Part shown: positions 1-64,000 of the stretch, piece by piece | Layout: the number at the start of each line of letters is the position of its first letter | Position numbering within the stretch: position 1 is the stretch's first letter | Notes under the pieces: model-generated | Told to the model about the DNA's origin: nothing | Database searches by the model: none | Seen by the model: the letters and a program-made list of their open reading frames with translations, nothing else | Made by a program: the position numbers and the translations under genes | NCBI RefSeq assembly: GCF_025377685.1 | Contig: NZ_JACEHK010000013.1 | Location: 1-64,000 of the forward strand | Direction: 5' to 3' | DNA: 64,000 nucleotides | Origin: Anaerobacillus sp. CMMVII | Lineage (GTDB): Bacteria > Bacillota > Bacilli > Bacillales > Anaerobacillaceae

Positions 1-633
1 AGGGTATGCTTGTTCATATGGGAAATTCTCGTGAACAATATGGCAAATATAAATCTTGCAATGGTCTACTCTTTTACTGGGAATATTGAAATGGCTAAAG
101 AAGTTCTTGAACCTAGATGGATGCTTTTGTATATTCCAGTTTATATTTATGGGGTTTGGGACAGCTACCGTACGTCCGTTGATATGAATAAAGTTTTTTT
201 ATTAGCCGAACGCGAAAATGCCGATTTCAACTCATATACCATTGGTGCTTTAGAAATTAATTATTTAGATAAAAGAAGACCGATCATGGCAATCATTTGG
301 TCTCTTTTTACACCTGGTCTAGGTCAGCTTTATATTCATCGAGTAATTACCGCAATCTTTACAATGGCTTTTATGATTATATTTGTTTACTTTTCAGGAA
401 TTTTAGTTGCGTTCCAATATCTTTTTTTAGGGGAAATAACTCAAGCAACCCAAGTATTGGACCCACAGTGGTTGTTGTTTATCCCTTCGCATGTATGTTT
501 CAGTATATATGATTCCTATGTAAATACTGTCGAAAATAATAAATTGTATGAGAGTGAACAACGAAAATTTTTAAAAGAAAAATATCAACAATATCGTGTT
601 AAAATTCCCATTACAGTAGATGAGGTGAAATAA
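1..633 (+). CDS. Membrane protein with internal duplication, 5' end outside window
   Basis: The reading frame is open from the first base, so the gene almost certainly begins upstream; the TTG at 10 has no ribosome-binding site. Two related segments are visible, one around EPRWMLLYIPVY followed by VWDSY, the other around DPQWLLFIPSHV followed by IYDSY, so the protein is an internal duplication. Between them lies SLFTPGLGQLYIHR and a strongly hydrophobic stretch, the pattern of small TM2-like membrane proteins (compact region, GLGQLY turn, helix). The tail is charged and probably cytoplasmic. The next gene starts directly after the stop codon, so the two are likely co-transcribed. Function is not known. 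Confidence 0.6.
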   Translation, partial: RVCLFIWEILVNNMANINLAMVYSFTGNIEMAKEVLEPRWMLLYIPVYIYGVWDSYRTSVDMNKVFLLAERENADFNSYTIGALEINYLDKRRPIMAIIWSLFTPGLGQLYIHRVITAIFTMAFMIIFVYFSGILVAFQYLFLGEITQATQVLDPQWLLFIPSHVCFSIYDSYVNTVENNKLYESEQRKFLKEKYQQYRVKIPITVDEVK

Positions 634-1095
634 ATGCAAATCTTCTCTACATTTGAGCACTCAGCGTATTTGGAGTTAGCCATCACATCTTTAGAGAAAG
701 TAGGCGTAAAAAAAGAGAATATACTTGCTGTACCGCTCGTTAACCGCGTTGAAGAAAGGAGATTGTTCGATACTCTTCACCGAGCAGATGGTATTAGCTT
801 GTTTGATAAAGGTGCCGCTATTGGAACAGCCTTTGCTGTAATTGGAGCAAGTGTTGGGTTTGTTTTAGAGTGGGGTCCAATATTTTGGGGGTTAATTGGC
901 GCAGCAGTTGGTTTTTTACTAGGGTTCATTATCGACTATATTATTTTTAAGGTCGTTCATAAAAGAAAAAGGGTTGTAAAAGGAAAAAAGGCAGACGTTG
1001 TTTTAGTCGTAGAGTGTCCAAAGGATTTAGTTGAGAAAGTTGAAGAGCTTCTTTGGGAACATCTAGCATTAGGTGTTGCAAAAGTTGAAGGATAA
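634..1095 (+). CDS. Small membrane protein with glycine-rich helices, unknown function
   Basis: This is a 153-residue protein. Residues 1-60 look like a soluble alpha/beta domain. About residues 60-105 form two glycine-rich hydrophobic helices (GAAIGTAFAVIGASVGF, then GLIGAAVGFLLGF), and a basic segment HKRKR and a second soluble stretch follow. The GAGGTGA ribosome-binding site lies in the last codons of the preceding gene and the ATG follows that gene's TAA with no gap, indicating translational coupling. The two are probably a two-protein membrane unit. No catalytic motif is visible and I do not recognise a named family with certainty. Confidence 0.65.
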   Translation: MQIFSTFEHSAYLELAITSLEKVGVKKENILAVPLVNRVEERRLFDTLHRADGISLFDKGAAIGTAFAVIGASVGFVLEWGPIFWGLIGAAVGFLLGFIIDYIIFKVVHKRKRVVKGKKADVVLVVECPKDLVEKVEELLWEHLALGVAKVEG

Positions 1096-1232
1096 TTTCT
1101 TTCGTATTTTTTGGTTGTTATATCCTGATTAAAATTGCTTAAACGATGCACCTTAAATAACTAGAGGAGGTGCTTCAAGGGAAGTAGTTTAGCACAATTA
1201 ACTGTTAATATTCAAAGAAGGGAGAATGCTTC

Positions 1233-1736
1233 ATGAGGGGAAATAAATTCGACAAGTTATTCTTACGAGTAACGACCGTTGTTACATCTATTGGTTTGTT
1301 GTATTTACTATTTAGGAAACCTCCGATTAAGGATTGGGTTTTGGCATATTTATTTAATGCAGTTACCAATATATTTATTGACAGTTTTCTTGCATCCTAC
1401 AAAATAGTAAAATATCCAGTTCGATTTTTTCCAAAAGTATTTAAAAGTCATATACTATTTGACTTATTAATTTATCCAACATTTACAATCCTATATAATC
1501 AATTTACTGAAAAAGACAAGCCTTTCGCCATTTTTTATAAACTACTTTATTTTACAATCCCTATGTTTTTTATTGAATATTGGGCAGTGAGGAAGACAAA
1601 TTTAATCAAATGGAATAAAGGGTGGGAATGGTATCACACGTTCATAAGTATTACCATAAAATCTTTAGTAACAAGAGGTGTAGTTGGATTTATAGGAGTA
1701 ATTGATAAAGTTCAGCAGAAGGACAAAAGTGCATGA
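1233..1736 (+). CDS. CBO0543-type multi-pass membrane protein
   Basis: This 167-residue protein has four or five hydrophobic segments. Its spacing and motifs resemble the CBO0543 family of Firmicutes: DWVLAYLFNAVTNIFIDSF near residue 35, the LLIYPTFTILYNQF region, and an EYW motif near 110 followed by WNKGWEWYHTF. The start is supported by AAGAAGGGAG about eight bases before the ATG. These proteins are often found near sporulation or germination genes, but their biochemical role is unknown. It stands alone between the two-gene operon on the left and a long repeat-rich region on the right. Confidence 0.6.
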   Translation: MRGNKFDKLFLRVTTVVTSIGLLYLLFRKPPIKDWVLAYLFNAVTNIFIDSFLASYKIVKYPVRFFPKVFKSHILFDLLIYPTFTILYNQFTEKDKPFAIFYKLLYFTIPMFFIEYWAVRKTNLIKWNKGWEWYHTFISITIKSLVTRGVVGFIGVIDKVQQKDKSA

Positions 1737-1854
1737 AGCATATTGCTATGGTAATGATATTATTACTTTTAAATATAAAATTTAAGACTTGGAAGAAGCT
1801 TCTTGAAAACGCCTCCCCGATTATTTATGTAACATTAATTAATTTTTCTTATTA

Positions 1855-1935
1855 ACTTCCGGTGGCTGGCACTTCCCGAAAAGTCTCGTTTCACAATGAG
1901 TGCTTATGAAACAAGAAAATTCGGGGCGTCACTGT
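1855..1935 (+). repeat. Dispersed repeat family A, divergent copy
   Basis: The stretch begins CTTCCGGTGGCTGGCACTTC and continues with CGAAAAGTCTCGTTTCACA, as at 4993, 7099, 9997, 16540 and 18205. Here the right half differs, giving TGAAACAAGAAAATTCGGGG. It lies in the gene-free region 1737-2544. Confidence 0.6.
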
Positions 1936-1957
1936 GATTAATATATATAAGTTCAGT

Positions 1958-2102
1958 CTTCTGCAAAGGGACCTTGAAAAACTACTGTATTCCGCAGTAG
2001 ACTTTTAATGTTCATCAAGAAAAGCAACCAAAGCTGGTTACTTTCAGTTTTGATAGCTTTCTGCAAAGGGGAGATTTACTATTGTGTTACGTAGTAGACT
2101 TA
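1958..2102 (+). repeat. Imperfect tandem duplication of about 100 bp
   Basis: CTTCTGCAAAGGG at 1958 and TTCTGCAAAGGGG at about 2059 each precede a small hairpin-like stretch ending GCAGTAGACTT or GTAGTAGACTT. The two units are about 100 bases apart and clearly related. No coding sequence is visible. Confidence 0.45.
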
Positions 2103-2185
2103 AGTTACTATGCAATAAACTTCCTCATTTTTAACAGAACTTTGTAAAAGAATGTACATAACTAATGAGGCAGTAATATCCAAAA

Positions 2186-2211
2186 AAGGTGAGCACTTAA
2201 ATGCTCACCTT
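2186..2211 (-). terminator. Rho-independent terminator hairpin reading leftwards
   Basis: AAGGTGAGCA pairs perfectly with TGCTCACCTT around a six-base loop. On the minus strand the stem is followed by six T residues. No minus-strand gene is recognisable to its right, so the gene it served may be lost. Confidence 0.55.
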
Positions 2212-2222
2212 CTCTATGCAAC

Positions 2223-2393
2223 GTGAAATCGAATGTACTGATTGAATATTATGTTAAAGAAGGAACTCTTACCAATGAATTTAACCGAGTGATTAAATCA
2301 CTTAATAAGAATGCTATCTTAAAACCCATTTTTATTAAATATAGGGCAAGGCTAATTAGAATATTCAAAGTACATCCCTCCACATTTAATTAG
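2223..2393 (+). CDS. Possible 56-residue small protein or gene remnant
   Basis: A GTG-started frame of 56 codons with plausible protein composition (LIEYYVKEGTLTNEFNRV, later IFIKYRARLIRIFKVH) lies in an otherwise gene-free stretch. There is no good ribosome-binding site. It may be the remnant of a longer gene. The rest of 1737-2544 holds repeats and a terminator. Confidence 0.2.
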   Translation: MKSNVLIEYYVKEGTLTNEFNRVIKSLNKNAILKPIFIKYRARLIRIFKVHPSTFN

Positions 2394-2544
2394 AGTGTTG
2401 ATATAAACACTCGGTTTAGTATTTACTTTAAGAACCTTTATATTCAAATGTGAATTTCAGAAATATATTACTGAATAAAACATTTTACTATCAAATTTAG
2501 CACATAATATTTAAAAAGAATTTGTTGAATGGAGATTTTTAGAT

Positions 2545-3551
2545 ATGAATACAGATATATCAAATTTAACATCAGCGGAGATGGGAAAACTTTGGGCAAC
2601 TTATACTGGGAATACAATGGCAAAATGTGTGCTTAGTTATTATCTGAACCATGTGGATGACAAGGATATTAAAAAGTTTTGGAATATGCTTTAAATTTGG
2701 CTAAAACTTATATACAAGAAATAAGAGATATTCTTGAAAGAGCAAATTTTCCTATACCAATAGGATTTACAGAGGAAGAAGTGAATTTAGATGCACCAAG
2801 ACTGTATAGTGATGAATTCTATCTTTATTATTTACACTACGCAGGAAAAGCAGGAATGAGTATTTATTCTGCTGCAATCTCCATAGTAACCAGAAAAGAT
2901 ATAGAAAATTTCTTTGTTAAAAGTCTTAGCGATACAGTAAAATTGATGACCGAAACAAAAGATATTTTAAAGTCAAAAGGGTTGTTAATGAATGCACCAG
3001 CAGTACCGAACCCAAATGAAGTTGATTTTGTTAAGAAACAAAATTTTTTGAATGGTTATATAGGGGATGTTAGACCACTTCATGGACTGGAAATTGGACA
3101 TTTATTTGATAATATTAACAACGACATTACAAGTAAGGCACTCATTGTTGGATTTAACCAAGTAGCAAAACATAAAAAAGTAAAAAAGTTCTTAGAACGT
3201 GGAAGAAATATAAATAAAAAACATGTAGAAATGTTGTCGAAAAAACTAAATGAGGATAATCTACCTTCACCTTCATTCTTAGACCACATGGTAACTGCAT
3301 CTACAATACCTCCATTTTCCGATAAACTAATGGTTGCTCATAAATTTGATATGTTCTCGATGAAAATTAGAGAATATGCAAAAGGGGCTTCACTCAATGG
3401 AAGAAGGGATGTAGGGGCATTGTATGCACGTTGTTTATTAGATGTTTCATTATATGTTGAAGACGGTGCAAATATCATGATAGAACATGGTTGGATGGAA
3501 CAACCGCCAATTACGGTTAATAGAAATAAATTATTTTCAAAAGAACAATAA
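2545..3551 (+). pseudogene. DUF3231 family protein, single-base frameshift
   Basis: The ATG at 2545 opens a frame reading TDISNLTSAEMGKLWATY, then YYLNHVDDKDIKK, and stops at 2692. The frame starting at 2679 continues the same protein (LEYALNLAKTYIQEI) for 290 residues. One T is missing in the run at 2677-2680; restoring it gives a standard DUF3231 protein of about 335 residues. The two family half-domains are visible: PIGFTEEEVNLDAPRLYSD in the first, and STIPPFSDKLM plus EDGANIMIEHGWMEQPP in the second. DUF3231 proteins are ferritin-like helical proteins of spore-formers, of unknown function and often in several copies. The break could be a real mutation or a homopolymer sequencing error. 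Confidence 0.85.
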
Positions 3552-3772
3552 CTAATGATATACTAATCCGAAAAAAATACTACTCTACGGGACTTATATT
3601 GAAGAAGAACAACTAACAAAACAAAGTAAAAGTCTTTACAACGATACTATTCAATAGAAATTCCACCTTTTTGGTTCAGACTTAAACTTCAAGACCTTTT
3701 ATTAGAGGAAAGGATTTCCACTAGTAAATAGAGAATTCTACTATTGTAATGAAGAATCAAGGAGTGTGGGTA

Positions 3773-4933
3773 ATGAATCATTTACAAGAAAAGCTACAGC
3801 CTCTTTTAAGAAGCTTTGTTGAAAGAGGTCCTGTTGGATGTGCATTAGCAGTTCATCGTGAAGGAGAAAGACTGTTTGAGGATTATGTCGGATATGCAGA
3901 TCTTGAAACGAAAAAGGAAATTACAAGCGATACGATTTACCGTATTTATTCGATGACAAAGGTTGTTACCTGTACAGCAGCACTCATGTTATATGAGAAA
4001 GGACTGTTTTTACTCAATGATCCATTAGAAGAATATTTGCCTGAATTCAAAAATCCACTTGTGTATCGGGAAACTGAGTCAGGAGAAATTTACACCACTA
4101 AAGCATCAAGGTCAATAACGGTAAAAGATTTATTTACAATGACTTCAGGGTTAACGTATCCTGGAGAAGGGAATGAAACCGAACGTCATGTGGCGAGAGT
4201 TCTAATGGAAATAGACCAAAGAGGGGAAAAAAGGACAACTCGTCAATTATCTCAGACTTTAGCTAGCATCCCATTAGCCTTTGATCCCGGAACGAGATGG
4301 CATTATGGATTAAGTCATGATGTGCTAGGAGCGTTAATTGAGGTGCTAACCGGTAAAAGATTTGGGGAATTTTTAAAGGAAGAGATTTTTGAACCTTTGA
4401 AAATGGAGGATACCTTTTTCCGCATTCCAGAATCAAAAAAGGATCGTCTTTGCTCCTTCTATAATCGTGATGATCAAGCGAAATTTATAAAGAACACAAC
4501 AATGGATAGTAATATTCAAGCCGATGCGAAATTTGAGAGTGGCGGTGGTGGTTTACTGTCTACACTTCATGATTACAGTCGCTTTGCTCAAATGCTGGCA
4601 AATGGCGGGACACTTGATGGTGAGCGAATCATTGGAAGAAAGACAATCGATTTAATGGCAACGGATCATCTTCGCCCAGAAAATCGTGAAAACTATAATT
4701 GGAATTATCTCTCAGGGTACGGCTATGGCTTAGGTATAAGAGTCATGGTTGATCAGGCATTAGGCGGGGCGAATAGTTCACTTGGAGAATTTGGTTGGTC
4801 AGGTTTGTTAGGTACATGGGTGTCTATTGACCCAAAAGAAAAAGTCTCAGCTGTCTATATGCAGCAAATGTTACCTAACCTAGAAGGCTATCACCAACCG
4901 AGATTGCGTTCTGTCATCTATGGTGCACTTTAA
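3773..4933 (+). CDS. Serine hydrolase of the class C beta-lactamase/penicillin-binding fold
   Basis: This 386-residue protein belongs to the beta-lactamase-related serine hydrolases (Pfam Beta-lactamase; EstB and DD-peptidase relatives). The nucleophile motif SxxK is SMTK at residues 60-63. A tyrosine motif follows at HYGLSHD, and GFGWSG-like GWSGLLGTW near the C terminus takes the place of the third KTG/HTG motif. There is no signal peptide, so it is probably cytoplasmic and an esterase or peptidase rather than a secreted beta-lactamase. The frame is open from 3749, but AAGGAG at 3759 sits eight bases before the ATG at 3773, which is the better start. It is a monocistronic gene; the substrate cannot be told. 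Confidence 0.85.
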   Translation: MNHLQEKLQPLLRSFVERGPVGCALAVHREGERLFEDYVGYADLETKKEITSDTIYRIYSMTKVVTCTAALMLYEKGLFLLNDPLEEYLPEFKNPLVYRETESGEIYTTKASRSITVKDLFTMTSGLTYPGEGNETERHVARVLMEIDQRGEKRTTRQLSQTLASIPLAFDPGTRWHYGLSHDVLGALIEVLTGKRFGEFLKEEIFEPLKMEDTFFRIPESKKDRLCSFYNRDDQAKFIKNTTMDSNIQADAKFESGGGGLLSTLHDYSRFAQMLANGGTLDGERIIGRKTIDLMATDHLRPENRENYNWNYLSGYGYGLGIRVMVDQALGGANSSLGEFGWSGLLGTWVSIDPKEKVSAVYMQQMLPNLEGYHQPRLRSVIYGAL

Positions 4934-4992
4934 CATTTTTTAATGAAACTGATTAGTCGTTTTTTGGGACAAAACTGACTTCATATTGTCGT

Positions 4993-5084
4993 TCTTCCGG
5001 CACTCCCCGAAAAATCTTGTTCCACACCTATGTTTGACAATCATAACTATTTTTAGGAGGCGTTGGCAATATAACGCCTCTTTT
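4993..5084 (+). repeat. Dispersed repeat family A
   Basis: It contains CTTCCGGCACTCCCCGAAAA, then ATCTTGTTCCACACCTATGT, and ends in the small palindrome GAGGCGTTGGCAATATAACG with CCTC. It is placed directly downstream of the serine hydrolase, where the terminal palindrome could act as a weak terminator. Confidence 0.75.
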
Positions 5085-5187
5085 AAATGTATAGGTAGTG
5101 ATGCCCTTATCTAATAACTGATTTCTCTTTAACCACTACCTATACAACCAATGCCTCGTATTCAACTTATGCTCTACAATAATTTTC

Positions 5188-5763
5188 CTATTCTCCACCG
5201 CCAACATTCCAACACAATTCCGTAGTAATACTGAATAAAACCAGAGTTGATCTTGTTTCGTTTCCACTGGTAAACAGCCTCTTTAAAACCTTAATGATCG
5301 ACGGCAAGAATCGTTCGATAGGGTCACTTAACCTTTGGCTTCGATAAGCAAACAATGCCCGAATCCACAACTGGCAAATATCCTTTGCTCGATCAAAAAA
5401 TGGTTTGACCACTTTTACAAAGCTTTCTGGAACATAGCTTGGTACGTATGTATAGTCTAAATCTTCTAGTGTTATAGGACGAAGATCTTTTATTCTTTTT
5501 GTATTTGTTTCAAAAGAATTAGCTTCAGTAGGAATTTCTTGGCTTTGAACCGTTGGAGCTGTAGAGTTTGTCGGCTCTTCACGCTCTTTCAATTTTTCCA
5601 TTTGTGCTCCGTCAAAACGGTGAGATATAGATGCTGTGAGAGAAGGCGCCTTTTTCAAGAGTTGTATGGTGGATGGAGAGGATCCGGAGTTGTTTTGTAT
5701 TTCACAGCATTCTCTCAAAAGTAGAGCGGGAGATCCCGCCGTTTTTGTCCTGTGTTGCTTCAA
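5188..5763 (-). CDS. Probable remnant of an HTH/replication-type protein
   Basis: This is an open frame of up to 191 residues on the minus strand. The middle is low-complexity and polar, and the conserved-looking part is TYVPSYVPESFVKVVKPFFD followed by RAKDICQLWIRALFAYRSQR. It resembles the C-terminal segment of helix-turn-helix, replication-type proteins of Bacillus plasmids and integrated elements (VPS-VP-FV pattern, then an aromatic/KxxYxxW helix). That assignment is from memory of the family and is weak. No HTH is present, so it is probably an N-terminally truncated copy. A more natural start could be the internal MEKLKEREE. No clear ribosome-binding site is visible. Confidence 0.35.
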   Translation of the reverse strand: MKQHRTKTAGSPALLLRECCEIQNNSGSSPSTIQLLKKAPSLTASISHRFDGAQMEKLKEREEPTNSTAPTVQSQEIPTEANSFETNTKRIKDLRPITLEDLDYTYVPSYVPESFVKVVKPFFDRAKDICQLWIRALFAYRSQRLSDPIERFLPSIIKVLKRLFTSGNETRSTLVLFSITTELCWNVGGGE

Positions 5764-5823
5764 CTAATTTGCAAATTTGTAAGTTGCATTATTTTGACAC
5801 TAAGACAAGTGTAATCAGTGCTT

Positions 5824-5984
5824 GAGTACTTTGAAAATGGAGAGGTAGAACCAGGGGAACTTTATAAAGTAGAGCCTTTAGTGAAGAACAGACGACAGTG
5901 GAATTTTGGGTGCAGCCATTAACTTCTTTAAAGGATGACAAGTGTATGGGGGAGGTTGTTGATCAGATTTTGGGGAAGTGTTGA
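5824..5984 (+). pseudogene. Decayed gene fragment, copy 1 of a pair (second at 18066)
   Basis: Translation gives EYFENGEVEPGELYKVEP, then after a missing base FSEEQTTVEFWVQPLTSLKD and GEVVDQILGKC before a stop. The length is 161 bases, one short of 54 codons. The same sequence recurs at 18066-18206 without the lost base. It looks like the C-terminal end of a protein whose remainder is gone. I do not recognise the family. Confidence 0.6.
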
Positions 5985-6175
5985 AAAGCTTTATAGGACT
6001 CAGTTCTCAATAATTTTAGGGCTCTACACGGTGGGGAGGTCCAAGTGGAAATTTCAATAACACTAGTTTGTAATATCATTATCAAGTAAGTTCAAAAAAG
6101 GAAAAAGTGAACTTATTCTTAGTTCTTTTTAGAAGCTCGTCAAAAAAATACACAAATTTATTAGGTTAAATATAC

Positions 6176-6204
6176 TTTACGATCGAACATACGTTTCGTA
6201 TAAT
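6176..6204 (+). promoter_or_regulatory. SigA promoter overlapped by a LexA box (dinD promoter)
   Basis: The -35 TTTACG (6176-6181) and the -10 TATAAT (6199-6204) are 17 bases apart. Between them CGAACATACGTTTC (6184-6197) matches the Bacillus LexA consensus CGAACRNRYGTTYC at every position. This predicts SOS control of the next gene. Confidence 0.93.
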
Positions 6205-6241
6205 ATAAGATAGGAAAAGCTGATTTGTAGGGGGAACTTTA

Positions 6242-7081
6242 ATGTCGGATATTGAAAAATATAATAATGAAACGTTTGAATATTGGAAACAAATAAATGA
6301 GTTTGGTGACGACTTTTGGTATGCAAGAGATATACAAAAGATATTACAATATAAGGAATGGAGAAACTTTATAAAAGTTATAGAGAAAGCACAAGAAGCA
6401 TGTGATGGCAGTGGGAATGATGTTTCTGATCATTTTGTTGAAGTCAACAAAATGATCGATTTGGGCAAAGGAGCAAAACGTGAGGTTAATGATATCATGT
6501 TATCTCGTTATGCTTGTTATCTAATCGTACAAAATGCTGATCCTAAGAAAGAGGTAATAGCGATAGGACAGACGTACTTTGCTGTACAAACACGTAAACA
6601 AGAATTACAAGAGCAATTCGAAACAATGAATGAAACTAAAAAACGTCTTGCAATTAGAAATGAGCTAAAAGAACACAATAAATCATTAGCAGAAGCGGCC
6701 AAAAGTGCAGGAGTAAATACACCAATAGATTATGCGGTTTTTCAAAATCACGGTTATAAAGGCCTTTATGGCGGGTTAGGTGCTAAGGAAATTCATGAGA
6801 GAAAAGAATTAAAGAAAAATCAACAAATTTTGGATCATATGGGGAGTACAGAGCTTGCAGCTAATCTTTTTCGAGCTACTCAAACGGATGAAAAATTGCG
6901 TAGGGATAACATAAAAGGAAAAATAAATGCTAACCAAACTCATTTTGAAGTTGGTGCAAAAGTGAGGCAGACAATACATGAACTTGGTGGGACGATGCCA
7001 GAAGATTTGCCAACACCTGAGAAAAGCATAAAACAAATTGAAAAGTTGGAACGAAAAACCAAGATAAGTGAAAAAGACTAA
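6242..7081 (+). CDS. dinD: DNA-damage-inducible protein D (BRO-N domain)
   Basis: This 279-residue protein is DinD-like. The N-terminal BRO/antirepressor-type domain shows FEYWKQINEFGDDFWYARD, QYKEWRNF, and the conserved LSRYACYLIVQNADPKKEVI near residue 90. The C-terminal half carries the DinD signature region NHGYKGLYGGLGAKEIHERK and GSTELAANLFRATQT. DinD is an SOS-induced protein; the E. coli homologue inhibits RecA filament activity in vitro, but its role in Bacillaceae is not settled. A perfect LexA box sits in its promoter at 6184-6197, which agrees with the assignment. The ribosome-binding site is GGGGGA shortly before the ATG. It is monocistronic and followed by a family A repeat. Confidence 0.92.
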   Translation: MSDIEKYNNETFEYWKQINEFGDDFWYARDIQKILQYKEWRNFIKVIEKAQEACDGSGNDVSDHFVEVNKMIDLGKGAKREVNDIMLSRYACYLIVQNADPKKEVIAIGQTYFAVQTRKQELQEQFETMNETKKRLAIRNELKEHNKSLAEAAKSAGVNTPIDYAVFQNHGYKGLYGGLGAKEIHERKELKKNQQILDHMGSTELAANLFRATQTDEKLRRDNIKGKINANQTHFEVGAKVRQTIHELGGTMPEDLPTPEKSIKQIEKLERKTKISEKD

Positions 7082-7098
7082 TTTTGGAAAGAACTTCA

Positions 7099-7178
7099 CT
7101 AACACTCCCCGAAAAGTCTTGTTTCACACGTAGGTTTCACAAACCTATCATATAGATATTTTTTCAAGAGGCGGCTTA
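7099..7178 (+). repeat. Dispersed repeat family A
   Basis: It contains CACTCCCCGAAAAGTCTTGT then TTCACACGTAGGTTTCACAA and CAAGAGGCGGCTTATTAATT. The 3' palindrome is incomplete. It follows the dinD stop codon directly. Confidence 0.7.
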
Positions 7179-7390
7179 TTAATTTTTTCCGATTGGAGTA
7201 TTGAAGCCATGATCAGAGGAGTCAATAGTTCTATGTATTCATTTGCGATTGATCTTTCCGTCGCCGTGATTGGAATTTGGATTCCGATTTTGAAAGAATA
7301 ATTATATCTCTGAGCTGTTAGCAGTTCGGTTAAGCAGCCAACCTAAGACTACAAAGTTCGCGAAATAAAGGTGATACTGTATATAAAAAA

Positions 7391-7436
7391 GAGAAGAGTA
7401 GTATTTTACGTCAAAACGTTAAATACTACTCTTCTC
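7391..7436. terminator. Long near-perfect hairpin, probably a terminator
   Basis: A 20-base arm beginning GAGAAGAGTAGTATTT pairs with the arm ending AATACTACTCTTCTC with one mismatch around a TCAAAA loop. The A-rich left flank would give a U-tail on the minus strand. The region 7179-7662 has no recognisable gene apart from a 30-codon hydrophobic open stretch near 7194-7302. Confidence 0.6.
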
Positions 7437-7662
7437 ATATATTGAATGTCAGGATCGTTCAATTAAAAATGCTTCAGCTTATGACTTATAGATAGGCCTT
7501 AATAAAATTTAATACATTGAAAAAAGAAGATATTATGGTACCTTTATATAGGTGTATATTATAGGGTGGTTAATTAAACTATATTACCCCTATTATAATT
7601 ATATATTATAGTTGGTGCATTAGTCAACCCTTTTATCAAAAGTTTATGTAAGGAGTGTTTGG

Positions 7663-9996
7663 ATGAATTCGGAACTTCAGCAGGAGCAAAAACGAGTAGA
7701 CCGTGTAATGGAGACAATTACGGAGGAAATACACAGATTGGAAGACGAAACTGCCAAGAGTAAGAACGAAGTGGTTCAGATCCGCAAGCACTTTTGGGAT
7801 GAAGTCAAGGTGAGTACGGATACCTTTGATGATTACCTTGAGACTATTATCGGCTTACGGCAAGAGGCACAAGCTCTGTCGGTTAGCCAAAGCACTCATA
7901 GGCATGCCTCAAAGCGTTTATCCACGCTGCGCCGAATGCAAGAGGTTCCCTATTTTGGAAGGATTGATTTTGTCGAAGAAGGAAATGCAACTGATGAAAA
8001 ATTCTATATTGGTATCTCTTCCCTTCAGGATATTAATGGAGAAGATTTCCTGATCTACGACTGGAGGGCTCCTGTCTCAAGCGTCTACTACGATTACCAG
8101 CCTGGTCCGGCCAAATATGAAACACCTGGAGGCACAATTGAAGGTGTCTTGGAGAAAAAGTGGCAATACCTTATTCGTAGAGGTGTTCTTCAATCGCTGT
8201 TTGATACGAGTCTCACCATTGGAGACGAGATTTTACAACAGGTTTTGGGTAAAGGTACCGACAAACAAATGCACAATATCGTAGCGACCATTCAACAAGA
8301 GCAAAACCAGATCATCCGTCATGACCGCGGGAGGCTATTGATTGTACAAGGTGCAGCAGGAAGTGGGAAAACATCGGCTGCGATGCAGCGAATTGCTTAT
8401 TTGCTCTACAAATATCGAGATCATCTGAATGCTGACCAAATCATTCTGTTTTCTCCTAATTCCTTGTTTAGTAGTTACGTGTCCAATGTACTGCCAGAAC
8501 TTGGTGAAGAGAATATGCAACAGGTCACATTTCAGGAATACTTGAATCATCGTCTGGGTGAAGAGTTTCAAGTTGAAAATCCTTACGAGCAATTGGAATA
8601 TGTTTTAACTGCGACGACTACGCCTTCGTACAGGTCAAGGCTTATCAGTATCCGATTTAAAGCATCTACTCGATTTTTTGAGGCGATCCAATCCTATAGA
8701 CAGTCACTAGAATTATCAGGAATGCAATTTAAGGACATTACCTTCAGAGGGAAGCCGATTGTTACTGCACAACAAATAGCAGAACGTTTTTACAGTCATG
8801 ATACCTTTCTCCGCTTTCATAATCGACTTGAAAAATTGAAGGATTGGCTACTTGGAAAAATAAGAGAAGTCCAAAAGGTGGAAAAAAATAAGTCATGGGT
8901 ACAGGATGAAATCGAGCTGCTTAGCAACGAAGAATACCATAAGGCACATCGTTACTTAGCGGAAAAACGAGGCTTTAAACGAGAGGCGATTGCAGACTAT
9001 GAGATGGAACCAACGGCGCTTGCCCAATTGATTGTTCGCCAAAAATTGAAGCCGTTACAAAAACGCGTCCGAGCATTTCGTTTCATTGATTTTAAGGGGA
9101 TGTATAAGCAGCTCTTTTTTGATCCGCTCGAGATCGAACGTTTGATCGGGGAAACACCAGCAAGGTGGACGGAAATTTGTCAAACGACGCTAGAAATGCT
9201 AGATGAAGATAAACTATTTTACGAGGACGCTACGCCGTTTTTACTTTTGAAAGAGCTGATCCAAGGATTTCAAACGAACAGTTCGATCAAACACATTGTT
9301 GTTGATGAGGCCCAGGATTATTCCCCGTTTCAATTTGAGTTTTTAAGGCGTTTGTTTCCAGCGGCAAAGATGACAGTGCTTGGCGACTTTAATCAGGCGA
9401 TATTCGCCCATGCTAATGAAATGGTCGATTTCAACACACTTAGCAGCCTTTACGGATTGGATGAAACGAAATTGATCAATATTACAAGAAGTTACCGATC
9501 TACCAAACCAATCATTGAATTTACACGAAGACTTGTTCCTAATGGAGATAAGATTGTTCCTTTTGAACGTGAAGGCGAGAAACCCGTGCTTAACCAAGTC
9601 GCCGATCACGTAGAATTGCACAGCAGCATTGCTTCCAAAGTCGCGGAATTACAAAATCTTGGGCTAAATAGTATTGCGATCATATGCAAATCTGCGGAGG
9701 AAAGTATGACTGCCTATGAAGCTTTGTCTGGCATTGATGAAATAAAACTCTTAAAGAGCAACTCGAGTGAATATGAGCAAGGAGTTGTAGTAGTACCAAC
9801 GTATTTGTCCAAGGGGATCGAATTCGATGCCGTCATCATTTATGATGCATCTAAGCTTGCATACGGTGATGAGAGCTTACGCAGAGTTTTCTACACTGCC
9901 TGCACTAGAGCTATGCATTATTTGTTTCTTTACAGCGTAGGAGAACCGAGCCCATTTTTACAAAAGGGATTGCAGGAAGGTTTCATCAAAGCTTGA
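7663..9996 (+). CDS. helD: HelD-type UvrD-like helicase, RNA polymerase recycling factor
   Basis: This 777-residue superfamily 1 protein has the layout of HelD. A coiled N-terminal region (residues 1-100) is followed by a conserved block (PYFGRIDF, then YDWRAPVSSVYYDY). Walker A is GAAGSGKTSAAMQRIAYLL near residue 229, Walker B-like VDEAQDYSPFQ is near 547, SF1 motif GDFNQAIFAH follows, then TRSYRST and a C-terminal GIEFDAVIIYDAS with FYTACTRA. HelD binds stalled RNA polymerase and uses ATP to remove it from DNA and nucleic acid, and in some species lowers rifampicin sensitivity. The ATG follows AAGGAGTG. The gene stands alone, with an AT-rich upstream region and a family A repeat directly after its stop. 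Confidence 0.93.
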   Translation: MNSELQQEQKRVDRVMETITEEIHRLEDETAKSKNEVVQIRKHFWDEVKVSTDTFDDYLETIIGLRQEAQALSVSQSTHRHASKRLSTLRRMQEVPYFGRIDFVEEGNATDEKFYIGISSLQDINGEDFLIYDWRAPVSSVYYDYQPGPAKYETPGGTIEGVLEKKWQYLIRRGVLQSLFDTSLTIGDEILQQVLGKGTDKQMHNIVATIQQEQNQIIRHDRGRLLIVQGAAGSGKTSAAMQRIAYLLYKYRDHLNADQIILFSPNSLFSSYVSNVLPELGEENMQQVTFQEYLNHRLGEEFQVENPYEQLEYVLTATTTPSYRSRLISIRFKASTRFFEAIQSYRQSLELSGMQFKDITFRGKPIVTAQQIAERFYSHDTFLRFHNRLEKLKDWLLGKIREVQKVEKNKSWVQDEIELLSNEEYHKAHRYLAEKRGFKREAIADYEMEPTALAQLIVRQKLKPLQKRVRAFRFIDFKGMYKQLFFDPLEIERLIGETPARWTEICQTTLEMLDEDKLFYEDATPFLLLKELIQGFQTNSSIKHIVVDEAQDYSPFQFEFLRRLFPAAKMTVLGDFNQAIFAHANEMVDFNTLSSLYGLDETKLINITRSYRSTKPIIEFTRRLVPNGDKIVPFEREGEKPVLNQVADHVELHSSIASKVAELQNLGLNSIAIICKSAEESMTAYEALSGIDEIKLLKSNSSEYEQGVVVVPTYLSKGIEFDAVIIYDASKLAYGDESLRRVFYTACTRAMHYLFLYSVGEPSPFLQKGLQEGFIKA

Positions 9997-10111
9997 CTTC
10001 CGGTGCCTGGCACTCCTCGAAAGATCTTGTTTCACACCTATGTTTCACAAAACAACCAAATTCAACAATAACTATTTCTTTAAGAGGCGATTTATTTTAA
10101 CGCCTCTTAAT
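9997..10111 (+). repeat. Dispersed repeat family A, most complete copy
   Basis: It runs from CTTCCGGTGCCTGGCACTCC through ATCTTGTTTCACACCTATGT and AACAATAACTATTTC to the palindrome AGAGGCGATTTATTTTAACG plus CCTCTT. It begins one base after the helD stop codon. The 3' hairpin has an A/T loop and could terminate transcription. Confidence 0.8.
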
Positions 10112-10261
10112 TTTTATCCTACGAAGTTATTGGAGTAATTAGCAGCCAAACCAAAGCGAGCAAAGTGAAACAGACAAAGGAAAAGAGTAGAAGTAAAGAA
10201 TTGGATAAATTCATCTTTTTAGCTAATATAGTTTATATTAAATGGATGGAGGGTGATAAAT

Positions 10262-10693
10262 ATGACCAATGAATACCAAACTTTACTCAATGGAATGTTT
10301 ATATGCGGCTTAAAATCTGTAGAGTCTGTAATTGAAAATGAAGAAATAGACATTGTTTTGGATTTACGTGCAGAGGCTCAAGGAGATAGTGATTACGGTT
10401 CTGTCAAAAGACTTAGAGTTCCATTAGAAGACGGTATTTCGAACCAAACTCAACTTTTACAACAAGGAATACAACATGCAGTGAATGCTTATACAGAAGG
10501 GAAGAAAGTTGTCCTTCATTGAAAGGGTGGGAAAAGTCGCACAGGTAGTGTGGCAGTAGGCGTTTTAATAGAACTTGGTATCGCAAAAAATATAGAAGAA
10601 GCTATTAATATGGTTAAGAAGATCAGACCTGAGGTTGAAATTCATCCGCTTTTAATCAGTGATTTAAGGGAACTTTATCCGGACTACAGTTAA
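10262..10693 (+). CDS. Dual-specificity/tyrosine phosphatase with in-frame TGA at the catalytic cysteine
   Basis: GGAGGG lies eight bases before the ATG at 10262. The frame reads 86 residues to KKVVLH, then TGA at 10520-10522, then continues without interruption as KGGKSRTGSVAVGVLIELGI and EEAINMVKKIRPEVEIHP to a TAA at 10691. Read through, this is a full-length phosphatase of 143 residues with the cysteine-phosphatase P-loop HCX5R present as H-[TGA]-KGGKSR. The N-terminal half has the usual strands, with LDLRAEAQGDSDYG where the general acid region would lie. The TGA replaces exactly the nucleophilic cysteine, one base change from TGT or TGC. It is either a nonsense mutation giving an inactive 86-residue fragment, or a selenocysteine codon. 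A hairpin follows at 10536-10554. No neighbour suggests its substrate. Confidence 0.8.
10536..10554 (+). promoter_or_regulatory. SECIS-like hairpin downstream of the TGA codon
   Basis: GTCGCAC pairs with GTGTGGC (seven pairs, two of them G-U) around the loop AGGTA. The loop starts 21 bases after the TGA. Bacterial selenocysteine insertion elements such as that of E. coli fdhF also place a GGU-containing apical loop about 19-21 bases after the UGA. Part of the sequence is dictated by the conserved S-R-T-G codons, so it could be chance. Confidence 0.35.
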
Positions 10694-10719
10694 GGGAAAG
10701 CTGAATATCAAACGTTATT

Positions 10720-10741
10720 GTTGCTCGCGTTTATGAGCAAC
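10720..10741 (+). terminator. Weak hairpin after the phosphatase gene
   Basis: GTTGCTC pairs with GAGCAAC around an eight-base loop, followed by CTTTAATG, which is not a strong U-tract. The remaining bases to 10984 contain no recognisable gene. Confidence 0.4.
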
Positions 10742-10984
10742 TTTAATGATGCTCTTTCCTCTTGTTTTTCAGGTTTCTTCGTACGGGGCTTTCAAGACAT
10801 GAAGAAGTTTACTATGTAATTAAAAAACTATAGAGGATTGCAGGACATTCTTCATGGCTCTTCCTTGTATTGCTATACTAAAAAGAGTAGAAATGGATTT
10901 TATGCTTTTTGCAATCCAATAAGTTAGTCTACTGTAAAAGTAAGCTTTACGGACTGGAAATATAGATTAATAGAAACGGAGACA

Positions 10985-12400
10985 ATGATGATGATCAGAC
11001 AAGGGCTAAATCCTTACCTTCCTTCATGGGAGTATATCCCAGACGGAGAACCACATGTTTTTAACGACAGAGTCTATGTTTATGGCTCACATGACCGATT
11101 TAATGGTCATGTATATTGCTTAAATGATTATGTATGTTGGTCTGCACCTGTTGATGATTTGTCTGACTGGAAGTATGAAGGTGTCATTTATTTGAAAACA
11201 GATGATCCATTAAATCAGACTGGACATATGTGCTTGTATGCTCCTGATGTTACACTTGGTCCAGATGGAAGATATTACTTGTACTATGTATTAGACAAAG
11301 TATCAATTGTTTCAGTGGCCGTTTGTGATACGCCAGCAGGAAAGTATCAATTTTATGGATACGTAAAATATGCTGATGGTACTCGTCTAGGGGAAAGAGA
11401 GGGTGATGAACCACAGTTTGATCCTGGAGTATTGACTGAAGGGGAAAAAACATATCTATATACTGGATTTTGTGCGATTGGAGACCAGTCGAGAAAAGGG
11501 ACTATGGCAACAGTACTTGGCCCGGATATGCTTACAATTCTAGAAGAGCCGGTGTTTATTGCTCCGAGTGAACCTTATAGTGAGGGAAGTAGTTTTGAAG
11601 GGCATGAGTTCTTTGAAGCGCCTTCTATGAGGAAGATCGGCGATACCTATTATTTTATTTATTCCTCTATCGTTTTCCATGAACTTTGTTATGCTACGAG
11701 CAAAAGCCCTACGGAAGGTTTTGTATATAAGGGGGTCATTGTGAGCAATAATGATCTTCACATTGACACATATAAACCTGCCGACAAACCGATGTTTTAC
11801 GGCGGAAATAACCATGGTAGTATCGTCGAAATAAATAATAAATGGTATATCTTTTATCATCGACATACTAATGGATCTAACTTCTGCCGCCAAGGATGTA
11901 TGGAACCAATTGAAATATTAAACGATGGGACAATTCCACAAGTAGAGATGACTTCATGTGGTCCGAACGGCGGAGCACTAATAGGCCGTGGAGAGTATCC
12001 AGCCTACCTGGCATGCAATTTGTTCTACCGTGTAGAGGAAAAGTACTCAGGAGATGTATGGATGGATAGTCATTTCCCTAAGATTACTCAGGATGGAAAA
12101 GATGGGGATGAGGAAATAGGCTATATTGCCAATATGCTAGATTCTGCTACAGTTGGATTTAAGTATTTCGACTGTAAGGATATAAAGACGATTAAAATTA
12201 AAGTTAGAGGATATTGCAATGGTGCTTTTGAGGTAAAGACTTCATGGGATGGTCAAGCACTGGCTAAAATCCCGGTTGAATTTACAAATGTATGGACGGA
12301 ATATACTTCTGTGATTACAATTCCAGATGGAATACATGCTTTGTATTTTACGTATACCGGAAACGGTAGAGCTAGTTTAGCTTCTTTTTCATTGGAATAA
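10985..12400 (+). CDS. Glycoside hydrolase family 43 with C-terminal beta-sandwich
   Basis: This 471-residue protein is a five-bladed beta-propeller GH43 enzyme (beta-xylosidase, alpha-arabinofuranosidase or related). Typical motifs are GLNPYLPSWEYIPDGEPHVF at the start, YAPDVTLGPDGRYYLYY near residue 85, and HEFFEAPSMRKIGDTYYFIY near residue 205 with the proposed acid glutamate. NNHGSIVEINNKWYIFYHRH follows near 275. Residues from about 345 form a CBM6-like domain (IKIKVRGYCNGAFEVKTSWD, ending in a beta strand). No signal peptide is present, so it acts inside the cell on imported oligosaccharides. The sugar-uptake locus at 41-50 kb would fit as a source of substrate, but it is 29 kb away. 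The start codon has a second ATG next to it and a short GGAG upstream. Confidence 0.88.
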   Translation: MMMIRQGLNPYLPSWEYIPDGEPHVFNDRVYVYGSHDRFNGHVYCLNDYVCWSAPVDDLSDWKYEGVIYLKTDDPLNQTGHMCLYAPDVTLGPDGRYYLYYVLDKVSIVSVAVCDTPAGKYQFYGYVKYADGTRLGEREGDEPQFDPGVLTEGEKTYLYTGFCAIGDQSRKGTMATVLGPDMLTILEEPVFIAPSEPYSEGSSFEGHEFFEAPSMRKIGDTYYFIYSSIVFHELCYATSKSPTEGFVYKGVIVSNNDLHIDTYKPADKPMFYGGNNHGSIVEINNKWYIFYHRHTNGSNFCRQGCMEPIEILNDGTIPQVEMTSCGPNGGALIGRGEYPAYLACNLFYRVEEKYSGDVWMDSHFPKITQDGKDGDEEIGYIANMLDSATVGFKYFDCKDIKTIKIKVRGYCNGAFEVKTSWDGQALAKIPVEFTNVWTEYTSVITIPDGIHALYFTYTGNGRASLASFSLE

Positions 12401-12403
12401 ATC

Positions 12404-12430
12404 GCTTGTGGTGCCAGTGCGTTGCGACCT
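12404..12430 (+). repeat. Family A head fragment
   Basis: CTTGTGGTGCCAGTGCGTTG matches the first 20 or so bases of family A (CTTCCGGTGCCTGGCACT) but the rest of the repeat is missing. It follows the GH43 stop codon directly. Confidence 0.4.
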
Positions 12431-12458
12431 CTAATGTAGACAAAATAAATTCGGAAAT

Positions 12459-12500
12459 GAAGAAGGCGACTAGGGCTACTGAGCCCTGGTTCCCTTCTTC
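12459..12500. terminator. Branched hairpin downstream of GH43
   Basis: GAAGAAGG and AGGGCT pair with AGCCCT and CCTTCTTC, with unpaired bases between the two stems. There is no long U-tract on the plus strand (TTATCG), so it is a terminator or RNA stabiliser of moderate certainty. Confidence 0.5.
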
Positions 12501-12632
12501 TTATCGTACTGAAGCTTTCTCCCAGAACGTCCTGTTGTGAATGCCAAAGGAAAAGAAATAAAAATCCGCTTTAATTACATAATTTAAGAAATATCGTTTA
12601 TCTCTAACTATAGATTACAACATTATATTAAG

Positions 12633-12788
12633 TGGCAATCCATGGATTTAGTAACTGCAATAGCAATATTTACTAAAAAGAAAATAGATGTTACGGGTAT
12701 CTTTCATTTTGATGAGACAGGAAAGTTTATTCGTCTTGAAACGGATGATTGTTACTATAATGAAAAAGGCTCACTTCCCCTTGTGTGA
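12633..12788 (+). pseudogene. C-terminal remnant of a DUF6544/DUF6920-like gene
   Basis: The 51-codon open frame reads DLVTAIAIFTKKKIDVTGIF then HFDETGKFIRLETDDCYYNE. The pattern TGIFxFDExGxFIRxETDDRY is typical of the DUF6544/DUF6920 lipid-binding-like proteins of Bacillaceae, recalled from the family rather than searched. No start codon or N-terminal part is present, and the end runs into a terminator hairpin. Confidence 0.4.
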
Positions 12789-12798
12789 AATGAGCCTT
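12763..12798 (-). terminator. Terminator of the CPBP operon
   Basis: On the minus strand, AAGGCTCATTTC pairs with GAAGTGAGCCTT around a short loop and is followed by TTTTTCA. It lies seven bases past the stop codon of the CPBP gene. Confidence 0.85.
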
Positions 12799-12804
12799 CT
12801 ATTA

Positions 12805-13593
12805 TCAACCTAACAAAATAGCGATGAAACCAATGGTCGAAACGGCATTACATAGACAGTGAACTACGATGGCAATGTAAATATTCTTCTTTTTCCAAGC
12901 TAAATAGAATGCAGGGAAAAATGCAATAATCCTAAACAAATTATTAAAGGGAAGCCATAAATGGTACAAAGAAAACAATACTGTTACGATCAATGGTGTA
13001 TAGTTTTTGAATCTACTCATTTTTGATGTAAGATAACCTCGAAAAAATAACTCTTCGACGATTGGGCCAATAAAGACATTTAGGATGAAAATAATAACAC
13101 AAGTAAGCAGCAAAATGTTCCTTGAATAGTTTTGTCCATAATCGATATTTACCCAGTCAAAATACGGTGGTAAGATGTTGAACATTTGCTCTGAAATCGG
13201 CGCAAAAAGCATAACTTCCAATGGGGCAATGGTGACGCTCATAAGACCTGCAAACCCCCAAAGGAAAGAAGCGTATAGTAAGACCTTCCACCATTTTAGT
13301 TTTTGGTGATTGGAGAATGCGCTTTTTAATGAATAACTTCCATACTCTTTCTTACTTGACTGTACGACAACAAAAAGCTGGATGGGAAAGAGAATGATCA
13401 TCGCTAAGAGTAGAAATATTAAAATGGTTGGAAGCGTATCGCCCATTACATGACCTACCAATAAATAAACTATAGTTAATATTGAAGTTGGTAGAAAAAT
13501 AAGCAGAAGTACCTTGCGCATGCTTAATTGATCACGAACGTTATGACTTTCTGATTCTATTTGGCGTTGTACGGAACTATCCTGATGCTTCAT
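12805..13593 (-). CDS. CPBP family (type II CAAX-like) intramembrane metalloprotease
   Basis: This 262-residue multi-pass membrane protein has the three CPBP (Abi) motifs: EELFFRG at residues 180-186, SLYHLWLPF with His211, and HCLCNAV with His245. These residues bind the catalytic metal in the Rce1/CPBP fold. A charged N terminus (residues 1-25) precedes six or more membrane helices. In bacilli such proteases act in regulated proteolysis or bacteriocin immunity; the substrate here is unknown. Its ATG overlaps the stop of the upstream gene (ATGA, 13590-13593), so the two form an operon ending at the terminator at 12763. Confidence 0.88.
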   Translation of the reverse strand: MKHQDSSVQRQIESESHNVRDQLSMRKVLLLIFLPTSILTIVYLLVGHVMGDTLPTILIFLLLAMIILFPIQLFVVVQSSKKEYGSYSLKSAFSNHQKLKWWKVLLYASFLWGFAGLMSVTIAPLEVMLFAPISEQMFNILPPYFDWVNIDYGQNYSRNILLLTCVIIFILNVFIGPIVEELFFRGYLTSKMSRFKNYTPLIVTVLFSLYHLWLPFNNLFRIIAFFPAFYLAWKKKNIYIAIVVHCLCNAVSTIGFIAILLG

Positions 13594-14696
13594 ATTTTCA
13601 CCCAGTTGGAGCTGGATTCTAGTGTTGTTAAATCCACCACTTGTGTGTATTTGTATGTTTTTGGCCAGCTACAGAAGATTGATTTTTCTTTAAACAAAAG
13701 TTTTGTGAAAGGGGAATCAGGTTTCGGCTTCCATCCTCCATTAGGGAATAATTCAATAGTGACACGATTTTCATCACGTTTTACAGAGTAATCACCTGAT
13801 ACAACCCCCATCTCAATCTCTCCACTGATCTCAAAGGTATCCTTGTATACTTTATCTTCTGAAACACTCCGTACATCTGGAAAACCGTTGGTAAAAACTA
13901 CCGTTAGAGGGTGATTTCCTTGGTTAAGAGCAATTTTATTCAAGCAGCCGCATTCAGAAAAATCATATTCCAAACCGTCGTCACGAACGACCTTTCCGTT
14001 ATCATTGGGGATAAATTCCTCAAGAACACCAATTGTCTCATTCGCAAATTCAATGATTTGACAGTCATCACTGTAACGAGTATAAGAACGCCATTGAAAA
14101 TCCTTAGGCATTGGTACAGGAAAATTAGCTGCCTTTATGGTATTTCCGTCAATGTGGATTTGAAAAGTTGTGTTATACTTTCGGACAAAATCAAAATTAT
14201 ATAGAAAGAATAAAGGTAAATAAGAAGGATTTTTCGTGCTTGAACCTACGGGAGCTAATAGATTCAACCCTTTTGTTTTTTTCGTTGAGTTCTCGACGAT
14301 AGACACGTCAATGCTTCTTCTATACTTATCTGTAAACTGAAAGGAAATAAACACGCGGTTATCTACCTTTTCAAAACGAGTATTTTTAATCTCTACTTTA
14401 ACCCGTTCACATAAGCCTTTGCCGGTTACATCAAAACTGTCGTCTTTATTATCATTCAAGCTCATATCGTCGTAAACATCGACATAGCCATCGTTACGAT
14501 ACGCAATCACCCTGTAGCCTTTGCCAATCACCTTGTCATCCAAGTACTGTGGTTCAAGACCAAGGTACTTGCTATCAGCGTTTTTCTTGAAGTTAATAAG
14601 GGCCAATTTTTTTAACGGGATATGAGTAAAACTAAAAGGAATGACCACAGTTTGTTTTTGAGAGCTGACTAACACTTGCTTTTCAACGGTTTCCAT
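13590..14696 (-). CDS. Unknown 368-residue soluble protein in operon with CPBP protease
   Basis: I do not recognise a family. The protein is beta-rich, with no membrane segment, and contains repeated aromatic/charged blocks such as YLPLFFLYNFDFVRKYNTTF near the middle and GGWKPKPDSPFTKLLFKEKS near the end. The reading frame is open to 14705, but AAGGAG lies eight bases before the ATG at 14696, which is the preferred start. Its stop overlaps the start of the CPBP protease gene by four bases, so the two proteins are made together, and one may be the other's substrate or cofactor. That is inference from position only. No signal peptide is seen. Confidence 0.7.
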   Translation of the reverse strand: METVEKQVLVSSQKQTVVIPFSFTHIPLKKLALINFKKNADSKYLGLEPQYLDDKVIGKGYRVIAYRNDGYVDVYDDMSLNDNKDDSFDVTGKGLCERVKVEIKNTRFEKVDNRVFISFQFTDKYRRSIDVSIVENSTKKTKGLNLLAPVGSSTKNPSYLPLFFLYNFDFVRKYNTTFQIHIDGNTIKAANFPVPMPKDFQWRSYTRYSDDCQIIEFANETIGVLEEFIPNDNGKVVRDDGLEYDFSECGCLNKIALNQGNHPLTVVFTNGFPDVRSVSEDKVYKDTFEISGEIEMGVVSGDYSVKRDENRVTIELFPNGGWKPKPDSPFTKLLFKEKSIFCSWPKTYKYTQVVDLTTLESSSNWVKI

Positions 14697-14938
14697 ATCT
14701 TCCACTCCTTATTTTTAAAAGCAAAAATAAAACATCAGTAGTTCTGTAAGTGGGTACACATTGCCGAAAGTTAGCTGTATATTTTAATGTCAAATTTAGG
14801 ATAAATTAATAAAGGCAGTCAAAGGTATAAGAAGTTTGACAATGTTGTGAATTAATGAAAACTTTGATTTATTTAGTTTTATTTAAGATTATCTATTAAG
14901 TTAATGTGTATCGAGAAAGGGGGTAACATTTAAAGAGC

Positions 14939-15127
14939 GTGAAGAAATGGTTTGTGGAAAAAGGTGTGTATGACCGCAGAAAATACGAAAGCCATAATGA
15001 AGGATTAGAATATAGAATCTGTTATGTGATCACACAATATTTTCATATAACACGATCAAAATTAGCGTTTGATAAACTTGGTTTTAAAAATGTATATTCA
15101 GCATATGCAGAAATCTTTGAGTATTGA
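14939..15127 (+). CDS. Small basic protein, unknown
   Basis: This GTG-started frame of 62 codons encodes a basic, aromatic-rich sequence (KKWFVEKGVYDRRKYESHNE, then a helical C-terminal half with AFDKLGFKNVYSAYAEIFEY). A GGGGG run lies about 16 bases upstream, farther than usual. It may be a small gene or a remnant. The following region to 15439 holds a dispersed motif and a hairpin. Confidence 0.35.
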   Translation: MKKWFVEKGVYDRRKYESHNEGLEYRICYVITQYFHITRSKLAFDKLGFKNVYSAYAEIFEY

Positions 15128-15279
15128 GATTTTGAGTCGATAATCGGGAATTTCCTGCTTATTATAAATAAATCTTTAATTAACGCTCTTTTCTAAAACA
15201 TTGTTGCTATTAGCTTTTAGGCCGTAACTAAGCCAAGCCATAGGGAGAAATATTTTCCCAAAAGCTTATGTATTCTCAA

Positions 15280-15318
15280 AAGACGACCTAAGAGCAACAA
15301 AGTTTGCGAAATAGCCTT
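15280..15318 (+). repeat. Dispersed motif F (AACAAAGTTTGCGAAAT)
   Basis: ACCTAAGAGCAACAAAGTTT followed by GCGAAATAGCC resembles stretches near 7345-7370 (CTACAAAGTTCGCGAAAT), 10142-10171 (AGCGAGCAAAGTGAAA) and 54632-54655 (AGCAACAAAGTTTACGATAA). This looks like a short dispersed intergenic repeat with no coding content. Confidence 0.4.
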
Positions 15319-15355
15319 ACTGTTTTCAACGAGGCTTAGTTATTTCGGGAAGAGA

Positions 15356-15397
15356 ACAACTAACTTATTGTGTTAGTTGTTCCGTCTAAGTTTTTTT
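15356..15397. terminator. Hairpin with downstream T-run
   Basis: AACAACTAAC pairs perfectly with GTTAGTTGTT around TTATTGT. A run of seven T starts eight bases after the stem. It could serve transcription in either direction between the small gene and the EamA gene. Confidence 0.6.
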
Positions 15398-15439
15398 ACC
15401 GAAAAATGCCATTACACTTAAACCATTTGCTCAAATTAA

Positions 15440-16336
15440 TTAGTTTGCTGGATGGTCATAAACTTTTTCAGTCGGACGCTTCCTACTAAGTACAGTGATC
15501 GTAACCAGGATGAGCACCATTCCAAGAAGTTGAATGATAGTCAAATGATCTCCGAGAAGCAGAACGCCAAATAATGAAGCTGTCACAGGCTCTACCATAG
15601 CAACCATCGAAGCAGTTGTCGGGGGAGTCCATCGAATGCCAATCATATAAAATATAAATGAAACTCCAGCACCCACGATCCCTAATAGAAGAAACCATCC
15701 TATGTCGCTTGACGTCACCACACTAGCTACTTCATCATTGTCAGTAAAAAGAAATAGGATGAGACAAAGTGATAAAAAAGCGATAGTTAAGGTGGTCTGC
15801 GGCTTTCCGATAGAAGAGGCATTTTTAAACCCGAATATAAATAAAGCGTAGGAAAGTCCAGAAGCAAGCCCCGTTGCCATCCCTAGAAAACTCACTGTAA
15901 TCGAATCGGTATTGTAGGCACCTGTAAGCAGGAGAATCCCCATAAGTACACTGGAAATGCAGCCCCATTTAAACCAAGTCGAACGTTCTATTCGTAATAA
16001 AAAGGATATTAAAAGGACGAACAAAGGTGCGGTGTACATTAAAGTGGCGGCAACAGCAATGCTTGAGGCTTGGATACTTACAAAATAAAAAGTGAAATTT
16101 CCAGCAACACCAAGACCCGCCAATAGGGACCATATGTATAAACGAGTAGAGAAGATCCAATTTTCTCTAAAGCGAAAGAGAAACCACGCGAAAAAACATA
16201 TAAATCCAACAGCCCCTCGGTAAAGTGAAATCACAATAGGATCCCAGCCCTTGTTCATTAAAATAGCGGCAATTCCACCACTAATGCCCCAGCAAATCGC
16301 GGCCAGCATAACTAACCCTACCCCAGAAAATCTCAT
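15440..16336 (-). CDS. EamA (DMT superfamily) transporter
   Basis: This 298-residue protein has ten predicted membrane helices arranged as two EamA repeats. The first begins GVGLVMLAAICWGISGGIAA and contains YRGAVGFICFF; the second begins near residue 150 with FLGMATGLASGLSYALFIFG and contains a conserved WTPPTTASMVAMVEPVTASL ending. DMT transporters of this type export amino acids or other small metabolites, and the substrate cannot be told. The ribosome-binding site is AGGAGGT seven bases before the ATG. It is monocistronic, reading left, with the hairpin at 15356 downstream. Confidence 0.88.
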   Translation of the reverse strand: MRFSGVGLVMLAAICWGISGGIAAILMNKGWDPIVISLYRGAVGFICFFAWFLFRFRENWIFSTRLYIWSLLAGLGVAGNFTFYFVSIQASSIAVAATLMYTAPLFVLLISFLLRIERSTWFKWGCISSVLMGILLLTGAYNTDSITVSFLGMATGLASGLSYALFIFGFKNASSIGKPQTTLTIAFLSLCLILFLFTDNDEVASVVTSSDIGWFLLLGIVGAGVSFIFYMIGIRWTPPTTASMVAMVEPVTASLFGVLLLGDHLTIIQLLGMVLILVTITVLSRKRPTEKVYDHPAN

Positions 16337-16539
16337 CGTGTACCTCCTAAAGATAAGTAATGGTACGAATTCTTGATTACGCTATTTCAGACCTAACGTG
16401 GTCTTAGTAACGTAAATTCAAGAACCAAACAATCTTCTTTAAACATTAGTAAACGAACAGCATCGATTTAATTGTAATTATATATATGGTTTTATATTGG
16501 ATACTTTATTTCAGTAATTAGGGGTTTATGAGTAATCAT

Positions 16540-16636
16540 CGCTTGCGGTGCCCAGCAATTCTCGAAAAATCTTGTTTCACAAAACAACAATAACTATTTC
16601 TACAAGAGGCGGTTGATTTCTAAACGCCTCTAAGTT
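16540..16636 (+). repeat. Dispersed repeat family A
   Basis: It contains CGCTTGCGGTGCCCAGCAAT, then CTCGAAAAATCTTGTTTCAC, AACAATAACTATTTC, and the terminal palindrome AAGAGGCGG...AACGCCTCT. It lies between the EamA promoter region and a small coiled-coil gene. Confidence 0.75.
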
Positions 16637-16757
16637 TTTTTTCTCCGAATTTTTTGAAGACACACTAAAATAATTACGGTAACTATTTTCATATGATTTC
16701 GAGATGAAAAAAAAGCCTGTAAGATAGTATAATTTGTCCATAGAGGAGGTGAATGAA

Positions 16758-17021
16758 ATGATCGAACAAAGATTAGATAAAATTGAAAATATGCTCTCTC
16801 AATTGATTGGAATGGTGGGAAAGTTAAGTGTAGAACAACAAGAAATGAAGAAAGAACAACTAGAATTTAAGTCACAGTTAAATGAGGTTGAACAAAAAAA
16901 TGAAAATAGGCATGAACAACTCATTGACCGTTTCCAAAGCTTTGAAAGAGATAAAGATTTCATTTGGGAAAAGACCGCTCGTAATGAAAGAGAAATTGGA
17001 AATTTAAAAAGACTCTTCTAG
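16758..17021 (+). CDS. Small coiled-coil protein
   Basis: This 87-residue protein is almost entirely predicted coiled coil (QRLDKIENMLSQLIGMVGKL, then a glutamate- and glutamine-rich heptad region and ERDKDFIWEKTARNEREIGN). The frame is open from a TTG at 16734, but GAGGAGGTG lies right before the ATG at 16758, which is the better start. It is similar in style to the larger coiled-coil protein at 30860. The C-terminal pattern FIWEKTARNEREI is shared by small hypothetical proteins of bacilli, possibly membrane- or DNA-associated. The function is unknown. Confidence 0.65.
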   Translation: MIEQRLDKIENMLSQLIGMVGKLSVEQQEMKKEQLEFKSQLNEVEQKNENRHEQLIDRFQSFERDKDFIWEKTARNEREIGNLKRLF

Positions 17022-17074
17022 AATACCTCGCAAAAACTATATCAAACCCTCACAAATGATGTAAATTCATTCAG

Positions 17075-17108
17075 TGACCAGTATTAGGTCAAACCTCTTT
17101 ACTGGTCA
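17075..17108 (+). terminator. Terminator after the coiled-coil gene
   Basis: TGACCAGT pairs with ACTGGTCA around an 18-base loop containing a small nested pairing, followed by TTTAATATT. It lies 53 bases after the stop. Confidence 0.6.
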
Positions 17109-17177
17109 TTTAATATTACCCACAGAACCTTCGTAGATTTCTAAAGAATACCTTTCCCTAGAATGTTAAAGTAAGTG

Positions 17178-18062
17178 TCAATTACGAGTTCCATTACTTT
17201 TTCTACTCTCTATGAAAACCTTCTTATGTTTTTCGTTAAAAAAGAGCTGAATATAAAGCATAATGGGTGAAGTGTGTTTTCCCTTTGGTGAAATGATTGA
17301 AAACTCTCTTTGACATTCCTCTGTAAACGGTAGTTTAAATAATAGGTTATGTTTTAATTCTATGCGGACTGTTGTAGATGAAAGATAGCCAATTCCGTTG
17401 TTATTTAAAATAGCTTGTTTTATTGCCTCATTTGTACTTAATTCAAAAATGTTACTCGGAGTAAATTGTATCTTATTAAAATATTCTTCCACACACTCTC
17501 TAGTATGTGATCCATGTTCTCTAAAGAGAAGCGTTTCATTTTCTAACTGTGTAATAGAAGTTATTTCCTTATATTTTTCTTTTTGCTCTATTGAACAATA
17601 GGCGCTTATTTTATCTTGAAATAGTGGTTGATAGTTAAACTTTGAGAGATTCATCTTTTTAGAGATGAAGGCAAAGTCAATTTTATTATCTAGTAGTTTC
17701 TCAAGTATATTTGCTGTATTGTCTATCATTAACTTTATTTTTATATTTGGATTTTTTTTTGAAAGTCTATAACAAGATTTGAAATAACGAAAGTACCAAT
17801 CGTAGTCCCGCAACCTACAGATAGCTCACCACTTTCTAAATTCGTAAGTGAAGATAGTGCCTTTTCGGCTTGATTAGCTAATGAGATGATCTGTATGGCA
17901 TAGTTAAGAAGCTGTCTGCCAGCATCCGTTAACTCAACTTTTTTCTTCGTCCGATAAAATAAAGGTAACTTAAAGTGTTTTTCTAAGGCTTCGATTTGAC
18001 GTGAAACAGCAAAACCAGCTCCAAAGACAGCCTTAAAATATTGGTGGCTAAAGTATGCAGCT
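17178..18062 (-). pseudogene. LysR-type regulator, N-terminally truncated and frameshifted
   Basis: The C-terminal substrate-binding part (17178-17813) and the HTH-linker part (17741-18060) are in different frames. They join across a run of nine A on the coding strand (17752-17760) where ten would keep the frame through DFQKKNPNIKIKLMIDN. The HTH region retains AVSRQIEALEKHFKLPLFYR and the following linker VELTDAGRQLL, but the first 30 or so residues are degenerate. The sequence then passes abruptly into the unrelated fragment at 18066. A LysR protein needs the whole winged helix to bind DNA, so this copy is dead even if the A-run is a sequencing error. The original target gene cannot be inferred. 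Confidence 0.85.
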
Positions 18063-18065
18063 CTA

Positions 18066-18206
18066 GAGTACTTTGAAAATGGAGAGTTAGAGCTAGGTAA
18101 ACTTAATAAAGTAGTGCCCTTTAGTGAAGACCAGACGATAGTGGAATTTTGGGTACAGCCATTAACTTCTTTAGAGGATGACAAGAGTGTGGGAGAGGTT
18201 GTTGAA
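18066..18206 (+). pseudogene. Decayed gene fragment, copy 2 of a pair (first at 5824)
   Basis: An uninterrupted 47-codon stretch reads EYFENGELELGKLNKVVPFS, then EDQTIVEFWVQPLTSLEDDK and SVGEVVE. It is about 85 percent identical in DNA to 5824-5970. It abuts the truncated LysR gene on the left and merges into a family A repeat on the right. Confidence 0.6.
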
Positions 18207-18285
18207 AAATCTTGTTTCACACCTGTGTTTCTCAAGCACAATAACAAACAGTATAGCTACTTCTACAGAAGCGATTTAATCTTTG
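18205..18285 (+). repeat. Dispersed repeat family A, divergent copy
   Basis: GAAAAATCTTGTTTCACACC, then TGTGTTTCTCAAGC and CTACTTCTACAGAAGCGATT match the middle and right parts of family A. The left head is missing and is replaced by the gene fragment at 18066. Confidence 0.65.
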
Positions 18286-18446
18286 TTTTACCCTCAGTGT
18301 AATAGAAATAAAAAAATCAGCGATTTGGTCATTACTTTAATCCTTCGTTTGCTATTCCTAGTCTTTTCATTCAAGTAACTAAACTACTAAATAATTCCTT
18401 TTATATGGTATGATTAAGCTTACTACAAGGAAATGAGGTACTATTC

Positions 18447-19709
18447 TTGGAAAGTCTACTTATTAATATCCTTTTTGTTCTATTACCAATCTTAATTTTC
18501 CAAATCTTTTACATCAATATAGACTCAAAGTACAAAAACATCATCCTAGCTACCGTTTTTAGTTTCTCAATTATCATATGTATGAATTTCCCAATTTCAA
18601 ACTATCAAGGCCATTTATTTGATCTAAGGTACATTCCATTTGTATTAGGAGCCCTTTATGGAGGAAAAAAGGTTGCTATTTTCCTTTATGTTGTATTCTT
18701 AGTTTACCGATTTTATTTAGGCGGCGCAGGTATTTATATTGCCTTCTTTGATAGTACTTTATTATTGATTATTCTACTATTTTTATTAATACCAAAATAT
18801 CATACATATTCTCTCAGAACAAAAATTAGCGGTACGATGGCTTTGCTTGGACTAGTTGCTATTATTAGCTTAATTACTTGTCAGACATTATTTGGTTTTA
18901 TCTTTCACGCTCCATTTATTTTTTTATCTACCTTTGTTGTAGCACAAACTTTAACAATGGGACTTTCTGTTTATTTTCTTGAGTACTTAATTACAATTGA
19001 CACAATGAAAAAGCAACTATATCATAATGAAAAATTAAAAAGCCTTAGTGAAATGGCGGCTAGCATCTCTCACGAAGTTCGAAATCCGTTAACAGTTACA
19101 AGAGGATTTATCCAACTACTCAAGAGTCCAGGAATTGATGATGAGAAGAAAAATTCCTATTTAGACTTGTCCCTTCAAGAATTGGACCGTGCAGAATCGA
19201 TCATTTCAGATTATCTTACTTTTGCAAAACCGCATGAGAATATTGAACTTGAATTATTAAATGTTACCGATGAAGTGAACTATGTTGTGAATGTGATGCA
19301 GCCCTATGCATTAATGCAAAATGTCTCTATTAAAAAAGAATTGTTCAGTAATGAGAGCTATATCTTAGGAAACAAAAGACAACTCCATCAATGCTTAATT
19401 AATTTGTCAAAAAATGCTATTGAGGCCATTCAAAACGGTGGAAAGCTAGAGTTTAAAGTAAACAAAGAAAATGAAAAAGTACTTATACAGCTGACAGATA
19501 CTGGAGTAGGAATGTCTTCGGAGCAAATTGCCCGTTTAGGAGTTCCTTTTTTCACAAATAAAGAAAAAGGTACTGGTTTAGGAACCATGGTCGCTTTTAG
19601 TATTGTGAAAGCAATGAAAGGAGAAATAAAGGTAAATAGCAAAATGAACGAAGGAACGACATTCACTATTTCGATCCCAGAAGACAAGGGGACGAGTACA
19701 GTGTTCTAA
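18447..19709 (+). CDS. Membrane sensor histidine kinase with 5TM-LytS/KinB-like sensor
   Basis: This is a 420-residue kinase. Residues 1-185 form five or six membrane helices of the 5TMR-LYT type (LRYIPFVLGALYGGKKVAIF is the characteristic loop, as in KinB and LytS). Next comes a HisKA domain with phosphoacceptor His209 in MAASISHEVRNPLTVTRG. The HATPase_c domain has NLSKNAIEAI (N box), DTGVGMS (G1) and GTGLGTMVAFSIVKAMKG (G2). The layout matches sporulation kinase KinB and related phosphorelay kinases, which have no partner regulator beside them; none is present here either. The start is TTG with AATGAGG upstream. KinB-like function is an inference from layout. Confidence 0.87.
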   Translation: MESLLINILFVLLPILIFQIFYINIDSKYKNIILATVFSFSIIICMNFPISNYQGHLFDLRYIPFVLGALYGGKKVAIFLYVVFLVYRFYLGGAGIYIAFFDSTLLLIILLFLLIPKYHTYSLRTKISGTMALLGLVAIISLITCQTLFGFIFHAPFIFLSTFVVAQTLTMGLSVYFLEYLITIDTMKKQLYHNEKLKSLSEMAASISHEVRNPLTVTRGFIQLLKSPGIDDEKKNSYLDLSLQELDRAESIISDYLTFAKPHENIELELLNVTDEVNYVVNVMQPYALMQNVSIKKELFSNESYILGNKRQLHQCLINLSKNAIEAIQNGGKLEFKVNKENEKVLIQLTDTGVGMSSEQIARLGVPFFTNKEKGTGLGTMVAFSIVKAMKGEIKVNSKMNEGTTFTISIPEDKGTSTVF

Positions 19710-19807
19710 TGGAGTTTGCATGCCATGCATTGAGATGAAAGTCAGTTGTGTACAAAAAACATCGAAAGTGTGATACCTCTAGAACTGTTTAGAGGCAGAG
19801 CAGACAG

Positions 19808-19833
19808 AAAAAAGGGAGGAATTTGCCCTCCCT
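19808..19833 (-). terminator. Terminator of the sigma-clpP operon
   Basis: On the minus strand, AGGGAGG pairs with CCTCCCT around six bases and is followed by TTTTTTC. It lies 16 bases past the clpP stop. Confidence 0.92.
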
Positions 19834-19848
19834 TACTCTTCATATTCT

Positions 19849-20424
19849 CTACTTTATAATGTCGTCAATAATCCCGTATTCCTTTGCTTCATTGGCACTC
19901 ATGAAGAAATCTCGGTCTGTATCAACGGCCACTTTTTCCACAGACCGACCGGTTCTTTCTGCAATAATGTTATTTAGATGCTCTCGAAGTTTTAAAATCC
20001 GCTTTGCAGAAATCTCCAAATCCGTCGCTTGGCCACGGGCTCCCCCTAGTGGTTGATGGATCATGATTTCACTATTCGGAAGAGCATACCGCTTCCCCTT
20101 TGTTCCTGCTAGTAACAGCATTGCCCCAAATGATGCCGCCATTCCCGTACAAATCGTTGTAATCTCTGCTTTTACATGTTGCATTGTATCAAAAATCGCA
20201 AAACCTGCCGTAGTCGAACCACCCGGACTATTAATATAGAGCGAAATTCCCTTATCCGGATTATCGGCAGCTAAAAATAAGAGCTGGGCGACAATACTGT
20301 TTGCCAAAGGATCGTCGATTTCACCACTGACCATAATAATTCGGTCCTTTAGTAATCGGGAATAAATATCATAGGAACGTTCACCACGGCTAGTCTGTTC
20401 AATCACATAAGGAATAGTAGTCAT
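19849..20424 (-). CDS. clpP: ClpP protease subunit, paralogue linked to a sigma factor
   Basis: This 191-residue ClpP has a complete catalytic triad: Ser98 in [10 protein letters not shown], His123 in MIHQPLGG and Asp172 in [13 protein letters not shown]-terminal residues [20 protein letters not shown] are canonical. ClpP forms a 14-mer that degrades proteins delivered by ClpX or ClpC ATPases. The housekeeping clpP of bacilli is normally monocistronic with CtsR sites. This one lies 27 bases downstream of a sigma-factor gene on the same strand, so it is probably an accessory paralogue made under that sigma factor's control. Ribosome-binding site GGGAGGAATTTAAAT precedes the ATG. The operon ends at the terminator at 19808. 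Confidence 0.95.
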
Positions 20425-20451
20425 TTATTTAAATTCCTCCCATACATTTAA

Positions 20452-21180
20452 TTATGCTGCTAGTGAGAGGCAAGTTGGAGGAGTGGAAGTCGTACGCACA
20501 TGTTTGGTCTGTAGTTGCATTTTCGGCTTTGAAAAAGTTGCAGGCGTTTGTGAGAAAACGATCGGAACCACCTTCAATAGCAACTCAGGATCCTGAACCG
20601 TGATTGAATGGTAAAGCGCATTTGCCACTTGCCTTTTTAGTTGTTCTGTCCAAGTGATCGATATATCCAATGCGTTCTCTTCCTTGGAAAGTTTTTTCAA
20701 CCTAGCCCTCAAACGATGTAGTGTTGCTTTTACAGCCGTCTCTGAACTTTGGATTAAGTCAGCAATTTCAGTGATTTTATATTGAAATGCATCACGCAAT
20801 GTCAAAATAACCAACTGTTTAGGCGTCAACTTCGAAACAAGCTCTTCAATGACATCACAGGTGATCTCATTTAATCCTGGTTCTCCTTCTAAGTTTTCTA
20901 GTTCCGCAGTGATTGTTTCTTTACTGTTTTTACGTAGCATATCCATCCATGAATTATAGGCGATTTTTTTCAGTAAACGAGGATTTAGTTCCGTTTTCTG
21001 TTCATAATGCTTAATTGCTTTATAAAATGCTTCTTGGGCTAAATCTTCGCCATCCCATTTGTTTCGGGTTAAGAACTGACAATACTTGCTCAAATTTGTA
21101 TATAACTCTTCAAACTGAGCATCGTCAAGACCGCTTCTTCCGGCATTTTCTAGCCTGTTGTATTTTGGTGTTACATGCAT
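20452..21180 (-). CDS. ECF-like sigma factor with C-terminal extension
   Basis: This 242-residue protein has a region 2 (CQFLTRNKWDGEDLAQEAFY, then YNSWMDMLRK) and a region 4 (LTPKQLVILTLRDAFQYKIT, then ETAVKATLHRLRARLKKL). A tail of about 75 residues (ISITWTEQLKRQVANALYHS onward) is absent from ordinary ECF factors. Such tails in SigJ/ECF41-like or YvrI-like proteins control activity, so the tail may replace an anti-sigma factor; none is encoded nearby. The frame is open to a GTG at 21189, but AAGGAG is eight bases before the ATG at 21180. The clpP paralogue follows 27 bases later. The upstream region carries a motif also found before the DUF1659 operon (see 21207). Confidence 0.85.
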   Translation of the reverse strand: MHVTPKYNRLENAGRSGLDDAQFEELYTNLSKYCQFLTRNKWDGEDLAQEAFYKAIKHYEQKTELNPRLLKKIAYNSWMDMLRKNSKETITAELENLEGEPGLNEITCDVIEELVSKLTPKQLVILTLRDAFQYKITEIADLIQSSETAVKATLHRLRARLKKLSKEENALDISITWTEQLKRQVANALYHSITVQDPELLLKVVPIVFSQTPATFSKPKMQLQTKHVRTTSTPPTCLSLAA

Positions 21181-21206
21181 TAACTTCACTCCTTTGTGCC
21201 TCTCAT

Positions 21207-21228
21207 ATCTTAAACGTATAAAGAGGTA
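21207..21228 (-). promoter_or_regulatory. Candidate sigma-specific promoter motif upstream of the sigma gene
   Basis: The minus strand reads ACCTCTTTATACGTTTAAGA. Sixteen of 22 positions in this block match the block upstream of the DUF1659-DUF2922-YvrJ operon (24041-24062). The distance to the start codon (27 bases) fits a promoter -10 region or an operator. The shared element is seen; the role is inferred. Confidence 0.4.
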
Positions 21229-21525
21229 AATAAGATACGGGTAAAAAAATTTTTTTATAAGTTTTCGTTTACCATCATTTATGAAAAATATGCGATTTTC
21301 GTTACATTGAAATTTTTTAGAGTTACTAGTTATCTTAACATAGGCTATGAAGAACTTCTTTCCTTAAGAATTGCTCCTAGTGGATTTTTTATCATTTTTG
21401 GCCAGAAGCCCCCCCACTTCAAGGAGTTTACGAGTAAGTGGGGGATGAATGGCTATTTTTTTCACAAAAAAAGAACGTACGATCGTGTTTTGTGGTATAA
21501 TATGGTTAGAGAGTGAGGTGAAAAT

Positions 21526-22698
21526 ATGGTTGTAAAGAAAGCCTATAAATTTCGTATCTACCCAACAAAGTCACAACTAGAGCTCATCAATAAGACCATT
21601 GGATGTGCGCGTTTCGTGTTTAACTTCTTCCTTGCCAAGCAAAAACAGAAAGATGCCTATTGGTACATCGTGGAAGAAATGAAGCAATCCGGGCAGCTTC
21701 CTACAAATGCTTGGAAAGGTGAATTCTTTAAAAAATACGACTCGGTAAAAGGGGTTCGTTTGTTAAAGAAACAGTACCCATTTCTAAAAAAAGTTGATAG
21801 TATTTCTCTCCAAAAATCCGTAGAAAACTTAAATAATGCTTATACTCGCTACTACAAAAAACAAGCCAACGCTCCTCGGTTTAAGTCAAAGAAGAACAAG
21901 GTTCAGTCGTACACCACAAAACAAACCAATGGGAACATCATGGTTTTGGATCGTTACATCAAGTTACCAAAACTCGGACTCGTTCGTTTTGCGAAAAGTC
22001 GAGAAGTCAATGGTCGTATTATGAACGCGACGATTAGACGTAATCCAAGCGGTAAATACTTCGTTAGTATTTTAGTAGAAGCAAAGGTCGAAAAACTGCC
22101 TGAAACCCATTCATCTGTCGGTGTCGATGTCGGTCTTAAAGCTTTTGCGACTCTTTCGGATGGTACTGTCTATCAAAATCCAAGATGGTTTCATTCGCTT
22201 GAACAAAAGTTAGTAAAGGCACAACAAATCCTTTCCAGACGAAACACCGGTTCATCCAACTGGTACAAACAACGAAAAAAGGTTGCTCTGATTCATGAAA
22301 AGATTACGAACGCTCGTACAGACTTCCTACACAAACTATCAACCAATCTTGTCAAAAACCACGACATCATTGGAATGGAAAATCTTTCGGTTCAAAACAT
22401 GGCAAAGAATAAGAACATTGCTAAGGCCATTAGTGAAGCTTCATGGTATCAATTTCGTCAAATGCTTGAATATAAAGCAAGGTGGTATGGCAAACAAGTA
22501 GTAATAGTCGCTAAAAACTTTCCAAGTAGTCAGCTGTGTTCGTGTTGTGGCTACAAGAATAAAGACGTGAAACATCTGGCGTTGCGTGAATGGGAATGTC
22601 CATCATGTAAGAGCTATCACCAAAGAGATGTAAACGCAGGAATGAATCTTCGTAATGAAGCATTGCGATTAACTGTCGGGACGACAGGGATCGCCTAA
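21526..22698 (+). CDS. tnpB: TnpB, RNA-guided RuvC nuclease of an IS605-family element
   Basis: This 390-residue protein is full-length. The N-terminal OrfB_IS605 helix-turn-helix reads [20 protein letters not shown]. RuvC residues are intact: Asp201 in GVDVGLKAF, Glu285 in GMENLSV, and Asp368 in [13 protein letters not shown]. The zinc finger has four cysteines in CSCCGYKN and CPSCKS. TnpB proteins cut DNA next to a transposon-adjacent motif, guided by an RNA made from the right end of the element, and keep the element in the population. An extended -10 promoter TGGTATAAT (21493-21501) and GAGGTG precede the ATG. No tnpA partner is visible. All catalytic residues are present, so the nuclease may be active. 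Confidence 0.95.
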
Positions 22699-22781
22699 TC
22701 AACTAGATACCAATAGGTGTCTTTACTTAGGAAGCCCCCACTTCAAATTTTCGTTAGAAAATTAAGTGGCGGGTAGTTCAC
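22580..22781 (+). ncRNA. Predicted omega (reRNA) guide RNA scaffold of TnpB
   Basis: In this family the guide RNA spans the 3' end of tnpB and the right-end hairpin, here CCCCCACTTcAAATTTTC paired with GAAAATTAAGTGGCGGG. The guide would begin just past GTTCAC at about 22782. Position and hairpin are seen; transcription and start are inferred. Confidence 0.45.
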
Positions 22782-22789
22782 ACTTTTAA

Positions 22790-22831
22790 ATGGCGCTACC
22801 TTTAAAAAAGGTAACGCCATAAATTTTTTTT
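22790..22831 (+). terminator. Strong rho-independent terminator
   Basis: ATGGCGCTACCTTT pairs with AAAGGTAACGCCAT (one mismatch) around four A, and a run of eight T follows at 22824. It lies just outside the right end of the insertion element and may predate the insertion. Confidence 0.88.
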
Positions 22832-22904
22832 GGATTTTTTTTTACTTAGGACGACTTATTGCATGCTTAGACTCCATAATAATAAGGTTGCAATAAAATT
22901 AAGA

Positions 22905-22943
22905 AAGAAGGGTTTTTCACTTTTTAAAGTGAACCCTTCTTTT
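22905..22943. terminator. Bidirectional terminator hairpin
   Basis: AAGAAGGGTT...CACTTT pairs with AAAGTG AACCCTTCTT around a five-T loop, with TTTTAG after it. The remaining bases to 23222 carry no gene; TGTTTCACAG...CATGAAACAA near 23150-23185 recalls a piece of family A. Confidence 0.75.
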
Positions 22944-23222
22944 AGATATTATAGTGTATTTTGTACGATTGGTACGGTTTACTTCAGGTTAATTAACGTG
23001 AACTTGAGCCCCTTTATTATACAATCCAAATATACAAACCGAACTAACAATGGATACCATGAATACAATAAAGAAAGTTTGATAGGTTAATTGCTCTGAA
23101 ATACCTTGTTAATTCACTGTGACAACCGAATATCCTTGTTGTACTTACATGTTTCACAGAAGTGCAATAGCGCTACTCATGAAACAAACAAGAAAATGCA
23201 GGTGGTCACAGTCGATCATTTG

Positions 23223-23405
23223 TTATGCTTTCAATTTCAAAGGTTTATTCAATTCATCAGTTGAGGAATTTCCTTGTAGGACCATTGCTAGCTTGTTAAA
23301 GGATTCATTCAATAGATCGAGCTTCGTCTCAATTCGATAGAGAAGATAGAGCGTGATCATTACTGGAAATCCGTATTCGCTAATGAGTGGGATCCACATT
23401 TCCAT
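23223..23405 (-). CDS. YvrJ family small membrane protein
   Basis: This 60-residue protein has one hydrophobic helix with the YvrJ pattern (WIPLISEYGFPVMITLYLLY, then RIETKLDLLNES). In Bacillus subtilis yvrJ lies beside the two-part sigma factor genes sigO and rsoA, and its biochemical function is not known. Here it is the third gene of a minus-strand operon after DUF1659 and DUF2922, a set that recurs in Bacillaceae. A family C repeat sits between it and DUF2922. AAAGGAG precedes the ATG by eight bases. Confidence 0.85.
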   Translation of the reverse strand: MEMWIPLISEYGFPVMITLYLLYRIETKLDLLNESFNKLAMVLQGNSSTDELNKPLKLKA

Positions 23406-23453
23406 TTGTATGCTCCTTTCTAAGTAATATTGTAAATCAAAGTAGTTACAGAA

Positions 23454-23500
23454 TGACCCCCGGCACTTTGAAGCTTTAACGTGCCGGGGGTCAGACCCCT
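23454..23500. repeat. Dispersed palindromic repeat family C
   Basis: GACCCCCGGCACTTTGAAGC, then TTTAACGTGCCGGGGGTCAG and ACCCC. The core GGGGGTCAGACCCCC is itself an inverted repeat. Other copies lie at 53637, 60156 and 62607. Confidence 0.8.
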
Positions 23501-23509
23501 ATTTACAAT

Positions 23510-23725
23510 TTAGATTTGAATGTCAGATACGTTTCGTTCGACGATTCTTGCTGCATGTTTGCTAACTAGTGCGCCACCAGATGAGATAAATGCGTTTTCT
23601 GCAATCACTTGTTCCATTACTTGCGCAACTAATGCTGGGTTTACTGGTTCAAAAGGGTTGTCCAAAGATAGGACGACGTTTTTTCCTGCTTCATTTTTGA
23701 AGATAAGTTCGATTTTTTTCGCCAT
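23510..23725 (-). CDS. DUF2922 family protein
   Basis: This 71-residue protein matches DUF2922: KKIELIFKNEAGKNVVLSLD, then the conserved NPALVAQVMEQVIAENAF and a C-terminal VSKHAARIVERNVSDIQI. The family is confined to Firmicutes and its function is unknown. It lies between DUF1659 and YvrJ on the minus strand. A GGAGGTGATTAGT ribosome-binding site gives the ATG at 23725. The operon shares a promoter-like motif with the sigma-clpP operon. Confidence 0.9.
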   Translation of the reverse strand: MAKKIELIFKNEAGKNVVLSLDNPFEPVNPALVAQVMEQVIAENAFISSGGALVSKHAARIVERNVSDIQI

Positions 23726-23763
23726 TACTAATCACCTCCGTTCAAGGGCTTATTTTTTATAGA

Positions 23764-23976
23764 TTAGTTGAAGATATCGTACTGGTTGTTTCTTGTGATT
23801 GTTTCTAAGGTGTATTGTTGTAGTGAAGCTAACGCTTGAGCAGCTCGCTTCAATTGTTCACTACTAGCTGTGTTGTCAACATTCGGGAAGGTTTTTGTTT
23901 TAAAGATTTCTTTACCTTCACCATCAACACCACCGTAAAAATGAAGTGTTAACCTTGTTTGCAATATGTTTTCCAT
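23764..23976 (-). CDS. DUF1659 family protein
   Basis: This 70-residue protein fits DUF1659: QTRLTLHFYGGVDGEGKEIF, then KTKTFPNVDNTASSEQLKRA and LASLQQYTLETI. It is the first gene of the DUF1659-DUF2922-YvrJ operon. The frame extends to 23994, but AAGGAGGTGAT directly before the ATG at 23976 fixes the start. DUF1659 and DUF2922 proteins nearly always occur as neighbours in Bacillaceae, which suggests that they act as a pair. Their biochemical role is unknown. Confidence 0.9.
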   Translation of the reverse strand: MENILQTRLTLHFYGGVDGEGKEIFKTKTFPNVDNTASSEQLKRAAQALASLQQYTLETITRNNQYDIFN

Positions 23977-24040
23977 GCTTATCACCTCCTTCACTTAATA
24001 AATACATCGAAAGTGGGAAAAGGGGGACAAGGGTACAAAA

Positions 24041-24062
24041 ATTATATACATATAAAGAGGGG
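24041..24062 (-). promoter_or_regulatory. Motif shared with the sigma-clpP operon
   Basis: The minus strand reads CCTCTTTATATGTATATAAT, preceded by GGTGAAACC. It is the counterpart of the block at 21207-21228. It lies 65 bases before the DUF1659 start codon, a promoter-like distance. Confidence 0.4.
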
Positions 24063-24150
24063 TTTCACCTAGGTGCGTAGCTGTACTACCGATAGCGGGG
24101 TAATTAAGATATAATGGAAAGAAAAGGAAGTGTTAGTAGAGGTGAAATTT

Positions 24151-25032
24151 ATGGAAAGAAGCAAAGCAAAAACAATTCAGATCTTTCTCCCTGATGGAAA
24201 TCCTAGGGGTGTTAAAATAGCGGGGGTTACAAATAGGACTGTACAAGCCATCTTAATTCCGCGAAATTTGTTAAAAAGTGTGAAAGAACGACCTGAGGTA
24301 AATAATGTGGCTTTATATTTCCTGTTCGGAAACAATGATGAAGAAACTCGAACTGAGGCTTATATAGGGGAAGCAGAGGTCGGATATGAGAGATTGAAGC
24401 AACACAATAGTAGTAAAGACTTTTGGGAAGTAGCTGTACTGGTTGTCACAAATAATATCCAAAATCAATTTACAAAGGCCGATGTTAAGTTCTTAGAACA
24501 TTTCGCTTATCAAGAAGCCGTCAGTGCAGGCCGATATGTAATTAACCAAACGCTACCAACAAATCCATTTATCCCAGAGTGGCGAAAGGAGGACTTACTA
24601 GATATTTTCGAAACAATAGGCCTATTACTAGGCACACTTGGTTACCCAATATTTGAAAGCTTTAGGGGTAATAATGAGGAAGTAATTGATGAAGAAGAAA
24701 ATGAGATGTTCTATTGCACTCGTAGGGATGCTGAAGCGTTTGGCAAGTGGACAGACGATGGCTTTGTGGTTTACAAAAATTCTAAAATGGCGAGTAGCCC
24801 ACTGCCAGGATTTGAAAGGCAATTAGAGAGACATAATGAAAAGTTACATAATTTTATTCAAGAAGAAATATTGGGGATAGAGGATGGAAGGTACATCTTT
24901 TTGAAGGACCAACCATTTCCCACCCCTTCAGCAGCATCAACATTCGTCCTTCAAAGTGCTAGTAACGGTTGGACAGATTGGAAGGATAGGAGTGGTAGGA
25001 CCTTAGATGAAATAAAGAGGAAGCAGTTATAG
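24151..25032 (+). CDS. GIY-YIG-type nuclease-like protein with DUF4357
   Basis: This 293-residue protein opens with AKTIQIFLPDGNPRGVKIAG, typical of Firmicutes GIY-YIG/DUF4357 proteins. The GIY-YIG core appears as VALYFLFGN then EAYIGEAEVGYERLKQHNSS, in which the classical GIY and YIG are replaced by ALYFLFG and AYIGE. The C-terminal third contains the DUF4357 region (TRRDAEAFGKWTDDGFVVYK, ending in TPSAASTFVLQSASNGWTDW). Such proteins are often called nucleases, but activity has not been shown for this type. AGAGGTG lies seven bases before the ATG at 24151, so the longer GTG start at 24130 is unlikely. It is a single gene. Confidence 0.8.
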   Translation: MERSKAKTIQIFLPDGNPRGVKIAGVTNRTVQAILIPRNLLKSVKERPEVNNVALYFLFGNNDEETRTEAYIGEAEVGYERLKQHNSSKDFWEVAVLVVTNNIQNQFTKADVKFLEHFAYQEAVSAGRYVINQTLPTNPFIPEWRKEDLLDIFETIGLLLGTLGYPIFESFRGNNEEVIDEEENEMFYCTRRDAEAFGKWTDDGFVVYKNSKMASSPLPGFERQLERHNEKLHNFIQEEILGIEDGRYIFLKDQPFPTPSAASTFVLQSASNGWTDWKDRSGRTLDEIKRKQL

Positions 25033-25267
25033 AGAAAAACAGTGACGGTGCTTTATGATTGTTCTACGGGATTGAATCACGAGAATTGACCTATTACAGG
25101 AGCTAGTACGAAAAACGCGTATCTGTTCCTATTTTGCTTTTTAAAAATTACTTAAGTCGAAAAGTAAACAAACGTTCTTCATATGATATCGTGAGAAAAA
25201 AATGGTTGTAATAGGGATGTAGTAAGAAATATGTGGGAAGCGGTTATATAGTAAATCGAAGGATACG

Positions 25268-25290
25268 CAAGAACCGTCCCCATGCTTCAA
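25268..25290. repeat. Repeat family B, half unit
   Basis: GCAAGAACCGTCCCCATGCT is one arm only. It lies seven bases past the ABC transporter stop codon. Confidence 0.8.
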
Positions 25291-25296
25291 AATGTC

Positions 25297-27021
25297 CTAA
25301 TAAATCGAAGCGTGTTGATGGGCATGCAGTTTTGTGAAAATTCCATTCTCATTAGCAAGCAGTTCTGCGTGTGTGCCATCTTCAGCGATTCCTTCTTCGT
25401 TAACAACGAGGATTCTGTCTGCATTACGGATCGTTGCTAATCGATGCGCGATGATTAGTGTCGTACGATCTTTTGCAAGTTCAGTTAATGCTTCTTGAAT
25501 GTTTGCCTCTGTTTCTGTATCTAAGGCTGATGTTGCTTCATCTAAAATTAGGATGCGTGGATTTTTCAGGAACATACGGGCAATGGACAAGCGTTGCTTT
25601 TGTCCGCCAGATAGCTTCAGTCCTCGTTCTCCAATTTGGGTATTGTACCCGTCTGGTAAGGAGGCAATGAGGTCAGAAAGGTGAGCACGTCTTGTTGCCT
25701 CTTCAATTTCTTCATCTGTTGCATCTAATTTTCCATAGGCAATGTTTTCTCTTAATGTACCAGTAAAAAGGAACACATCTTGTTGGACAATTCCGATATT
25801 CGAACGAAGCGATTCCTTTGTCATATTACGTATGTCAATTCCATCTATGGTAACAGAACCTTTGACAACGTCATAAAAACGAGGGATCAGCGAGCAAATC
25901 GTCGTTTTTCCAGCCCCTGATGGACCAACAAATGCGACAGTTTGCCCAGCTTGAATGGAAAAGCTTAGGTCATCAAGAATGCGCCTATTTTCTTCATAGC
26001 CAAAAGTTACATTATGAAAGGCGATATTTCCGTTTAGTTCTGCCACTTCGACCGCGTCAGGACGGTTTTTGATATCTGGTTCTTGATCCATCAGCTCAGT
26101 AAATCGTTTAAATCCAGCCATTCCTTTTGGATACAACTCAAGTAAGGCACTAATTTTATCAATTGGTTTAAATAACACGTTTACATATAAAATAAAGGCT
26201 ACTAACTCTCCATAAGACAACTCACCGGTGAAGCTTAACCATGCCCCGTACACTAAAATAACCAATGTCATCATTCGAGTCGTGATATAAATTCCAGATA
26301 AGTTCCAACTCATAACTTTATAGGCTTTTAGTTTCGAAGAGCGGAAAAATTGATTGTTTGTGTTAAAGCGTTCTCTCTCAAAAGATTCATTTGTAAAAGA
26401 TTGAACAACGCGAGCACCTGATACGCTATCCTCAACCCTTGCGTTTACATCCGCGATATTTCCATACATGGCAGTCCAAGCTCTGTTCATTTTAATATTG
26501 GAGTAAGAAATCAACCAAATGAGAAACGGTACGACGATAATCGCAACGAGTGCAAGTTTCACATTGATCGTCAGCATAATCCAGAATGCTCCGATAAAGG
26601 TCATGATCGCAATAAATAAATCCTCTGGACCGTGGTGTGCAAGCTCGCCAATATCCATTAAGTCATTTGTTACTCGGCTCATGATGTGTCCAGTTTTCGT
26701 ATTATCGAAGAACTTGAACGACTGTCTATGAACATGATTGAACAATTCTCTTCTCATATCTGTTTCAATATTAATCCCTAGTTTATGCCCCCAGTAGTTT
26801 ACGACAAACTGCATACTAGAACTTAATAGATAAAGAGTAAGTAATCCGGCACTGACAGCGGTTATGGTACTCCAGTTTCCTTCTGGTAGCAAACTGTCTA
26901 TGAACCAAGCAACTGCCAGAGGAAACCCAAGCTCTAATAAACCAACGAAAACTGCGCACACAAAATCTATGATAAATAACTTTTTATGCGGCTTATAATA
27001 ACTGAAAAAACGTCTAATCAT
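25297..27021 (-). CDS. ABC exporter (MsbA-like half transporter)
   Basis: This is a 574-residue half transporter with an N-terminal six-helix ABC_membrane domain (residues 1-300, starting RRFFSYYKPHKKLFIIDFVC) fused to an ATPase. Walker A is GPSGAGKTT near 374, the signature is LSGGQKQR near 477, and Walker B is ILILDEATSALD, followed by the H-loop IAHRLATI. It is close to the YfiB/YfiC/BmrA class and would work as a homodimer, since no second half is adjacent. Substrates of such exporters are drugs or lipids; the substrate here is unknown. GGAGGGTTGTACG precedes the ATG. Family B repeats flank it on both sides. Confidence 0.93.
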   Translation of the reverse strand: MIRRFFSYYKPHKKLFIIDFVCAVFVGLLELGFPLAVAWFIDSLLPEGNWSTITAVSAGLLTLYLLSSSMQFVVNYWGHKLGINIETDMRRELFNHVHRQSFKFFDNTKTGHIMSRVTNDLMDIGELAHHGPEDLFIAIMTFIGAFWIMLTINVKLALVAIIVVPFLIWLISYSNIKMNRAWTAMYGNIADVNARVEDSVSGARVVQSFTNESFERERFNTNNQFFRSSKLKAYKVMSWNLSGIYITTRMMTLVILVYGAWLSFTGELSYGELVAFILYVNVLFKPIDKISALLELYPKGMAGFKRFTELMDQEPDIKNRPDAVEVAELNGNIAFHNVTFGYEENRRILDDLSFSIQAGQTVAFVGPSGAGKTTICSLIPRFYDVVKGSVTIDGIDIRNMTKESLRSNIGIVQQDVFLFTGTLRENIAYGKLDATDEEIEEATRRAHLSDLIASLPDGYNTQIGERGLKLSGGQKQRLSIARMFLKNPRILILDEATSALDTETEANIQEALTELAKDRTTLIIAHRLATIRNADRILVVNEEGIAEDGTHAELLANENGIFTKLHAHQHASIY

Positions 27022-27098
27022 ACGTACAACCCTCCTACACGATTATTACATTTTAATTGAACTGATAGGGATTATCAATAACAAATTTTGAAAATATA

Positions 27099-27160
27099 GG
27101 AAGCGCGGGGACGGTTCTGTTGCTTCCTAAGGAAGCAGTAGAACCGTCCCCGCGCTTCCT
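27099..27160. repeat. Repeat family B, complete palindrome
   Basis: The arms GGAAGCGCGGGGACGGTTCT...GCTTCC and GGAAGC...AGAACCGTCCCCGCGC are inverted copies of each other, three bases apart. It lies between the divergent ABC exporter and DUF2935 genes. Confidence 0.92.
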
Positions 27161-27240
27161 CCAGTAAATAATATAAGATAGAATTTGGACAATCGTCGTT
27201 AAATATATATATAAGAAGAAGGCAAAAAAGGAGGGGAAAC

Positions 27241-28029
27241 ATGGCAAATCCGATTGTTGCACGGTCATTAGATGAAATAAAATTTTGGTCAAGAATTATG
27301 AAAGAACATGCTTTATTTTTAAGTTTAGGCTTTACACATGAGCAAAAACAATTAATAAATGAAGCACAGCAGTTTATCACTCTTTTTGAAAGAATTGAGG
27401 AAAGGTTAAGTAGGTTTACAGTAAACTCTGACTTAGGCCAAATTCAATCATTTAATAATGAGGTTTATCAAGCGGCAGCAGCGATATGGAATTATAAGAG
27501 GAAGGTGTTAGATTTAACTTTACGATGTGAAATTCGTTCTAATAATTACCCATTATTGGTTGATCATATTAGCAGAGAGGCAGCTTACTTTGCTAATCGA
27601 TTACAAGAACTTAATCAAGGCGTACTAGCGCCAAAACCAGAGGCTATTATTGAAGAGAATGTTTTCTTTCTTAAAATCATGGCAGACCATGCTAAGTTTA
27701 TTGGTCATCTTTTAGACCCTTCAGAAAGAAAATTGGTTGAACAGGCTAGAGAATTTAGTCATGACTTTGACCAATTAGTTTTTCAGGCTATAGATTTAGA
27801 CTCAATGCGACCGCATTCTGAAACAAAGCCAATACTTAGTCAATTTTTAAATCAAAATAAAGTATCAGTTGCTTCATTGAGAGATTTTAAGAAAACAGCT
27901 AGAGAGTTAATAGAAGCGTGTCGTATCAAAAGTAACATTCATCCCCTTTTGGCTGACCATACATTTAGAGAAGCTGAGAGATTTTTAGAAATTATAGATT
28001 TATATGAAGCTAGTTTGAAACGAGCATAA
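27241..28029 (+). CDS. DUF2935 family protein (two tandem domains)
   Basis: This 262-residue all-helical protein holds two DUF2935 repeats. The first is EIKFWSRIMKEHALFLSLGF with later DHISREAAYFANRL. The second is NVFFLKIMADHAKFIGHLLD with later DHTFREAERFLEII. The repeated ExxFW..IMxEHA and DHxxREAxxF motifs place histidines and glutamates as in ferritin-like four-helix metal sites. The family is found in spore-formers and its function is unknown. AGGAGGGGAAAC lies directly before the ATG. It is a single gene with family B repeats on both sides. Confidence 0.9.
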   Translation: MANPIVARSLDEIKFWSRIMKEHALFLSLGFTHEQKQLINEAQQFITLFERIEERLSRFTVNSDLGQIQSFNNEVYQAAAAIWNYKRKVLDLTLRCEIRSNNYPLLVDHISREAAYFANRLQELNQGVLAPKPEAIIEENVFFLKIMADHAKFIGHLLDPSERKLVEQAREFSHDFDQLVFQAIDLDSMRPHSETKPILSQFLNQNKVSVASLRDFKKTARELIEACRIKSNIHPLLADHTFREAERFLEIIDLYEASLKRA

Positions 28030-28039
28030 TTCAATCGCA

Positions 28040-28100
28040 GGAAGCGCGGGGACGGTTCTCGTGCTTCCTTAGGAAGCATCAGAACCGTCCCCATGCTTGT
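28040..28100. repeat. Repeat family B, complete palindrome
   Basis: GGAAGCGCGGGGACGGTTCT and CGTGCTTCC, two bases, then the inverted arm ending CCGTCCCCATGCTT. It fills the gap between the convergent DUF2935 and DUF2200 genes. Confidence 0.92.
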
Positions 28101-28107
28101 TCGTTTC

Positions 28108-28461
28108 TTAGGATTTCCGCAATATTTTCTCTAGTGATTTTCCCTTTGCTAACTCATCGATCAGCTTGTCCAAATAACGAATTTCCCTCATTGTTGGTTC
28201 TTCGACGTCTTCTACTCGGACACCGCAGACAACACCTTTGATCAAGGACCTGGAAGGATTCAGTTGGGTAGCTTCCGTAAAGAAGGTCTCAAAGTCTGTC
28301 TGTTTTTCCAGTTTTGCTTCTAACTCTTCCTGGCTATACCCTGTTAACCAACGAATAATTTCATCGACTTCTGTTTTCGTACGTCCTTTTTTCTCCGCCT
28401 TGGAAACATAATGGGGATAAACACTTGCAACACTCGTTGTATAGATTCTATGTTTGGCCAT
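28108..28461 (-). CDS. DUF2200 family protein
   Basis: This 117-residue protein matches DUF2200 along its whole length: [20 protein letters not shown], then [20 protein letters not shown] and [20 protein letters not shown]. The family is widespread in bacteria and has a helical fold of unknown function. GGGAGGATGTAG precedes the ATG. It is a single gene, convergent with DUF2935. Confidence 0.93.
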
Positions 28462-28771
28462 ACTACATCCTCCCTTATATGATTTTCTTTATTATAGTAC
28501 GAAAAATAGTCGGGTACAAACGAAGTAATTAATTGTTTTGCTTGGTGTAAAGATGAATGGCAAACGTCATAGTAAACAGTGAACAATAGAAGCACCACGT
28601 TCGTTAATAGTAGTTTTGTTCGAAACAAATTTTAGCTAACTCCTTCCTAAAAGAAGGATAGTTAAACGTTCATTATTTTAGGTTCCTGTGACGTTTGTTA
28701 TCAGTTTTTTTGTTAACAATATATATTAGGTTAATTTCAAAAAAATTAAAGAAGACGGAGGGAAGGTTATC

Positions 28772-28864
28772 GTGAAAAAAGAAGAACAGAAAAACCCATG
28801 TGAAAAATGCGGGACGGGTAAAAAAGAACCAGTAAGCTGGGTGTGTGATGATTGCAGAGTGTAA
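28772..28864 (+). CDS. Small 30-residue zinc-ribbon-like protein
   Basis: The GTG start is preceded by GGAGGGAAGG with eight-base spacing. The product contains two CxxC pairs (NPCEKCGTG and WVCDDCRV) and is rich in lysine. Four cysteines with this spacing would bind one zinc ion. A terminator follows at 28909 and an AT-rich region with TTGTTAACAATATATATTAG lies upstream, so this is a plausible independent small gene. Its function is unknown. Confidence 0.6.
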   Translation: MKKEEQKNPCEKCGTGKKEPVSWVCDDCRV

Positions 28865-28908
28865 ACAAGTGTAATAGTAAAGCTTACTTTACAAAGTGGG
28901 ATAAACGA

Positions 28909-28955
28909 ATAAGAGCAGGTATCGGATTTTTCAAATCTGGAAACATGCTCTTTTT
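28909..28955 (+). terminator. Terminator after the small zinc-ribbon gene
   Basis: AAGAGCA and GGATTT pair with AAATC and TGCTCTT around TTC, with several unpaired bases, and a run of six T follows. Confidence 0.65.
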
Positions 28956-28977
28956 TGTAAGGTGTCTATCCTGGAAA

Positions 28978-28990
28978 GGTGTCTGACACC
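28978..28990. repeat. Short palindrome GGTGTCTGACACC
   Basis: The perfect inverted repeat occurs here and, as GGTGTCAGACACC, at 31361-31373. It is a third type of short dispersed palindrome in this window. The rest of 28991-29268 shows no gene. Confidence 0.55.
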
Positions 28991-29268
28991 CTTCGTGGAC
29001 AATTCTCTTGAAAAGTCCTTGTGGAAAGGACATTAATCTTTAATTGGATAATGATATTCTACATAGTTACATCTATTAATAGCCCTCAACCATGACTTAT
29101 GATTATTTCTTCTACTTTTTATATTACAACATTCAACAAATAGGGATTATTTTGACTCAAGGCTTTTGGCAAGGAAATAAGTACTAGCTTTATAGTCTTT
29201 AAGTCAGAATGATTGTTTCTATGGTGGAATAAATTGTATGGTAAACACCATTTTTGGGGAGGGATTGG

Positions 29269-30213
29269 ATGATTTGTTCTGTGATCAATTATAAAGGTGG
29301 GGTGGGAAAAACAACTGTCACAGCTAATATAGCTGCTCAATTGGCTAGAGAGGGGAATAAGGTACTGCTAGTTGACCTTGATCCACAAACGAATTTGACT
29401 TTTTCGTTTATCAGAGTTGACGAGTGGAAGCGAGATTACCAGGATCGAACAATTAAAAGGTGGTATGATTCTTTCATTGATAGTGACCAAGAGTTACATT
29501 TACAGGATCTCGTGATTCGACCGTTTCGGGTAAATGAACGATTAAGGGAAATGAATTCGTCTGGTAGCATTGATTTAATTTCGTCTCACTTAGGTCTTAT
29601 AAACGTTGATTTAGAGCTTAGTGCAAAACTTTGGGGTGGAAGCGAGCGATCTAACCGTAGAAATTTCCTATTTGTGTACTCTCGGTTAAAAGAAGGGCTT
29701 AAGCAATTAGAAGCTCAAAATTATGATTACATTTTCATTGATTGCCCTCCAAATTTTAATGTCGTCACAAAAACAGCTATAGTTGCAAGTGATACGTTAT
29801 TAATCCCAGCAAGGCCTGACTACTTATCAACCATTGGTATCGAGCAGCTTCAAAGACATGCAAAAGAGCTAGTGTTCGAGTACAACAATAAATTGGAAAA
29901 AGATGATCTAGGAACCGAATTCGAACGAATTGCTCCAACATTAGCAGGCGTTGTTTTTACGATGGTAGAAAAAAGAAGGGGAGAACCAATTTCTGCGTTA
30001 AGACAATATATTGAACAAGTCATAAATCAAGAAATTCCTGCATTTGAAACCGTTGTTCGGGAAAATAAAACCGTTTTTTCAGATGCTCCTGAACTAGGTG
30101 TACCAGTCGTACTCCAACGTCTAAGTGGTGACACCTATCGAAGTATTCAAACTGAATTAAAAGAGTTAACAGAGGAATTTGAAGAACGACTAAGTAATGG
30201 AGGGAGCTTATGA
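29269..30213 (+). CDS. ParA/Soj-like Walker ATPase
   Basis: This 314-residue AAA_31/CbiA-type ATPase has the deviant Walker A KGGVGKTT at residues 9-16, DLDPQTNLTFSF at about 37-48, and FIDCPPNFNVVTKTAI near 160. An unusual insertion follows the DPQT motif (RTIKRWYDSFIDSDQEL). The C-terminal half is longer than in Soj. ATPases of this type partition plasmids or position protein assemblies on the nucleoid or membrane. No ParB gene or parS-like repeat is nearby; instead its stop overlaps the next gene by four bases, making that small protein the likely partner. The GGGGAGGG site fixes the ATG at 29269 rather than the TTG at 29254. Confidence 0.9.
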   Translation: MICSVINYKGGVGKTTVTANIAAQLAREGNKVLLVDLDPQTNLTFSFIRVDEWKRDYQDRTIKRWYDSFIDSDQELHLQDLVIRPFRVNERLREMNSSGSIDLISSHLGLINVDLELSAKLWGGSERSNRRNFLFVYSRLKEGLKQLEAQNYDYIFIDCPPNFNVVTKTAIVASDTLLIPARPDYLSTIGIEQLQRHAKELVFEYNNKLEKDDLGTEFERIAPTLAGVVFTMVEKRRGEPISALRQYIEQVINQEIPAFETVVRENKTVFSDAPELGVPVVLQRLSGDTYRSIQTELKELTEEFEERLSNGGSL

Positions 30214-30596
30214 AAGCAGAAGTTCTAAAAACCATCCAGCTAGTTACTAAAATAATTGGAAGTTTATCAGAGTCCCAACTGGAAAAATTACTAAACGGCG
30301 AGGCGAAGTTAGTCTTCAGTGAGAGAGAGGTTGTTCAAAAGGTAGAAAAAAAACAAGTTGCGTCAAATCATCCAGTTTTTGAACAATTAAGAGAGTTTAA
30401 CAATCGCGAAGAAGCGACGAAATTATTATCTCAAAAATCAATTCTCAAAAAAGACTTAATCGAGATTGCTTCTACATTTAAGGTACATATTAACAAAAAT
30501 GATACCAAAGCAAAGCTCGTTGAAAAAATTGTTGAAGCGACTGTCGGTGTCGCATTACGCTCACAAGCCATTAAGGAAACAGCTGTGAATAGGTGA
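30210..30596 (+). CDS. Small partner protein of the ParA-like ATPase, Rho-N/SAP-like C terminus
   Basis: This 128-residue protein is translationally coupled to the ATPase (ATGA overlap) with GGAGGG before its ATG. The N-terminal half is a helical region (LVTKIIGSLSESQLEKLLNG, then acidic). The C-terminal part, SILKKDLIEIASTFKVHINK then NDTKAKLVEKIVEATVG, has the helix-extension-helix pattern of Rho N-terminal/SAP-type domains, which bind nucleic acid. By position and domain it could be the adaptor that links the ATPase to DNA or RNA, as ParB does in classical systems. Family assignment is by eye. The pair ends at the terminator at 30650. Confidence 0.65.
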   Translation: MKAEVLKTIQLVTKIIGSLSESQLEKLLNGEAKLVFSEREVVQKVEKKQVASNHPVFEQLREFNNREEATKLLSQKSILKKDLIEIASTFKVHINKNDTKAKLVEKIVEATVGVALRSQAIKETAVNR

Positions 30597-30649
30597 GGCG
30601 AAGCGTTCTTTTACTTTGAAGGAGTGGTTTGTAAAGTTTGATAGCATTT

Positions 30650-30683
30650 AAGGAGCATGTACGTGATTACGTATCTGCTCCTT
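30650..30683 (+). terminator. Terminator of the ParA-like operon
   Basis: AAGGAGCA pairs with TGCTCCTT, and an inner TACGT pairs with ACGTA, followed by ATTTTGC. It lies 53 bases after the partner gene. Confidence 0.7.
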
Positions 30684-30722
30684 ATTTTGCGACCTAATCT
30701 TTGCTGCATCTACTTGGTGATT

Positions 30723-30752
30723 TGGAAGCAGGAGAACCGTCCCCACGCTTCC
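30723..30752. repeat. Repeat family B, half unit
   Basis: TGGAAGCAGGAGAACCGTCC with CCACGCTTCC is a single arm. It is about 100 bases before the coiled-coil gene start. Confidence 0.85.
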
Positions 30753-30859
30753 TTAGAAAAACAGAAAAAGAGATTGAAAACAGAACGAATGTTTGGCATG
30801 ATTTCCTTGTAAGTAACATGTTAAAATAAAATCTGGAGAAATGTTATGGAGGGTTAAAA

Positions 30860-31291
30860 GTGAACGAGGAATTAAAAGAATTATTGCGTTCGGTGTTAAA
30901 AGAGGAACTAAAGCCAATCCATCAACAGCTAGATAAATTCGACCTTAGATTTGATGAAGTTGACAATCGTTTCAAGAAAATCGACGAGAGATTTGATGAA
31001 GTTGACAATCGTTTTAAGAAAATCGACGAGAGATTTGATGAAGTTGACAATCGTTTCAAGAAAATCGACCATAGATTTGACGTAGTTGATCATCGTTTAC
31101 TGACAATTGAAGGTGATGTGAAGGGTCTAAAAGACAATATAATTAATGGACTTGGACCTTATTTTGAACAAATTACAGACCATATTGATGAAGTATTAGA
31201 AATAACTAACAAGCAGCAAATAGTTATTGATACATTATCAGTGCGGTCAATTAAACATGAGAGTGAGATTAATGAGATAAAAGAATACTAA
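30860..31291 (+). CDS. Coiled-coil protein with 14-residue repeats
   Basis: This 143-residue protein starts at a GTG with GGAGGGTT upstream. Residues 30-75 consist of three near-identical 14-residue units (FDEVDNRFKKIDER) and a degenerate fourth, preceded by ELLRSVLKEELKPIHQQLDK. This is an extended trimeric or dimeric coiled coil, like bacterial hypothetical coiled-coil proteins annotated as tail-fibre or t-SNARE-like. The DNA repeats are almost identical, so copy number can change by recombination. It is reminiscent of the shorter coiled-coil protein at 16758. Function is unknown. Confidence 0.75.
   Translation: MNEELKELLRSVLKEELKPIHQQLDKFDLRFDEVDNRFKKIDERFDEVDNRFKKIDERFDEVDNRFKKIDHRFDVVDHRLLTIEGDVKGLKDNIINGLGPYFEQITDHIDEVLEITNKQQIVIDTLSVRSIKHESEINEIKEY
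30947..31093 (+). repeat. 42-bp tandem repeats within the coiled-coil gene
   Basis: Units beginning AGATTTGATGAAGTTGACAA start at 30947, 30989 and 31031; a diverged fourth begins at 31073. The first three differ by one or two bases, indicating recent expansion. Confidence 0.9.
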
Positions 31292-31300
31292 AAAATCAGT

Positions 31301-31323
31301 AAAGGCTATTAAAGGCCTTTTTT
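31301..31323 (+). terminator. Terminator after the coiled-coil gene
   Basis: AAAGGC pairs with GCCTTT around an eight-base loop, followed by TTTCTTTT. It lies nine bases after the stop. Confidence 0.75.
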
Positions 31324-31327
31324 CTTT

Positions 31328-31350
31328 TGAAGCGCGGGTACGGTTCATTA
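31328..31350. repeat. Repeat family B, diverged half unit
   Basis: TGAAGCGCGGGTACGGTTCA shows one substitution in the family core and lacks the second arm. The palindrome GGTGTCAGACACC follows at 31361. Confidence 0.6.
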
Positions 31351-31392
31351 GGATGTCTTTGGTGTCAGACACCGCAAAAAGACAAAAGTACC

Positions 31393-31421
31393 AAAAATGT
31401 CCTTCGTAGAAGGACATTTTT
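31393..31421. terminator. Perfect 12-bp hairpin, likely terminator
   Basis: AAAAATGTCCTT pairs with AAGGACATTTTT around CGTAG. A/T-rich flanks on both sides would allow termination in both directions. The region 31324-31589 has no gene. Confidence 0.7.
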
Positions 31422-31589
31422 GCTGTTAGTCAATAAAACAGGAGATCAAACAAAGAAGGTTTTCTGTGTTTTGACACGGCTCAACATGAAAGAGAGAGAA
31501 CTCCCCACGCTTCAATAAAGTTTCTAACAAATCAATTGGAATTTTGTGGTATGATTTTAATGATGAAAGTAGATGAAAAGAGAGGATAA

Positions 31590-32261
31590 GTGAACTCAAT
31601 GGGTAAGAAAATAGGTTTTGCTATCATTCTGTTGTTATCGTTTGTTTTAGCAATTTCTGCAATTGTTCGCTATTTTTTATTAGATCCGGTTGAGGTTAAT
31701 GCTATTCTTATAAGAGAAGGAATGGAAATGTTTAGAATGAATAATCAATTATGGAATATAGCTTTGTATGCTCATATCATTACAGCTGCTATCCCATTGG
31801 TTATTGGTCCATTTTTGTTTATTAATAAACTGCGGAATCAATCTTTACAACTTCATCGCAATTTTGGAAAATGTTATGTAGTAATGATTGTTTTTAGCTC
31901 TATAGTAGGGGTCTACTTAGCTTTTTATGCCCATGGTGGAGTTTTAGCGATCCTTGGATTTTTATGCTTATCTTTTGCTTGGCTGTATACGACATTTAAA
32001 GCTTATATGTATATTCGCAAGAAGCAACTCGTCCTCCATGAAGAATGGATGTACCGAAGCTACGCGGTAACATTTGCGGCCCTCACATTTCGAATGTGGT
32101 CTGCCATTGTAGGGTATTCATTAGATAACTTTACAGCAGGGTATGTAGCAGCTATTTGGTTAAGTTGGGTTGGAAATCTAGTGGCCATTGAACTATGGAT
32201 CCGATTTAAATTACGTAAAGACACAAAAATCAAAAGAGAGATTATTACAAAAGGGGTTTAG
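31590..32261 (+). CDS. DUF2306 multi-pass membrane protein
   Basis: This 223-residue protein has six or seven membrane helices and the DUF2306 pattern: HIITAAIPLVIGPFLFINKL, then LHRNFGKCYVVMIVFSSIVG, and HEEWMYRSYAVTFAALTFRM. The conserved HR and HExWMxRS histidines suggest a haem- or metal-binding membrane core. The family function is unknown. A GTG start at 31590 follows AGAGGATAA; an ATG lies three codons further. The gene end lies directly before the STAND NTPase frame. Confidence 0.85.
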   Translation: MNSMGKKIGFAIILLLSFVLAISAIVRYFLLDPVEVNAILIREGMEMFRMNNQLWNIALYAHIITAAIPLVIGPFLFINKLRNQSLQLHRNFGKCYVVMIVFSSIVGVYLAFYAHGGVLAILGFLCLSFAWLYTTFKAYMYIRKKQLVLHEEWMYRSYAVTFAALTFRMWSAIVGYSLDNFTAGYVAAIWLSWVGNLVAIELWIRFKLRKDTKIKREIITKGV

Positions 32262-32302
32262 AAGAGGAGCGTAGGGAACAATTTGTTGATACTTTCTATC
32301 GA

Positions 32303-34687
32303 TTGATAAAGGAAAAGCAGAAAGATCAATATCAAGTTTGTGTTTTCTATGGTGTTGGTGGCGTGGGGAAATCTAGCTTAAGAAAAAAGTTAGGACAAAT
32401 TGTAGACGTAGAGTATGATCATGCGATTTGGACGATTCTCGATTTTGAGATTGCCAATTATAGATCACCGGAAACCGCTCTTTATTTATTACGAAAGCAA
32501 TTAAGTAAAAAGTATGCGATCGATTTTCCTCTGTTTGATATTGCATATTCAATCTATTGGAAAAAAGTCCATCCTGATAAAGTAATGAATAAACAAACAT
32601 TCCCACTTCTTGAAGAAAGCCATATAATCAGTGATTTATTAGCGGCTGTCGGGGAGGCGCCACTGATTGGAATTGTGCCGAAATTGTTTAAATCGTTCAT
32701 GAAGGGGAAAGAAAGCATCGTACACTATTTACAAGGAATCAAACACGAATTATTTAATCTTGAAAATTATGAACCTAGTGATATAGCAGAACGTTTACCA
32801 ATGTATTTTGCGAGTGATTTAAAAAATTATTTAACAAAAAAGGACTCGGTACTCCCCATCATATTTTTTGATACATACGAGGCACTTTGGGAAAGCAACC
32901 GTACAGAAGCCAATTATTTAACACAAGATGACTGGGTGAGAGAGTTAGTTGGACATTTACCTGAAGTCCTTTGGATCTTCTGTGGGCGTGAAAAGCTTAG
33001 GTGGGCTGAAAAGGATTCGGACTGGGATAGGTATTTAGAACAGCATTTAATTGGAAAGTTATCTGATTTTGACTCGAGGAGTTTCCTTAATTCTTGTGGT
33101 ATTTTAGACAACGAGGTCAAAGATACGATCATTCAGACTAGTGATGGTCTTCCGTATTATTTGGATTTAGCTGTTGATACTTATGAAAATATTCGTAAAA
33201 ACCATTTTAGAAATCCTGTGAAAGAAGATTTCGCCGAAACTACGAAAGATGTGTTTTCTCGTTTCATGAAATATTTAGATCAACATGAAATTGAGACGTT
33301 AAAGGTCCTTTCCGTGCCACGTTTTTTTGACTTTCAATTGTATAAAAGTCTAGTTCAGAACTTTCAAACAGGTTATCCAATTACGTCCTTTGATGAACTG
33401 TGCCGTTTTTCATTTATGAATGAGACTGAGAGTCCAGACCTCTGGTATATTCATCAATTAATGCGTAATAGTCTTCAGGAATGTCAATCTACTGTCCTTC
33501 TTCAGGATGTACACACGTTTGTGTATAAATACTATAGTGAAAAAATAAAAGAAGAGTTGATTATCAAACAATTTGATCAAGAAGAAAAAATGGTTCTAAT
33601 TGAAGCTGTATACCATGCAAAAAAGGTTTTAAATGAGGATGATCTAGTTTTATGGATCGAGAAAGTTACTGAACCTTATATAAAAATGAGTAAATATACT
33701 TTTATTGCACCTATTTATGAAGATATGATCAGTTTTATCGAATCTAAAACTAGTAATCCAAGCACTATTTATAGGTTAGTCCTCACATTAGCCAAAGTGA
33801 GATGTGCAGGTAGAAAATATAAGGATGCGAAGCCAACAATTGAAAAAGCGTTATCGTTAACTAAATTATGCCTTGGGAATGATCACCCAATCGTTGCCGA
33901 AATTTTTGTACTCTTTGCAGAGTATTTCTATCGATACGAAAACGACATGAAAAAAGCTGAGGATTACTACAAACAGGCATTGGAGATCCAAGAACGATAT
34001 ATTGGAGAAGATCTAGAAACTGCTGTTACTTATAACTCGTTAGCTATTTTTTATACATTTATTGGCCAGTACAATCTTTCTGAGCAATTTTATAGAAAGG
34101 CATATGCGATTAGGAAAGCTCGTTTAGGTGAACCTCACTATCTCACTTCTGCTTCTATTAATAATATTGGTTGTGTAAAGCTGAGAAAGAATCAACCGGA
34201 AGAGGGGTTACCTTATTTAGAGCGTGCATTACAAATGATTAAAGATACTGTTGGTGAAAATACGAGGCGGTATGTAAATACATATCACAGTATCGGAAAT
34301 GCTCATTTCATGCTTGGAAATTTTGATAAAGCGGAAGAAATATTTAATCAACTAATTGAGATGAAAGTAAAAGTGTATCCACCTAGTCATCTCGAAGTTG
34401 CTAGGCTAAGCCGTGATTTTGGCAAATTATATCGTGATACGAATAGATGGAAAAAAGCAATTCCTCACTTTGAAGCGGCAATTACAGTTATGGAGAATGA
34501 GTTTGGAGAAGATAACATGCACCACGCCGATATTTATCATGAATTCGGTAAATTGTATGCCATGATGGGCGAAAACGACTTAGCGAAAACATTGTATTCA
34601 AAAGCAATTACGATCCACCAACGAGTGTTAGGAGCGAACCATGACTCAATTAAAGCTATAGAGCTTGATTTGAATAAATTATCCTAA
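32303..34687 (+). CDS. STAND-type NTPase with C-terminal TPRs, atypical start
   Basis: This protein of about 794 residues has a P-loop YGVGGVGKSSLRKKLGQ, a Walker B-like PIIFFDTYEALWE, and a sensor-like WIFCGREKLRWAE, the layout of NACHT/NB-ARC (STAND) ATPases. From about residue 485 it carries six kinesin-light-chain-like TPR units (EDYYKQALEIQERYIGEDLE, EQFYRKAYAIRKARLGEPHY, PYLERALQMIKDTVGENTRR and so on). Such proteins are signalling switches, and many bacterial ones defend against phage. The only usable start is TTG 32303 without a good ribosome-binding site. The frame runs open further left, reading EEERREQFVDTFYRLIKEKQ across the end of the preceding gene with no start codon. The N-terminal effector domain may have been lost, or the true start may be unusual. 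Confidence 0.82.
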   Translation: MIKEKQKDQYQVCVFYGVGGVGKSSLRKKLGQIVDVEYDHAIWTILDFEIANYRSPETALYLLRKQLSKKYAIDFPLFDIAYSIYWKKVHPDKVMNKQTFPLLEESHIISDLLAAVGEAPLIGIVPKLFKSFMKGKESIVHYLQGIKHELFNLENYEPSDIAERLPMYFASDLKNYLTKKDSVLPIIFFDTYEALWESNRTEANYLTQDDWVRELVGHLPEVLWIFCGREKLRWAEKDSDWDRYLEQHLIGKLSDFDSRSFLNSCGILDNEVKDTIIQTSDGLPYYLDLAVDTYENIRKNHFRNPVKEDFAETTKDVFSRFMKYLDQHEIETLKVLSVPRFFDFQLYKSLVQNFQTGYPITSFDELCRFSFMNETESPDLWYIHQLMRNSLQECQSTVLLQDVHTFVYKYYSEKIKEELIIKQFDQEEKMVLIEAVYHAKKVLNEDDLVLWIEKVTEPYIKMSKYTFIAPIYEDMISFIESKTSNPSTIYRLVLTLAKVRCAGRKYKDAKPTIEKALSLTKLCLGNDHPIVAEIFVLFAEYFYRYENDMKKAEDYYKQALEIQERYIGEDLETAVTYNSLAIFYTFIGQYNLSEQFYRKAYAIRKARLGEPHYLTSASINNIGCVKLRKNQPEEGLPYLERALQMIKDTVGENTRRYVNTYHSIGNAHFMLGNFDKAEEIFNQLIEMKVKVYPPSHLEVARLSRDFGKLYRDTNRWKKAIPHFEAAITVMENEFGEDNMHHADIYHEFGKLYAMMGENDLAKTLYSKAITIHQRVLGANHDSIKAIELDLNKLS

Positions 34688-34716
34688 TGAAGCGCGGGGA
34701 CGGTTCTCCTGCTTCA
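34688..34716. repeat. Repeat family B, half unit
   Basis: TGAAGCGCGGGGACGGTTCT with CCTGCTTCA begins one base after the STAND NTPase stop codon. Confidence 0.88.
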
Positions 34717-34903
34717 TCCACTAGACGGTAAATGTTATTACTTTACAGTAATTATATTATGTTAACTAAAGAAGGCTTAGAGTTAATTTCTAGTACTTTG
34801 ATAAATACTTACTTGGGGTTTCGAACACTTAAAACGCGAGAACCTTCCCATTTGTTTCTTGAAAATTAGCTAATTGTGGATTATGATAAATTTAATTAAA
34901 TAG

Positions 34904-35046
34904 TTATCAAGAGTGGTCGAGAGAACTGGCTCAACGACACCACAGCAACCTGCTAAAAGTAAGGTGCTAATACCAGCAAAGTATAGTGCTTTGGATGATA
35001 AATCGGACGAAAACCCCTTTTGCCATTCTAGGCAAAAGGGGTTTTT
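34904..35046 (+). promoter_or_regulatory. SAM-I riboswitch (S-box) with terminator
   Basis: The P1 helix is TTATCA (34904) with TGATAA (34996). Conserved core parts are AAGAG, GAGAGAACTGGC, CAGCAACCTGCT and AAGGTGCTAATACCAGCA. The expression platform is a strong terminator CCCCTTTTGCC-ATTCTA-GGCAAAAGGGG followed by TTTTT (35010-35046). Bound S-adenosylmethionine stabilises the aptamer and favours termination. It is a normal-looking element, but the gene it controls is damaged (35069). Confidence 0.94.
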
Positions 35047-35068
35047 ACATTGAAAAGGAGGTATTTTA

Positions 35069-35240
35069 GTGTTAAGAAATGTAATTGTTGTTGTTGATAG
35101 TGAAGATGGAATTGAGGCTGCAAAAAGGAAATTTTGCGAGCAAGAACGAAAGGGTATGAGGTAGCGCTAGATTATACGAGAGTTAAAGATGCAGTTCGCA
35201 AAAGAGAGCTATTAAAGATGTTTATAAAGTTTTAGGTTTA
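35069..35240 (+). pseudogene. Small unknown gene under SAM riboswitch, two frameshifts
   Basis: AAGGAGG precedes GTG 35069. The first frame reads LRNVIVVVDSEDGIEAAKRK and stops at 35164. The next frame continues as KGYEVALDYTRVKDAVRK, and a third as AIKDVYKVLGLVE before running into a family B repeat. Joining them gives one plausible protein of about 60 residues or more whose beginning resembles a Rossmann-type strand-helix. I do not recognise it. Methionine or SAM metabolism is expected from the riboswitch. Two frameshifts suggest decay or poor sequence. Confidence 0.55.
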
Positions 35241-35242
35241 GT

Positions 35243-35313
35243 TGAAAGCGCGGGGACAGTTCTTCTGCTTCATCTACACGATGTTGGAAGCACGAGAACC
35301 GTCCCCGAGCTTC
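35243..35313. repeat. Repeat family B, complete palindrome
   Basis: GAAAGCGCGGGGACAGTTCT...GCTTCA, then the inverted arm GGAAGCACGAGAACCGTCCC with CGAGCTTCC. It ends at the BenE transporter stop codon. Confidence 0.9.
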
Positions 35314-36513
35314 CTATTTCTCGATATTACGAGCTATAAGAGTACCCACTAACAAGGCCCAGACCGGGGCACTTATACTAGCGATGGTGATACCGGACAA
35401 TGCAATGATAAAGGCAAATGTTGTACTCATTTTTAGGGATTGCCTAGAAAAGCTCTGATTTAAATTATTACCAAATACACCAAAAAGTGAAAAACCAACC
35501 ATGATCGCAATAAATTCTTTTGGCAGTGCCTGGATAAATGGCACAAGTTTCCACGCAAATATTCCGAATACTAGAAGAAGTATGCCTGCAACGACAGAGC
35601 CCATGTACCGCTTTTCTTTCGGGCCAGCTTCATCATCCGAACAGATGACCGTTGCCATTCCAGCAATATTCGCTGATTGCCCTCCAAAGAAACTCGCGAA
35701 AATGGAAAACACTCCGCTAGAGGAGACGATTTTATCAACTGGGACTTTATATTTGTTTTGTTCTAATGCTCCTAGTGCAACCGCAGTGTCATTACTTAAA
35801 ATGAGTAGGGCGAGAGGAAGCGAGACAGAAATGAAGCTTAATAGATTGAACTCTGGTAGATGAGGCTGTGGGAGTACCATCGTTAATGCCGAGTCCGCAC
35901 TATCTAATGGATAGCTTAGGAACAATACAATAAATCCAATCACGATCGCCGCAATGACAGGTGGTATTTTTGTTTTCCATTTACTAAAAATAAAAAAGGT
36001 CGCCATGGAAATAACCCCAACCGTAACAAGCTGATTAACGGAAACAATAAAGTCGACCATATACTTTGTGATCATCCCTGCTAGCATGGCAGAAATTACT
36101 TCTTTAGGGATAATCTTGATTAGTTTTGAGAAAAAGCCTACGACACCTATCAACAACATGAGAATTCCAGAAACTATGAACGCTCCTAATAATTCATGGT
36201 AGGAAAATTGGGAGGTAGTCGTTGCTAAAAATGCAACGCCAGTCAGCGTATGTCCACCAGTTATAGGTATTCGATAATATAATGGAAGAAAAATTCCAAA
36301 TAAGCCTCCAAAAACATAAACTGCAAAAACCCACAGAACTGTTTGTGTTACATCAAAATTACCATTCGATGAAGCCTCTAAGATAAGTGCAGTGGGGCCC
36401 GTAATGACAAAAATTCCTGCGATTAACCCTGCCGCAATATTTTGATGAGTTAAATCTTTGAACGGAAAAAATAGATTTCCCCACCTTATTTGTTCTTTTT
36501 GACGAATATTCAA
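35314..36513 (-). CDS. BenE-type benzoate/aromatic acid:H+ symporter
   Basis: This protein of about 400 residues has 11-12 membrane helices and is related to BenE and the NCS2 fold. Typical segments are NIAAGLIAGIFVITGPTALI, PITGGHTLTGVAFLATTTSQ, the inverted repeat with VSLPLALLILSNDTAVALGA, and SGVFSIFASFFGGQSANIAG. BenE imports benzoate in other bacteria, but this member may carry another weak acid. The frame extends to 36537. AAGGAG is eight bases before a TTG at 36513 (LNIRQKEQIRWG), which is the better start. It is monocistronic. Confidence 0.82.
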   Translation of the reverse strand: MNIRQKEQIRWGNLFFPFKDLTHQNIAAGLIAGIFVITGPTALILEASSNGNFDVTQTVLWVFAVYVFGGLFGIFLPLYYRIPITGGHTLTGVAFLATTTSQFSYHELLGAFIVSGILMLLIGVVGFFSKLIKIIPKEVISAMLAGMITKYMVDFIVSVNQLVTVGVISMATFFIFSKWKTKIPPVIAAIVIGFIVLFLSYPLDSADSALTMVLPQPHLPEFNLLSFISVSLPLALLILSNDTAVALGALEQNKYKVPVDKIVSSSGVFSIFASFFGGQSANIAGMATVICSDDEAGPKEKRYMGSVVAGILLLVFGIFAWKLVPFIQALPKEFIAIMVGFSLFGVFGNNLNQSFSRQSLKMSTTFAFIIALSGITIASISAPVWALLVGTLIARNIEK

Positions 36514-36713
36514 CCTCAAATCTCCTTCCAAAGACAAGACAATTCATATCTAGTAATACACTATTATAATACGAATAAATAGAATGAACCATCTAATAGA
36601 AAAATATTTTACCTCTCGGTGCCCTCTTCGAGAAGAAATTCAAAGAGTGTTACTTTTATTTTCATGGAAAATAAGATAAGATTTTGAGATAAACATTTAT
36701 AGGGGAAAATCTA

Positions 36714-37811
36714 ATGAAGAAAAGGTTACAATTTTGGTTGTTAATACTTAGTCTAACTGCTGTATTTGGTATTTTATTTAGTACGCTTTTTGCTTCGTAT
36801 CTTGTTACGAAAGATACTATAATCCAGAACACTCTTAACGTTAATGAGGTTTATTCTCATAAATTAGCGCAAATAACCGACGATAGTTTTAAAGCGATGG
36901 AATTAAATTTAGAGGCTAGAAGTGTCGATTTTATCCCAGGTGTAGATAGCAGGGAGGATTTATTGAGTAGATTAGACCGGATGATTAACAGTAGTAAATA
37001 CTTTAATCTATTAGCTGTTATAGATAAGGAGGGGATATTACAAGCAGTTTCACCTAGAACAGAATTTCTAGGACAAAGACTAGATACGTTAGGTGTTATT
37101 GAAGCCCTTGAGAAGAAGAGACCGTTAATATCAGAACCCTACATTGCGAGCACAGGTCATATGACTGTTCTTATTTCTGTTCCGTTATGGGGAGATTCTG
37201 GAGAATACTTAGGTTTCTTAGGTGGAACTATTTTTTTACATGAAGACAACATCGTAAAAACAACCCTTGGAGATCACTTTTCAAATGACGGATCATATGT
37301 GTATGTTGTTGATCGTGGTGGAAAATTAATCTATCATCCTGAAGCAAGTCGAATAGGTGAAAAAGTAAACGAAAATGTTGTTGTCGAGAAGGTTTTGTCG
37401 GGGATAAACGGAAGGCAAAGGGTAACGAATACAAAAGGGGTAGATATGCTTGCTGGCTACTCCTATGTGCCTACAAGTGGATGGGGGATTGTTTCACAAA
37501 CTCCATACAATTCAATAGAAAATCCTCTGCAGGAAAAAATTGGTTTGATTATCCTATACACACTACCGTTTCTATTTGAGTTTGTAATACTTATGCCTAA
37601 CACCAAAGGGGAAGAAGCATTAATTGCAGCTGAGCGTCTTCGTAACGTTGTTCAAAGTACTCCTTGCCTAAAAGAAGAGTATATTACGATCTCTTTAGGA
37701 GTAGGTTCTTATAAACGTGGTGAAGGACTAGAGGAATTCTTCAATCGTGTGGACGCCGCCTTATATCGAGGAAAAAATGAAGGAAGAAATAGGAGTATTT
37801 TAGCTAATTGA
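36714..37811 (+). CDS. dCache sensor with internally deleted GGDEF domain
   Basis: This 365-residue protein has an N-terminal helix (FWLLILSLTAVFGILFSTLF), a dCache extracellular domain (residues 35-270, with FNLLAVIDKEGILQAVSPRT and YVYVVDRGGKLIYHPEASRI) and a second helix. It then passes directly into the last third of a diguanylate cyclase: EFVILMPNTKGEEALIAAER, ITISLGVGSYKRGEGLEEFF, VDAALYRGKNEGRNR. The GGDEF signature and the 100 or so residues before it are missing although the frame is intact, so the product cannot make cyclic-di-GMP. It may still be a membrane protein that binds a ligand. The fusion junction lies near 37578-37590 (LPFLF/EFVILMP). Confidence 0.85.
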   Translation: MKKRLQFWLLILSLTAVFGILFSTLFASYLVTKDTIIQNTLNVNEVYSHKLAQITDDSFKAMELNLEARSVDFIPGVDSREDLLSRLDRMINSSKYFNLLAVIDKEGILQAVSPRTEFLGQRLDTLGVIEALEKKRPLISEPYIASTGHMTVLISVPLWGDSGEYLGFLGGTIFLHEDNIVKTTLGDHFSNDGSYVYVVDRGGKLIYHPEASRIGEKVNENVVVEKVLSGINGRQRVTNTKGVDMLAGYSYVPTSGWGIVSQTPYNSIENPLQEKIGLIILYTLPFLFEFVILMPNTKGEEALIAAERLRNVVQSTPCLKEEYITISLGVGSYKRGEGLEEFFNRVDAALYRGKNEGRNRSILAN

Positions 37812-37855
37812 ATAAGCGCGGGGAACTGTCACCACGCATAAGGCTTTCAAATAAT

Positions 37856-37895
37856 AAAGGCTACTCTAAGTTGTAAACTTTTGAGTAGCCTTTTT
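37856..37895 (+). terminator. Terminator downstream of the dCache gene
   Basis: AAAGGCTACTC pairs with GAGTAGCCTTT around a 16-base loop that pairs weakly itself, followed by TTTTT. A family B-like half unit (AAGCGCGGGGAACTGTC) lies at 37813-37830. Confidence 0.88.
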
Positions 37896-37910
37896 CTTAG
37901 AAGCATGGGA

Positions 37911-37983
37911 GGAAGCATGGGGACGGTTCTCGTGCTTCATCGATTCGATAACTTGGAAGCACGAGAACCGTCCCCACGCTTTC
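37911..37983. repeat. Repeat family B, complete palindrome
   Basis: GGAAGCATGGGGACGGTTCT...GCTTCA and GGAAGCACGAGAACCGTCCC with CACGCTTTC, 16 bases apart. Confidence 0.9.
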
Positions 37984-38009
37984 TTTTGGAAGCGCACACA
38001 CTTTTTACC

Positions 38010-38044
38010 AGTATTACTACTATCAAAATAGTAGTAATACTTTT
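38010..38044 (+). terminator. Perfect 13-bp hairpin upstream of mqo
   Basis: AGTATTACTACTA pairs with TAGTAGTAATACT around TCAAAA, followed by TTTAATC. It lies 140 bases before mqo, so it either ends upstream transcripts or is part of an mqo leader. Confidence 0.65.
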
Positions 38045-38184
38045 AATCTATTGAAAATAATGTTAAACTGTTATTAGTTTATCATTGTTTCAGAAAAGAT
38101 GTGTGACGAGGTCTTTCCTTGGTTGATTGTTTTTAAAAGGAACGCGTACGTTTCTACAAATCTTAGCGTATAAGGACGGTTACT

Positions 38185-39717
38185 ATGACTAACAGAGCAA
38201 CTAAAACAGATGTTATTTTAATTGGCGCAGGAATCATGAGTGCGACTTTAGGGGCACTCTTGAAAGAACTAGTACCTGAATGGGAAATTACAGTGTTTGA
38301 AAAGCTCGATAATCCGGGCGAGGAAAGCTCTAACGAATGGAATAATGCAGGAACGGGGCATGCGGCACTATGTGAACTGAACTACACGGTCGAAAAAAAG
38401 GATGGTTCTGTTGATATTAGTAAAGCAATTCAAATAAATCAACAGTTTCAGGTCTCATTGCAGTTTTGGTCTTACCTAGTAAACAAGAAGCTTATTAAAC
38501 AACCACATGACTTTATCAGGCCGTTGCCTCACATGAGTCTAGTCCAAGGGGAACAAGATGTTACGTTTTTAAAAAATCGTTTTAAAGCGCTGTCAAACAA
38601 CCCTCTATTTCGAGGAATGGAATTTTCTGAGGATCCAAACAAGCTGAAAGAATGGATTCCCCTAGTTATGCAAGACCGCGCCTTAAACGAGCCAATCGCG
38701 GCAACAAAAATTGACTCGGGTACGGATGTCAACTTTGGCGCTTTAACGCGGATGTTGTTTAATCATTTAAAGACTACGAACGTTGACATAAGGTATAGGC
38801 ATAGTGTTGAGGATTTTAAACGTACTAACGATGGTTTGTGGGAATTAAAAGTGTGGAATATGGATACAGGAGAAATCGAACGCCATAGAGCAAAATTCGT
38901 CTTTATTGGTGCAGGTGGAGGAAGCTTACACTTACTACAAAAGACTGGTATTCCTGAAGGAAAACATATTGGTGGCTTCCCTGTAAGTGGACTATTTATG
39001 GTTTGTAATAATCCATTTGTCGTCGAGCGGCATCATGGAAAACTCTACGGTAAGGCAAAGGTTGGTGCTCCACCAATGTCTGTTCCGCACCTTGACACAA
39101 GATATATTGATAATAAAAAATCGTTGCTATTTGGACCATTTGCTGGTTTCTCACCAAAATTTTTGAAAACAGGTTCGAATTTAGATTTAATCACTTCTGT
39201 CAAACCGAATAATCTTCTGACAATGTTGGCAGCAGGGGCAAAAGAGATGTCTTTGACAAAATACCTAATTCAGCAAGTGATGTTAACAAAAGAACAGCGT
39301 ATGGAAGAGTTACGTGAGTTTATTCCGAATGCGAAAAGTGAGGACTGGGATTTAGTAGTCGCTGGGCAGCGTGTACAAGTGATTAAAGATACAGAAGCTG
39401 GTGGCAAAGGAACGCTTCAATTCGGCACGGAAGTAATTACTGCTTCTGACGGGTCGATCGCAGCATTGCTCGGCGCTTCACCAGGTGCTTCGACAGCTGT
39501 TCAGGTCATGCTTGAAGTCATAACAAAATGCTTCCCAGACCATGTGAGTGAGTGGGAACCGAAACTAAAGGAGTTAATCCCTTCTTACGGTGTTTCACTC
39601 ATGGATAATCCAACGCTACTAGAAGAAATTCAAACTTCAACAGCAAAAGCGCTGGGCTTAGCTCCAAATAAACAAACAACAACGAAAAAAGAAACTCGTG
39701 TATTACAAGAAGCATAA
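38185..39717 (+). CDS. mqo: Malate:quinone oxidoreductase
   Basis: This 510-residue FAD enzyme oxidises malate to oxaloacetate and passes electrons to quinone at the inner face of the membrane. The N-terminal FAD-binding motif is [20 protein letters not shown], followed by the family block [20 protein letters not shown] near residue 45. [19 protein letters not shown] near 175 and the C-terminal [20 protein letters not shown] are also typical. Length matches other Mqo proteins of bacilli. AAGGA precedes the ATG. The gene is monocistronic and ends with a small hairpin (TTGCCGTTCAGGCAA) followed by a family B repeat. It bypasses the NAD-linked malate dehydrogenase step of the TCA cycle. Confidence 0.96.
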
Positions 39718-39750
39718 ATTGCCGTTCAGGCAAATTTATGCTTTTCTTTT

Positions 39751-39824
39751 AGGAAGCGCGGGGACGGTTCTCCTGCTTCCTTAGTAGTTAAAATACGAAG
39801 CAGCAGAACCGTGCCTGTGCTTTC
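39751..39824. repeat. Repeat family B, complete palindrome
   Basis: GGAAGCGCGGGGACGGTTCT...GCTTCC and GAAGCAGCAGAACCGTGCCT with GTGCTTTC. The second arm lies within 14 bases of the next gene's start codon, so it overlaps its leader. Confidence 0.9.
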
Positions 39825-39837
39825 TGAGGGAGGAATT

Positions 39838-40368
39838 ATGGACTATTTTGCAGTACTACCGATAAAGAAATACTCAGCGAAGCCAATTGAGATAAAGGAT
39901 GTCACAGGGGCTAACGTAGGCTATGTGAAACGCGAGTATAAGAATACATATGAAAAAATTAAAAATCTGCTATCTTTTTTAGAAACTAGAAATCTCGTTG
40001 GTGAGTTCGATGGCTGTTTATTGGAAATAAAAGAACAATCTTTTAGGTCTAATCTATTTAAGTTGAAATGGGATGTTTATCTATCTGATCATGAATCAAA
40101 CAATAGAATGCTTTTTTTATTAGAAGACAATACGAAAGTTTCTACAGATCGTTCGTTTCTATATCATAAAAATAACAATCACTATCTTTTTCAAAAAGAT
40201 TTTCTTAGTCGCACTTGTTTGATTTATTGTAACGATAACAATCAACCATTTGCAGAAATAAAAATAGAAAAATTACTACCAGCAGCAGTAAAGATAACCA
40301 TCCATGAGAAAGATTTATCAGTTGTTGAGATTTTAGGAATTTTCTATCTGTTAAACTTGGTTTATTAA
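39838..40368 (+). CDS. Tubby C-terminal-domain-like protein (tentative)
   Basis: This 176-residue protein has a strand-rich pattern: FAVLPIKKYSAKPIEIKDVT, GANVGYVKREYKN, then repeated beta blocks DGCLLEIKEQSFRSNLFKLK, WDVYLSD and LIYCNDNNQPFAEIKIEKLL. It ends in a hydrophobic helix (VEILGIFYLLNLVY). This resembles the tubby-like/LURP-one beta-barrel with a central helix found in small Bacillus proteins. The assignment is by pattern only. GGGAGGA seven bases before the ATG at 39838 fixes the start; the frame extends left into repeat B. It is a single gene. Confidence 0.6.
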   Translation: MDYFAVLPIKKYSAKPIEIKDVTGANVGYVKREYKNTYEKIKNLLSFLETRNLVGEFDGCLLEIKEQSFRSNLFKLKWDVYLSDHESNNRMLFLLEDNTKVSTDRSFLYHKNNNHYLFQKDFLSRTCLIYCNDNNQPFAEIKIEKLLPAAVKITIHEKDLSVVEILGIFYLLNLVY

Positions 40369-40449
40369 TGAAGGTATTCTGATGTGAACGATCAGCACAA
40401 CTACCCTAGTTGCGATAAATCTTTCTTTATGAAATTATTAAAGGAAGTA

Positions 40450-40519
40450 GGAAGCGCGGGGACGGTTCTGCTGCTTCCTCTTGATTGGCGAGAAAGCAGC
40501 AGAACCGTCCCCATGCTTC
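40450..40519. repeat. Repeat family B, complete palindrome
   Basis: GGAAGCGCGGGGACGGTTCT...GCTTCC and AAGCAGCAGAACCGTCCCCA with TGCTTCA, 13 bases apart. Confidence 0.92.
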
Positions 40520-40539
40520 ATTAGAAGGAGGTATTTTAG

Positions 40540-40992
40540 TTGAGTATTCGTTTTGAAGTGAGAAGACAGACAAGTGTATCAAAGCAAAAAGCTTATCATG
40601 GTTTAATTGATCTTAATTCTGCTAGGACCTGGATGCAAGGGTTTGTGGGCATAGAAAGATTAGATGAAGGTCCTATGAAAGTAGGAAGTGAGTGGATGGA
40701 AACTAGAAAGATGTTTGGAAAAGAGGCTTCTGAACATTTTGAAGTAGTTGAACTTATTGAACCCGATAAAATTGTTCTACGCTGCGATGGAACGAAAGGA
40801 ACAACTGGCAAAGGTGAATTTGTGTTTAGCTACATACTTGCAACTTCAAATGATCATACAGAGATTACCTTAAACGGTGAAATCAACGGACTTACTGGTT
40901 TTTCAAAGTTACTCGGAAAATTGATGGCAGGAACTTTTAAAAAAGCTTGCGCCAAAGATATGGATGCGCTAATAAGGTATTTGGAAAAATAA
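40540..40992 (+). CDS. SRPBCC (START/Bet v1-like) family protein
   Basis: This 150-residue protein follows the polyketide cyclase/SRPBCC pattern. An N-terminal strand RFEVRRQTSVSKQKAYHGLI leads into the helix, then GPMKVGSEWMETRKMFGKEA, the strands HFEVVELIEPDKIVLRCDGT and GEFVFSYILATSNDHTEITL. A long C-terminal helix (MAGTFKKACAKDMDALIRYL) closes the ligand cavity. Members bind hydrophobic ligands or act as stress-related folding factors. The start is TTG with AAGGAGGTATTTTAG upstream. It is a single gene between two family B repeats. Confidence 0.85.
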   Translation: MSIRFEVRRQTSVSKQKAYHGLIDLNSARTWMQGFVGIERLDEGPMKVGSEWMETRKMFGKEASEHFEVVELIEPDKIVLRCDGTKGTTGKGEFVFSYILATSNDHTEITLNGEINGLTGFSKLLGKLMAGTFKKACAKDMDALIRYLEK

Positions 40993-41060
40993 AGCACAGG
41001 GACGGTTCTGCTGCTTCCTCTTGATTAGAGAGGAAGCACGAGAACCGTCCCTGTGCTTCT
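40992..41060. repeat. Repeat family B, complete palindrome
   Basis: AAAGCACAGGGACGGTTCTG...GCTTCC and GGAAGCACGAGAACCGTCCC with TGTGCTTC. The first base overlaps the SRPBCC stop codon. Confidence 0.9.
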
Positions 41061-41100
41061 TCATGATAAAAAAGTATAGGTAATATTAAAAGAGTGCTAC

Positions 41101-41138
41101 TTGTTAGCGCTTACACCTCTCTATTGGCGTAATATAAT
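41101..41138 (+). promoter_or_regulatory. SigA promoter overlapped by a CcpA cre site
   Basis: TTGTTAGCGCTTACA (41101-41115) matches the cre consensus WTGNNARCGNWWWCAW at all but the last position. It overlaps the -35 TTACAC (41111-41116). The -10 TATAAT is at 41133-41138 with 16-base spacing. This predicts repression by CcpA when glucose is available. Confidence 0.88.
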
Positions 41139-41183
41139 CATCTTGTAAGTGAAATGTGTCATAAAAGAAGGGGGATTTGTTTA

Positions 41184-42302
41184 ATGAAGAAAGCTTGGAA
41201 ATTATTTACTTTATTACTTGTTTCAACATTGTTTATTGGAATGCTTGCGGCTTGTAACAGTAACACTGGTGTAGGTGGAGACGGAAGCGGAGTAAGTATT
41301 GGTATCGTTTTACCTACAAAAGATGAGCCGAGATGGGTTCAGGACGAACAGAGGTTTAAAGATGCTTTAGCAAATTCTAATTACACAACAGAAATTTTGT
41401 TCAGCCAGGGTTCTTCTGCGAGAGAAAAAGAAAATGTTGAGGCGTTAATTAGTAAAGGGATTAAAGTTCTTATTATTGCGCCACATGATGGTGCAGCAGC
41501 AGGGTCAGCTGTAGAGGCTGCGAAAAAAGAAGGCATCACAGTGATTTCTTACGACCGCTTAATTACTGAAACAGATGCGGTTGATTATTACGTAACATTC
41601 GATAGTATCGCAGTAGGTGCTGCTCAAGGCCAATATTTAATTGATAATGCCCAAGGTACGAATGTTCCATTATACTTGTATGCTGGTGCTTCTTCTGATA
41701 ACAATGCATTCTTATTTTTCGAGGGAGCTTGGAGTGTCCTTCAACCTAAGATTGCTGATGGTACATTTGTAATCGCTAACTCAAGTGAAGCAGTTGCAAT
41801 GCAAGGTAAAGCAGTGCTAACTCGTGATGAGATGGGGAAAATTCTTGGTCAGGTAACAACGAGCTGGGATCCAAACGAAGCGAAAAATAAAGCACAAACA
41901 CATTTGACTGCTGCTAGTTCAGCGTTAAAAGGTGATGTTGCTATACTTGCACCGAACGATGGAACAGCTCGTTCAATTGCTGATGTATTTGCTACTGATG
42001 GTGAAGTGACCAGTTTTCTTGTAACAGGGCAAGATGCAGAAAAGGCTTCTATTCAATATGTGATCGATGGAAAACAATCCATGACAGTTTTTAAGGATGT
42101 ACGTACTCTTGTTAAGGATGCAATGGGAATGGCTGTTGATATTTTAGATGACAAAACACCAGGAACTACTGGATCTTACAATAATGGGAAAATTGATGTA
42201 AAAGCAAAACAAACGGATGTTATTGTTGTCGAACAAGGAAATGTGAAAACTGAACTAATTGATTCTGATTATTATCAAGCCAACGATTTTACGGGCTTAT
42301 AA
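41184..42302 (+). CDS. Sugar ABC transporter substrate-binding lipoprotein (xylose/ChvE type)
   Basis: This 372-residue type I periplasmic-binding-fold protein has a lipoprotein signal (TLFIGMLAACNSN; lipobox LAAC). Key parts are GIVLPTKDEPRWVQDEQRFK, LIIAPHDGAAAGSAVEAAKK, GITVISYDRLITETDAVDYY, and a C-terminal VLNDKTPG-like VDILDDKTPGTTGSYNNGKI. These are characteristic of the ChvE/XylF multiple-sugar-binding group. The ATG at 41184 follows GAAGGGGG; the frame open to 41154 is not used. It heads the operon with the ATPase and permease. The cre-overlapped promoter at 41101 predicts catabolite repression. Confidence 0.92.
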   Translation: MKKAWKLFTLLLVSTLFIGMLAACNSNTGVGGDGSGVSIGIVLPTKDEPRWVQDEQRFKDALANSNYTTEILFSQGSSAREKENVEALISKGIKVLIIAPHDGAAAGSAVEAAKKEGITVISYDRLITETDAVDYYVTFDSIAVGAAQGQYLIDNAQGTNVPLYLYAGASSDNNAFLFFEGAWSVLQPKIADGTFVIANSSEAVAMQGKAVLTRDEMGKILGQVTTSWDPNEAKNKAQTHLTAASSALKGDVAILAPNDGTARSIADVFATDGEVTSFLVTGQDAEKASIQYVIDGKQSMTVFKDVRTLVKDAMGMAVDILDDKTPGTTGSYNNGKIDVKAKQTDVIVVEQGNVKTELIDSDYYQANDFTGL

Positions 42303-42388
42303 AAAAAGTTGAACCGCGAAATAGTGGTAGATTCGTTCTATCACTATTTCCCACTTATAACCGCTGTTTTTTGTTTGGGGGGATAATG

Positions 42389-43909
42389 ATGAGCGAATAT
42401 ATATTGGAAATGCACAAAATATCAAAAGAATTTACTGGGGTCAAAGCTCTTAGCAATGTTAACTTCAAAGTGAAAAAAGGTGAAATTCACTGCTTAGTAG
42501 GTGAGAACGGAGCAGGAAAGTCTACTTTAATGAAAGTTCTTAGTGGTGTTTATCCCTTTGGAACCTATGAAGGGGATATTGTATTTGAGGGCAATGTTCA
42601 ACAGTTCCATAAAATCAATGACAGCGTAAAAACTGGAATTGCAATCATTTATCAAGAGCTGGCTTTGTTCCCGGACCTTACAGTCTATGAAAATATTTTT
42701 GCTGGCAACGAAATAAAAAAGGGTGGAGTCATCGATTGGAATAGAACAATTGTTGAAGCCACAAATATGCTCAAAAAGGTAAAGCTGGACGTTAATCCTG
42801 AAACGCTGGTGAGGGATTTAGGAGTAGGGAAAAGACAATTGATTGAAATTGCCAAAGCCTTAAGTAAAGATGTAAAGTTGTTAATTTTAGACGAACCGAC
42901 GGCTGCTTTAAATGAGGATGATAGTGAAAATTTATTAAAACTTCTTGGTGATTTAAAAAATCAAGGGATTACATCAATCATGATCTCACACAAATTGAAA
43001 GAAGTTATTTCAATTGCTGATAGTGCGACGGTTCTCCGCGATGGTCAAACGATTTGTACTCTTGACTCTTCAAAGGGTGAAATAACAGAAAGCACCATTA
43101 TTAAAAATATGGTTGGTCGTGAAATTGATGATATCTATCCAAAAAGAGAAAACAAAACCTTTGGAGAAAAGGTTCTTGAGATAAATAATTGGTCGGCCTA
43201 TGATCCTAATCAGGGACGACAAGTCATAAAAGATGCAAATCTTTACGTAAGAAAAGGTGAAATTATTGGTTTAGCGGGCCTAATGGGAGCTGGACGGACA
43301 GAGCTTGCATTGAGTATTTTTGGTAATGCCAAGTCCTATAAAATCAAGGGCGATTTAATTGTAGATGGTGAATTACAGATATTTAAGCATCCAAGTGATG
43401 CTATAAAATCTGGGATTGCCTATGTTACTGAGGATCGAAAGGGTGACGGCTTGTTTTTAACTCAGGATATTAAAACGAATATATCCGCAGCTAATCTAAA
43501 GGGAATTTCTAAAAACGGGGTGCTTAACCAAAACGAGGAAATTAAAATATCAGCTGAATATAAAAACTCACTAACTATTAAAGCATCTTCTTTGGAACAA
43601 GTAGTTGGCAATTTAAGTGGAGGTAACCAACAAAAGGTTTCATTGGGAAAATGGCTTTATGTCGGCCCGAAACTTCTGATTTTAGATGAACCTACCAGGG
43701 GCATTGATGTCGGGGCAAAATTTGAAATTTATAGTGTGATGAACAAGTTGATCGAACAAGGCTTAAGTATTATTATGATTTCCTCAGAGCTCGGCGAAGT
43801 GCTAGGGATGAGCGACCGTGTCTATGTAATGGCTCAAGGAGAAATTAAAGGTGAGCTGCAAATTGAAGACGCAGACCAAGAAAAAATCATGCAGCTTGCG
43901 ACGCAATAG
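42389..43909 (+). CDS. Sugar ABC transporter ATPase with two ATP-binding domains
   Basis: This ATPase of about 506 residues has two ABC domains, typical of the RbsA/MglA/XylG/MmsA carbohydrate family. Domain 1 has Walker A GENGAGKSTLM, Q-loop YQELALFPDLTVYENIF, LGVGKRQLIEIAKAL and LLILDEPTAAL. Domain 2 has a degenerate Walker A (LAGLMGAGRTELALS), as is usual in the family, NLSGGNQQKVSLGKWL and LILDEPTRGIDVGAKFEIY. In-frame ATGs lie at 42386 and 42389 after GGGGGG; the second has the better spacing. It powers import through the permease encoded 12 bases downstream. Confidence 0.95.
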   Translation: MSEYILEMHKISKEFTGVKALSNVNFKVKKGEIHCLVGENGAGKSTLMKVLSGVYPFGTYEGDIVFEGNVQQFHKINDSVKTGIAIIYQELALFPDLTVYENIFAGNEIKKGGVIDWNRTIVEATNMLKKVKLDVNPETLVRDLGVGKRQLIEIAKALSKDVKLLILDEPTAALNEDDSENLLKLLGDLKNQGITSIMISHKLKEVISIADSATVLRDGQTICTLDSSKGEITESTIIKNMVGREIDDIYPKRENKTFGEKVLEINNWSAYDPNQGRQVIKDANLYVRKGEIIGLAGLMGAGRTELALSIFGNAKSYKIKGDLIVDGELQIFKHPSDAIKSGIAYVTEDRKGDGLFLTQDIKTNISAANLKGISKNGVLNQNEEIKISAEYKNSLTIKASSLEQVVGNLSGGNQQKVSLGKWLYVGPKLLILDEPTRGIDVGAKFEIYSVMNKLIEQGLSIIMISSELGEVLGMSDRVYVMAQGEIKGELQIEDADQEKIMQLATQ

Positions 43910-43921
43910 GAGGTTAAACCA

Positions 43922-45094
43922 ATGAATTTATTTACCGAGGCAAAAACGATCATTAGTGAAAATATTCGTGAGTATGGAATGTATATTGCGTTAATTTTTA
44001 TTATCCTAATCTTTTCAATCATGACAGATGGACTTTTCATCTCTTCACGGAATATTAGCAATCTACTAGATTCGGCAGGGTATATTGCTGTATTGGCGGT
44101 AGGTGTCATGCTTGTCATCGTTATTCGACATATTGATTTATCGATCGGCTTTTTAGCTGGCTTCCTAGGTGCGATTGCCGCAATCTTGCTAATGCGAGTG
44201 GGATTACCGGTAACTATGGTCATTCCTATTATTCTTCTTTTAGGAATAGTAGCTGGATTGATTACTGGTTTTTTAGTAGCGAAAGTCGGGATCCCTGCTT
44301 TTGTCGCTACATTAGCTGGGTGGTTAATTTATCGCGGTGCACTTCTTCAGGTAACAGAGAAGAGCGGAACAATCAGTGTGCAAAACGATAGCTTTAATGC
44401 AATTGGGAACGGATTTATTCCGTCTATCATGCAAGTTGGTGGCCTTCACTTACTTTCACTAATTCTAGGTGGGTTGGGTATCGTATTTTATATTTATAGT
44501 GCGGTAGCGAATCGGAGAAACAAAATCAAGTATAGCTTTGACGTCGTTTCTAAACAAATTTTTGTTCTACAATTAGTTTTTGTTTCGTCTATCATTGCCT
44601 ATATTACTTGGATTTTGGCAGGATATAATGGTTTTTCCTGGACGGTCATGATTATGCTGCTAGTTGTTCTTGTCTACCACTTCATCACAACTAAGACTGT
44701 TTTAGGCAGACATATTTATGCAGTTGGCAGTAACCCAGAAGCTGCACACCTTAGTGGTATAAATGTTAGTAAAATTACGTTTATCGTATTTGGTTCGATG
44801 GGTCTCCTTTCCGCTTTGTCTGGTATTCTATTCACCGCTCGTTTACAATCAGCTACAACAACTGCTGGTACATTATTTGAGCTTGACGCAATCGCCGCGG
44901 CCTACGTAGGTGGGGTATCCGCAGCAGGTGGTGTAGGTAAAGTGACTGGAGCAATTATCGGGGCAATTGTTATGGCTTCGCTCACAAGTGGGATGAATTT
45001 GCTTGGTGTAGGGATTTCCTATCAATATATCATTAAAGGTGGCGTCTTGGCGCTCGCAGTTATTTTTGATGTAATGACAAGAAGAAAAAGATAG
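43922..45094 (+). CDS. Sugar ABC transporter permease
   Basis: This 390-residue BPD_transp_2 permease has 10-12 helices and the family motifs GYIAVLAVGVMLVIVIRHID then LSIGFLAGFLGAIAAILLMR. The C-terminal half has GRHIYAVGSNPEAAHLSGIN and the conserved AIAAAYVGGVSAAGGVGKVT. The length of 390 residues, longer than RbsC (about 320), fits the xylose/multiple-sugar (XylH/GguB) branch. It ends the transport operon, and a strong terminator follows at 45098. AGGAGG lies seven bases before the ATG. Confidence 0.94.
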   Translation: MNLFTEAKTIISENIREYGMYIALIFIILIFSIMTDGLFISSRNISNLLDSAGYIAVLAVGVMLVIVIRHIDLSIGFLAGFLGAIAAILLMRVGLPVTMVIPIILLLGIVAGLITGFLVAKVGIPAFVATLAGWLIYRGALLQVTEKSGTISVQNDSFNAIGNGFIPSIMQVGGLHLLSLILGGLGIVFYIYSAVANRRNKIKYSFDVVSKQIFVLQLVFVSSIIAYITWILAGYNGFSWTVMIMLLVVLVYHFITTKTVLGRHIYAVGSNPEAAHLSGINVSKITFIVFGSMGLLSALSGILFTARLQSATTTAGTLFELDAIAAAYVGGVSAAGGVGKVTGAIIGAIVMASLTSGMNLLGVGISYQYIIKGGVLALAVIFDVMTRRKR

Positions 45095-45097
45095 TTA

Positions 45098-45133
45098 TAA
45101 ATTGGAGGAACTTACCCTAGTTCCTCCAATTTA
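45098..45133 (+). terminator. Strong hairpin at the end of the sugar transport operon
   Basis: TAAATTGGAGGAAC pairs perfectly with GTTCCTCCAATTTA around an eight-base loop, followed by TTTACG. Confidence 0.85.
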
Positions 45134-45356
45134 TTTACGACCAAGTAGTGAAAAGGATTGATCATTTTAAGACAGGTGCTATGATAATAGTAGATTAGAA
45201 GAGGTGCTAGAGTGACCTTTTTTGTACACTGTCTTGAAATACATTTTTTCTAATAACGGGAACAAATATCTGTTTATGGCCGAATTTATGTTAACAGCCA
45301 CAATATATACGAAAAGAGACTTTAAATTATACAGCTAGGTGAAGGGAGTGTTATGT

Positions 45357-46333
45357 TTGCGTGGTATAGGCATTTTGATGTTAACTGCTATTTTTTTTAG
45401 TCTTTGCTATCTTACATTTGTTTCTGCCGATAAAGTATTTCGCAATGATTGGCAACTTCCGACCGCGATTGAACAAAGTCAATTTCAATATCGGTTAGTA
45501 CTAATTACTCGTGATATGGAGACCCCTTTTTGGAACAAAGTAGGCAAAGGTGCCATGGAGGAAGCCGGGAGGTTGGGGGCAAGCCTCGAGATATGGGGTA
45601 GCTATGATGGTAACCAAGAAGATTTCTTAAAAAAAATAGATATTGCTCTTCATTCAAAGGTCGACGGTATTATTGTTCAAGGACTAGATACGGAAGAGTT
45701 TAAGTCATTGACGAAGGTGAAGGCCTCCTCTTATGGGATACCGATTATCACCGTAGCTAACGATGTTCCAATTGAGGAGAGTCTCAGGAGAACCTATGTT
45801 GGTTCTAATCAATATAGGGCAGGTAAGTTGATTGCTAAGCAGTTACTTGACGATATGGGTGATGTTGGAACGGTTGTTCTCATGTATAACAATGGAAAAG
45901 AATATTTTCAGATGCAACGGCTACAAGGAATTGAAAGCATTCTTCATCTCTATCCGAATATTCAAATTGTCTACGGGGAAACCGAAGCAACGCGGGAGGA
46001 GATTATTTCTAACACAAAGGAGATCCTCAATAAAAATCCTGAGGTAGATGCTTTTATCGCCGTAGATGCCAATATTACAGGTACAATGATCCAAGAAATT
46101 AATAAGCGTTTTCAGGTGGAACCGTATTATATTTACACGTTAGATGATGGTCCAGATTCTTTGTCGCTACTTACTGAAGGAAAATTAGACGGTTTACTTC
46201 AGCAATCTCCAAAATGATGGGAGAAATAAGTGTCAAGCTGATTATTGATTGGCTTAATGGCGACGCAGTTCCTCTAGATTTTAATGGCTACTATACCGAC
46301 ATTTTTATAGTAAAGGCGAATGACGTGGAATGA
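45357..46333 (+). pseudogene. Membrane-anchored sugar-binding sensor (XylFII-like), late frameshift
   Basis: TTG 45357 follows AAGGGAG by eight bases. The protein starts with a signal anchor (GIGILMLTAIFFSLCYLTF) and contains a type I binding fold (RLVLITRDMETPFWNKVGKG, GIIVQGLDTEEF, TYVGSNQYRAGKLIAKQLLD, EVDAFIAVDANITGTMIQEI). After QQSPK the frame stops at 46217. One extra A in the AAAA run at 46211-46214 would continue it as MMGEISVKLIIDWLNGDAVP and end at 46333, overlapping the kinase start. In Clostridium beijerinckii a binding protein XylFII pairs with LytS and YesN as a three-component xylose sensor. This gene is in the equivalent place. The frameshift costs the last 38 or so residues, which form part of the fold. 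Confidence 0.8.
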
Positions 46334-47774
46334 ACAGAATACAAAAAAGATCTTACTTTTAACCACTATTGTTGTTGTCACTATGTCATCTATTTGGATA
46401 GCCCTTACATTTTACAATCAAAAAACCTTAAATCAATATAATGAAATTTTACAACGGTATTTAAATATGAACGAGGTAACGAGCGCAAGTCAGTTAGTCA
46501 TTGCAAATCTTAACAACTACATGCTTAATCCTACAGAAACTACGTTGGAGCAGCTTGATCGTAGTAAAGAGAAAATTGAAAAGGCCAAAAAAGAGATCAT
46601 GCCTTTAAGGAATGAAGAAAATGATTTTGCGGTCACAAACTATATTAACTTGATTGATAGCTTTATTGAAACCACAGACCGGTTTATTTTGTTTTACTCA
46701 GAGAATGATACAGAAGCGTCGGCAAAGGAATTTTCGGAAGCAACACGAATATCGACCTATATTTCTGAGATGACCTTAACATTGTTGGACAAGGAATTAA
46801 AGACGTATGATCGGTTTTATCGGGGGATCATCGAGCAATCTAAGGAACTGATTAAACTAGGTATTTGGGTGCTAATGCTAATCACCTTCATCCTTCTTCT
46901 GATTGCCTATCGGATTTCCTTAAGTATTACTAGGCCTGTGGAGAAGTTAACAAAGGCAGCAAATGAGTTCTCTAAGGGGAATTTCGAGAATCAAATTAAG
47001 GTTGAGACCAATGATGAAATCGCCTTTCTTGCGAAGACCTTTGACCGGATGCGAATAAATATAAATAACTTGATTTTGGAAATAAAAAGCAAAGCACAGC
47101 TTGAGCATGAACTACAGCAAAACAAATTACTTCTTCAGGAAAGCCAGTTTCGTAGTCTTCAAAGTCAGATAAATCCGCATTTTTTATTTAATACACTTAA
47201 TACTATTTCTAAAAAAGCTTACTTGGAAGGATCTAATGAAACAGGCGATTTGCTTGTTAGTGTAGCAGGTTTGTTGCGTTACAACTTAAAACGATTAGAT
47301 AGATCGGTGACATTACAAGATGAAGTGAATGTTCTCAAACAATATATGGACATTCAGAAAGCGAGATTTACTGATCGATTACGATTGTATTTGGAAATAG
47401 ATAAATCATGCTTGGATGTAGAGGTTCCTTCTCTTACATTACAACCAATTATCGAGAATGCTGTCATTCATGCTGTTGAACCATCAGAGGATGGTGGGGA
47501 CATCTGGTTCCGGATCATCGATGGCAAGGAGACAGTCATCGTAGAAATTGCGGATAATGGTAAGGGAATGGACGAATGGAAGATTAAACAAATTTTAGAA
47601 GAAAGTCCTATTCAAAGTGAAGGGCACTCTACTGGTATTGGTTTTAGTAACGTGGTTAAACGTCTGCGTCTATTTTATGGGGTAGAAGACGTGATTACCA
47701 TTGACAGTGTTCCGGGGCAAGGAACAAAAGTGACCTTAAAAATACAAAAGCAAAGGAGACGGAATGTATGTTAA
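46320..47774 (+). CDS. Sensor histidine kinase, LytS/YesM type, of the sugar three-component system
   Basis: This 484-residue kinase has an N-terminal helix (KILLLTTIVVVTMSSIWIAL), an extracytoplasmic helical domain (residues 40-165), and a second helix ending LIAYRISLSITR. A HAMP domain and His_kinase domain follow, with His287 in QSQINPHFLFNTLNTISKKA. The HATPase_c domain has LQPIIENAVIHAV, DNGKGMD and GIGFSNVVKRL. It should receive the signal from the membrane-anchored binding protein encoded upstream and phosphorylate the regulator encoded downstream. It overlaps the corrected end of the upstream gene, and its stop overlaps the regulator start by 11 bases, which shows tight coupling. Confidence 0.93.
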   Translation: MTWNEQNTKKILLLTTIVVVTMSSIWIALTFYNQKTLNQYNEILQRYLNMNEVTSASQLVIANLNNYMLNPTETTLEQLDRSKEKIEKAKKEIMPLRNEENDFAVTNYINLIDSFIETTDRFILFYSENDTEASAKEFSEATRISTYISEMTLTLLDKELKTYDRFYRGIIEQSKELIKLGIWVLMLITFILLLIAYRISLSITRPVEKLTKAANEFSKGNFENQIKVETNDEIAFLAKTFDRMRININNLILEIKSKAQLEHELQQNKLLLQESQFRSLQSQINPHFLFNTLNTISKKAYLEGSNETGDLLVSVAGLLRYNLKRLDRSVTLQDEVNVLKQYMDIQKARFTDRLRLYLEIDKSCLDVEVPSLTLQPIIENAVIHAVEPSEDGGDIWFRIIDGKETVIVEIADNGKGMDEWKIKQILEESPIQSEGHSTGIGFSNVVKRLRLFYGVEDVITIDSVPGQGTKVTLKIQKQRRRNVC

Positions 47775-49335
47775 GCTCCTCATTGTGGATGATGAACAGA
47801 TTGAAAGAGAAGGAATGGAAGCGATCTTACAGAAAGCCTTTGCGAATGTAGAGATAAAGCAGGCGAAAAACGGAAGATTAGCTGTTGAAATGGCTGGAGA
47901 ATTTCAACCTGACCTAATTTTAATGGACATTAAGATGCCAGGGATGACAGGTCTTGAGGCAATACAGTTGATTAGGGAACAATTTACACAAATTAAATTT
48001 ATTATGGTTACAGCATTTGATACCTTCGAATTCGCAAGGCAAGCGATTAAGCTCGGTGTAAAGGACTATTTGCTTAAACCGAGTAAAGCGACGGAGATTG
48101 TTGATACGGTTGGGAGAGTACTAAAGGAAATTGAAGCAGAACAGCATGCATTTGTTTTACAAAATGTTCAACAAAATGCATTGAAGAAAACCTTAAGTGT
48201 CGTTGAAACCGATGTGGTGACACAGCTTTTGTTCGATCATGTCCATGAAATTCATCTTGATATGCTCGTTGAAATGTTAGAAATACCAATGACCAAAGAA
48301 ATGTTTGTGATCATTGTTTTGCTTCCTACAGGGTCAGAAAAAAATTATCGTGAAATCAAAAATATCGTCAGGGATACTAGGACTGGGTGGGTAGGTCCGA
48401 TGTATGGAAACCAACTACCAATCATTGTCTTTCGCGATTTCAAAAAATCGTTTCGCTCGCAAGCTATCAATCTCGCACGTCAAATTCTGTCTTCTGCTAA
48501 ATTCGACATTGGGGCAGAAGGTTTTATCGGAATTGGAAGCGTTTGCTCTGCCTTAGATCAACTTAAACAATCTTATCAAGACGCCCTAATAGCCACGATG
48601 GACACAACGATGTCTAGTAGGTATCGGTTTTATTCAGATATAGCGCTTCAGGATGAATTGTATAATGAATATTTTGTTAAGCACCGTCAAAAGGAGTTTT
48701 CAGATCATATTCGGATTGGCCATTGGAACCAAGTTCGTTTGGACGTAATAAATTTAATTCAATATAGTGAAAGTGAGGGCAAAGATCTTGTTCAAACGCA
48801 ACAACAGGTGCTTGAAGCCCTATGGATTGCTTCTAGAGTCTTAAACGAATTAGGTATAGAAATCGAAATTCCTCTCTATTTTTCCAAGGTGAACGATTAC
48901 AGACAGCTACGTTTTGAGGCGGGCAAACTTTTGGACCAGATGATAAAAGCCTACTTAGATCATTACGATCGAATAGAAGCTGATACGATACATCAAATAA
49001 AACAATATATTTTTGACCATTCCAATCAGGAAATTTCCTTAGAAGCTTTAGGGAGAAAAGTTGGGCTTAGTCCGATTTACATTAGTAAAATGTTTAAAGA
49101 AAAACTTGGGATCAATTATATTGATTTTTTAACCGAGTGTAGGATTGAAAAGGCAAAGCGGCTCATGAGTGATCCTCAAAAAAGTATTAAAGAAATCACC
49201 TTTGAAGTGGGTTATCATGAACCAAACTATTTTAGTAAAGTGTTCAAAAAAATGTGTCATGTGTCACCAAAAGAATACCGCAAGACGCTGCTAGGAAAAA
49301 AAGACGAATGGGTAACGAGAGACCTGAAAAAATAG
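47764..49335 (+). CDS. YesN-like response regulator with AraC-type DNA-binding domain
   Basis: This 523-residue protein has a receiver domain with phosphoacceptor Asp55 in LILMDIKMPGMTG and the conserved K in DYLLKPSKATEI. A middle domain of about 250 residues (residues 130-400) follows. The C-terminal AraC HTH domain has DHSNQEISLEALGRKVGLSP, YISKMFKEKLGINYIDFLTE and IKEITFEVGYHEPNYFSKVF. YesN-type regulators switch on carbohydrate uptake genes. The obvious targets are the operons on both sides. The start codon overlaps the end of the kinase gene, and GGAGACGG lies five bases before it. Confidence 0.94.
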   Translation: MYVKLLIVDDEQIEREGMEAILQKAFANVEIKQAKNGRLAVEMAGEFQPDLILMDIKMPGMTGLEAIQLIREQFTQIKFIMVTAFDTFEFARQAIKLGVKDYLLKPSKATEIVDTVGRVLKEIEAEQHAFVLQNVQQNALKKTLSVVETDVVTQLLFDHVHEIHLDMLVEMLEIPMTKEMFVIIVLLPTGSEKNYREIKNIVRDTRTGWVGPMYGNQLPIIVFRDFKKSFRSQAINLARQILSSAKFDIGAEGFIGIGSVCSALDQLKQSYQDALIATMDTTMSSRYRFYSDIALQDELYNEYFVKHRQKEFSDHIRIGHWNQVRLDVINLIQYSESEGKDLVQTQQQVLEALWIASRVLNELGIEIEIPLYFSKVNDYRQLRFEAGKLLDQMIKAYLDHYDRIEADTIHQIKQYIFDHSNQEISLEALGRKVGLSPIYISKMFKEKLGINYIDFLTECRIEKAKRLMSDPQKSIKEITFEVGYHEPNYFSKVFKKMCHVSPKEYRKTLLGKKDEWVTRDLKK

Positions 49336-49346
49336 GAGGAAAACCA

Positions 49347-50423
49347 ATGGAGTGGAGGATTACCTGCTTTTTATTAGCTGTGTTTACACTGTCACTTCTA
49401 GTTACTACAGCCTGCGAGCGTAAGAGCGAGCCTATTGGAAAACATGAAAACTCTGAAACTCTAGAATCTTTGGAAGTCGAAGAAGCTCACGATTCCAAAA
49501 TCAAGATTGGATTTTCAATGGATACATTAGAAGAAGAACGATGGCTCAAGGATCGTGATATGTTCAAGCAGGCTGTGGAATCTCTAGGTGCCGAAGTGGT
49601 AATCATGACTGCCAATGGAGATGCTGCTAGGCAAGTGCACCAAGCTGAGACATTAATCAGCGAAGGGATTGATCTACTTGTTGTAGTGCCAAACAATGCT
49701 GAAGCAGCTGCTGCTATCGCCAATAAAGCGCAATTGTCAGGGATTAAAGTTATTTCCTACGATCGTTTAGTTAAAAACGCAAATATTGATCTATATATAT
49801 CGTTCGATAATGAACTTGTTGGAGAAATGCAAGCAAGGGCGATTACACAATTGGTCCCAAAAGGTAAGTATGTCTATATCGGAGGTGCCTCGACTGACAA
49901 TAACGCGCACTTATTTAGAAAAGGAGTATTTAATGTTCTAAAGCCTTTTATTGATAGAGGGGACATTACAGTTGTTTATGATCAGTGGACAATAGACTGG
50001 TTGCCTTCTTATGCGTATGCAAACATGGAAGCCGCATTACTCGCCAACAATAATCAAATTGATGCAGTTATTGCTGCCAATGATGCAACGGCTGGTGGTG
50101 TCATTGAAGCACTTGCCGCTTTAGGTTTAGCAGGGAAAATACCGGTTGCTGGACAGGACGCAGACCTTGCAGCTGCTAAACGTATCGTAGAAGGGACTCA
50201 AACGATGACCGTCTACAAGCCTATCGGAAGATTAACGGAGGTTGCAGCAAAGCTTGCGGTCCAACTTGCCAAAGGTGAAACCATTGAGGAAGCAAGAAAA
50301 ATCAATAACGGAAAAATAGAAGTTCCTTCTGTTCTGCTCACACCAATTCCAGTAGATAAGTTTAATATTGACGAAACAATCATTTCAGATGGCTTCCATT
50401 CCCGCGAGGACGTCTATAACTAG
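49347..50423 (+). CDS. Second sugar-binding lipoprotein (xylose type)
   Basis: This 358-residue lipoprotein has signal LLAVFTLSLLVTTACERKSE with lipobox TTAC. The binding fold contains KIGFSMDTLEEERWLKDRDM, GIDLLVVVPNNAEAAAAIAN, KVISYDRLVKNANIDLYISF, VAGQDADLAAAKRIVEGTQT and MTVYKPIGRLTEVAAKLAVQ. This is the XylF pattern and is closer to XylF than the protein at 41184. The ATG at 49347 follows AGGAGGAAA; the longer frame (49254) overlaps the regulator gene and is not real. Its place right after the regulator gene suggests that the sensing unit controls it. It could serve the same ATPase and permease or have its own sugar. Confidence 0.92.
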   Translation: MEWRITCFLLAVFTLSLLVTTACERKSEPIGKHENSETLESLEVEEAHDSKIKIGFSMDTLEEERWLKDRDMFKQAVESLGAEVVIMTANGDAARQVHQAETLISEGIDLLVVVPNNAEAAAAIANKAQLSGIKVISYDRLVKNANIDLYISFDNELVGEMQARAITQLVPKGKYVYIGGASTDNNAHLFRKGVFNVLKPFIDRGDITVVYDQWTIDWLPSYAYANMEAALLANNNQIDAVIAANDATAGGVIEALAALGLAGKIPVAGQDADLAAAKRIVEGTQTMTVYKPIGRLTEVAAKLAVQLAKGETIEEARKINNGKIEVPSVLLTPIPVDKFNIDETIISDGFHSREDVYN

Positions 50424-50485
50424 AAAGCATGGGGACGGTTCTGGTGCTTCCTAATAGGAAGCACCAGAACCGTTTCTTTGCTTCA
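50424..50485. repeat. Repeat family B, complete palindrome
   Basis: GAAAGCATGGGGACGGTTCT...GCTTCC and GGAAGCACCAGAACCGTTTC with TTTGCTTC. It starts right after the binding-protein stop codon. Confidence 0.88.
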
Positions 50486-50603
50486 TTTCAAGATACCTAG
50501 TATTATGAAATTGGAAGAAACAGCAAGATACTAGATTTTTATGGAGTAGTTCTAATGTGCAGTGAAGAATTTCGATGCTAACTAATAGGAGGAATTTAGT
50601 TTT

Positions 50604-50798
50604 ATGAATATTCTTATAGGGGTTAGTGCTGTGATATGTGTCTTTGCACTTGTCGCAACCATACTTATTGGAATCAAGCCAAATGATAATAATTATGAAA
50701 AAACAACGAAAAAACGGCTGACAAGACTTACTTGGATTTATATTATTACTTTTGTTCCAGCATTCATTTTTGTCTTTTACTACTTTAGCAAACTTTAA
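50604..50798 (+). CDS. Small two-helix membrane protein, possibly BshB3-like
   Basis: This 64-residue protein has two membrane helices (VSAVICVFALVATILIGIK and WIYIITFVPAFIFVFYYF) separated by a basic loop NYEKTTKKRLTRL. The pattern is that of small Bacillus proteins annotated as BshB3, a suggested contributor to bacillithiol synthesis, but the identification is by pattern and the function of that family is not proven. AGGAGGAATTTAGTTTT gives a suitable ribosome-binding site for the ATG. It is flanked on both sides by family B repeats. Confidence 0.55.
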   Translation: MNILIGVSAVICVFALVATILIGIKPNDNNYEKTTKKRLTRLTWIYIITFVPAFIFVFYYFSKL

Positions 50799-50802
50799 AA
50801 TC

Positions 50803-50866
50803 AAAGGGACGGTCTCATGCTTCCTTCGTAGTTGAAATGGAAGCATGAGAACCGTCTCTAAGCTTC
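50803..50866. repeat. Repeat family B, diverged palindrome
   Basis: CAAAGGGACGGTCTCATGCT...TTCC and GGAAGCATGAGAACCGTCTC with TAAGCTTC. The first arm has lost a few bases. Confidence 0.82.
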
Positions 50867-50947
50867 TTTCGTGTACTATTTCTTGTGTAATTTTAATAGA
50901 ATAGTAAGCAAAGAACTAGTGATTTTACAGTGAAGGTGAGGGATAAA

Positions 50948-51454
50948 ATGGACGACAATCTAATTTTTGATCACTTTGGAGAAGTTGAAGCGTGGGTTAT
51001 AAACGGCAAAAGTTACTTTTGGAACGGTGGGTTTCATGTACCAATTCACGAACTTAGAAAGTTGTCTGTTGATCAACTTCCATTAAATGAAAAAATCCAA
51101 CCAATTGAAAAAGAAGTAGAAGACTATATCATTCCTTCATATCCAGACCTTTACTTAATCCGAACAGCCCAAGGGATTGTAGTAAACGTAGAGAGTGTTT
51201 TTTACTCAGAGTTTTGGACTCACCCAGGTGTACCAATGCAGCTCTTTATAGACTGTTTGGTCGAGGAAATCCGCAGTAATAAAGAATTCGTGTTAAATGA
51301 CCTTCATAATGAGGATTTTGACATTGTAGTGATTGAATACGAGACAAAGCTCATTGATGTCCAAAGTATTCACGAGGCCATTAATTCGGCTGTTCATTCA
51401 ATGAAGTCACTTGAAAAACGAGTCAATTGGAGACTTGAGGAAAAATTGGGATAG
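50948..51454 (+). CDS. Unknown 168-residue soluble protein
   Basis: The sequence is acidic and without membrane segments. It starts MDDNLIFDHFGEVEAWVING then KSYFWNGGFHVPIHELRKLS, and has LHNEDFDIVVIEYETKLIDV near the end with a helical tail. The tryptophan- and tyrosine-rich start suggests a small beta domain. I do not recognise a family. AAGGTGAGGG gives a good ribosome-binding site for the ATG at 50948, whereas the GTG at 50930 has none. Its stop codon lies within the start of a family B repeat, so the last residues might have been altered by the repeat insertion. Confidence 0.6.
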   Translation: MDDNLIFDHFGEVEAWVINGKSYFWNGGFHVPIHELRKLSVDQLPLNEKIQPIEKEVEDYIIPSYPDLYLIRTAQGIVVNVESVFYSEFWTHPGVPMQLFIDCLVEEIRSNKEFVLNDLHNEDFDIVVIEYETKLIDVQSIHEAINSAVHSMKSLEKRVNWRLEEKLG

Positions 51455-51515
51455 AACGCCGGGACGGTTCTCCTGCTTCTTAAATAAGGAAGCAGGAGAA
51501 CCGTCCCGCTGTTTT
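51454..51515. repeat. Repeat family B, complete palindrome
   Basis: GAACGCCGGGACGGTTCTCC...TGCTTC and GGAAGCAGGAGAACCGTCCC with GCTGTTTTT. The right end has an unusual T-run. Confidence 0.88.
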
Positions 51516-51625
51516 TAAAATTATTTAAAAAATTATTGTAACGAAATATGAACTCGTGGTACTACATAGATGAAACCAAATAAATTTGTATGTTTGTGAT
51601 CACAGACAAAAGGGAGGGGCAGGAC

Positions 51626-52116
51626 ATGGAGTTGGAACAATTGTATAAAGACATTCAACCGAATATCTTTGCCTTTTTCTATGTAAAAACATTAAATAAA
51701 GAGGTTTCGGAGGACTTAACGCAGGAAGTATTTTACCAAGCACTCAAAAATTACGGTACATTTAGTGGACATTCTAACGTAAAAACCTGGGTTTTTGCTA
51801 TTGCCAAAAATGTTCTAAAAAAACACTATCGGTCCAAAGATATCGCAATGAGCTATCGGTACGGCTCCAGGATCAATCTATGACTATTGAATCGACTGAA
51901 GATAGTTTCCTAAAAAAAGAGGAGAAGCTCCAACTCATTCTTCTCATCCAGGAGCTAGATGAAATCACGAAGGAGATCGTTACCTTACGAGTGTACGGAG
52001 AGCTCTCATTTAAGGAAATTGGAGAGTTGGTAGAAAAAACAGAAAACTATGCTCGAATAACGTTTCATCGGGCAAAGCTGAAAATGCAAAAGGAGTTGAG
52101 TAGTGATGAAGGCTAA
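51626..52116 (+). pseudogene. ECF sigma factor split by a frameshift (or a two-part sigma factor)
   Basis: The first frame (ATG 51626, GGAGGGG upstream) carries region 2: LYKDIQPNIFAFFYVKTLNK, LTQEVFYQALKNYGTFSG and VKTWVFAIAKNVLKKHYRSK. It stops at 51883. The second frame (ATG 51880) carries region 4: LDEITKEIVTLRVYGELSFK, EIGELVEKTENYARITFHRA. They overlap by ATGA. Together they have 163 residues, the normal length of one ECF factor, so a single lost or gained base between about 51850 and 51878 is the simplest explanation. A genuine two-subunit factor, like SigO-RsoA, is possible but less likely since the neighbouring anti-sigma gene also has frameshifts. Confidence 0.8.
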
Positions 52117-52679
52117 AACCCTCAAGCATATTATTGAAGACTTGCTCCCTCTTTACGAGGAAGGCTTGCTTAGTGAAGAAACAACAGCCTGGCTAGAAGA
52201 GCAGGCGAGAACGAATGATGAATATGCAAAGCTTTTACAATTGTCAGCTCAATCCCTACCCAAGGGAGAGATCGAATCACCAGTAGACTCAAAAAAATGT
52301 TTCAACAAATTAACCGAAAGTTGTCTTTGTATCAAATTATTTTTGTAGCACTCTCGTTTTTATTAGCTATTAACGCTTCGATACTAAATGAGAGTTTCGG
52401 ATTTATTTTATGGTATGCCGTGTTAGGCTGTGTGACGTTTCTTTTTTACAAAGATCTAAAAATTGTTTTTTACATTGCATTTTGCCTATTTTCCTTTGGT
52501 CAATTGGTAGCAACGCAATTGACTATTCTAATGGACATATTATTCCAGGAACGACATTTTTAGAGTTTTTTACAAGTAGTGTCCTTGGTTCAGCTTTGGT
52601 ATCGATCATCCATTTCTTGTTTGCGATTATCGGTAGTGTGATTGCATGGCTTATTTTAAAGTTAAAGGAAGGGAAATGA
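52106..52679 (+). pseudogene. Anti-sigma factor with membrane helices, two frameshifts
   Basis: Three frames together give one protein. The first starts at ATG 52106 (KAKTLKHIIEDLLPLYEEGL, LSEETTAWLEEQ), which is the degenerate zinc-finger anti-sigma pattern without the usual cysteines. The second continues from about 52290 (FQQINRKLSLYQIIFVALSF with helices). The third runs from about 52510 (AIDYSNGHIIPGTTFLEFFT, SSVLGSALVSIIHFLFAIIG). The first break is in an A7 run at 52289-52295, and the second is near 52505-52525. It overlaps the sigma gene, as expected for a sigma/anti-sigma pair. The product would hold the sigma factor at the membrane. Confidence 0.7.
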
Positions 52680-52684
52680 GATCT

Positions 52685-53443
52685 ATGTGGAAAAAAATTA
52701 TATTGTGGGCTTCCCTAGTGATCCTTGTTAGTTTTGTATTATTTGTATACAACGAATTTAATGGTAATCCAGTTAGTAAATATCGTTCCGAGAAAGCATT
52801 ACAGAGCTATTTAACATCGATGTACTCAGACAATGATTATAGAATCCACGAAGGATTTTATGACTTTAAATTTAAAGAATATTATTTTAAGGTAACAGAA
52901 ATCGGCAGTGGTACAGTAGTGGCTGAGGAAGTTGGTCCAGAAACGAAAACCCCTACGGTTCAGGACTATAGCTTTACCGTTCATGGGTTCGTCTCGCCAA
53001 AGGTACGGATCGATGGAATCAGGGTTTCTCGGTTAGACCACCCTTTGATGGAGCGTTTAGGGAAAGAGGCTGGTAAGGACATCTATCAAGAGCTTCAACA
53101 GACCGTGGGATCACTTCATAAAGTAGAAGTGACTCTCGAAGCATTAAAAGAGCAGTTCGACGCTAATGTAAGCTGGGATCGAACGTTACCGCTAGATCGA
53201 CCGTATCATATTTTTATCGTCTTGGATGCCAGCGATTTTAGCGCTGATGATGTATATGAGGCAGCGACGGAAATTCAAAGTGAGTTAGATGAACTTGGAT
53301 ATAAATATGAGAGAGTAACGATCAATGCCAATATCATCAGCGAAGCAGCCGTGAAGGATGGGGCTGAAAATGGTTATGTTAAATATGGGATTGGATTTGA
53401 TAAAGGGGAACGAATGAATAGAAAAGACGTGAAAGAGTTTTAG
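52685..53443 (+). CDS. YfjL-like membrane-anchored protein
   Basis: This protein of about 252 residues starts with a signal anchor (WKKIILWASLVILVSFVLFV) and then the motif NEFNGNPVSKYRSEKALQSY, typical of YfjL-like proteins of bacilli. HEGFYDFKFKEYYFKVTEIG and a C-terminal domain with ELDELGYKYERVTINANIIS follow. YfjL-like proteins often accompany ECF sigma/anti-sigma pairs, as here, but their function is unknown. ATGs at 52676 and 52685 are both in frame; AAGGAAGGG at 52666 fits the second better. It is the last gene of the sigma locus and is intact. Confidence 0.7.
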   Translation: MWKKIILWASLVILVSFVLFVYNEFNGNPVSKYRSEKALQSYLTSMYSDNDYRIHEGFYDFKFKEYYFKVTEIGSGTVVAEEVGPETKTPTVQDYSFTVHGFVSPKVRIDGIRVSRLDHPLMERLGKEAGKDIYQELQQTVGSLHKVEVTLEALKEQFDANVSWDRTLPLDRPYHIFIVLDASDFSADDVYEAATEIQSELDELGYKYERVTINANIISEAAVKDGAENGYVKYGIGFDKGERMNRKDVKEF

Positions 53444-53448
53444 CACTA

Positions 53449-53516
53449 TAGGGGACGGTTCTCGTGTTTCATCTGTCTGATGGACAGGAAGCAGGAGAAC
53501 CGTCCCCACGCTTCTT
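53449..53516. repeat. Repeat family B, complete palindrome
   Basis: TAGGGGACGGTTCTCGTGTT...TCA and GGAAGCAGGAGAACCGTCCC with CACGCTTC. This is the rightmost family B copy in the window. GTGCTAGCAAGTGCTAGCAC follows at 53524 and is a separate 10-base direct repeat. Confidence 0.88.
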
Positions 53517-53636
53517 TTCAATAGTGCTAGCAAGTGCTAGCACTTTGATATCATACCTCTTCATCAAGCGAGCATTAGTGATTTAGGTAAGGGGAGGAAG
53601 TATTGTGGACTATTTTATGGGGGATCTTTATATGGT

Positions 53637-53674
53637 GCGTTAAAGCTTTAACGCGCCGGGGGTCAGACCCCCCT
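53637..53674. repeat. Dispersed palindromic repeat family C
   Basis: GCGTTAAAGCTTTAACGCGC then CGGGGGTCAGACCCCCCT. The left part TTAAAGCTTTAA is a perfect palindrome. Apart from this, 53517-53799 holds no gene. Confidence 0.8.
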
Positions 53675-53799
53675 AACATACCTCCCCATCATTGTGTCGA
53701 AATGATGAAATGTATGGGCTTGAACTTTAAAATGCTAGGAAGTTCCTATATGATAAATTTATAGACAGAAATAACGAAGCATAAGTTGGAGGGTTATCT

Positions 53800-54039
53800 A
53801 TGAGTTGTGGATGTTCAAGTTTAGAGGATGGCATGGCGATTGTTGATCATGTGAGAAGTAAAGGGAAAGAAAATCAACCACCCAAAAAGGCGCTCGAAAT
53901 ACCTTGTACATGTGGTGAAGTATTTACGTTAGAAAAAGTGATTATGAATTGTCCTACATGTGGAATGACTTACGGAGTGACACCATGTGGTTCAGATGAC
54001 CTAAAGAAAGTATTGCCAGCTGGGATAAACTACGCGTAG
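53800..54039 (+). CDS. Small cysteine-rich, probably metal-binding protein
   Basis: This 79-residue protein has seven cysteines in the pattern MSCGCSSLEDG, then PCTCGEVFTLEKVIMNCPTC, and VTPCGSDDLKK. The CxC...CxxC arrangement resembles a rubredoxin-like or zinc-ribbon fold. The start is clear (GGAGGGTTATCT before the ATG). It is a separate gene followed by a terminator at 54054. Homologues are small hypothetical proteins of bacilli as far as I can recall; function is unknown. Confidence 0.75.
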   Translation: MSCGCSSLEDGMAIVDHVRSKGKENQPPKKALEIPCTCGEVFTLEKVIMNCPTCGMTYGVTPCGSDDLKKVLPAGINYA

Positions 54040-54053
54040 GGAATAAATTGCAT

Positions 54054-54092
54054 AAAAAGCGTATCTTTCATTTTTGAAGGGTACGTTTTTTT
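54054..54092 (+). terminator. Terminator after the cysteine-rich gene
   Basis: AAAAAGCGTA pairs (one bulge) with TACGTTTTT around a long A/T-rich loop, with a run of seven T. It also lies 18 bases past the end of the convergent gene. Confidence 0.75.
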
Positions 54093-54109
54093 ATGGATTT
54101 TTTGAAATT

Positions 54110-54337
54110 TTAATCCCGATAGAAAAAAACAATAAAAAAAGCGTCACCTTCATGTTTATACTCTTGAAGGAACCGCTTTTTATGTTTTGTATCATGCTTT
54201 CTTATTTTTTCTAGTTTTGTTTTCGTTTTTCTTTCATGGGTACTAAAATCGACTGTTGTACCTCGCGAACTTGTCACATCACGCTTTTTATTCCGTAATT
54301 GATGCTCTCGCTGTTTTCTTGCTTTTGTTTTAGCCAT
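54110..54337 (-). CDS. Small highly basic protein
   Basis: This 75-residue protein has about 40 percent charged residues and is dominated by lysine and arginine (AKTKARKQREHQLRNKKRDV, then TSSRGTTVDFSTHERKTKTK). The sequence is characteristic of small Bacillus proteins that resemble ribosome-binding or nucleic-acid-binding peptides. The hydrophobic end (FFIVFFYRD) is atypical and may come from a shifted end. GGAGTGATTTTAC precedes the ATG. It is convergent with the cysteine-rich gene. Confidence 0.65.
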   Translation of the reverse strand: MAKTKARKQREHQLRNKKRDVTSSRGTTVDFSTHERKTKTKLEKIRKHDTKHKKRFLQEYKHEGDAFFIVFFYRD

Positions 54338-54663
54338 GTAAAATCACTCCTTTACATACAGTGTACTATATTTTGGAAATACTGTCTTCTCAAAGATTGT
54401 AGCTACTAATATAGCTAGTAAGGACCAGATACTCCGAGACATCTTTTCTACATAATTGTCTACGCAGAAATGGATAAATTTTTCTAAAAAGCTGTTTTCG
54501 CATAGATTGTTGTTTTTCAATTATGTAGAAAGGGCATTGCATCAAGTTTGTCTGGCATCTTTTCTAACTTATTTATTATCTCGGGTAAATAAGGTAAATG
54601 TTCTGATGTACCATATAAGTTTGGAAATAGCAACAAAGTTTACGATAAGAGCCTTATGAAAAG

Positions 54664-54690
54664 AAAAACGCCAAAAGAGGCGTTTGTTTT
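54664..54690 (+). terminator. Hairpin AAACGCC/GGCGTTT with T-run
   Basis: AAACGCC pairs with GGCGTTT around AAAAGA, followed by GTTTTATAAG. No clear gene precedes it. The region 54338-54727 also carries a copy of dispersed motif F and otherwise nothing recognised; the 67-codon open frame at 54456 has no ribosome-binding site. Confidence 0.5.
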
Positions 54691-54727
54691 ATAAGATAAG
54701 AATTTTTAATTATCTTAGGTGATGCCT

Positions 54728-54843
54728 AGCGCAAGCAGCCTAGCCCCTCGAGGTCAAATAACCTTCCAACCCAAAGTGAAAAAAAGAGCCACTTTTGGTT
54801 GGAAGAACATTTGCTTGTCGGGGCTAAACGAGGCGTTTGCGCT
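54728..54843. repeat. Large structured element (long multi-part hairpin)
   Basis: AGCGCAA and TAGCCCC on the left pair with GGGGCTA and TTGCGCT on the right. Inside, CTTCCAACCCAAAGTG pairs with CACTTTTGGTTGGAAG. The two stems enclose an A-run loop. It resembles conserved dispersed elements of Bacillaceae, but I cannot name it. It lies directly after the stop of the minus-strand gene, so on that strand it may end transcription. Confidence 0.75.
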
Positions 54844-54847
54844 TTTC

Positions 54848-55036
54848 TTATTGATTGTTATCTTTGTTACGATTTACGTTTTTTACAGCATTTGCAGTTG
54901 CATCAACAGCATTCATAGCAGCGTCTTCAGTGACTTCTAAACCTCTGTGTACTGCATGGAATGCAGCTCCAGCGGTATTTTTAATTCCTTCTGCTACGTT
55001 ATTTTCATTGTTGTTTTGATTTTTTTCGTTAGCCAT
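54848..55036 (-). CDS. Small asparagine/alanine-rich protein, possibly spore-associated
   Basis: This 62-residue hydrophilic protein has a polar start (ANEKNQNNNENNVAEGIKNT), an alanine-rich amphipathic core (AGAAFHAVHRGLEVTEDAAM) and an asparagine-rich end. The composition resembles small acid-soluble or late-embryogenesis-like stress proteins of spore-formers, but it is not a recognised SASP class. AGGAGGTGAAAACT directly before ATG 55036 fixes the start; the frame otherwise extends to 55045. It is followed by the structured element at 54728. Confidence 0.65.
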   Translation of the reverse strand: MANEKNQNNNENNVAEGIKNTAGAAFHAVHRGLEVTEDAAMNAVDATANAVKNVNRNKDNNQ

Positions 55037-55188
55037 AGTTTTCACCTCCTAAAACAGAGGTAGTGTTTGCATTTTTTTGAAAATATACCCCTTCCAAAAA
55101 TTTTATGCGAAAATTTCGATATATAATGAAACTATTCAAACTAGAAACCGTAATTATAGTTAGAACAGCTTAAAGGAGCGTGGACAAA

Positions 55189-56106
55189 ATGAATTATTTT
55201 AAAGTTTTTGTAATCGCTATACTAATGGTCAGTTTAATAATAAATGCTCGCTTATTAGTAAGAGTGAGTGATCTTGATAATCGCATCGATTCAATGTCAT
55301 ACTCTCAAATGGAAATCAGGAACAGAGTGGAAAATCAAACGAGTAGTATGCAATATGTATTAGAAGAATTTAAAAATGAGCAAAGCTGGATTAGCGGGAT
55401 CCAAATGGAAGTAGATCCTTTTAACATAGCAAATGGAAAGACAACGCTGAATTTTAACTGGCAAATAAAAGAACTTTTTAATGACTCGGAGGTAGTGTTT
55501 CATTACAAGTATGGAAAAGATCAACAATTTCGTTCAGTTCCAGCGAATGAAGCGGGGAATGGTATATTTAAAGCAAATGTTTCTCTAGATATAGCGCTCG
55601 AGCCAGAGTGGTATACAGGATTTAGTATACCCGTTGGTAACGATTATTCAGAAGTCGAAGAGCGAGCGTATGAAGATAATTATTCAGAAAAAATGAATAA
55701 ACACGAGTTTTCATACTATGTGACAGTTTCAAATGATAATTTGCTTCGGAGTAGCGAAATTCATTTTAGCAATTTTGCCCATCTGGGGACGGACTATTAT
55801 GGCATTTTAGACCTTTTTGTTGATATTCATGACAAGGGATACCATATTTCGGTGATGAGGCCAGACTACTATACTGAGAATGGTGTTTATTTAGATGAGG
55901 TTTATGTAAAGAAATTTAAGAATGGCGTTCTGATAGATGAAGAGAAGTTAGTCTCAAATAGTAACGAAGCAAGGACGCAACCATATGAATTTCCACTTGT
56001 CTTTCAAAATCAAACGAAAAATGAACCATTTGAATTTTCAAGTTTAGTAATAAGAGTTGTTTATAATAATGGTCAAACCTTCGAAAAAGAAGTGCCTTTT
56101 AATTAA
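55189..56106 (+). CDS. Membrane-anchored extracytoplasmic protein, unknown
   Basis: This 305-residue protein starts with a single hydrophobic anchor (YFKVFVIAILMVSLIINARL) followed by a short coiled coil (VSDLDNRIDSMSYSQMEIRN). The remaining 240 residues are rich in beta strands, with aromatic and acidic blocks (QSWISGIQMEVDPFNIANGK; HLGTDYYGILDLFVDIHDKG). The likely topology is one membrane anchor with an external immunoglobulin-like or sandwich domain. I do not recognise a family. AAGGAG with 11-base spacing supports the ATG at 55189. A terminator follows at 56129. Confidence 0.7.
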   Translation: MNYFKVFVIAILMVSLIINARLLVRVSDLDNRIDSMSYSQMEIRNRVENQTSSMQYVLEEFKNEQSWISGIQMEVDPFNIANGKTTLNFNWQIKELFNDSEVVFHYKYGKDQQFRSVPANEAGNGIFKANVSLDIALEPEWYTGFSIPVGNDYSEVEERAYEDNYSEKMNKHEFSYYVTVSNDNLLRSSEIHFSNFAHLGTDYYGILDLFVDIHDKGYHISVMRPDYYTENGVYLDEVYVKKFKNGVLIDEEKLVSNSNEARTQPYEFPLVFQNQTKNEPFEFSSLVIRVVYNNGQTFEKEVPFN

Positions 56107-56128
56107 TTGTACTTGCGGCTTGATACGT

Positions 56129-56161
56129 AAAAAACAGTTACTTGATGTAGCTGTTTTTTTA
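56129..56161 (+). terminator. Terminator of the anchored-protein gene
   Basis: AAAAAACAG and TTAC pair with GTAG and CTGTTTTTTT around TTGAT. It lies 22 bases past the stop codon. Confidence 0.88.
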
Positions 56162-56304
56162 AAAGATAAGGACCTGAGCGCCCTCTGCCAACAGTGAATA
56201 AGTCAAACTCACTAATCTAACAATTAGGTGTATTTTTCCAAATAGTGGTGTCTATCTATAGAGAAACAGGTATAATTTAATTGAAATAGGAGGGATCAAA
56301 CAAA

Positions 56305-56684
56305 ATGAAAAAGTTTGCGATGATTGTTTTCCTTATTTGTGTAGCTCTTATCACTACCAGCTGTAACAGTACAAAAGTGTTTTATTACGGGTCGAATTTT
56401 GGTAACGAAATTAAAGCGACCTACACATATTTTACAGGAACTGAAAAAAAGAATATTGGGCTTAAAGAAGGCGATGTTTTAAGAATGGAGTATGAATCGG
56501 TGGTAAATGAAGGAACATTAACATTGAGTCTTTTGATCCAAACGATGAGGTAGTAACTGAATTTGAAGCAGATCAAACTGGCTCATTTGAGCTTGTTACA
56601 AAAACACCTGGGAGCTATCAGTTAATCATCATTGGCGATAGTACGAAAGGAAGCTTTCATTTTTCCTGGAAAATCGAGAAGTAG
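56305..56684 (+). pseudogene. Small lipoprotein, single-base frameshift
   Basis: The ATG at 56305 follows AGGAGGGATC. The product starts with a lipoprotein signal (MIVFLICVALITTSCNST; lipobox TTSC) and continues to NEGTLTLSL before the frame stops at 56553. One base too many near 56531 hides the continuation FDPNDEVVTEFEADQTGSFE and GSYQLIIIGDSTKGSFHFSW, which ends at 56684. The restored protein of about 126 residues is a lipoprotein with a small beta-sandwich (bacterial pre-peptidase C-terminal-like). The last codon abuts the start of the SDR gene, so the two are probably co-transcribed. Confidence 0.75.
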
Positions 56685-57542
56685 GTGAGAGAAATAGATA
56701 AAAATCATGTTGTAATTGTGACGGGTGCAAATTCAGGAATGGGAAAGGCAACATCATTGGCACTAGCTAAGACAGGAGCGACGGTCGTGATGCTTTGTCG
56801 GAGGAAGCTAGAGGGAGAGACAGCTGTTAGGGAAGTACGAACTATAAGTAAAAATATGTCTGTAGAGCTGATGCTATGTGACTTAGGTTCGCAAAAGAGC
56901 ATTCGAGAGTTTTGTATAGAGTTTCAGAAAAAATATCACAGGCTCGACGTACTGGTGAATAACGCAGGTGTCATTCTTCCGGGCCGGCATGAAACGGTGG
57001 ATGGATTTGAATTACAGTTCGGTGTAAATCACCTAGGGCATTTTTTGCTAACGAATCTTCTGCTTGAGCAGATTATTGCCAGTGCGCCGGCTAGAATTAT
57101 TAATGTATCATCTGGGGCCCATAAAGCTGGAAAAATCCATTTTGACGACATTAATCTAAAGAAAAATTATCGTGTGTTTCGAGCATATGCTCAATCGAAG
57201 CTTGCAAATATTCTTTTTACATATGAATTAGCCCAAAGGCTAAAAGGTACAGACGTCACCGTAAATTGCCTACACCCAGGAGCCGTAGCCACAAATATGG
57301 GAATTAACAGGGAGACAGGGTTTGGAACATTGATTACGAGATTGCTAAAACCTTTCTTTCAAACCTCAGAACAAGGAGCCGAGACAGCCATCTATCTTGC
57401 GACATCAGCAGAAATAGAAGGCATAACTGGACAATATTACTATCGCAAAAAATCAATTCGATCCTCAAAAAGGTCCTATGACAACGCCCTGGCAAAGAAA
57501 CTATGGGATGTTAGTGAGGAAATGACGGGGATGAAAAAGTAG
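56685..57542 (+). CDS. Short-chain dehydrogenase/reductase (retinol-dehydrogenase-like)
   Basis: This 285-residue classical SDR has the NAD(P)-binding motif VTGANSGMGKATSLALAKTG, NNAGVILPGRHETV, the catalytic serine region IINVSSGAHKAGK, and YAQSKLANILFTYELA with the YxxxK pair. The ending AIYLATSAEIEGITGQYYYR follows the RDH/WWOX branch of SDRs. The substrate is unknown. The start is GTG immediately after the TAG of the lipoprotein gene. A more usual start is not available, since the Rossmann strand begins at residue 6. Translation probably depends on the upstream gene. Confidence 0.88.
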   Translation: MREIDKNHVVIVTGANSGMGKATSLALAKTGATVVMLCRRKLEGETAVREVRTISKNMSVELMLCDLGSQKSIREFCIEFQKKYHRLDVLVNNAGVILPGRHETVDGFELQFGVNHLGHFLLTNLLLEQIIASAPARIINVSSGAHKAGKIHFDDINLKKNYRVFRAYAQSKLANILFTYELAQRLKGTDVTVNCLHPGAVATNMGINRETGFGTLITRLLKPFFQTSEQGAETAIYLATSAEIEGITGQYYYRKKSIRSSKRSYDNALAKKLWDVSEEMTGMKK

Positions 57543-57692
57543 GTGTCTGTGGCCATGTCGCAAGGCACCTATTTTTATGTTTGGTAAAGTGCTCACCGTT
57601 GTAGCATTTTCAGACGATCAATTATAAGCAGATCAAGATCTCTAAATTGTAAACCATCGTAAATATTCTTCTCAGAATTCCTAATTGTTTCA

Positions 57693-57747
57693 TTTCCAAT
57701 CTTCCAGTTCTTTGTTAAGCAAGCGCTGGCATGTTAAAGATTGGAAA
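57693..57747. repeat. Inverted repeat TTTCCAATCTT / AAGATTGGAAA
   Basis: The 11-base arms at 57693-57703 and 57737-57747 are perfect. A second pairing CCAG/CTGG lies inside. The rest of 57543-57851 holds no gene. Confidence 0.5.
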
Positions 57748-57851
57748 TAGCGGGGTACAACTGCGAATCACTCCTTTTTGTTATAGTTCAAGTCATAGTC
57801 GTGTAAAAATGATATACTAACTCTACAAATAGATTAAAAGGTGAACAGCGG

Positions 57852-60151
57852 ATGAATCAGATAAACGTGAGAGTTTCGGTACGAAATTTAGTAGAGTTTG
57901 TGATGATGAGCGGTAGTATTGAAATGGGTGCTGGTGGTGCACATATTTTAGAAGAAGGCACAAAAACGCACCAGCGTTTACAACAAAATCGAGAAGACAA
58001 TTACCAAAAGGAAGTAACGTTATCACAAGAGTTTGAACGAAATGGTTTTATTGTTACTGTTCATGGCAGATGTGACGGCATTATTAGAACTGAAAATGGG
58101 GTCACAATTGAGGAGATCAAATCAACATCTAGACCTCTAGTTACTATAAAGAAGAGGATCGACCGACGTACTGGGCTCAAGCGAAAGTGTATGCCTACAT
58201 CTATGCCGCACAACATAACTTGGATCAGATCGATATCCATCTTGTTTATGCTAGTAGGCAAAACACAGATACTGTTACGTTTAAACAATCGTATACAAAA
58301 GAGGACTTAGATTTTTTTATTGAAGAACTTTTAGCGGATTACCTTAAATTTCAGGAAATTTTGTTCGACCAAAGAACCGCCCGCCAAGTAAGCATTCCGG
58401 CCTTATCCTTTCCTTTTTCTTCGTACCGTAACAGACAGCGTGATCTTGTGAAAGCAGTATACAAAACAATTTCTGAAAAAAAGCGCTTGTTTGCGAAGGC
58501 TTCTACTGGGATTGGGAAAACAATCTCAACCATTTTTCCGGCTGTAAAAGCTGTGGGGGAAGGGAAGGCAGAACGGATCCTCTATGTAACAGCAAAAACG
58601 ATTACAAGACAAGTAGCTGAAGAGGCTTTTCAATTATTAAATACGAAGGGTCTAGTTTGGCGAACGGTGACAATCACTGCGAAGGAAAAAGTTTGCTTTC
58701 AAGATGAAGTCAACTGTTCTAAAGACCATTGTTCTTATTCAGACGGTTATTATGATCGATTAAAGGAAGGGTTAAAAGACATTTTAACGAAAGAACAAAT
58801 CGTTGACCGACAAACCATCGAGTCCTATGCGAAAAAGCATTCACTCTGCCCATTTGAATTTTCATTAGATGTTGCGTTACATGCAGACGCAGTGATCTGT
58901 GATTATAATTACTTTTTTGATCCAAGAGTGAAAATGCAGCGTTGGAGCGAGCTCCATAAAGATACGGTGTTACTAATCGATGAAGCTCATAATTTAGTTG
59001 ATCGGGCTAGAGCCATGTACTCTGCTTCGGTTGCGAAATCTAGCTTTTTAGAGGTAAGTAGGCTGGTAAAAGGAAAAAATCAGGAACTTTACCAACAGAC
59101 AAAAAAAGTGAATGATCTGCTTTTGGAGTGGAAGAAGGAATTACTGGAGAAGAATCAATTCGATTTTCTCGAGTTACCAGAACATGTAGTTTCAGTCGTA
59201 GAGGACTTTTTAGATTTAGGTGATCGGTGGCTATCTACTTCGGGCAATCACCTCGAAGACTATTACGGAAGTGTGAAAGATCTTTTTTACGAGGCACAGG
59301 CTTTTTGTAGGGTGGCTAGTTTATATGATGATCATTTCCGCACGATGGTTACGGTTCAAAAAAGTGAAGTTCAAGTTAAGCTATTATGCTTAGATCCTTC
59401 TAGACTAATTCGTAGCGCGACAAAAAAGACGAAAGCGACGATCTTTTTTTCGGCTACGTTACATCCACTCGGATATTTTCAAACCGTGTTAGGTGGAGAA
59501 GATGTTGATTATTTTCAAGATATCCCTTCACCGTTTGATGAAAAAAACGTCGAGGTTTTAGTTAGTCCAATATCCACGAAGTATAACGACCGTCCTTCAT
59601 CGGTTGAAAAAATTATTTCAGTCATAAAAGAGCAGCTACATCAGCGTACAGGTAATTTTCTTGTTTTTTTTCCGTCTTATGAATACTTATCACAAGTGCT
59701 TGCAGAGTATCAAGATGACGCTATGGATGCGAACGTTGAGTTGTTTGTTCAAGAACAAATGATGACGGAGGAAGAAAGGGAAGGATTTTTAGCTAAGTTC
59801 CAACCCTTATTAACAGGGGTGAGAATTGGTTTCGCCGTTTTAGGTGGTATTTTCGCTGAGGGAGTAGACCTACGCGGTGATCGGTTGAATGGTGTTTGTA
59901 TTGTCGGAGTAGGTTTGCCTAGGATTTCAGATGAACAAGATATTATGAAGCAGTTCTATTCTTCGCAAGGCTACAATGGATTTGATTTTGCGTATGTTTA
60001 TCCTGGTATGAATAAAGTTCAGCAGGCTGGTGGAAGGTTGATCCGTTCGGAAGAAGATGAAGGAGTGATCATCCTCATGGACGACCGCTATTTGTCACCA
60101 AAATATCGAAACCTATTACCAAGCGAGTGGCGTAATTTTAGAAGGATTTGA
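57852..60151 (+). pseudogene. Nuclease-helicase fusion (Cas4-like domain + DinG/XPD helicase), frameshifted
   Basis: The first frame (ATG 57852) is the N-terminal PD-(D/E)XK domain: VRNLVEFVMMSGSIEMGAGG, then GRCDGIIRTENGVTIEEIKS (the DxnEIK motif). A one-base change near 58128-58142 moves the reading to the second frame, which continues YWAQAKVYAYIYAAQHNLDQ and runs to 60151. It carries Walker A KASTGIGKTIST, the FeS cysteines of XPD-type helicases (VCFQDEVNCSKDHC, later SLCPFEF), DEAH box LLIDEAHNLVDR, FSATLHPL and GVCIVGVGLPRISDEQDIMK. Restored, it has about 766 residues. Such enzymes are DNA repair helicases of the YoaA/DinG class with an added nuclease domain. Confidence 0.85.
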
Positions 60152-60155
60152 GAGA

Positions 60156-60210
60156 GGGGGGTCTGACCCCCAGTGCTTTAAAGCTTTAAAGGAGCGGGGG
60201 TCAGACCCCC
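60156..60210. repeat. Dispersed palindromic repeat family C, complete palindrome
   Basis: GGGGGGTCTGACCCCCAGTG, then CTTTAAAGCTTTAAAGGAGC and GGGGGTCAGACCCCC. The two outer blocks are inverted copies. It starts five bases after the helicase stop codon. Confidence 0.88.
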
Positions 60211-60232
60211 AATAAAGAAGAGATGGTGCGTT

Positions 60233-60886
60233 ATGAAATTTGAAATTGAAGGTAACATCATCGATTGTGATGTTCAATATGGAAAGAGAAAGAAGATTGC
60301 GATTCAAATCAGTTCGACGGGATTTATAACTGTGAAAGCGCCTAGAGAGACAAGTGAAGAAATGCTTAGAAGTGCTATTGAAAAGCAAGGGAAATGGATC
60401 CTAGACAAATTGCAGAAAATTAAGGATGCACGTGAAGCTCCAAAAACAAGGGAGTATCATGATCAAGGGAAGTTTTTGTATCTTGGTAAAGAGTACCTTC
60501 TTCATCAGTTAATTGATCATAGTGATTTGGGAGAAAAAGATCTAAAAAAAGCTCTTAAAAAATTCTATATTTCTAGCTGTAAGAAGATTGTCGGTGAACG
60601 GATCAAGATCTATCAAAAACAACTAGGAGTAAAGCCGAAATCTGTTGAAATCATAGAGTCGAAAGTCAAATGGGGCAGCTGTAGTTGGGATAAAAAAATA
60701 AGTATTAATTATCAATTAGCCATGGCGCCAATCGATGTAATAGATTATGTCATCATCCATGAACTATGTCATATTCTTCATATGAACCATGATCGCTCGT
60801 TTTGGAGGCGTGTGGGAAGTCTTGTTCCAGATTATAAAAAGAAGGAAGAATATTTAGCAAGACATGGGCAGTCTATGACGGTGTGA
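60233..60886 (+). CDS. YgjP/SprT-like zinc metalloprotease
   Basis: This 217-residue protein has the YgjP (DUF45) layout: an N-terminal beta domain KIAIQISSTGFITVKAPRET, then a helical region, KWGSCSWDKKISINYQLAMA, and the zinc motif HELCHILHMNHDRSFW. WGSC-H-HELxH is the family signature. The proteins are presumed cytoplasmic metallopeptidases; a substrate is not known. The start ATG has a weak ribosome-binding site (AGAAGAGATGG). It follows the helicase closely, with only a family C repeat between, and may be co-transcribed with it. Confidence 0.9.
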   Translation: MKFEIEGNIIDCDVQYGKRKKIAIQISSTGFITVKAPRETSEEMLRSAIEKQGKWILDKLQKIKDAREAPKTREYHDQGKFLYLGKEYLLHQLIDHSDLGEKDLKKALKKFYISSCKKIVGERIKIYQKQLGVKPKSVEIIESKVKWGSCSWDKKISINYQLAMAPIDVIDYVIIHELCHILHMNHDRSFWRRVGSLVPDYKKKEEYLARHGQSMTV

Positions 60887-60916
60887 TAATTAGCATAATT
60901 TAGGGAAAAGATTAAG

Positions 60917-60950
60917 GAACTAAACGCTACTAAGCTTTAGTTCTTTTTTT
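60917..60950 (+). terminator. Terminator after the YgjP-like gene
   Basis: GAACTAAA pairs with TTTAGTTC around an 11-base loop, followed by seven T. Confidence 0.9.
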
Positions 60951-61140
60951 CTACACTTTTTAGTAAGCTTTTTTTGATACTAGCTTCAAAATGAGGCTTG
61001 GTAGATAAAATAGTAGGGAATGTTATCTTAGCCAACACAATCGAATAACAGTTCGTGAAATAAAAGTATTAATATCAGTGGTATTAAAATTAAGATCCGA
61101 AACCAAAAAAGAAATAGAATTAGTAGAATTCATGGGACAA

Positions 61141-61170
61141 ACCAATAACAAAATTCAATTTGTTATTGGT
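61141..61170. repeat. Perfect 12-bp inverted repeat
   Basis: ACCAATAACAAA pairs with TTTGTTATTGGT around ATTCAA. The region 60951-61389 has no certain gene. A 37-codon open stretch (LRSETKKEIELVEFMGQTNN) crosses this hairpin and may be a remnant. Confidence 0.6.
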
Positions 61171-61389
61171 TACTTATTTGTAATTTAAGAAAAATGTGGA
61201 TTCTATTATTAAACATTGATGTTGATCTACAGGCAGTTGTTATGATGTGGCTTGCATTATCGCGGAGTCGACAAACAAGAAACTCTCTTATAGAAAATTA
61301 TTTTACTATAAAACTATTTGTGATAAATGTCTTTAATAGATATAATAACTAGGTAACTTTTTTGTATTTTCACTTAAGGGAGTGAGATT

Positions 61390-62447
61390 TTGAATATATT
61401 AATTACAGGAGCATCCGGATTTTTAGGCTCTACACTAGCAAAACAATTACTTGAAGACAAACATAATGTCTATTTACTAGTCCGAAATAATAAGAAGTTA
61501 AACAATTTCATTAATATAAATCAAGATCATAAACAACGGATCACAATCCTTGAAGGCGAGTTAACAGAAGCGGAATTGGGTTTAAATTCTAAAATGTTAA
61601 ATAGTTTAGTTGGAAAGATTGATGTCGTTTATCATACAGCTGCCTTTTTATCATTTGATGAAGGTAAAAGAGAACAAATTTTTCAAGTAAATGTTAACGG
61701 TACAAGAAATGTTCTTGAGGTAGCAGAAAAGATCGGTGTAAATAAATTCGTCCATGTAAGTACTGCCTATACCTTAGGGGTTCAAGAGAATGGACTCGAA
61801 CAACTGTACCCGATAGATGGTACCTTTACTAATGATTATGAAGAAAGTAAATGTAAGGCTGAACACCTAGTTATGTCTTATCAAGATAAGTTCGCAGTCA
61901 CTATTATGAGACCTGCTATTATTATCGGTGATTCGAAAACTGGAGAAGCGAGCACAACCTTTGGATTATATGGGATCCTTAGAGCTATTGAACTACTAAA
62001 GAAAAAAGTATAAAAGCTGGTCATCAAAACAAAACGTACCGATTATTAGTAAATAAGGATGCTGTTTCAAACCTTGTTCCAATAGATTACGTTGTAAAAG
62101 TACTCACTTTAGCTCTAAAATATGGTCAGAAAAGTACTGTATACAATATAACGAATCCAAATCCACCATCAAACGGGTTGGTTTTTGAAACTATCACGAA
62201 GAGTTTAGAGTTTCAGATGGTGAAGATCGCACCGTATAAACACTTGGATTTATTAACAGATGAAGAATTGATTTTCAACAAACCGCTTCAAGTATTCTCT
62301 CAATACCTAAATTGTTCTAAGTCATTTCAAGATGAAAATACAACCAGATTGTTGTTAGAAGGAAACGAAAGCTTATTAAACATGAATGCTGAAATGCTTT
62401 CAAGGATTATTACTGGGTTTTTAGAACGAAATATGATCAAGGTGTAG
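61390..62447 (+). pseudogene. NAD-dependent epimerase/reductase-like SDR, single-base frameshift
   Basis: TTG 61390 follows GGGAGTG. The first frame gives the Rossmann motif ILITGASGFLGSTLAKQLLE, HTAAFLSFDEGKREQIFQVN, VSTAYTLGV and IMRPAIIIGDSKTGEASTTF. It stops at 62013 after LLKKKV. One base change in the A6 run at 62001-62006 continues the protein as SIKAGHQNKTYRLLVNKDAV and NLVPIDYVVKVLTLALKYGQ to 62447. The restored protein of about 352 residues resembles the NAD_binding_4 (thioester reductase/male sterility) class of extended SDRs. Weak coding-like sequence continues to 62545. The substrate is unknown. Confidence 0.82.
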
Positions 62448-62548
62448 TTCTTTCCCACCGTGTGAAGAAATTATGCCCCGAGAATTTGGTGTTACAGGTT
62501 TAGAGGACCTATTTGTAAATCAACACTCAATACGAAAACTTTCTTATG

Positions 62549-62595
62549 AAAAAGGACCATTTACGTGGAAACTATCGCGTAATGAGTCCTTTTTT
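62549..62595 (+). terminator. Long terminator hairpin
   Basis: AAAAAGGACCATTTACG pairs with CGCGTAATGAGTCCTTTTTT (a few mismatches) around a 12-base loop. It lies 100 bases past the epimerase-like gene. Confidence 0.8.
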
Positions 62596-62606
62596 GTATA
62601 CCTCAT

Positions 62607-62698
62607 TGGGGTCTTACCCCCGAGGCTTTAAAGCTTTAAAGCGCTGGGGGTCAAAGCGCTGGGGGTCAGACCCCCAATCCGTTAAAGCTTTAAAGCGT
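62607..62698. repeat. Dispersed repeat family C, rearranged copy
   Basis: GGGGTCTTACCCCCGAGGCT, TTAAAGCTTTAAAGCGCTGG, then the 16-base stretch GGGGTCAAAGCGCTGG and a further GGGGGTCAGACCCCC and TTAAAGCTTTAAAGCG. The core AAAGCGCTGGGGGTCA is duplicated in tandem. Apart from this, 62699-62974 holds no gene. Confidence 0.82.
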
Positions 62699-62974
62699 CG
62701 ATGGAACCTGAATATAGATCTGACTACGAAGATTCACTTTCATCAACATGAAAATAGTATAGTTTTCTTAGTAATCTATAGGAACACCTCAAATATTTTT
62801 GAATTATGTACTAGATGATTTATCGCTTAATTTTTTTGGATTTTTTTAAAGAAATATTATGAAACTACTCTAGCATCCGTCCAATTTACAATGAGAATAT
62901 ACTTTTGTCGTTTCAATTTCTCTTTAGCAGCATTTACTAGTAATAGTTCGATAGAAAGGGAATTGGAGGTTTTT

Positions 62975-64000
62975 ATGAAAACGGACAAAAAGCTTTTTAC
63001 TATTCTAGCAAAAAATCAGTCGAGTGCTATCCCAGTTGTCATTGTATTAAAAGATAGTGCGAGGTCATGTAAGGTTGAAGATTATTGCCGCCTTCATCCA
63101 CATGACCAATTTGGTCATTCTTTATCTTCCATTAAAATGATCACGGGTAGATACTCAAAAGCAACAATACAAAGTTTACAACGCCATCAACAAGTTAAAT
63201 TTATTTGTTATGATCACTCAGTGCAAGCACTATTAGACAAAGCGACTCCAGCCATTGGCGCGCACAATGTCCATCGACAACAAGGGATAACTGGGAAGGG
63301 TGTAGGGATAGCAGTTCTTGATACTGGTGTTTATCCTCATGTAGATCTAACAAGACCCACAAATCGAATTGTCGCCTTTAAGGATTTAATTAATAATAGG
63401 TTGCAACCTTATGATGATAATGGACATGGCACACATGTTGCAGGTTGTGCAGCAGGGAATGGTATTAGTTCAGGTGGGACTTATCTAGGACCGGCCCCTG
63501 ACGCTAATATTATTGGTGTTAAAGTGTTAAATGACCAAGGGTCGGGGAGTATATCTACCGTTATAGCAGGTATAGATTGGGTTATTGAAAATCGTGACCG
63601 CTATCGAATTAGGATTATAAATTTGTCGCTCGGAACACGACCAACAACCTCTTATCGAAATGACCCTCTAACCCAAGCGTGTAGAAAAGCTTGGAGAAAC
63701 GGTATCGTTGTTGTTGCGTCTGCAGGAAATACGGGTCCTAATGGATCGATTGTAACTCCAGGAATAGAACCATCCATTATCACGGTTGGTGCTTCGGATA
63801 ATAATTCTAATGATATTAGTGACCATCGTTTAGCTAGTTTTAGTAGTCGGCCGCCTACGGTCGATACCTTAATAAAGCCTGATGTAATTGTACCCGGACA
63901 AAATATCACTAGTCTATTAGCACCAAATTCAACACTTTCCGATCGTGATTTACAGGCAAATAACTATTTGCAATTATCTGGTACATCAATGTCAGCTGGA
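62975..64000 (+). CDS. Subtilisin-family serine protease (AprX-like), 3' end outside window
   Basis: The frame is open from ATG 62975 (TTGGAGGT five bases before) to the last base, 342 codons. After a propeptide-like N-terminal domain without signal peptide (residues 1-95) the S8 catalytic domain follows: Asp in GIAVLDTGVYPHVDL, His in DNGHGTHVAGCAAGNG, the oxyanion region VVVASAGNTGPNG and Ser in LSGTSMSAG near the window edge. The lack of an export signal and the QGITGKGVGIAVLDTG lead fit the AprX group of intracellular or leaderless subtilases. The catalytic residues are intact. The total length cannot be told; AprX has about 440 residues. Confidence 0.93.
   Translation, partial: MKTDKKLFTILAKNQSSAIPVVIVLKDSARSCKVEDYCRLHPHDQFGHSLSSIKMITGRYSKATIQSLQRHQQVKFICYDHSVQALLDKATPAIGAHNVHRQQGITGKGVGIAVLDTGVYPHVDLTRPTNRIVAFKDLINNRLQPYDDNGHGTHVAGCAAGNGISSGGTYLGPAPDANIIGVKVLNDQGSGSISTVIAGIDWVIENRDRYRIRIINLSLGTRPTTSYRNDPLTQACRKAWRNGIVVVASAGNTGPNGSIVTPGIEPSIITVGASDNNSNDISDHRLASFSSRPPTVDTLIKPDVIVPGQNITSLLAPNSTLSDRDLQANNYLQLSGTSMSAG

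Follow-up and report, generated by a model that had tools for sequence, protein, structure and literature searches.

Does an in-frame TGA at the catalytic position of a phosphatase-like gene mark a selenoprotein, or a cysteine phosphatase gene that has started to decay? The question is raised by a frame found in a 64,000-nucleotide stretch of DNA from Anaerobacillus sp. CMMVII (contig NZ_JACEHK010000013.1, positions 1 to 64,000), which is referred to here as the window. A first-pass annotation, made from the sequence alone, had described a full-length cysteine phosphatase split by TGA exactly at its nucleophile, with the 56 codons beyond it open to a normal stop, and had proposed selenocysteine (Sec) at that codon. 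The evidence set out below argues for this proposal, and leads to a less certain discussion of what such a protein might do.

The interrupted frame and the selenocysteine machinery of the genome

The features of the locus are collected in Table 1. The frame comprises 86 residues, the TGA and 56 further residues up to a TAA at 10691-10693, being otherwise open, so the description of both its halves was borne out. Within it the P-loop reads H86-[TGA]87-KGGKS-R93. For all program runs the read-through protein was submitted with Cys substituted for Sec. In this form it scored 45.9 bits (E 6.5e-12) with Pfam DSPc (PF00782), whose cut-off is 33.5; an LMWPc domain gave no match at E up to 0.1, and none of the NCBIfam families matched, the one weak hit lying far below its cut-off. 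The AlphaFold2 model (pLDDT 86, pTM 0.85, from 12 sequences) has the DSP fold; its best structural matches were human DUSPs, over 135-136 residues and with Z up to 17.0 (Foldseek was also run). In the DSP superfamily the attack on a tetrahedral oxyanion, or on an ester of one, is made by a thiolate, and all 40 Cys homologues aligned have Cys in the column of the window TGA. Given this position at the catalytic Cys site, the nucleophile would be a selenolate, standing in for the catalytic thiolate of the superfamily in the attack on oxyanion or ester. Elsewhere in the window, at 6242-7081, there is a gene for a BRO-N domain protein, a kind of protein frequent in phages.

Table 1. Position of the features discussed, in window coordinates
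Feature	Position	Strand	Basis or detail
Shine-Dalgarno-like GGAGGG	10248..10253	+	8 nt upstream of ATG; read from sequence
Putative DSP-fold selenoprotein gene, 143 codons, TGA as codon 87, then TAA stop	10262..10693	+	Frame, Pfam DSPc, AlphaFold2 model
Cys15 codon, sole cysteine codon of the frame	10304..10306	+	Residue comparison
P-loop H-U-K-G-G-K-S-R (HCX5R, TGA in place of Cys)	10517..10540	+	Sequence
TGA, proposed selenocysteine codon (residue 87)	10520..10522	+	Same codon in 17 genes from 17 genomes
Proposed SECIS hairpin	10536..10554	+	7-bp stem 10536-10542/10548-10554; loop AGGUA 10543-10547

The genome has what is needed to decode UGA as selenocysteine: selA, selB, selD and tRNA-Sec, the four genes whose search had been suggested, are all present. 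The matches to selB and selA reached 349 and 556 bits, and that to tRNA-Sec 58.6 bits, with a TCA anticodon according to ARAGORN. The selD gene carries an in-frame TGA in its own active site (KGG-TGA-GCK), and three fdhA genes (L148, L149 and L150, on contigs C10, C2 and C1) have TGA at the U-H site. In the hairpins of these three genes GGU starts 18 nt past the UGA, and in the phosphatase gene 21 nt past it. Two details of annotation can be added: the TGA of selD lies at 11628-11630 on the minus strand of contig C6 (L050), the gene starting upstream of the ordinary ORF call, and there is a further Fdh-alpha match without TGA on contig C1.

Conservation of the TGA and of the hairpin behind it

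Among 150 relatives searched, the family was found in 30 genomes, several of them with one TGA. Of 397 genomes of the order, 77 bear the family and ten of these 77 have TGA in it (G011 and G158 in broken copies), so the codon occurs in this family beyond chance. A scan of a genome collection with the P-loop pattern, which reaches only genes fitting that pattern, returned 24 stretches, 13 of them family members from 12 organisms: Salipaludibacillus keqinensis, Sinobaca qinghaiensis, Evansella halocellulosilytica, E. clarkii, Alkalicoccus saliphilus, A. chagannorensis, Halalkalibacter nanhaiisediminis, H. wakoensis, Halalkalibacterium ligniniphilum (on two contig ends), Bacillus sp. MRMR6, Alkalihalobacillus bogoriensis and Mesobacillus campisalis. 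The other 11 stretches were discarded as chance hits in unrelated frames (five in Pantoea, two in Clostridia-type MAGs and one each in a Zixiibacteriota MAG, Pseudomonas, Streptomyces and an alphaproteobacterial MAG), and viral contigs gave no match to the same pattern. Merging the order draw with the scan yielded 17 TGA genes in 17 Bacillales genomes, that of the window and 16 more, all 17 with the P-loop H-U-[KQ]-G-G-[KQR]-S-R. Fifteen are intact, one is decayed (A. bogoriensis) and one is frame-shifted just past the P-loop (G158). Within the genus a single further genome, G001, has a close homologue (58% identity), and it too carries the TGA. No TGA form turned up beyond the order: among 398 genomes of the phylum the family was present in four (E 1e-15), and TGA only in the window's own.

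The comparison of orthologues at this codon, TGA against Cys, thus gave TGA in 16 genomes besides that of the window. It also bears on a possibility that the first-pass annotation had held against its own proposal, namely that this strain alone would have TGA, with relaxed selection downstream. This is not the case, as relatives share the TGA and a coding signal is kept behind it. In all pairs of the 15 genes compared, differences at codon positions 1, 2 and 3 were 0.43, 0.30 and 0.67 over codons 18-50 past the TGA, and 0.48, 0.37 and 0.65 over the 26 codons before it. By this pattern the frame past the TGA, behind the hairpin, is evolving as protein.

These data decide against a nonsense mutation (TGT or TGC to TGA) or a sequencing error in a Cys phosphatase gene entering decay. 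Such an origin would fit the two of 17 TGA copies broken by other changes, those of A. bogoriensis and G158, which count against a selenoprotein, and the absence of a conserved operon around the window gene. But the same TGA is present in 15 intact copies from many genera, the frame past it is constrained at the protein level, and it is followed by a hairpin with frozen rare codons. Because of the intact copies and the coding signal the pseudogene explanation is rejected, and we give it practically no weight.

The distribution of the machinery agrees with that of the TGA. SelB and tRNA-Sec were each found in 17/17 TGA genomes. In the order draw SelB was present in all ten TGA genomes, in 38 of the 67 genomes with only the Cys form and in 179 of 397 overall, an association with a Fisher p of 0.011 from which kinship was not removed. 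In S. keqinensis the distances from the TGA gene to tRNA-Sec and to selB are 3.4 and 3.8 kb. Two hits to tRNA-Sec exceed the gathering score in the genome of M. campisalis (G408), and two in that of Sinobaca (G398).

The stem of the hairpin, of 7 bp, begins 13 nt past the TGA and closes a 5-nt loop with GG at positions 2 and 3. All seven pairs can form in each of the 16 TGA genes examined (that of A. bogoriensis included, that of G158 left out), while no more than five of the seven can in the 46 Cys rows, at least five of which are genes fetched twice (0/46 reach seven). The bacterial SECIS model, as given in the accessible sections of a recent review (PMC13188914), has a loop of 3-9 nt, a stem of 4-16 bp and a G within the first two bases of the loop, at 16-37 nt from the UGA and with an energy of -7.5 or lower. 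The hairpin, with a 7-bp stem and a 5-nt loop whose second base is G, lies 20 nt from the UGA and agrees with that model, and the energies of the 42-nt region ranged from -9.5 to -21.2 in the 16 TGA genes. The stem is part of the 54-nt minimum-energy fold in 15 of them, M. campisalis adopting another fold. When synonymous codons were resampled with protein and codon usage fixed, seven pairs arose in 0.16-1.8% of the cases (0.44% for the window). Two codons of the stem, CGC and GTG, are invariant (16/16 each) although their usage in the genes of the window is 0.11 and 0.13; in contrast, a conserved Arg at codon 35 past the TGA is encoded by six different codons. The window hairpin had a z of -3.8 when compared with dinucleotide shuffles.

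Other measures did not set the region apart. The total folding energy of the window sequence was not exceptional under synonymous resampling (P 0.144), and several Cys rows fold as strongly as the TGA genes or better. Covariation in the hairpin is slight, with one double change favouring pairing; as 66 of 500 column shuffles scored as high, it was abandoned as an argument. Near the gene, Rfam gave three weak matches, all below their gathering scores and none a SECIS. The frame-shifted copy of G158 (L130, 9592-10020) has another GGU-bearing inverted repeat past the P-loop, GGCACGA..TCGTGCC; frameshift and repeat together could reflect decay, an assembly error or a hairpin that has moved.

UGA can also be read through in bacteria without selenocysteine. 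This precedent lends some plausibility to a low-level read-through that inserts some other residue such as Trp, or to a product ending at codon 86, with the rest being separate or regulatory. Against both stand a TGA that coincides with the catalytic Cys of the homologues and substitutes for no other residue, its restriction within this family to genomes having both SelB and tRNA-Sec, and a hairpin after it whose position and loop are those demanded by the bacterial SECIS model. We regard this alternative as very improbable, if marginally less so than decay. On comparative grounds, with the conserved TGA, the Sec machinery, the hairpin and the coding signal all pointing the same way, Sec insertion can be proposed with high confidence: whatever its function, the gene very probably encodes a selenoprotein, a small P-loop protein of DSP fold in which SelB and tRNA-Sec would place selenocysteine at the UGA of codon 87, directed by the hairpin that starts 13 nt past it.

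Residues, gene context and possible function

How the Sec form differs from its Cys relatives was analysed with 40 Cys and 15 Sec rows, from which the copies of A. bogoriensis and G158 were left out. D34-L-R, E38, H86, G89-G90, S92, R93, G95 and R122 are kept in the 15 aligned Sec proteins. Residue 15 separates the two forms: Cys is found there in 13 of the 15 TGA proteins (Ser in the other two) and in none of the 40 Cys proteins, 39 of which have Gly. Residue 57, presumably the place of the general acid Asp of DSPs if the position is taken from the DUSPs, is Asp in the window protein and in 11/15 TGA proteins, and Asn in 4/15. In the tree built from these rows a main Cys branch of 39 is set apart with support 100/100. 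The Sec rows are not strictly monophyletic, since a Cys row from A. chagannorensis (L045) joins three of them on a long branch, flagged by the tree program as possibly false, in a tree whose bootstrap had not converged. This row (G133:C4) comes from a genome that also carries the TGA form; a reversal from Sec to Cys or a long-branch artefact are both possible.

The gene neighbourhoods differ as well. Arsenic resistance genes (arsA or arsB/arsC, with a Pfam check on representatives) are near 33/39 Cys loci, and a gene for the chromate transporter ChrA (PF02417) is near nine of the 16 TGA loci other than the window, vs 0/39 Cys loci, in a comparison where 30 of the 39 Cys loci span 2.3-3.4 kb and nine about 19 kb, five of the 16 TGA loci span 8 kb, A. 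bogoriensis and G158 are both counted and kinship is not removed. With respect to the TGA gene, chrA can be codirectional upstream, codirectional downstream or convergent, which makes at least three arrangements. A gene for a PadR-type regulator directly adjoins chrA in three TGA loci (L068, L070, L123). One of the 16 other TGA loci has ars genes; in the window, none was found from its start up to 30 kb. Nor is there a ChrA gene near the window copy, the chrA genes of its genome being on other contigs; its neighbours code for a UvrD-type helicase and a family-43 glycosidase, and no conserved operon was found around it. The same genome has a Cys paralogue behind arsA, on contig C2 (L002). In three plasmid records the Cys form lies within ars operons, with the order arsR-arsB-arsC-arsD-arsA-trxB-DSP in Cytobacillus firmus, and trxB adjoins the Cys relative in two of the three. 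The locus of H. ligniniphilum (L068, 1041-4928), in which the TGA gene, chrA and a PadR-type regulator gene are followed by arsR-arsB-arsC, bridges the chromate and arsenic contexts.

With a Cys branch in arsenic operons and a Sec branch often beside ChrA, the family may include a selenoenzyme of oxyanion stress, where selenium may let an oxidised P-loop nucleophile be regenerated and Cys15 could be the partner thiol of Sec87. A role in withstanding toxic oxyanions such as chromate and arsenate, suggested by the gene context of the relatives, seems to us about an even chance. Counted against it are the window copy, without ChrA or ars genes nearby, and the seven of 16 other TGA loci without ChrA; the Asn at the proposed general acid in four of 15 TGA proteins also counts against the function proposed.

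If selenocysteine is indeed inserted, two accounts of the chemistry compete with this one. The protein might be an ordinary phosphatase of proteins or small molecules acting in signalling, with ChrA as a mere frequent neighbour and selenium raising reactivity or tolerance to oxidants. The complete DSP fold and motif speak for it, as do the TGA loci without ChrA, the window copy among them. A probably related gene has been studied in Bacillus sp. CDB3: the DSP encoded by orf8 of the ars1 operon is reported to have raised arsenate resistance in Escherichia coli and not to have replaced arsC (PMC4562236). The Cys relatives are probably orthologous to orf8, judging by gene order. The failure to substitute for an arsenate reductase favours a signalling phosphatase, while the reported gain in resistance tells against it, together with the recurrence of ChrA near TGA loci in its several arrangements and the place of the Cys branch in arsenic operons. 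We consider this account a serious one, if somewhat short of even.

Alternatively, the selenol itself might reduce chromate or arsenate, forming an Se-S bond with Cys15 and being recycled by the thioredoxin system. Cys15, nearly specific to the Sec form, the relaxed residue 57, the frequent ChrA neighbour and the trxB next to the Cys relative in plasmids would all suit such a reaction. It is weakened by the two TGA proteins that lack Cys15, by trxB standing beside the Cys form and not the Sec form, and by the CDB3 relative, reportedly no arsenate reductase (PMC4562236), and we hold it to be doubtful. Taken together, Cys15, ChrA and residue 57 favour a redox involvement, while hydrolysis has the fold and the CDB3 result on its side. 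A further proposal, slightly more doubtful again, would be a natural class of selenoenzymes in which Sec in a phosphatase-type CX5R loop acts on the toxic oxyanions themselves and reduces or detoxifies chromate in concert with ChrA; Sec87 would undergo Se-S exchange with Cys15, a residue acquired along with it.

Should selenium be inserted as proposed, the family would offer a natural test of the benefit of Sec in a fold that normally carries out hydrolysis, whether as greater nucleophilicity, as a way back from over-oxidation or as new chemistry. With chromate transport linked to it and a Cys sister branch in arsenic operons, the function is open to direct test. Further cases may have been overlooked, because gene callers that read TGA as a stop would annotate them as truncated genes or pseudogenes.

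Comparison with known selenoproteins and phosphatases

Rhodaneses and the glutaredoxin-type arsenate reductase have folds other than that of DSPs. They are the functional P-loop-like relatives listed in the accessible sections of the review that gives the SECIS model (PMC13188914, 2026), where Table 1 has no phosphatase among 119 prokaryotic selenoprotein families and subfamilies and the word "phosphatase" occurs 0 times. This kind of selenoprotein is absent from the catalogues examined, as far as their accessible sections go, which is consistent with the earlier remark that a selenophosphatase was not a described class. "Phosphatase" likewise has 0 occurrences in the available text of two other papers (PMC12013277 and PMC9312934), and in that of a third it appears only for PP2C-type fusions with a peroxiredoxin (PMC2398784). 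No selenium phosphatase was described in the literature searched, outside which most subscription journals lie, so that an earlier mention is possible.

In other respects the gene resembles known prokaryotic selenoproteins, with UGA where homologues have Cys, a hairpin of the bacterial SECIS type, and SelB and tRNA-Sec in the genome. Eukaryotic DSPs (DUSP5, DUSP14, MKP5 and others) share with the window protein the fold over 135-136 residues and the active-site motif, but differ from it in sequence (about 13-21% identity), in their Cys nucleophile and in their function in eukaryotic signalling. The LMW-type arsenate reductase ArsC has a CX5R-type oxyanion loop, as the window protein does, and shares ars operons with the Cys relatives of the latter, but it belongs to a different family, Pfam LMWPc. 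The DSPs of ars operons, annotated as "dual specificity protein phosphatase family protein", belong to the same family (36-44% identity) and have in common with the window protein the fold, H-X-X5-R, D34-L-R and R122. They differ in having Cys for Sec and in lacking both Cys15 and the hairpin, and they are found in arsenic operons, whereas the TGA form is near ChrA or solitary.
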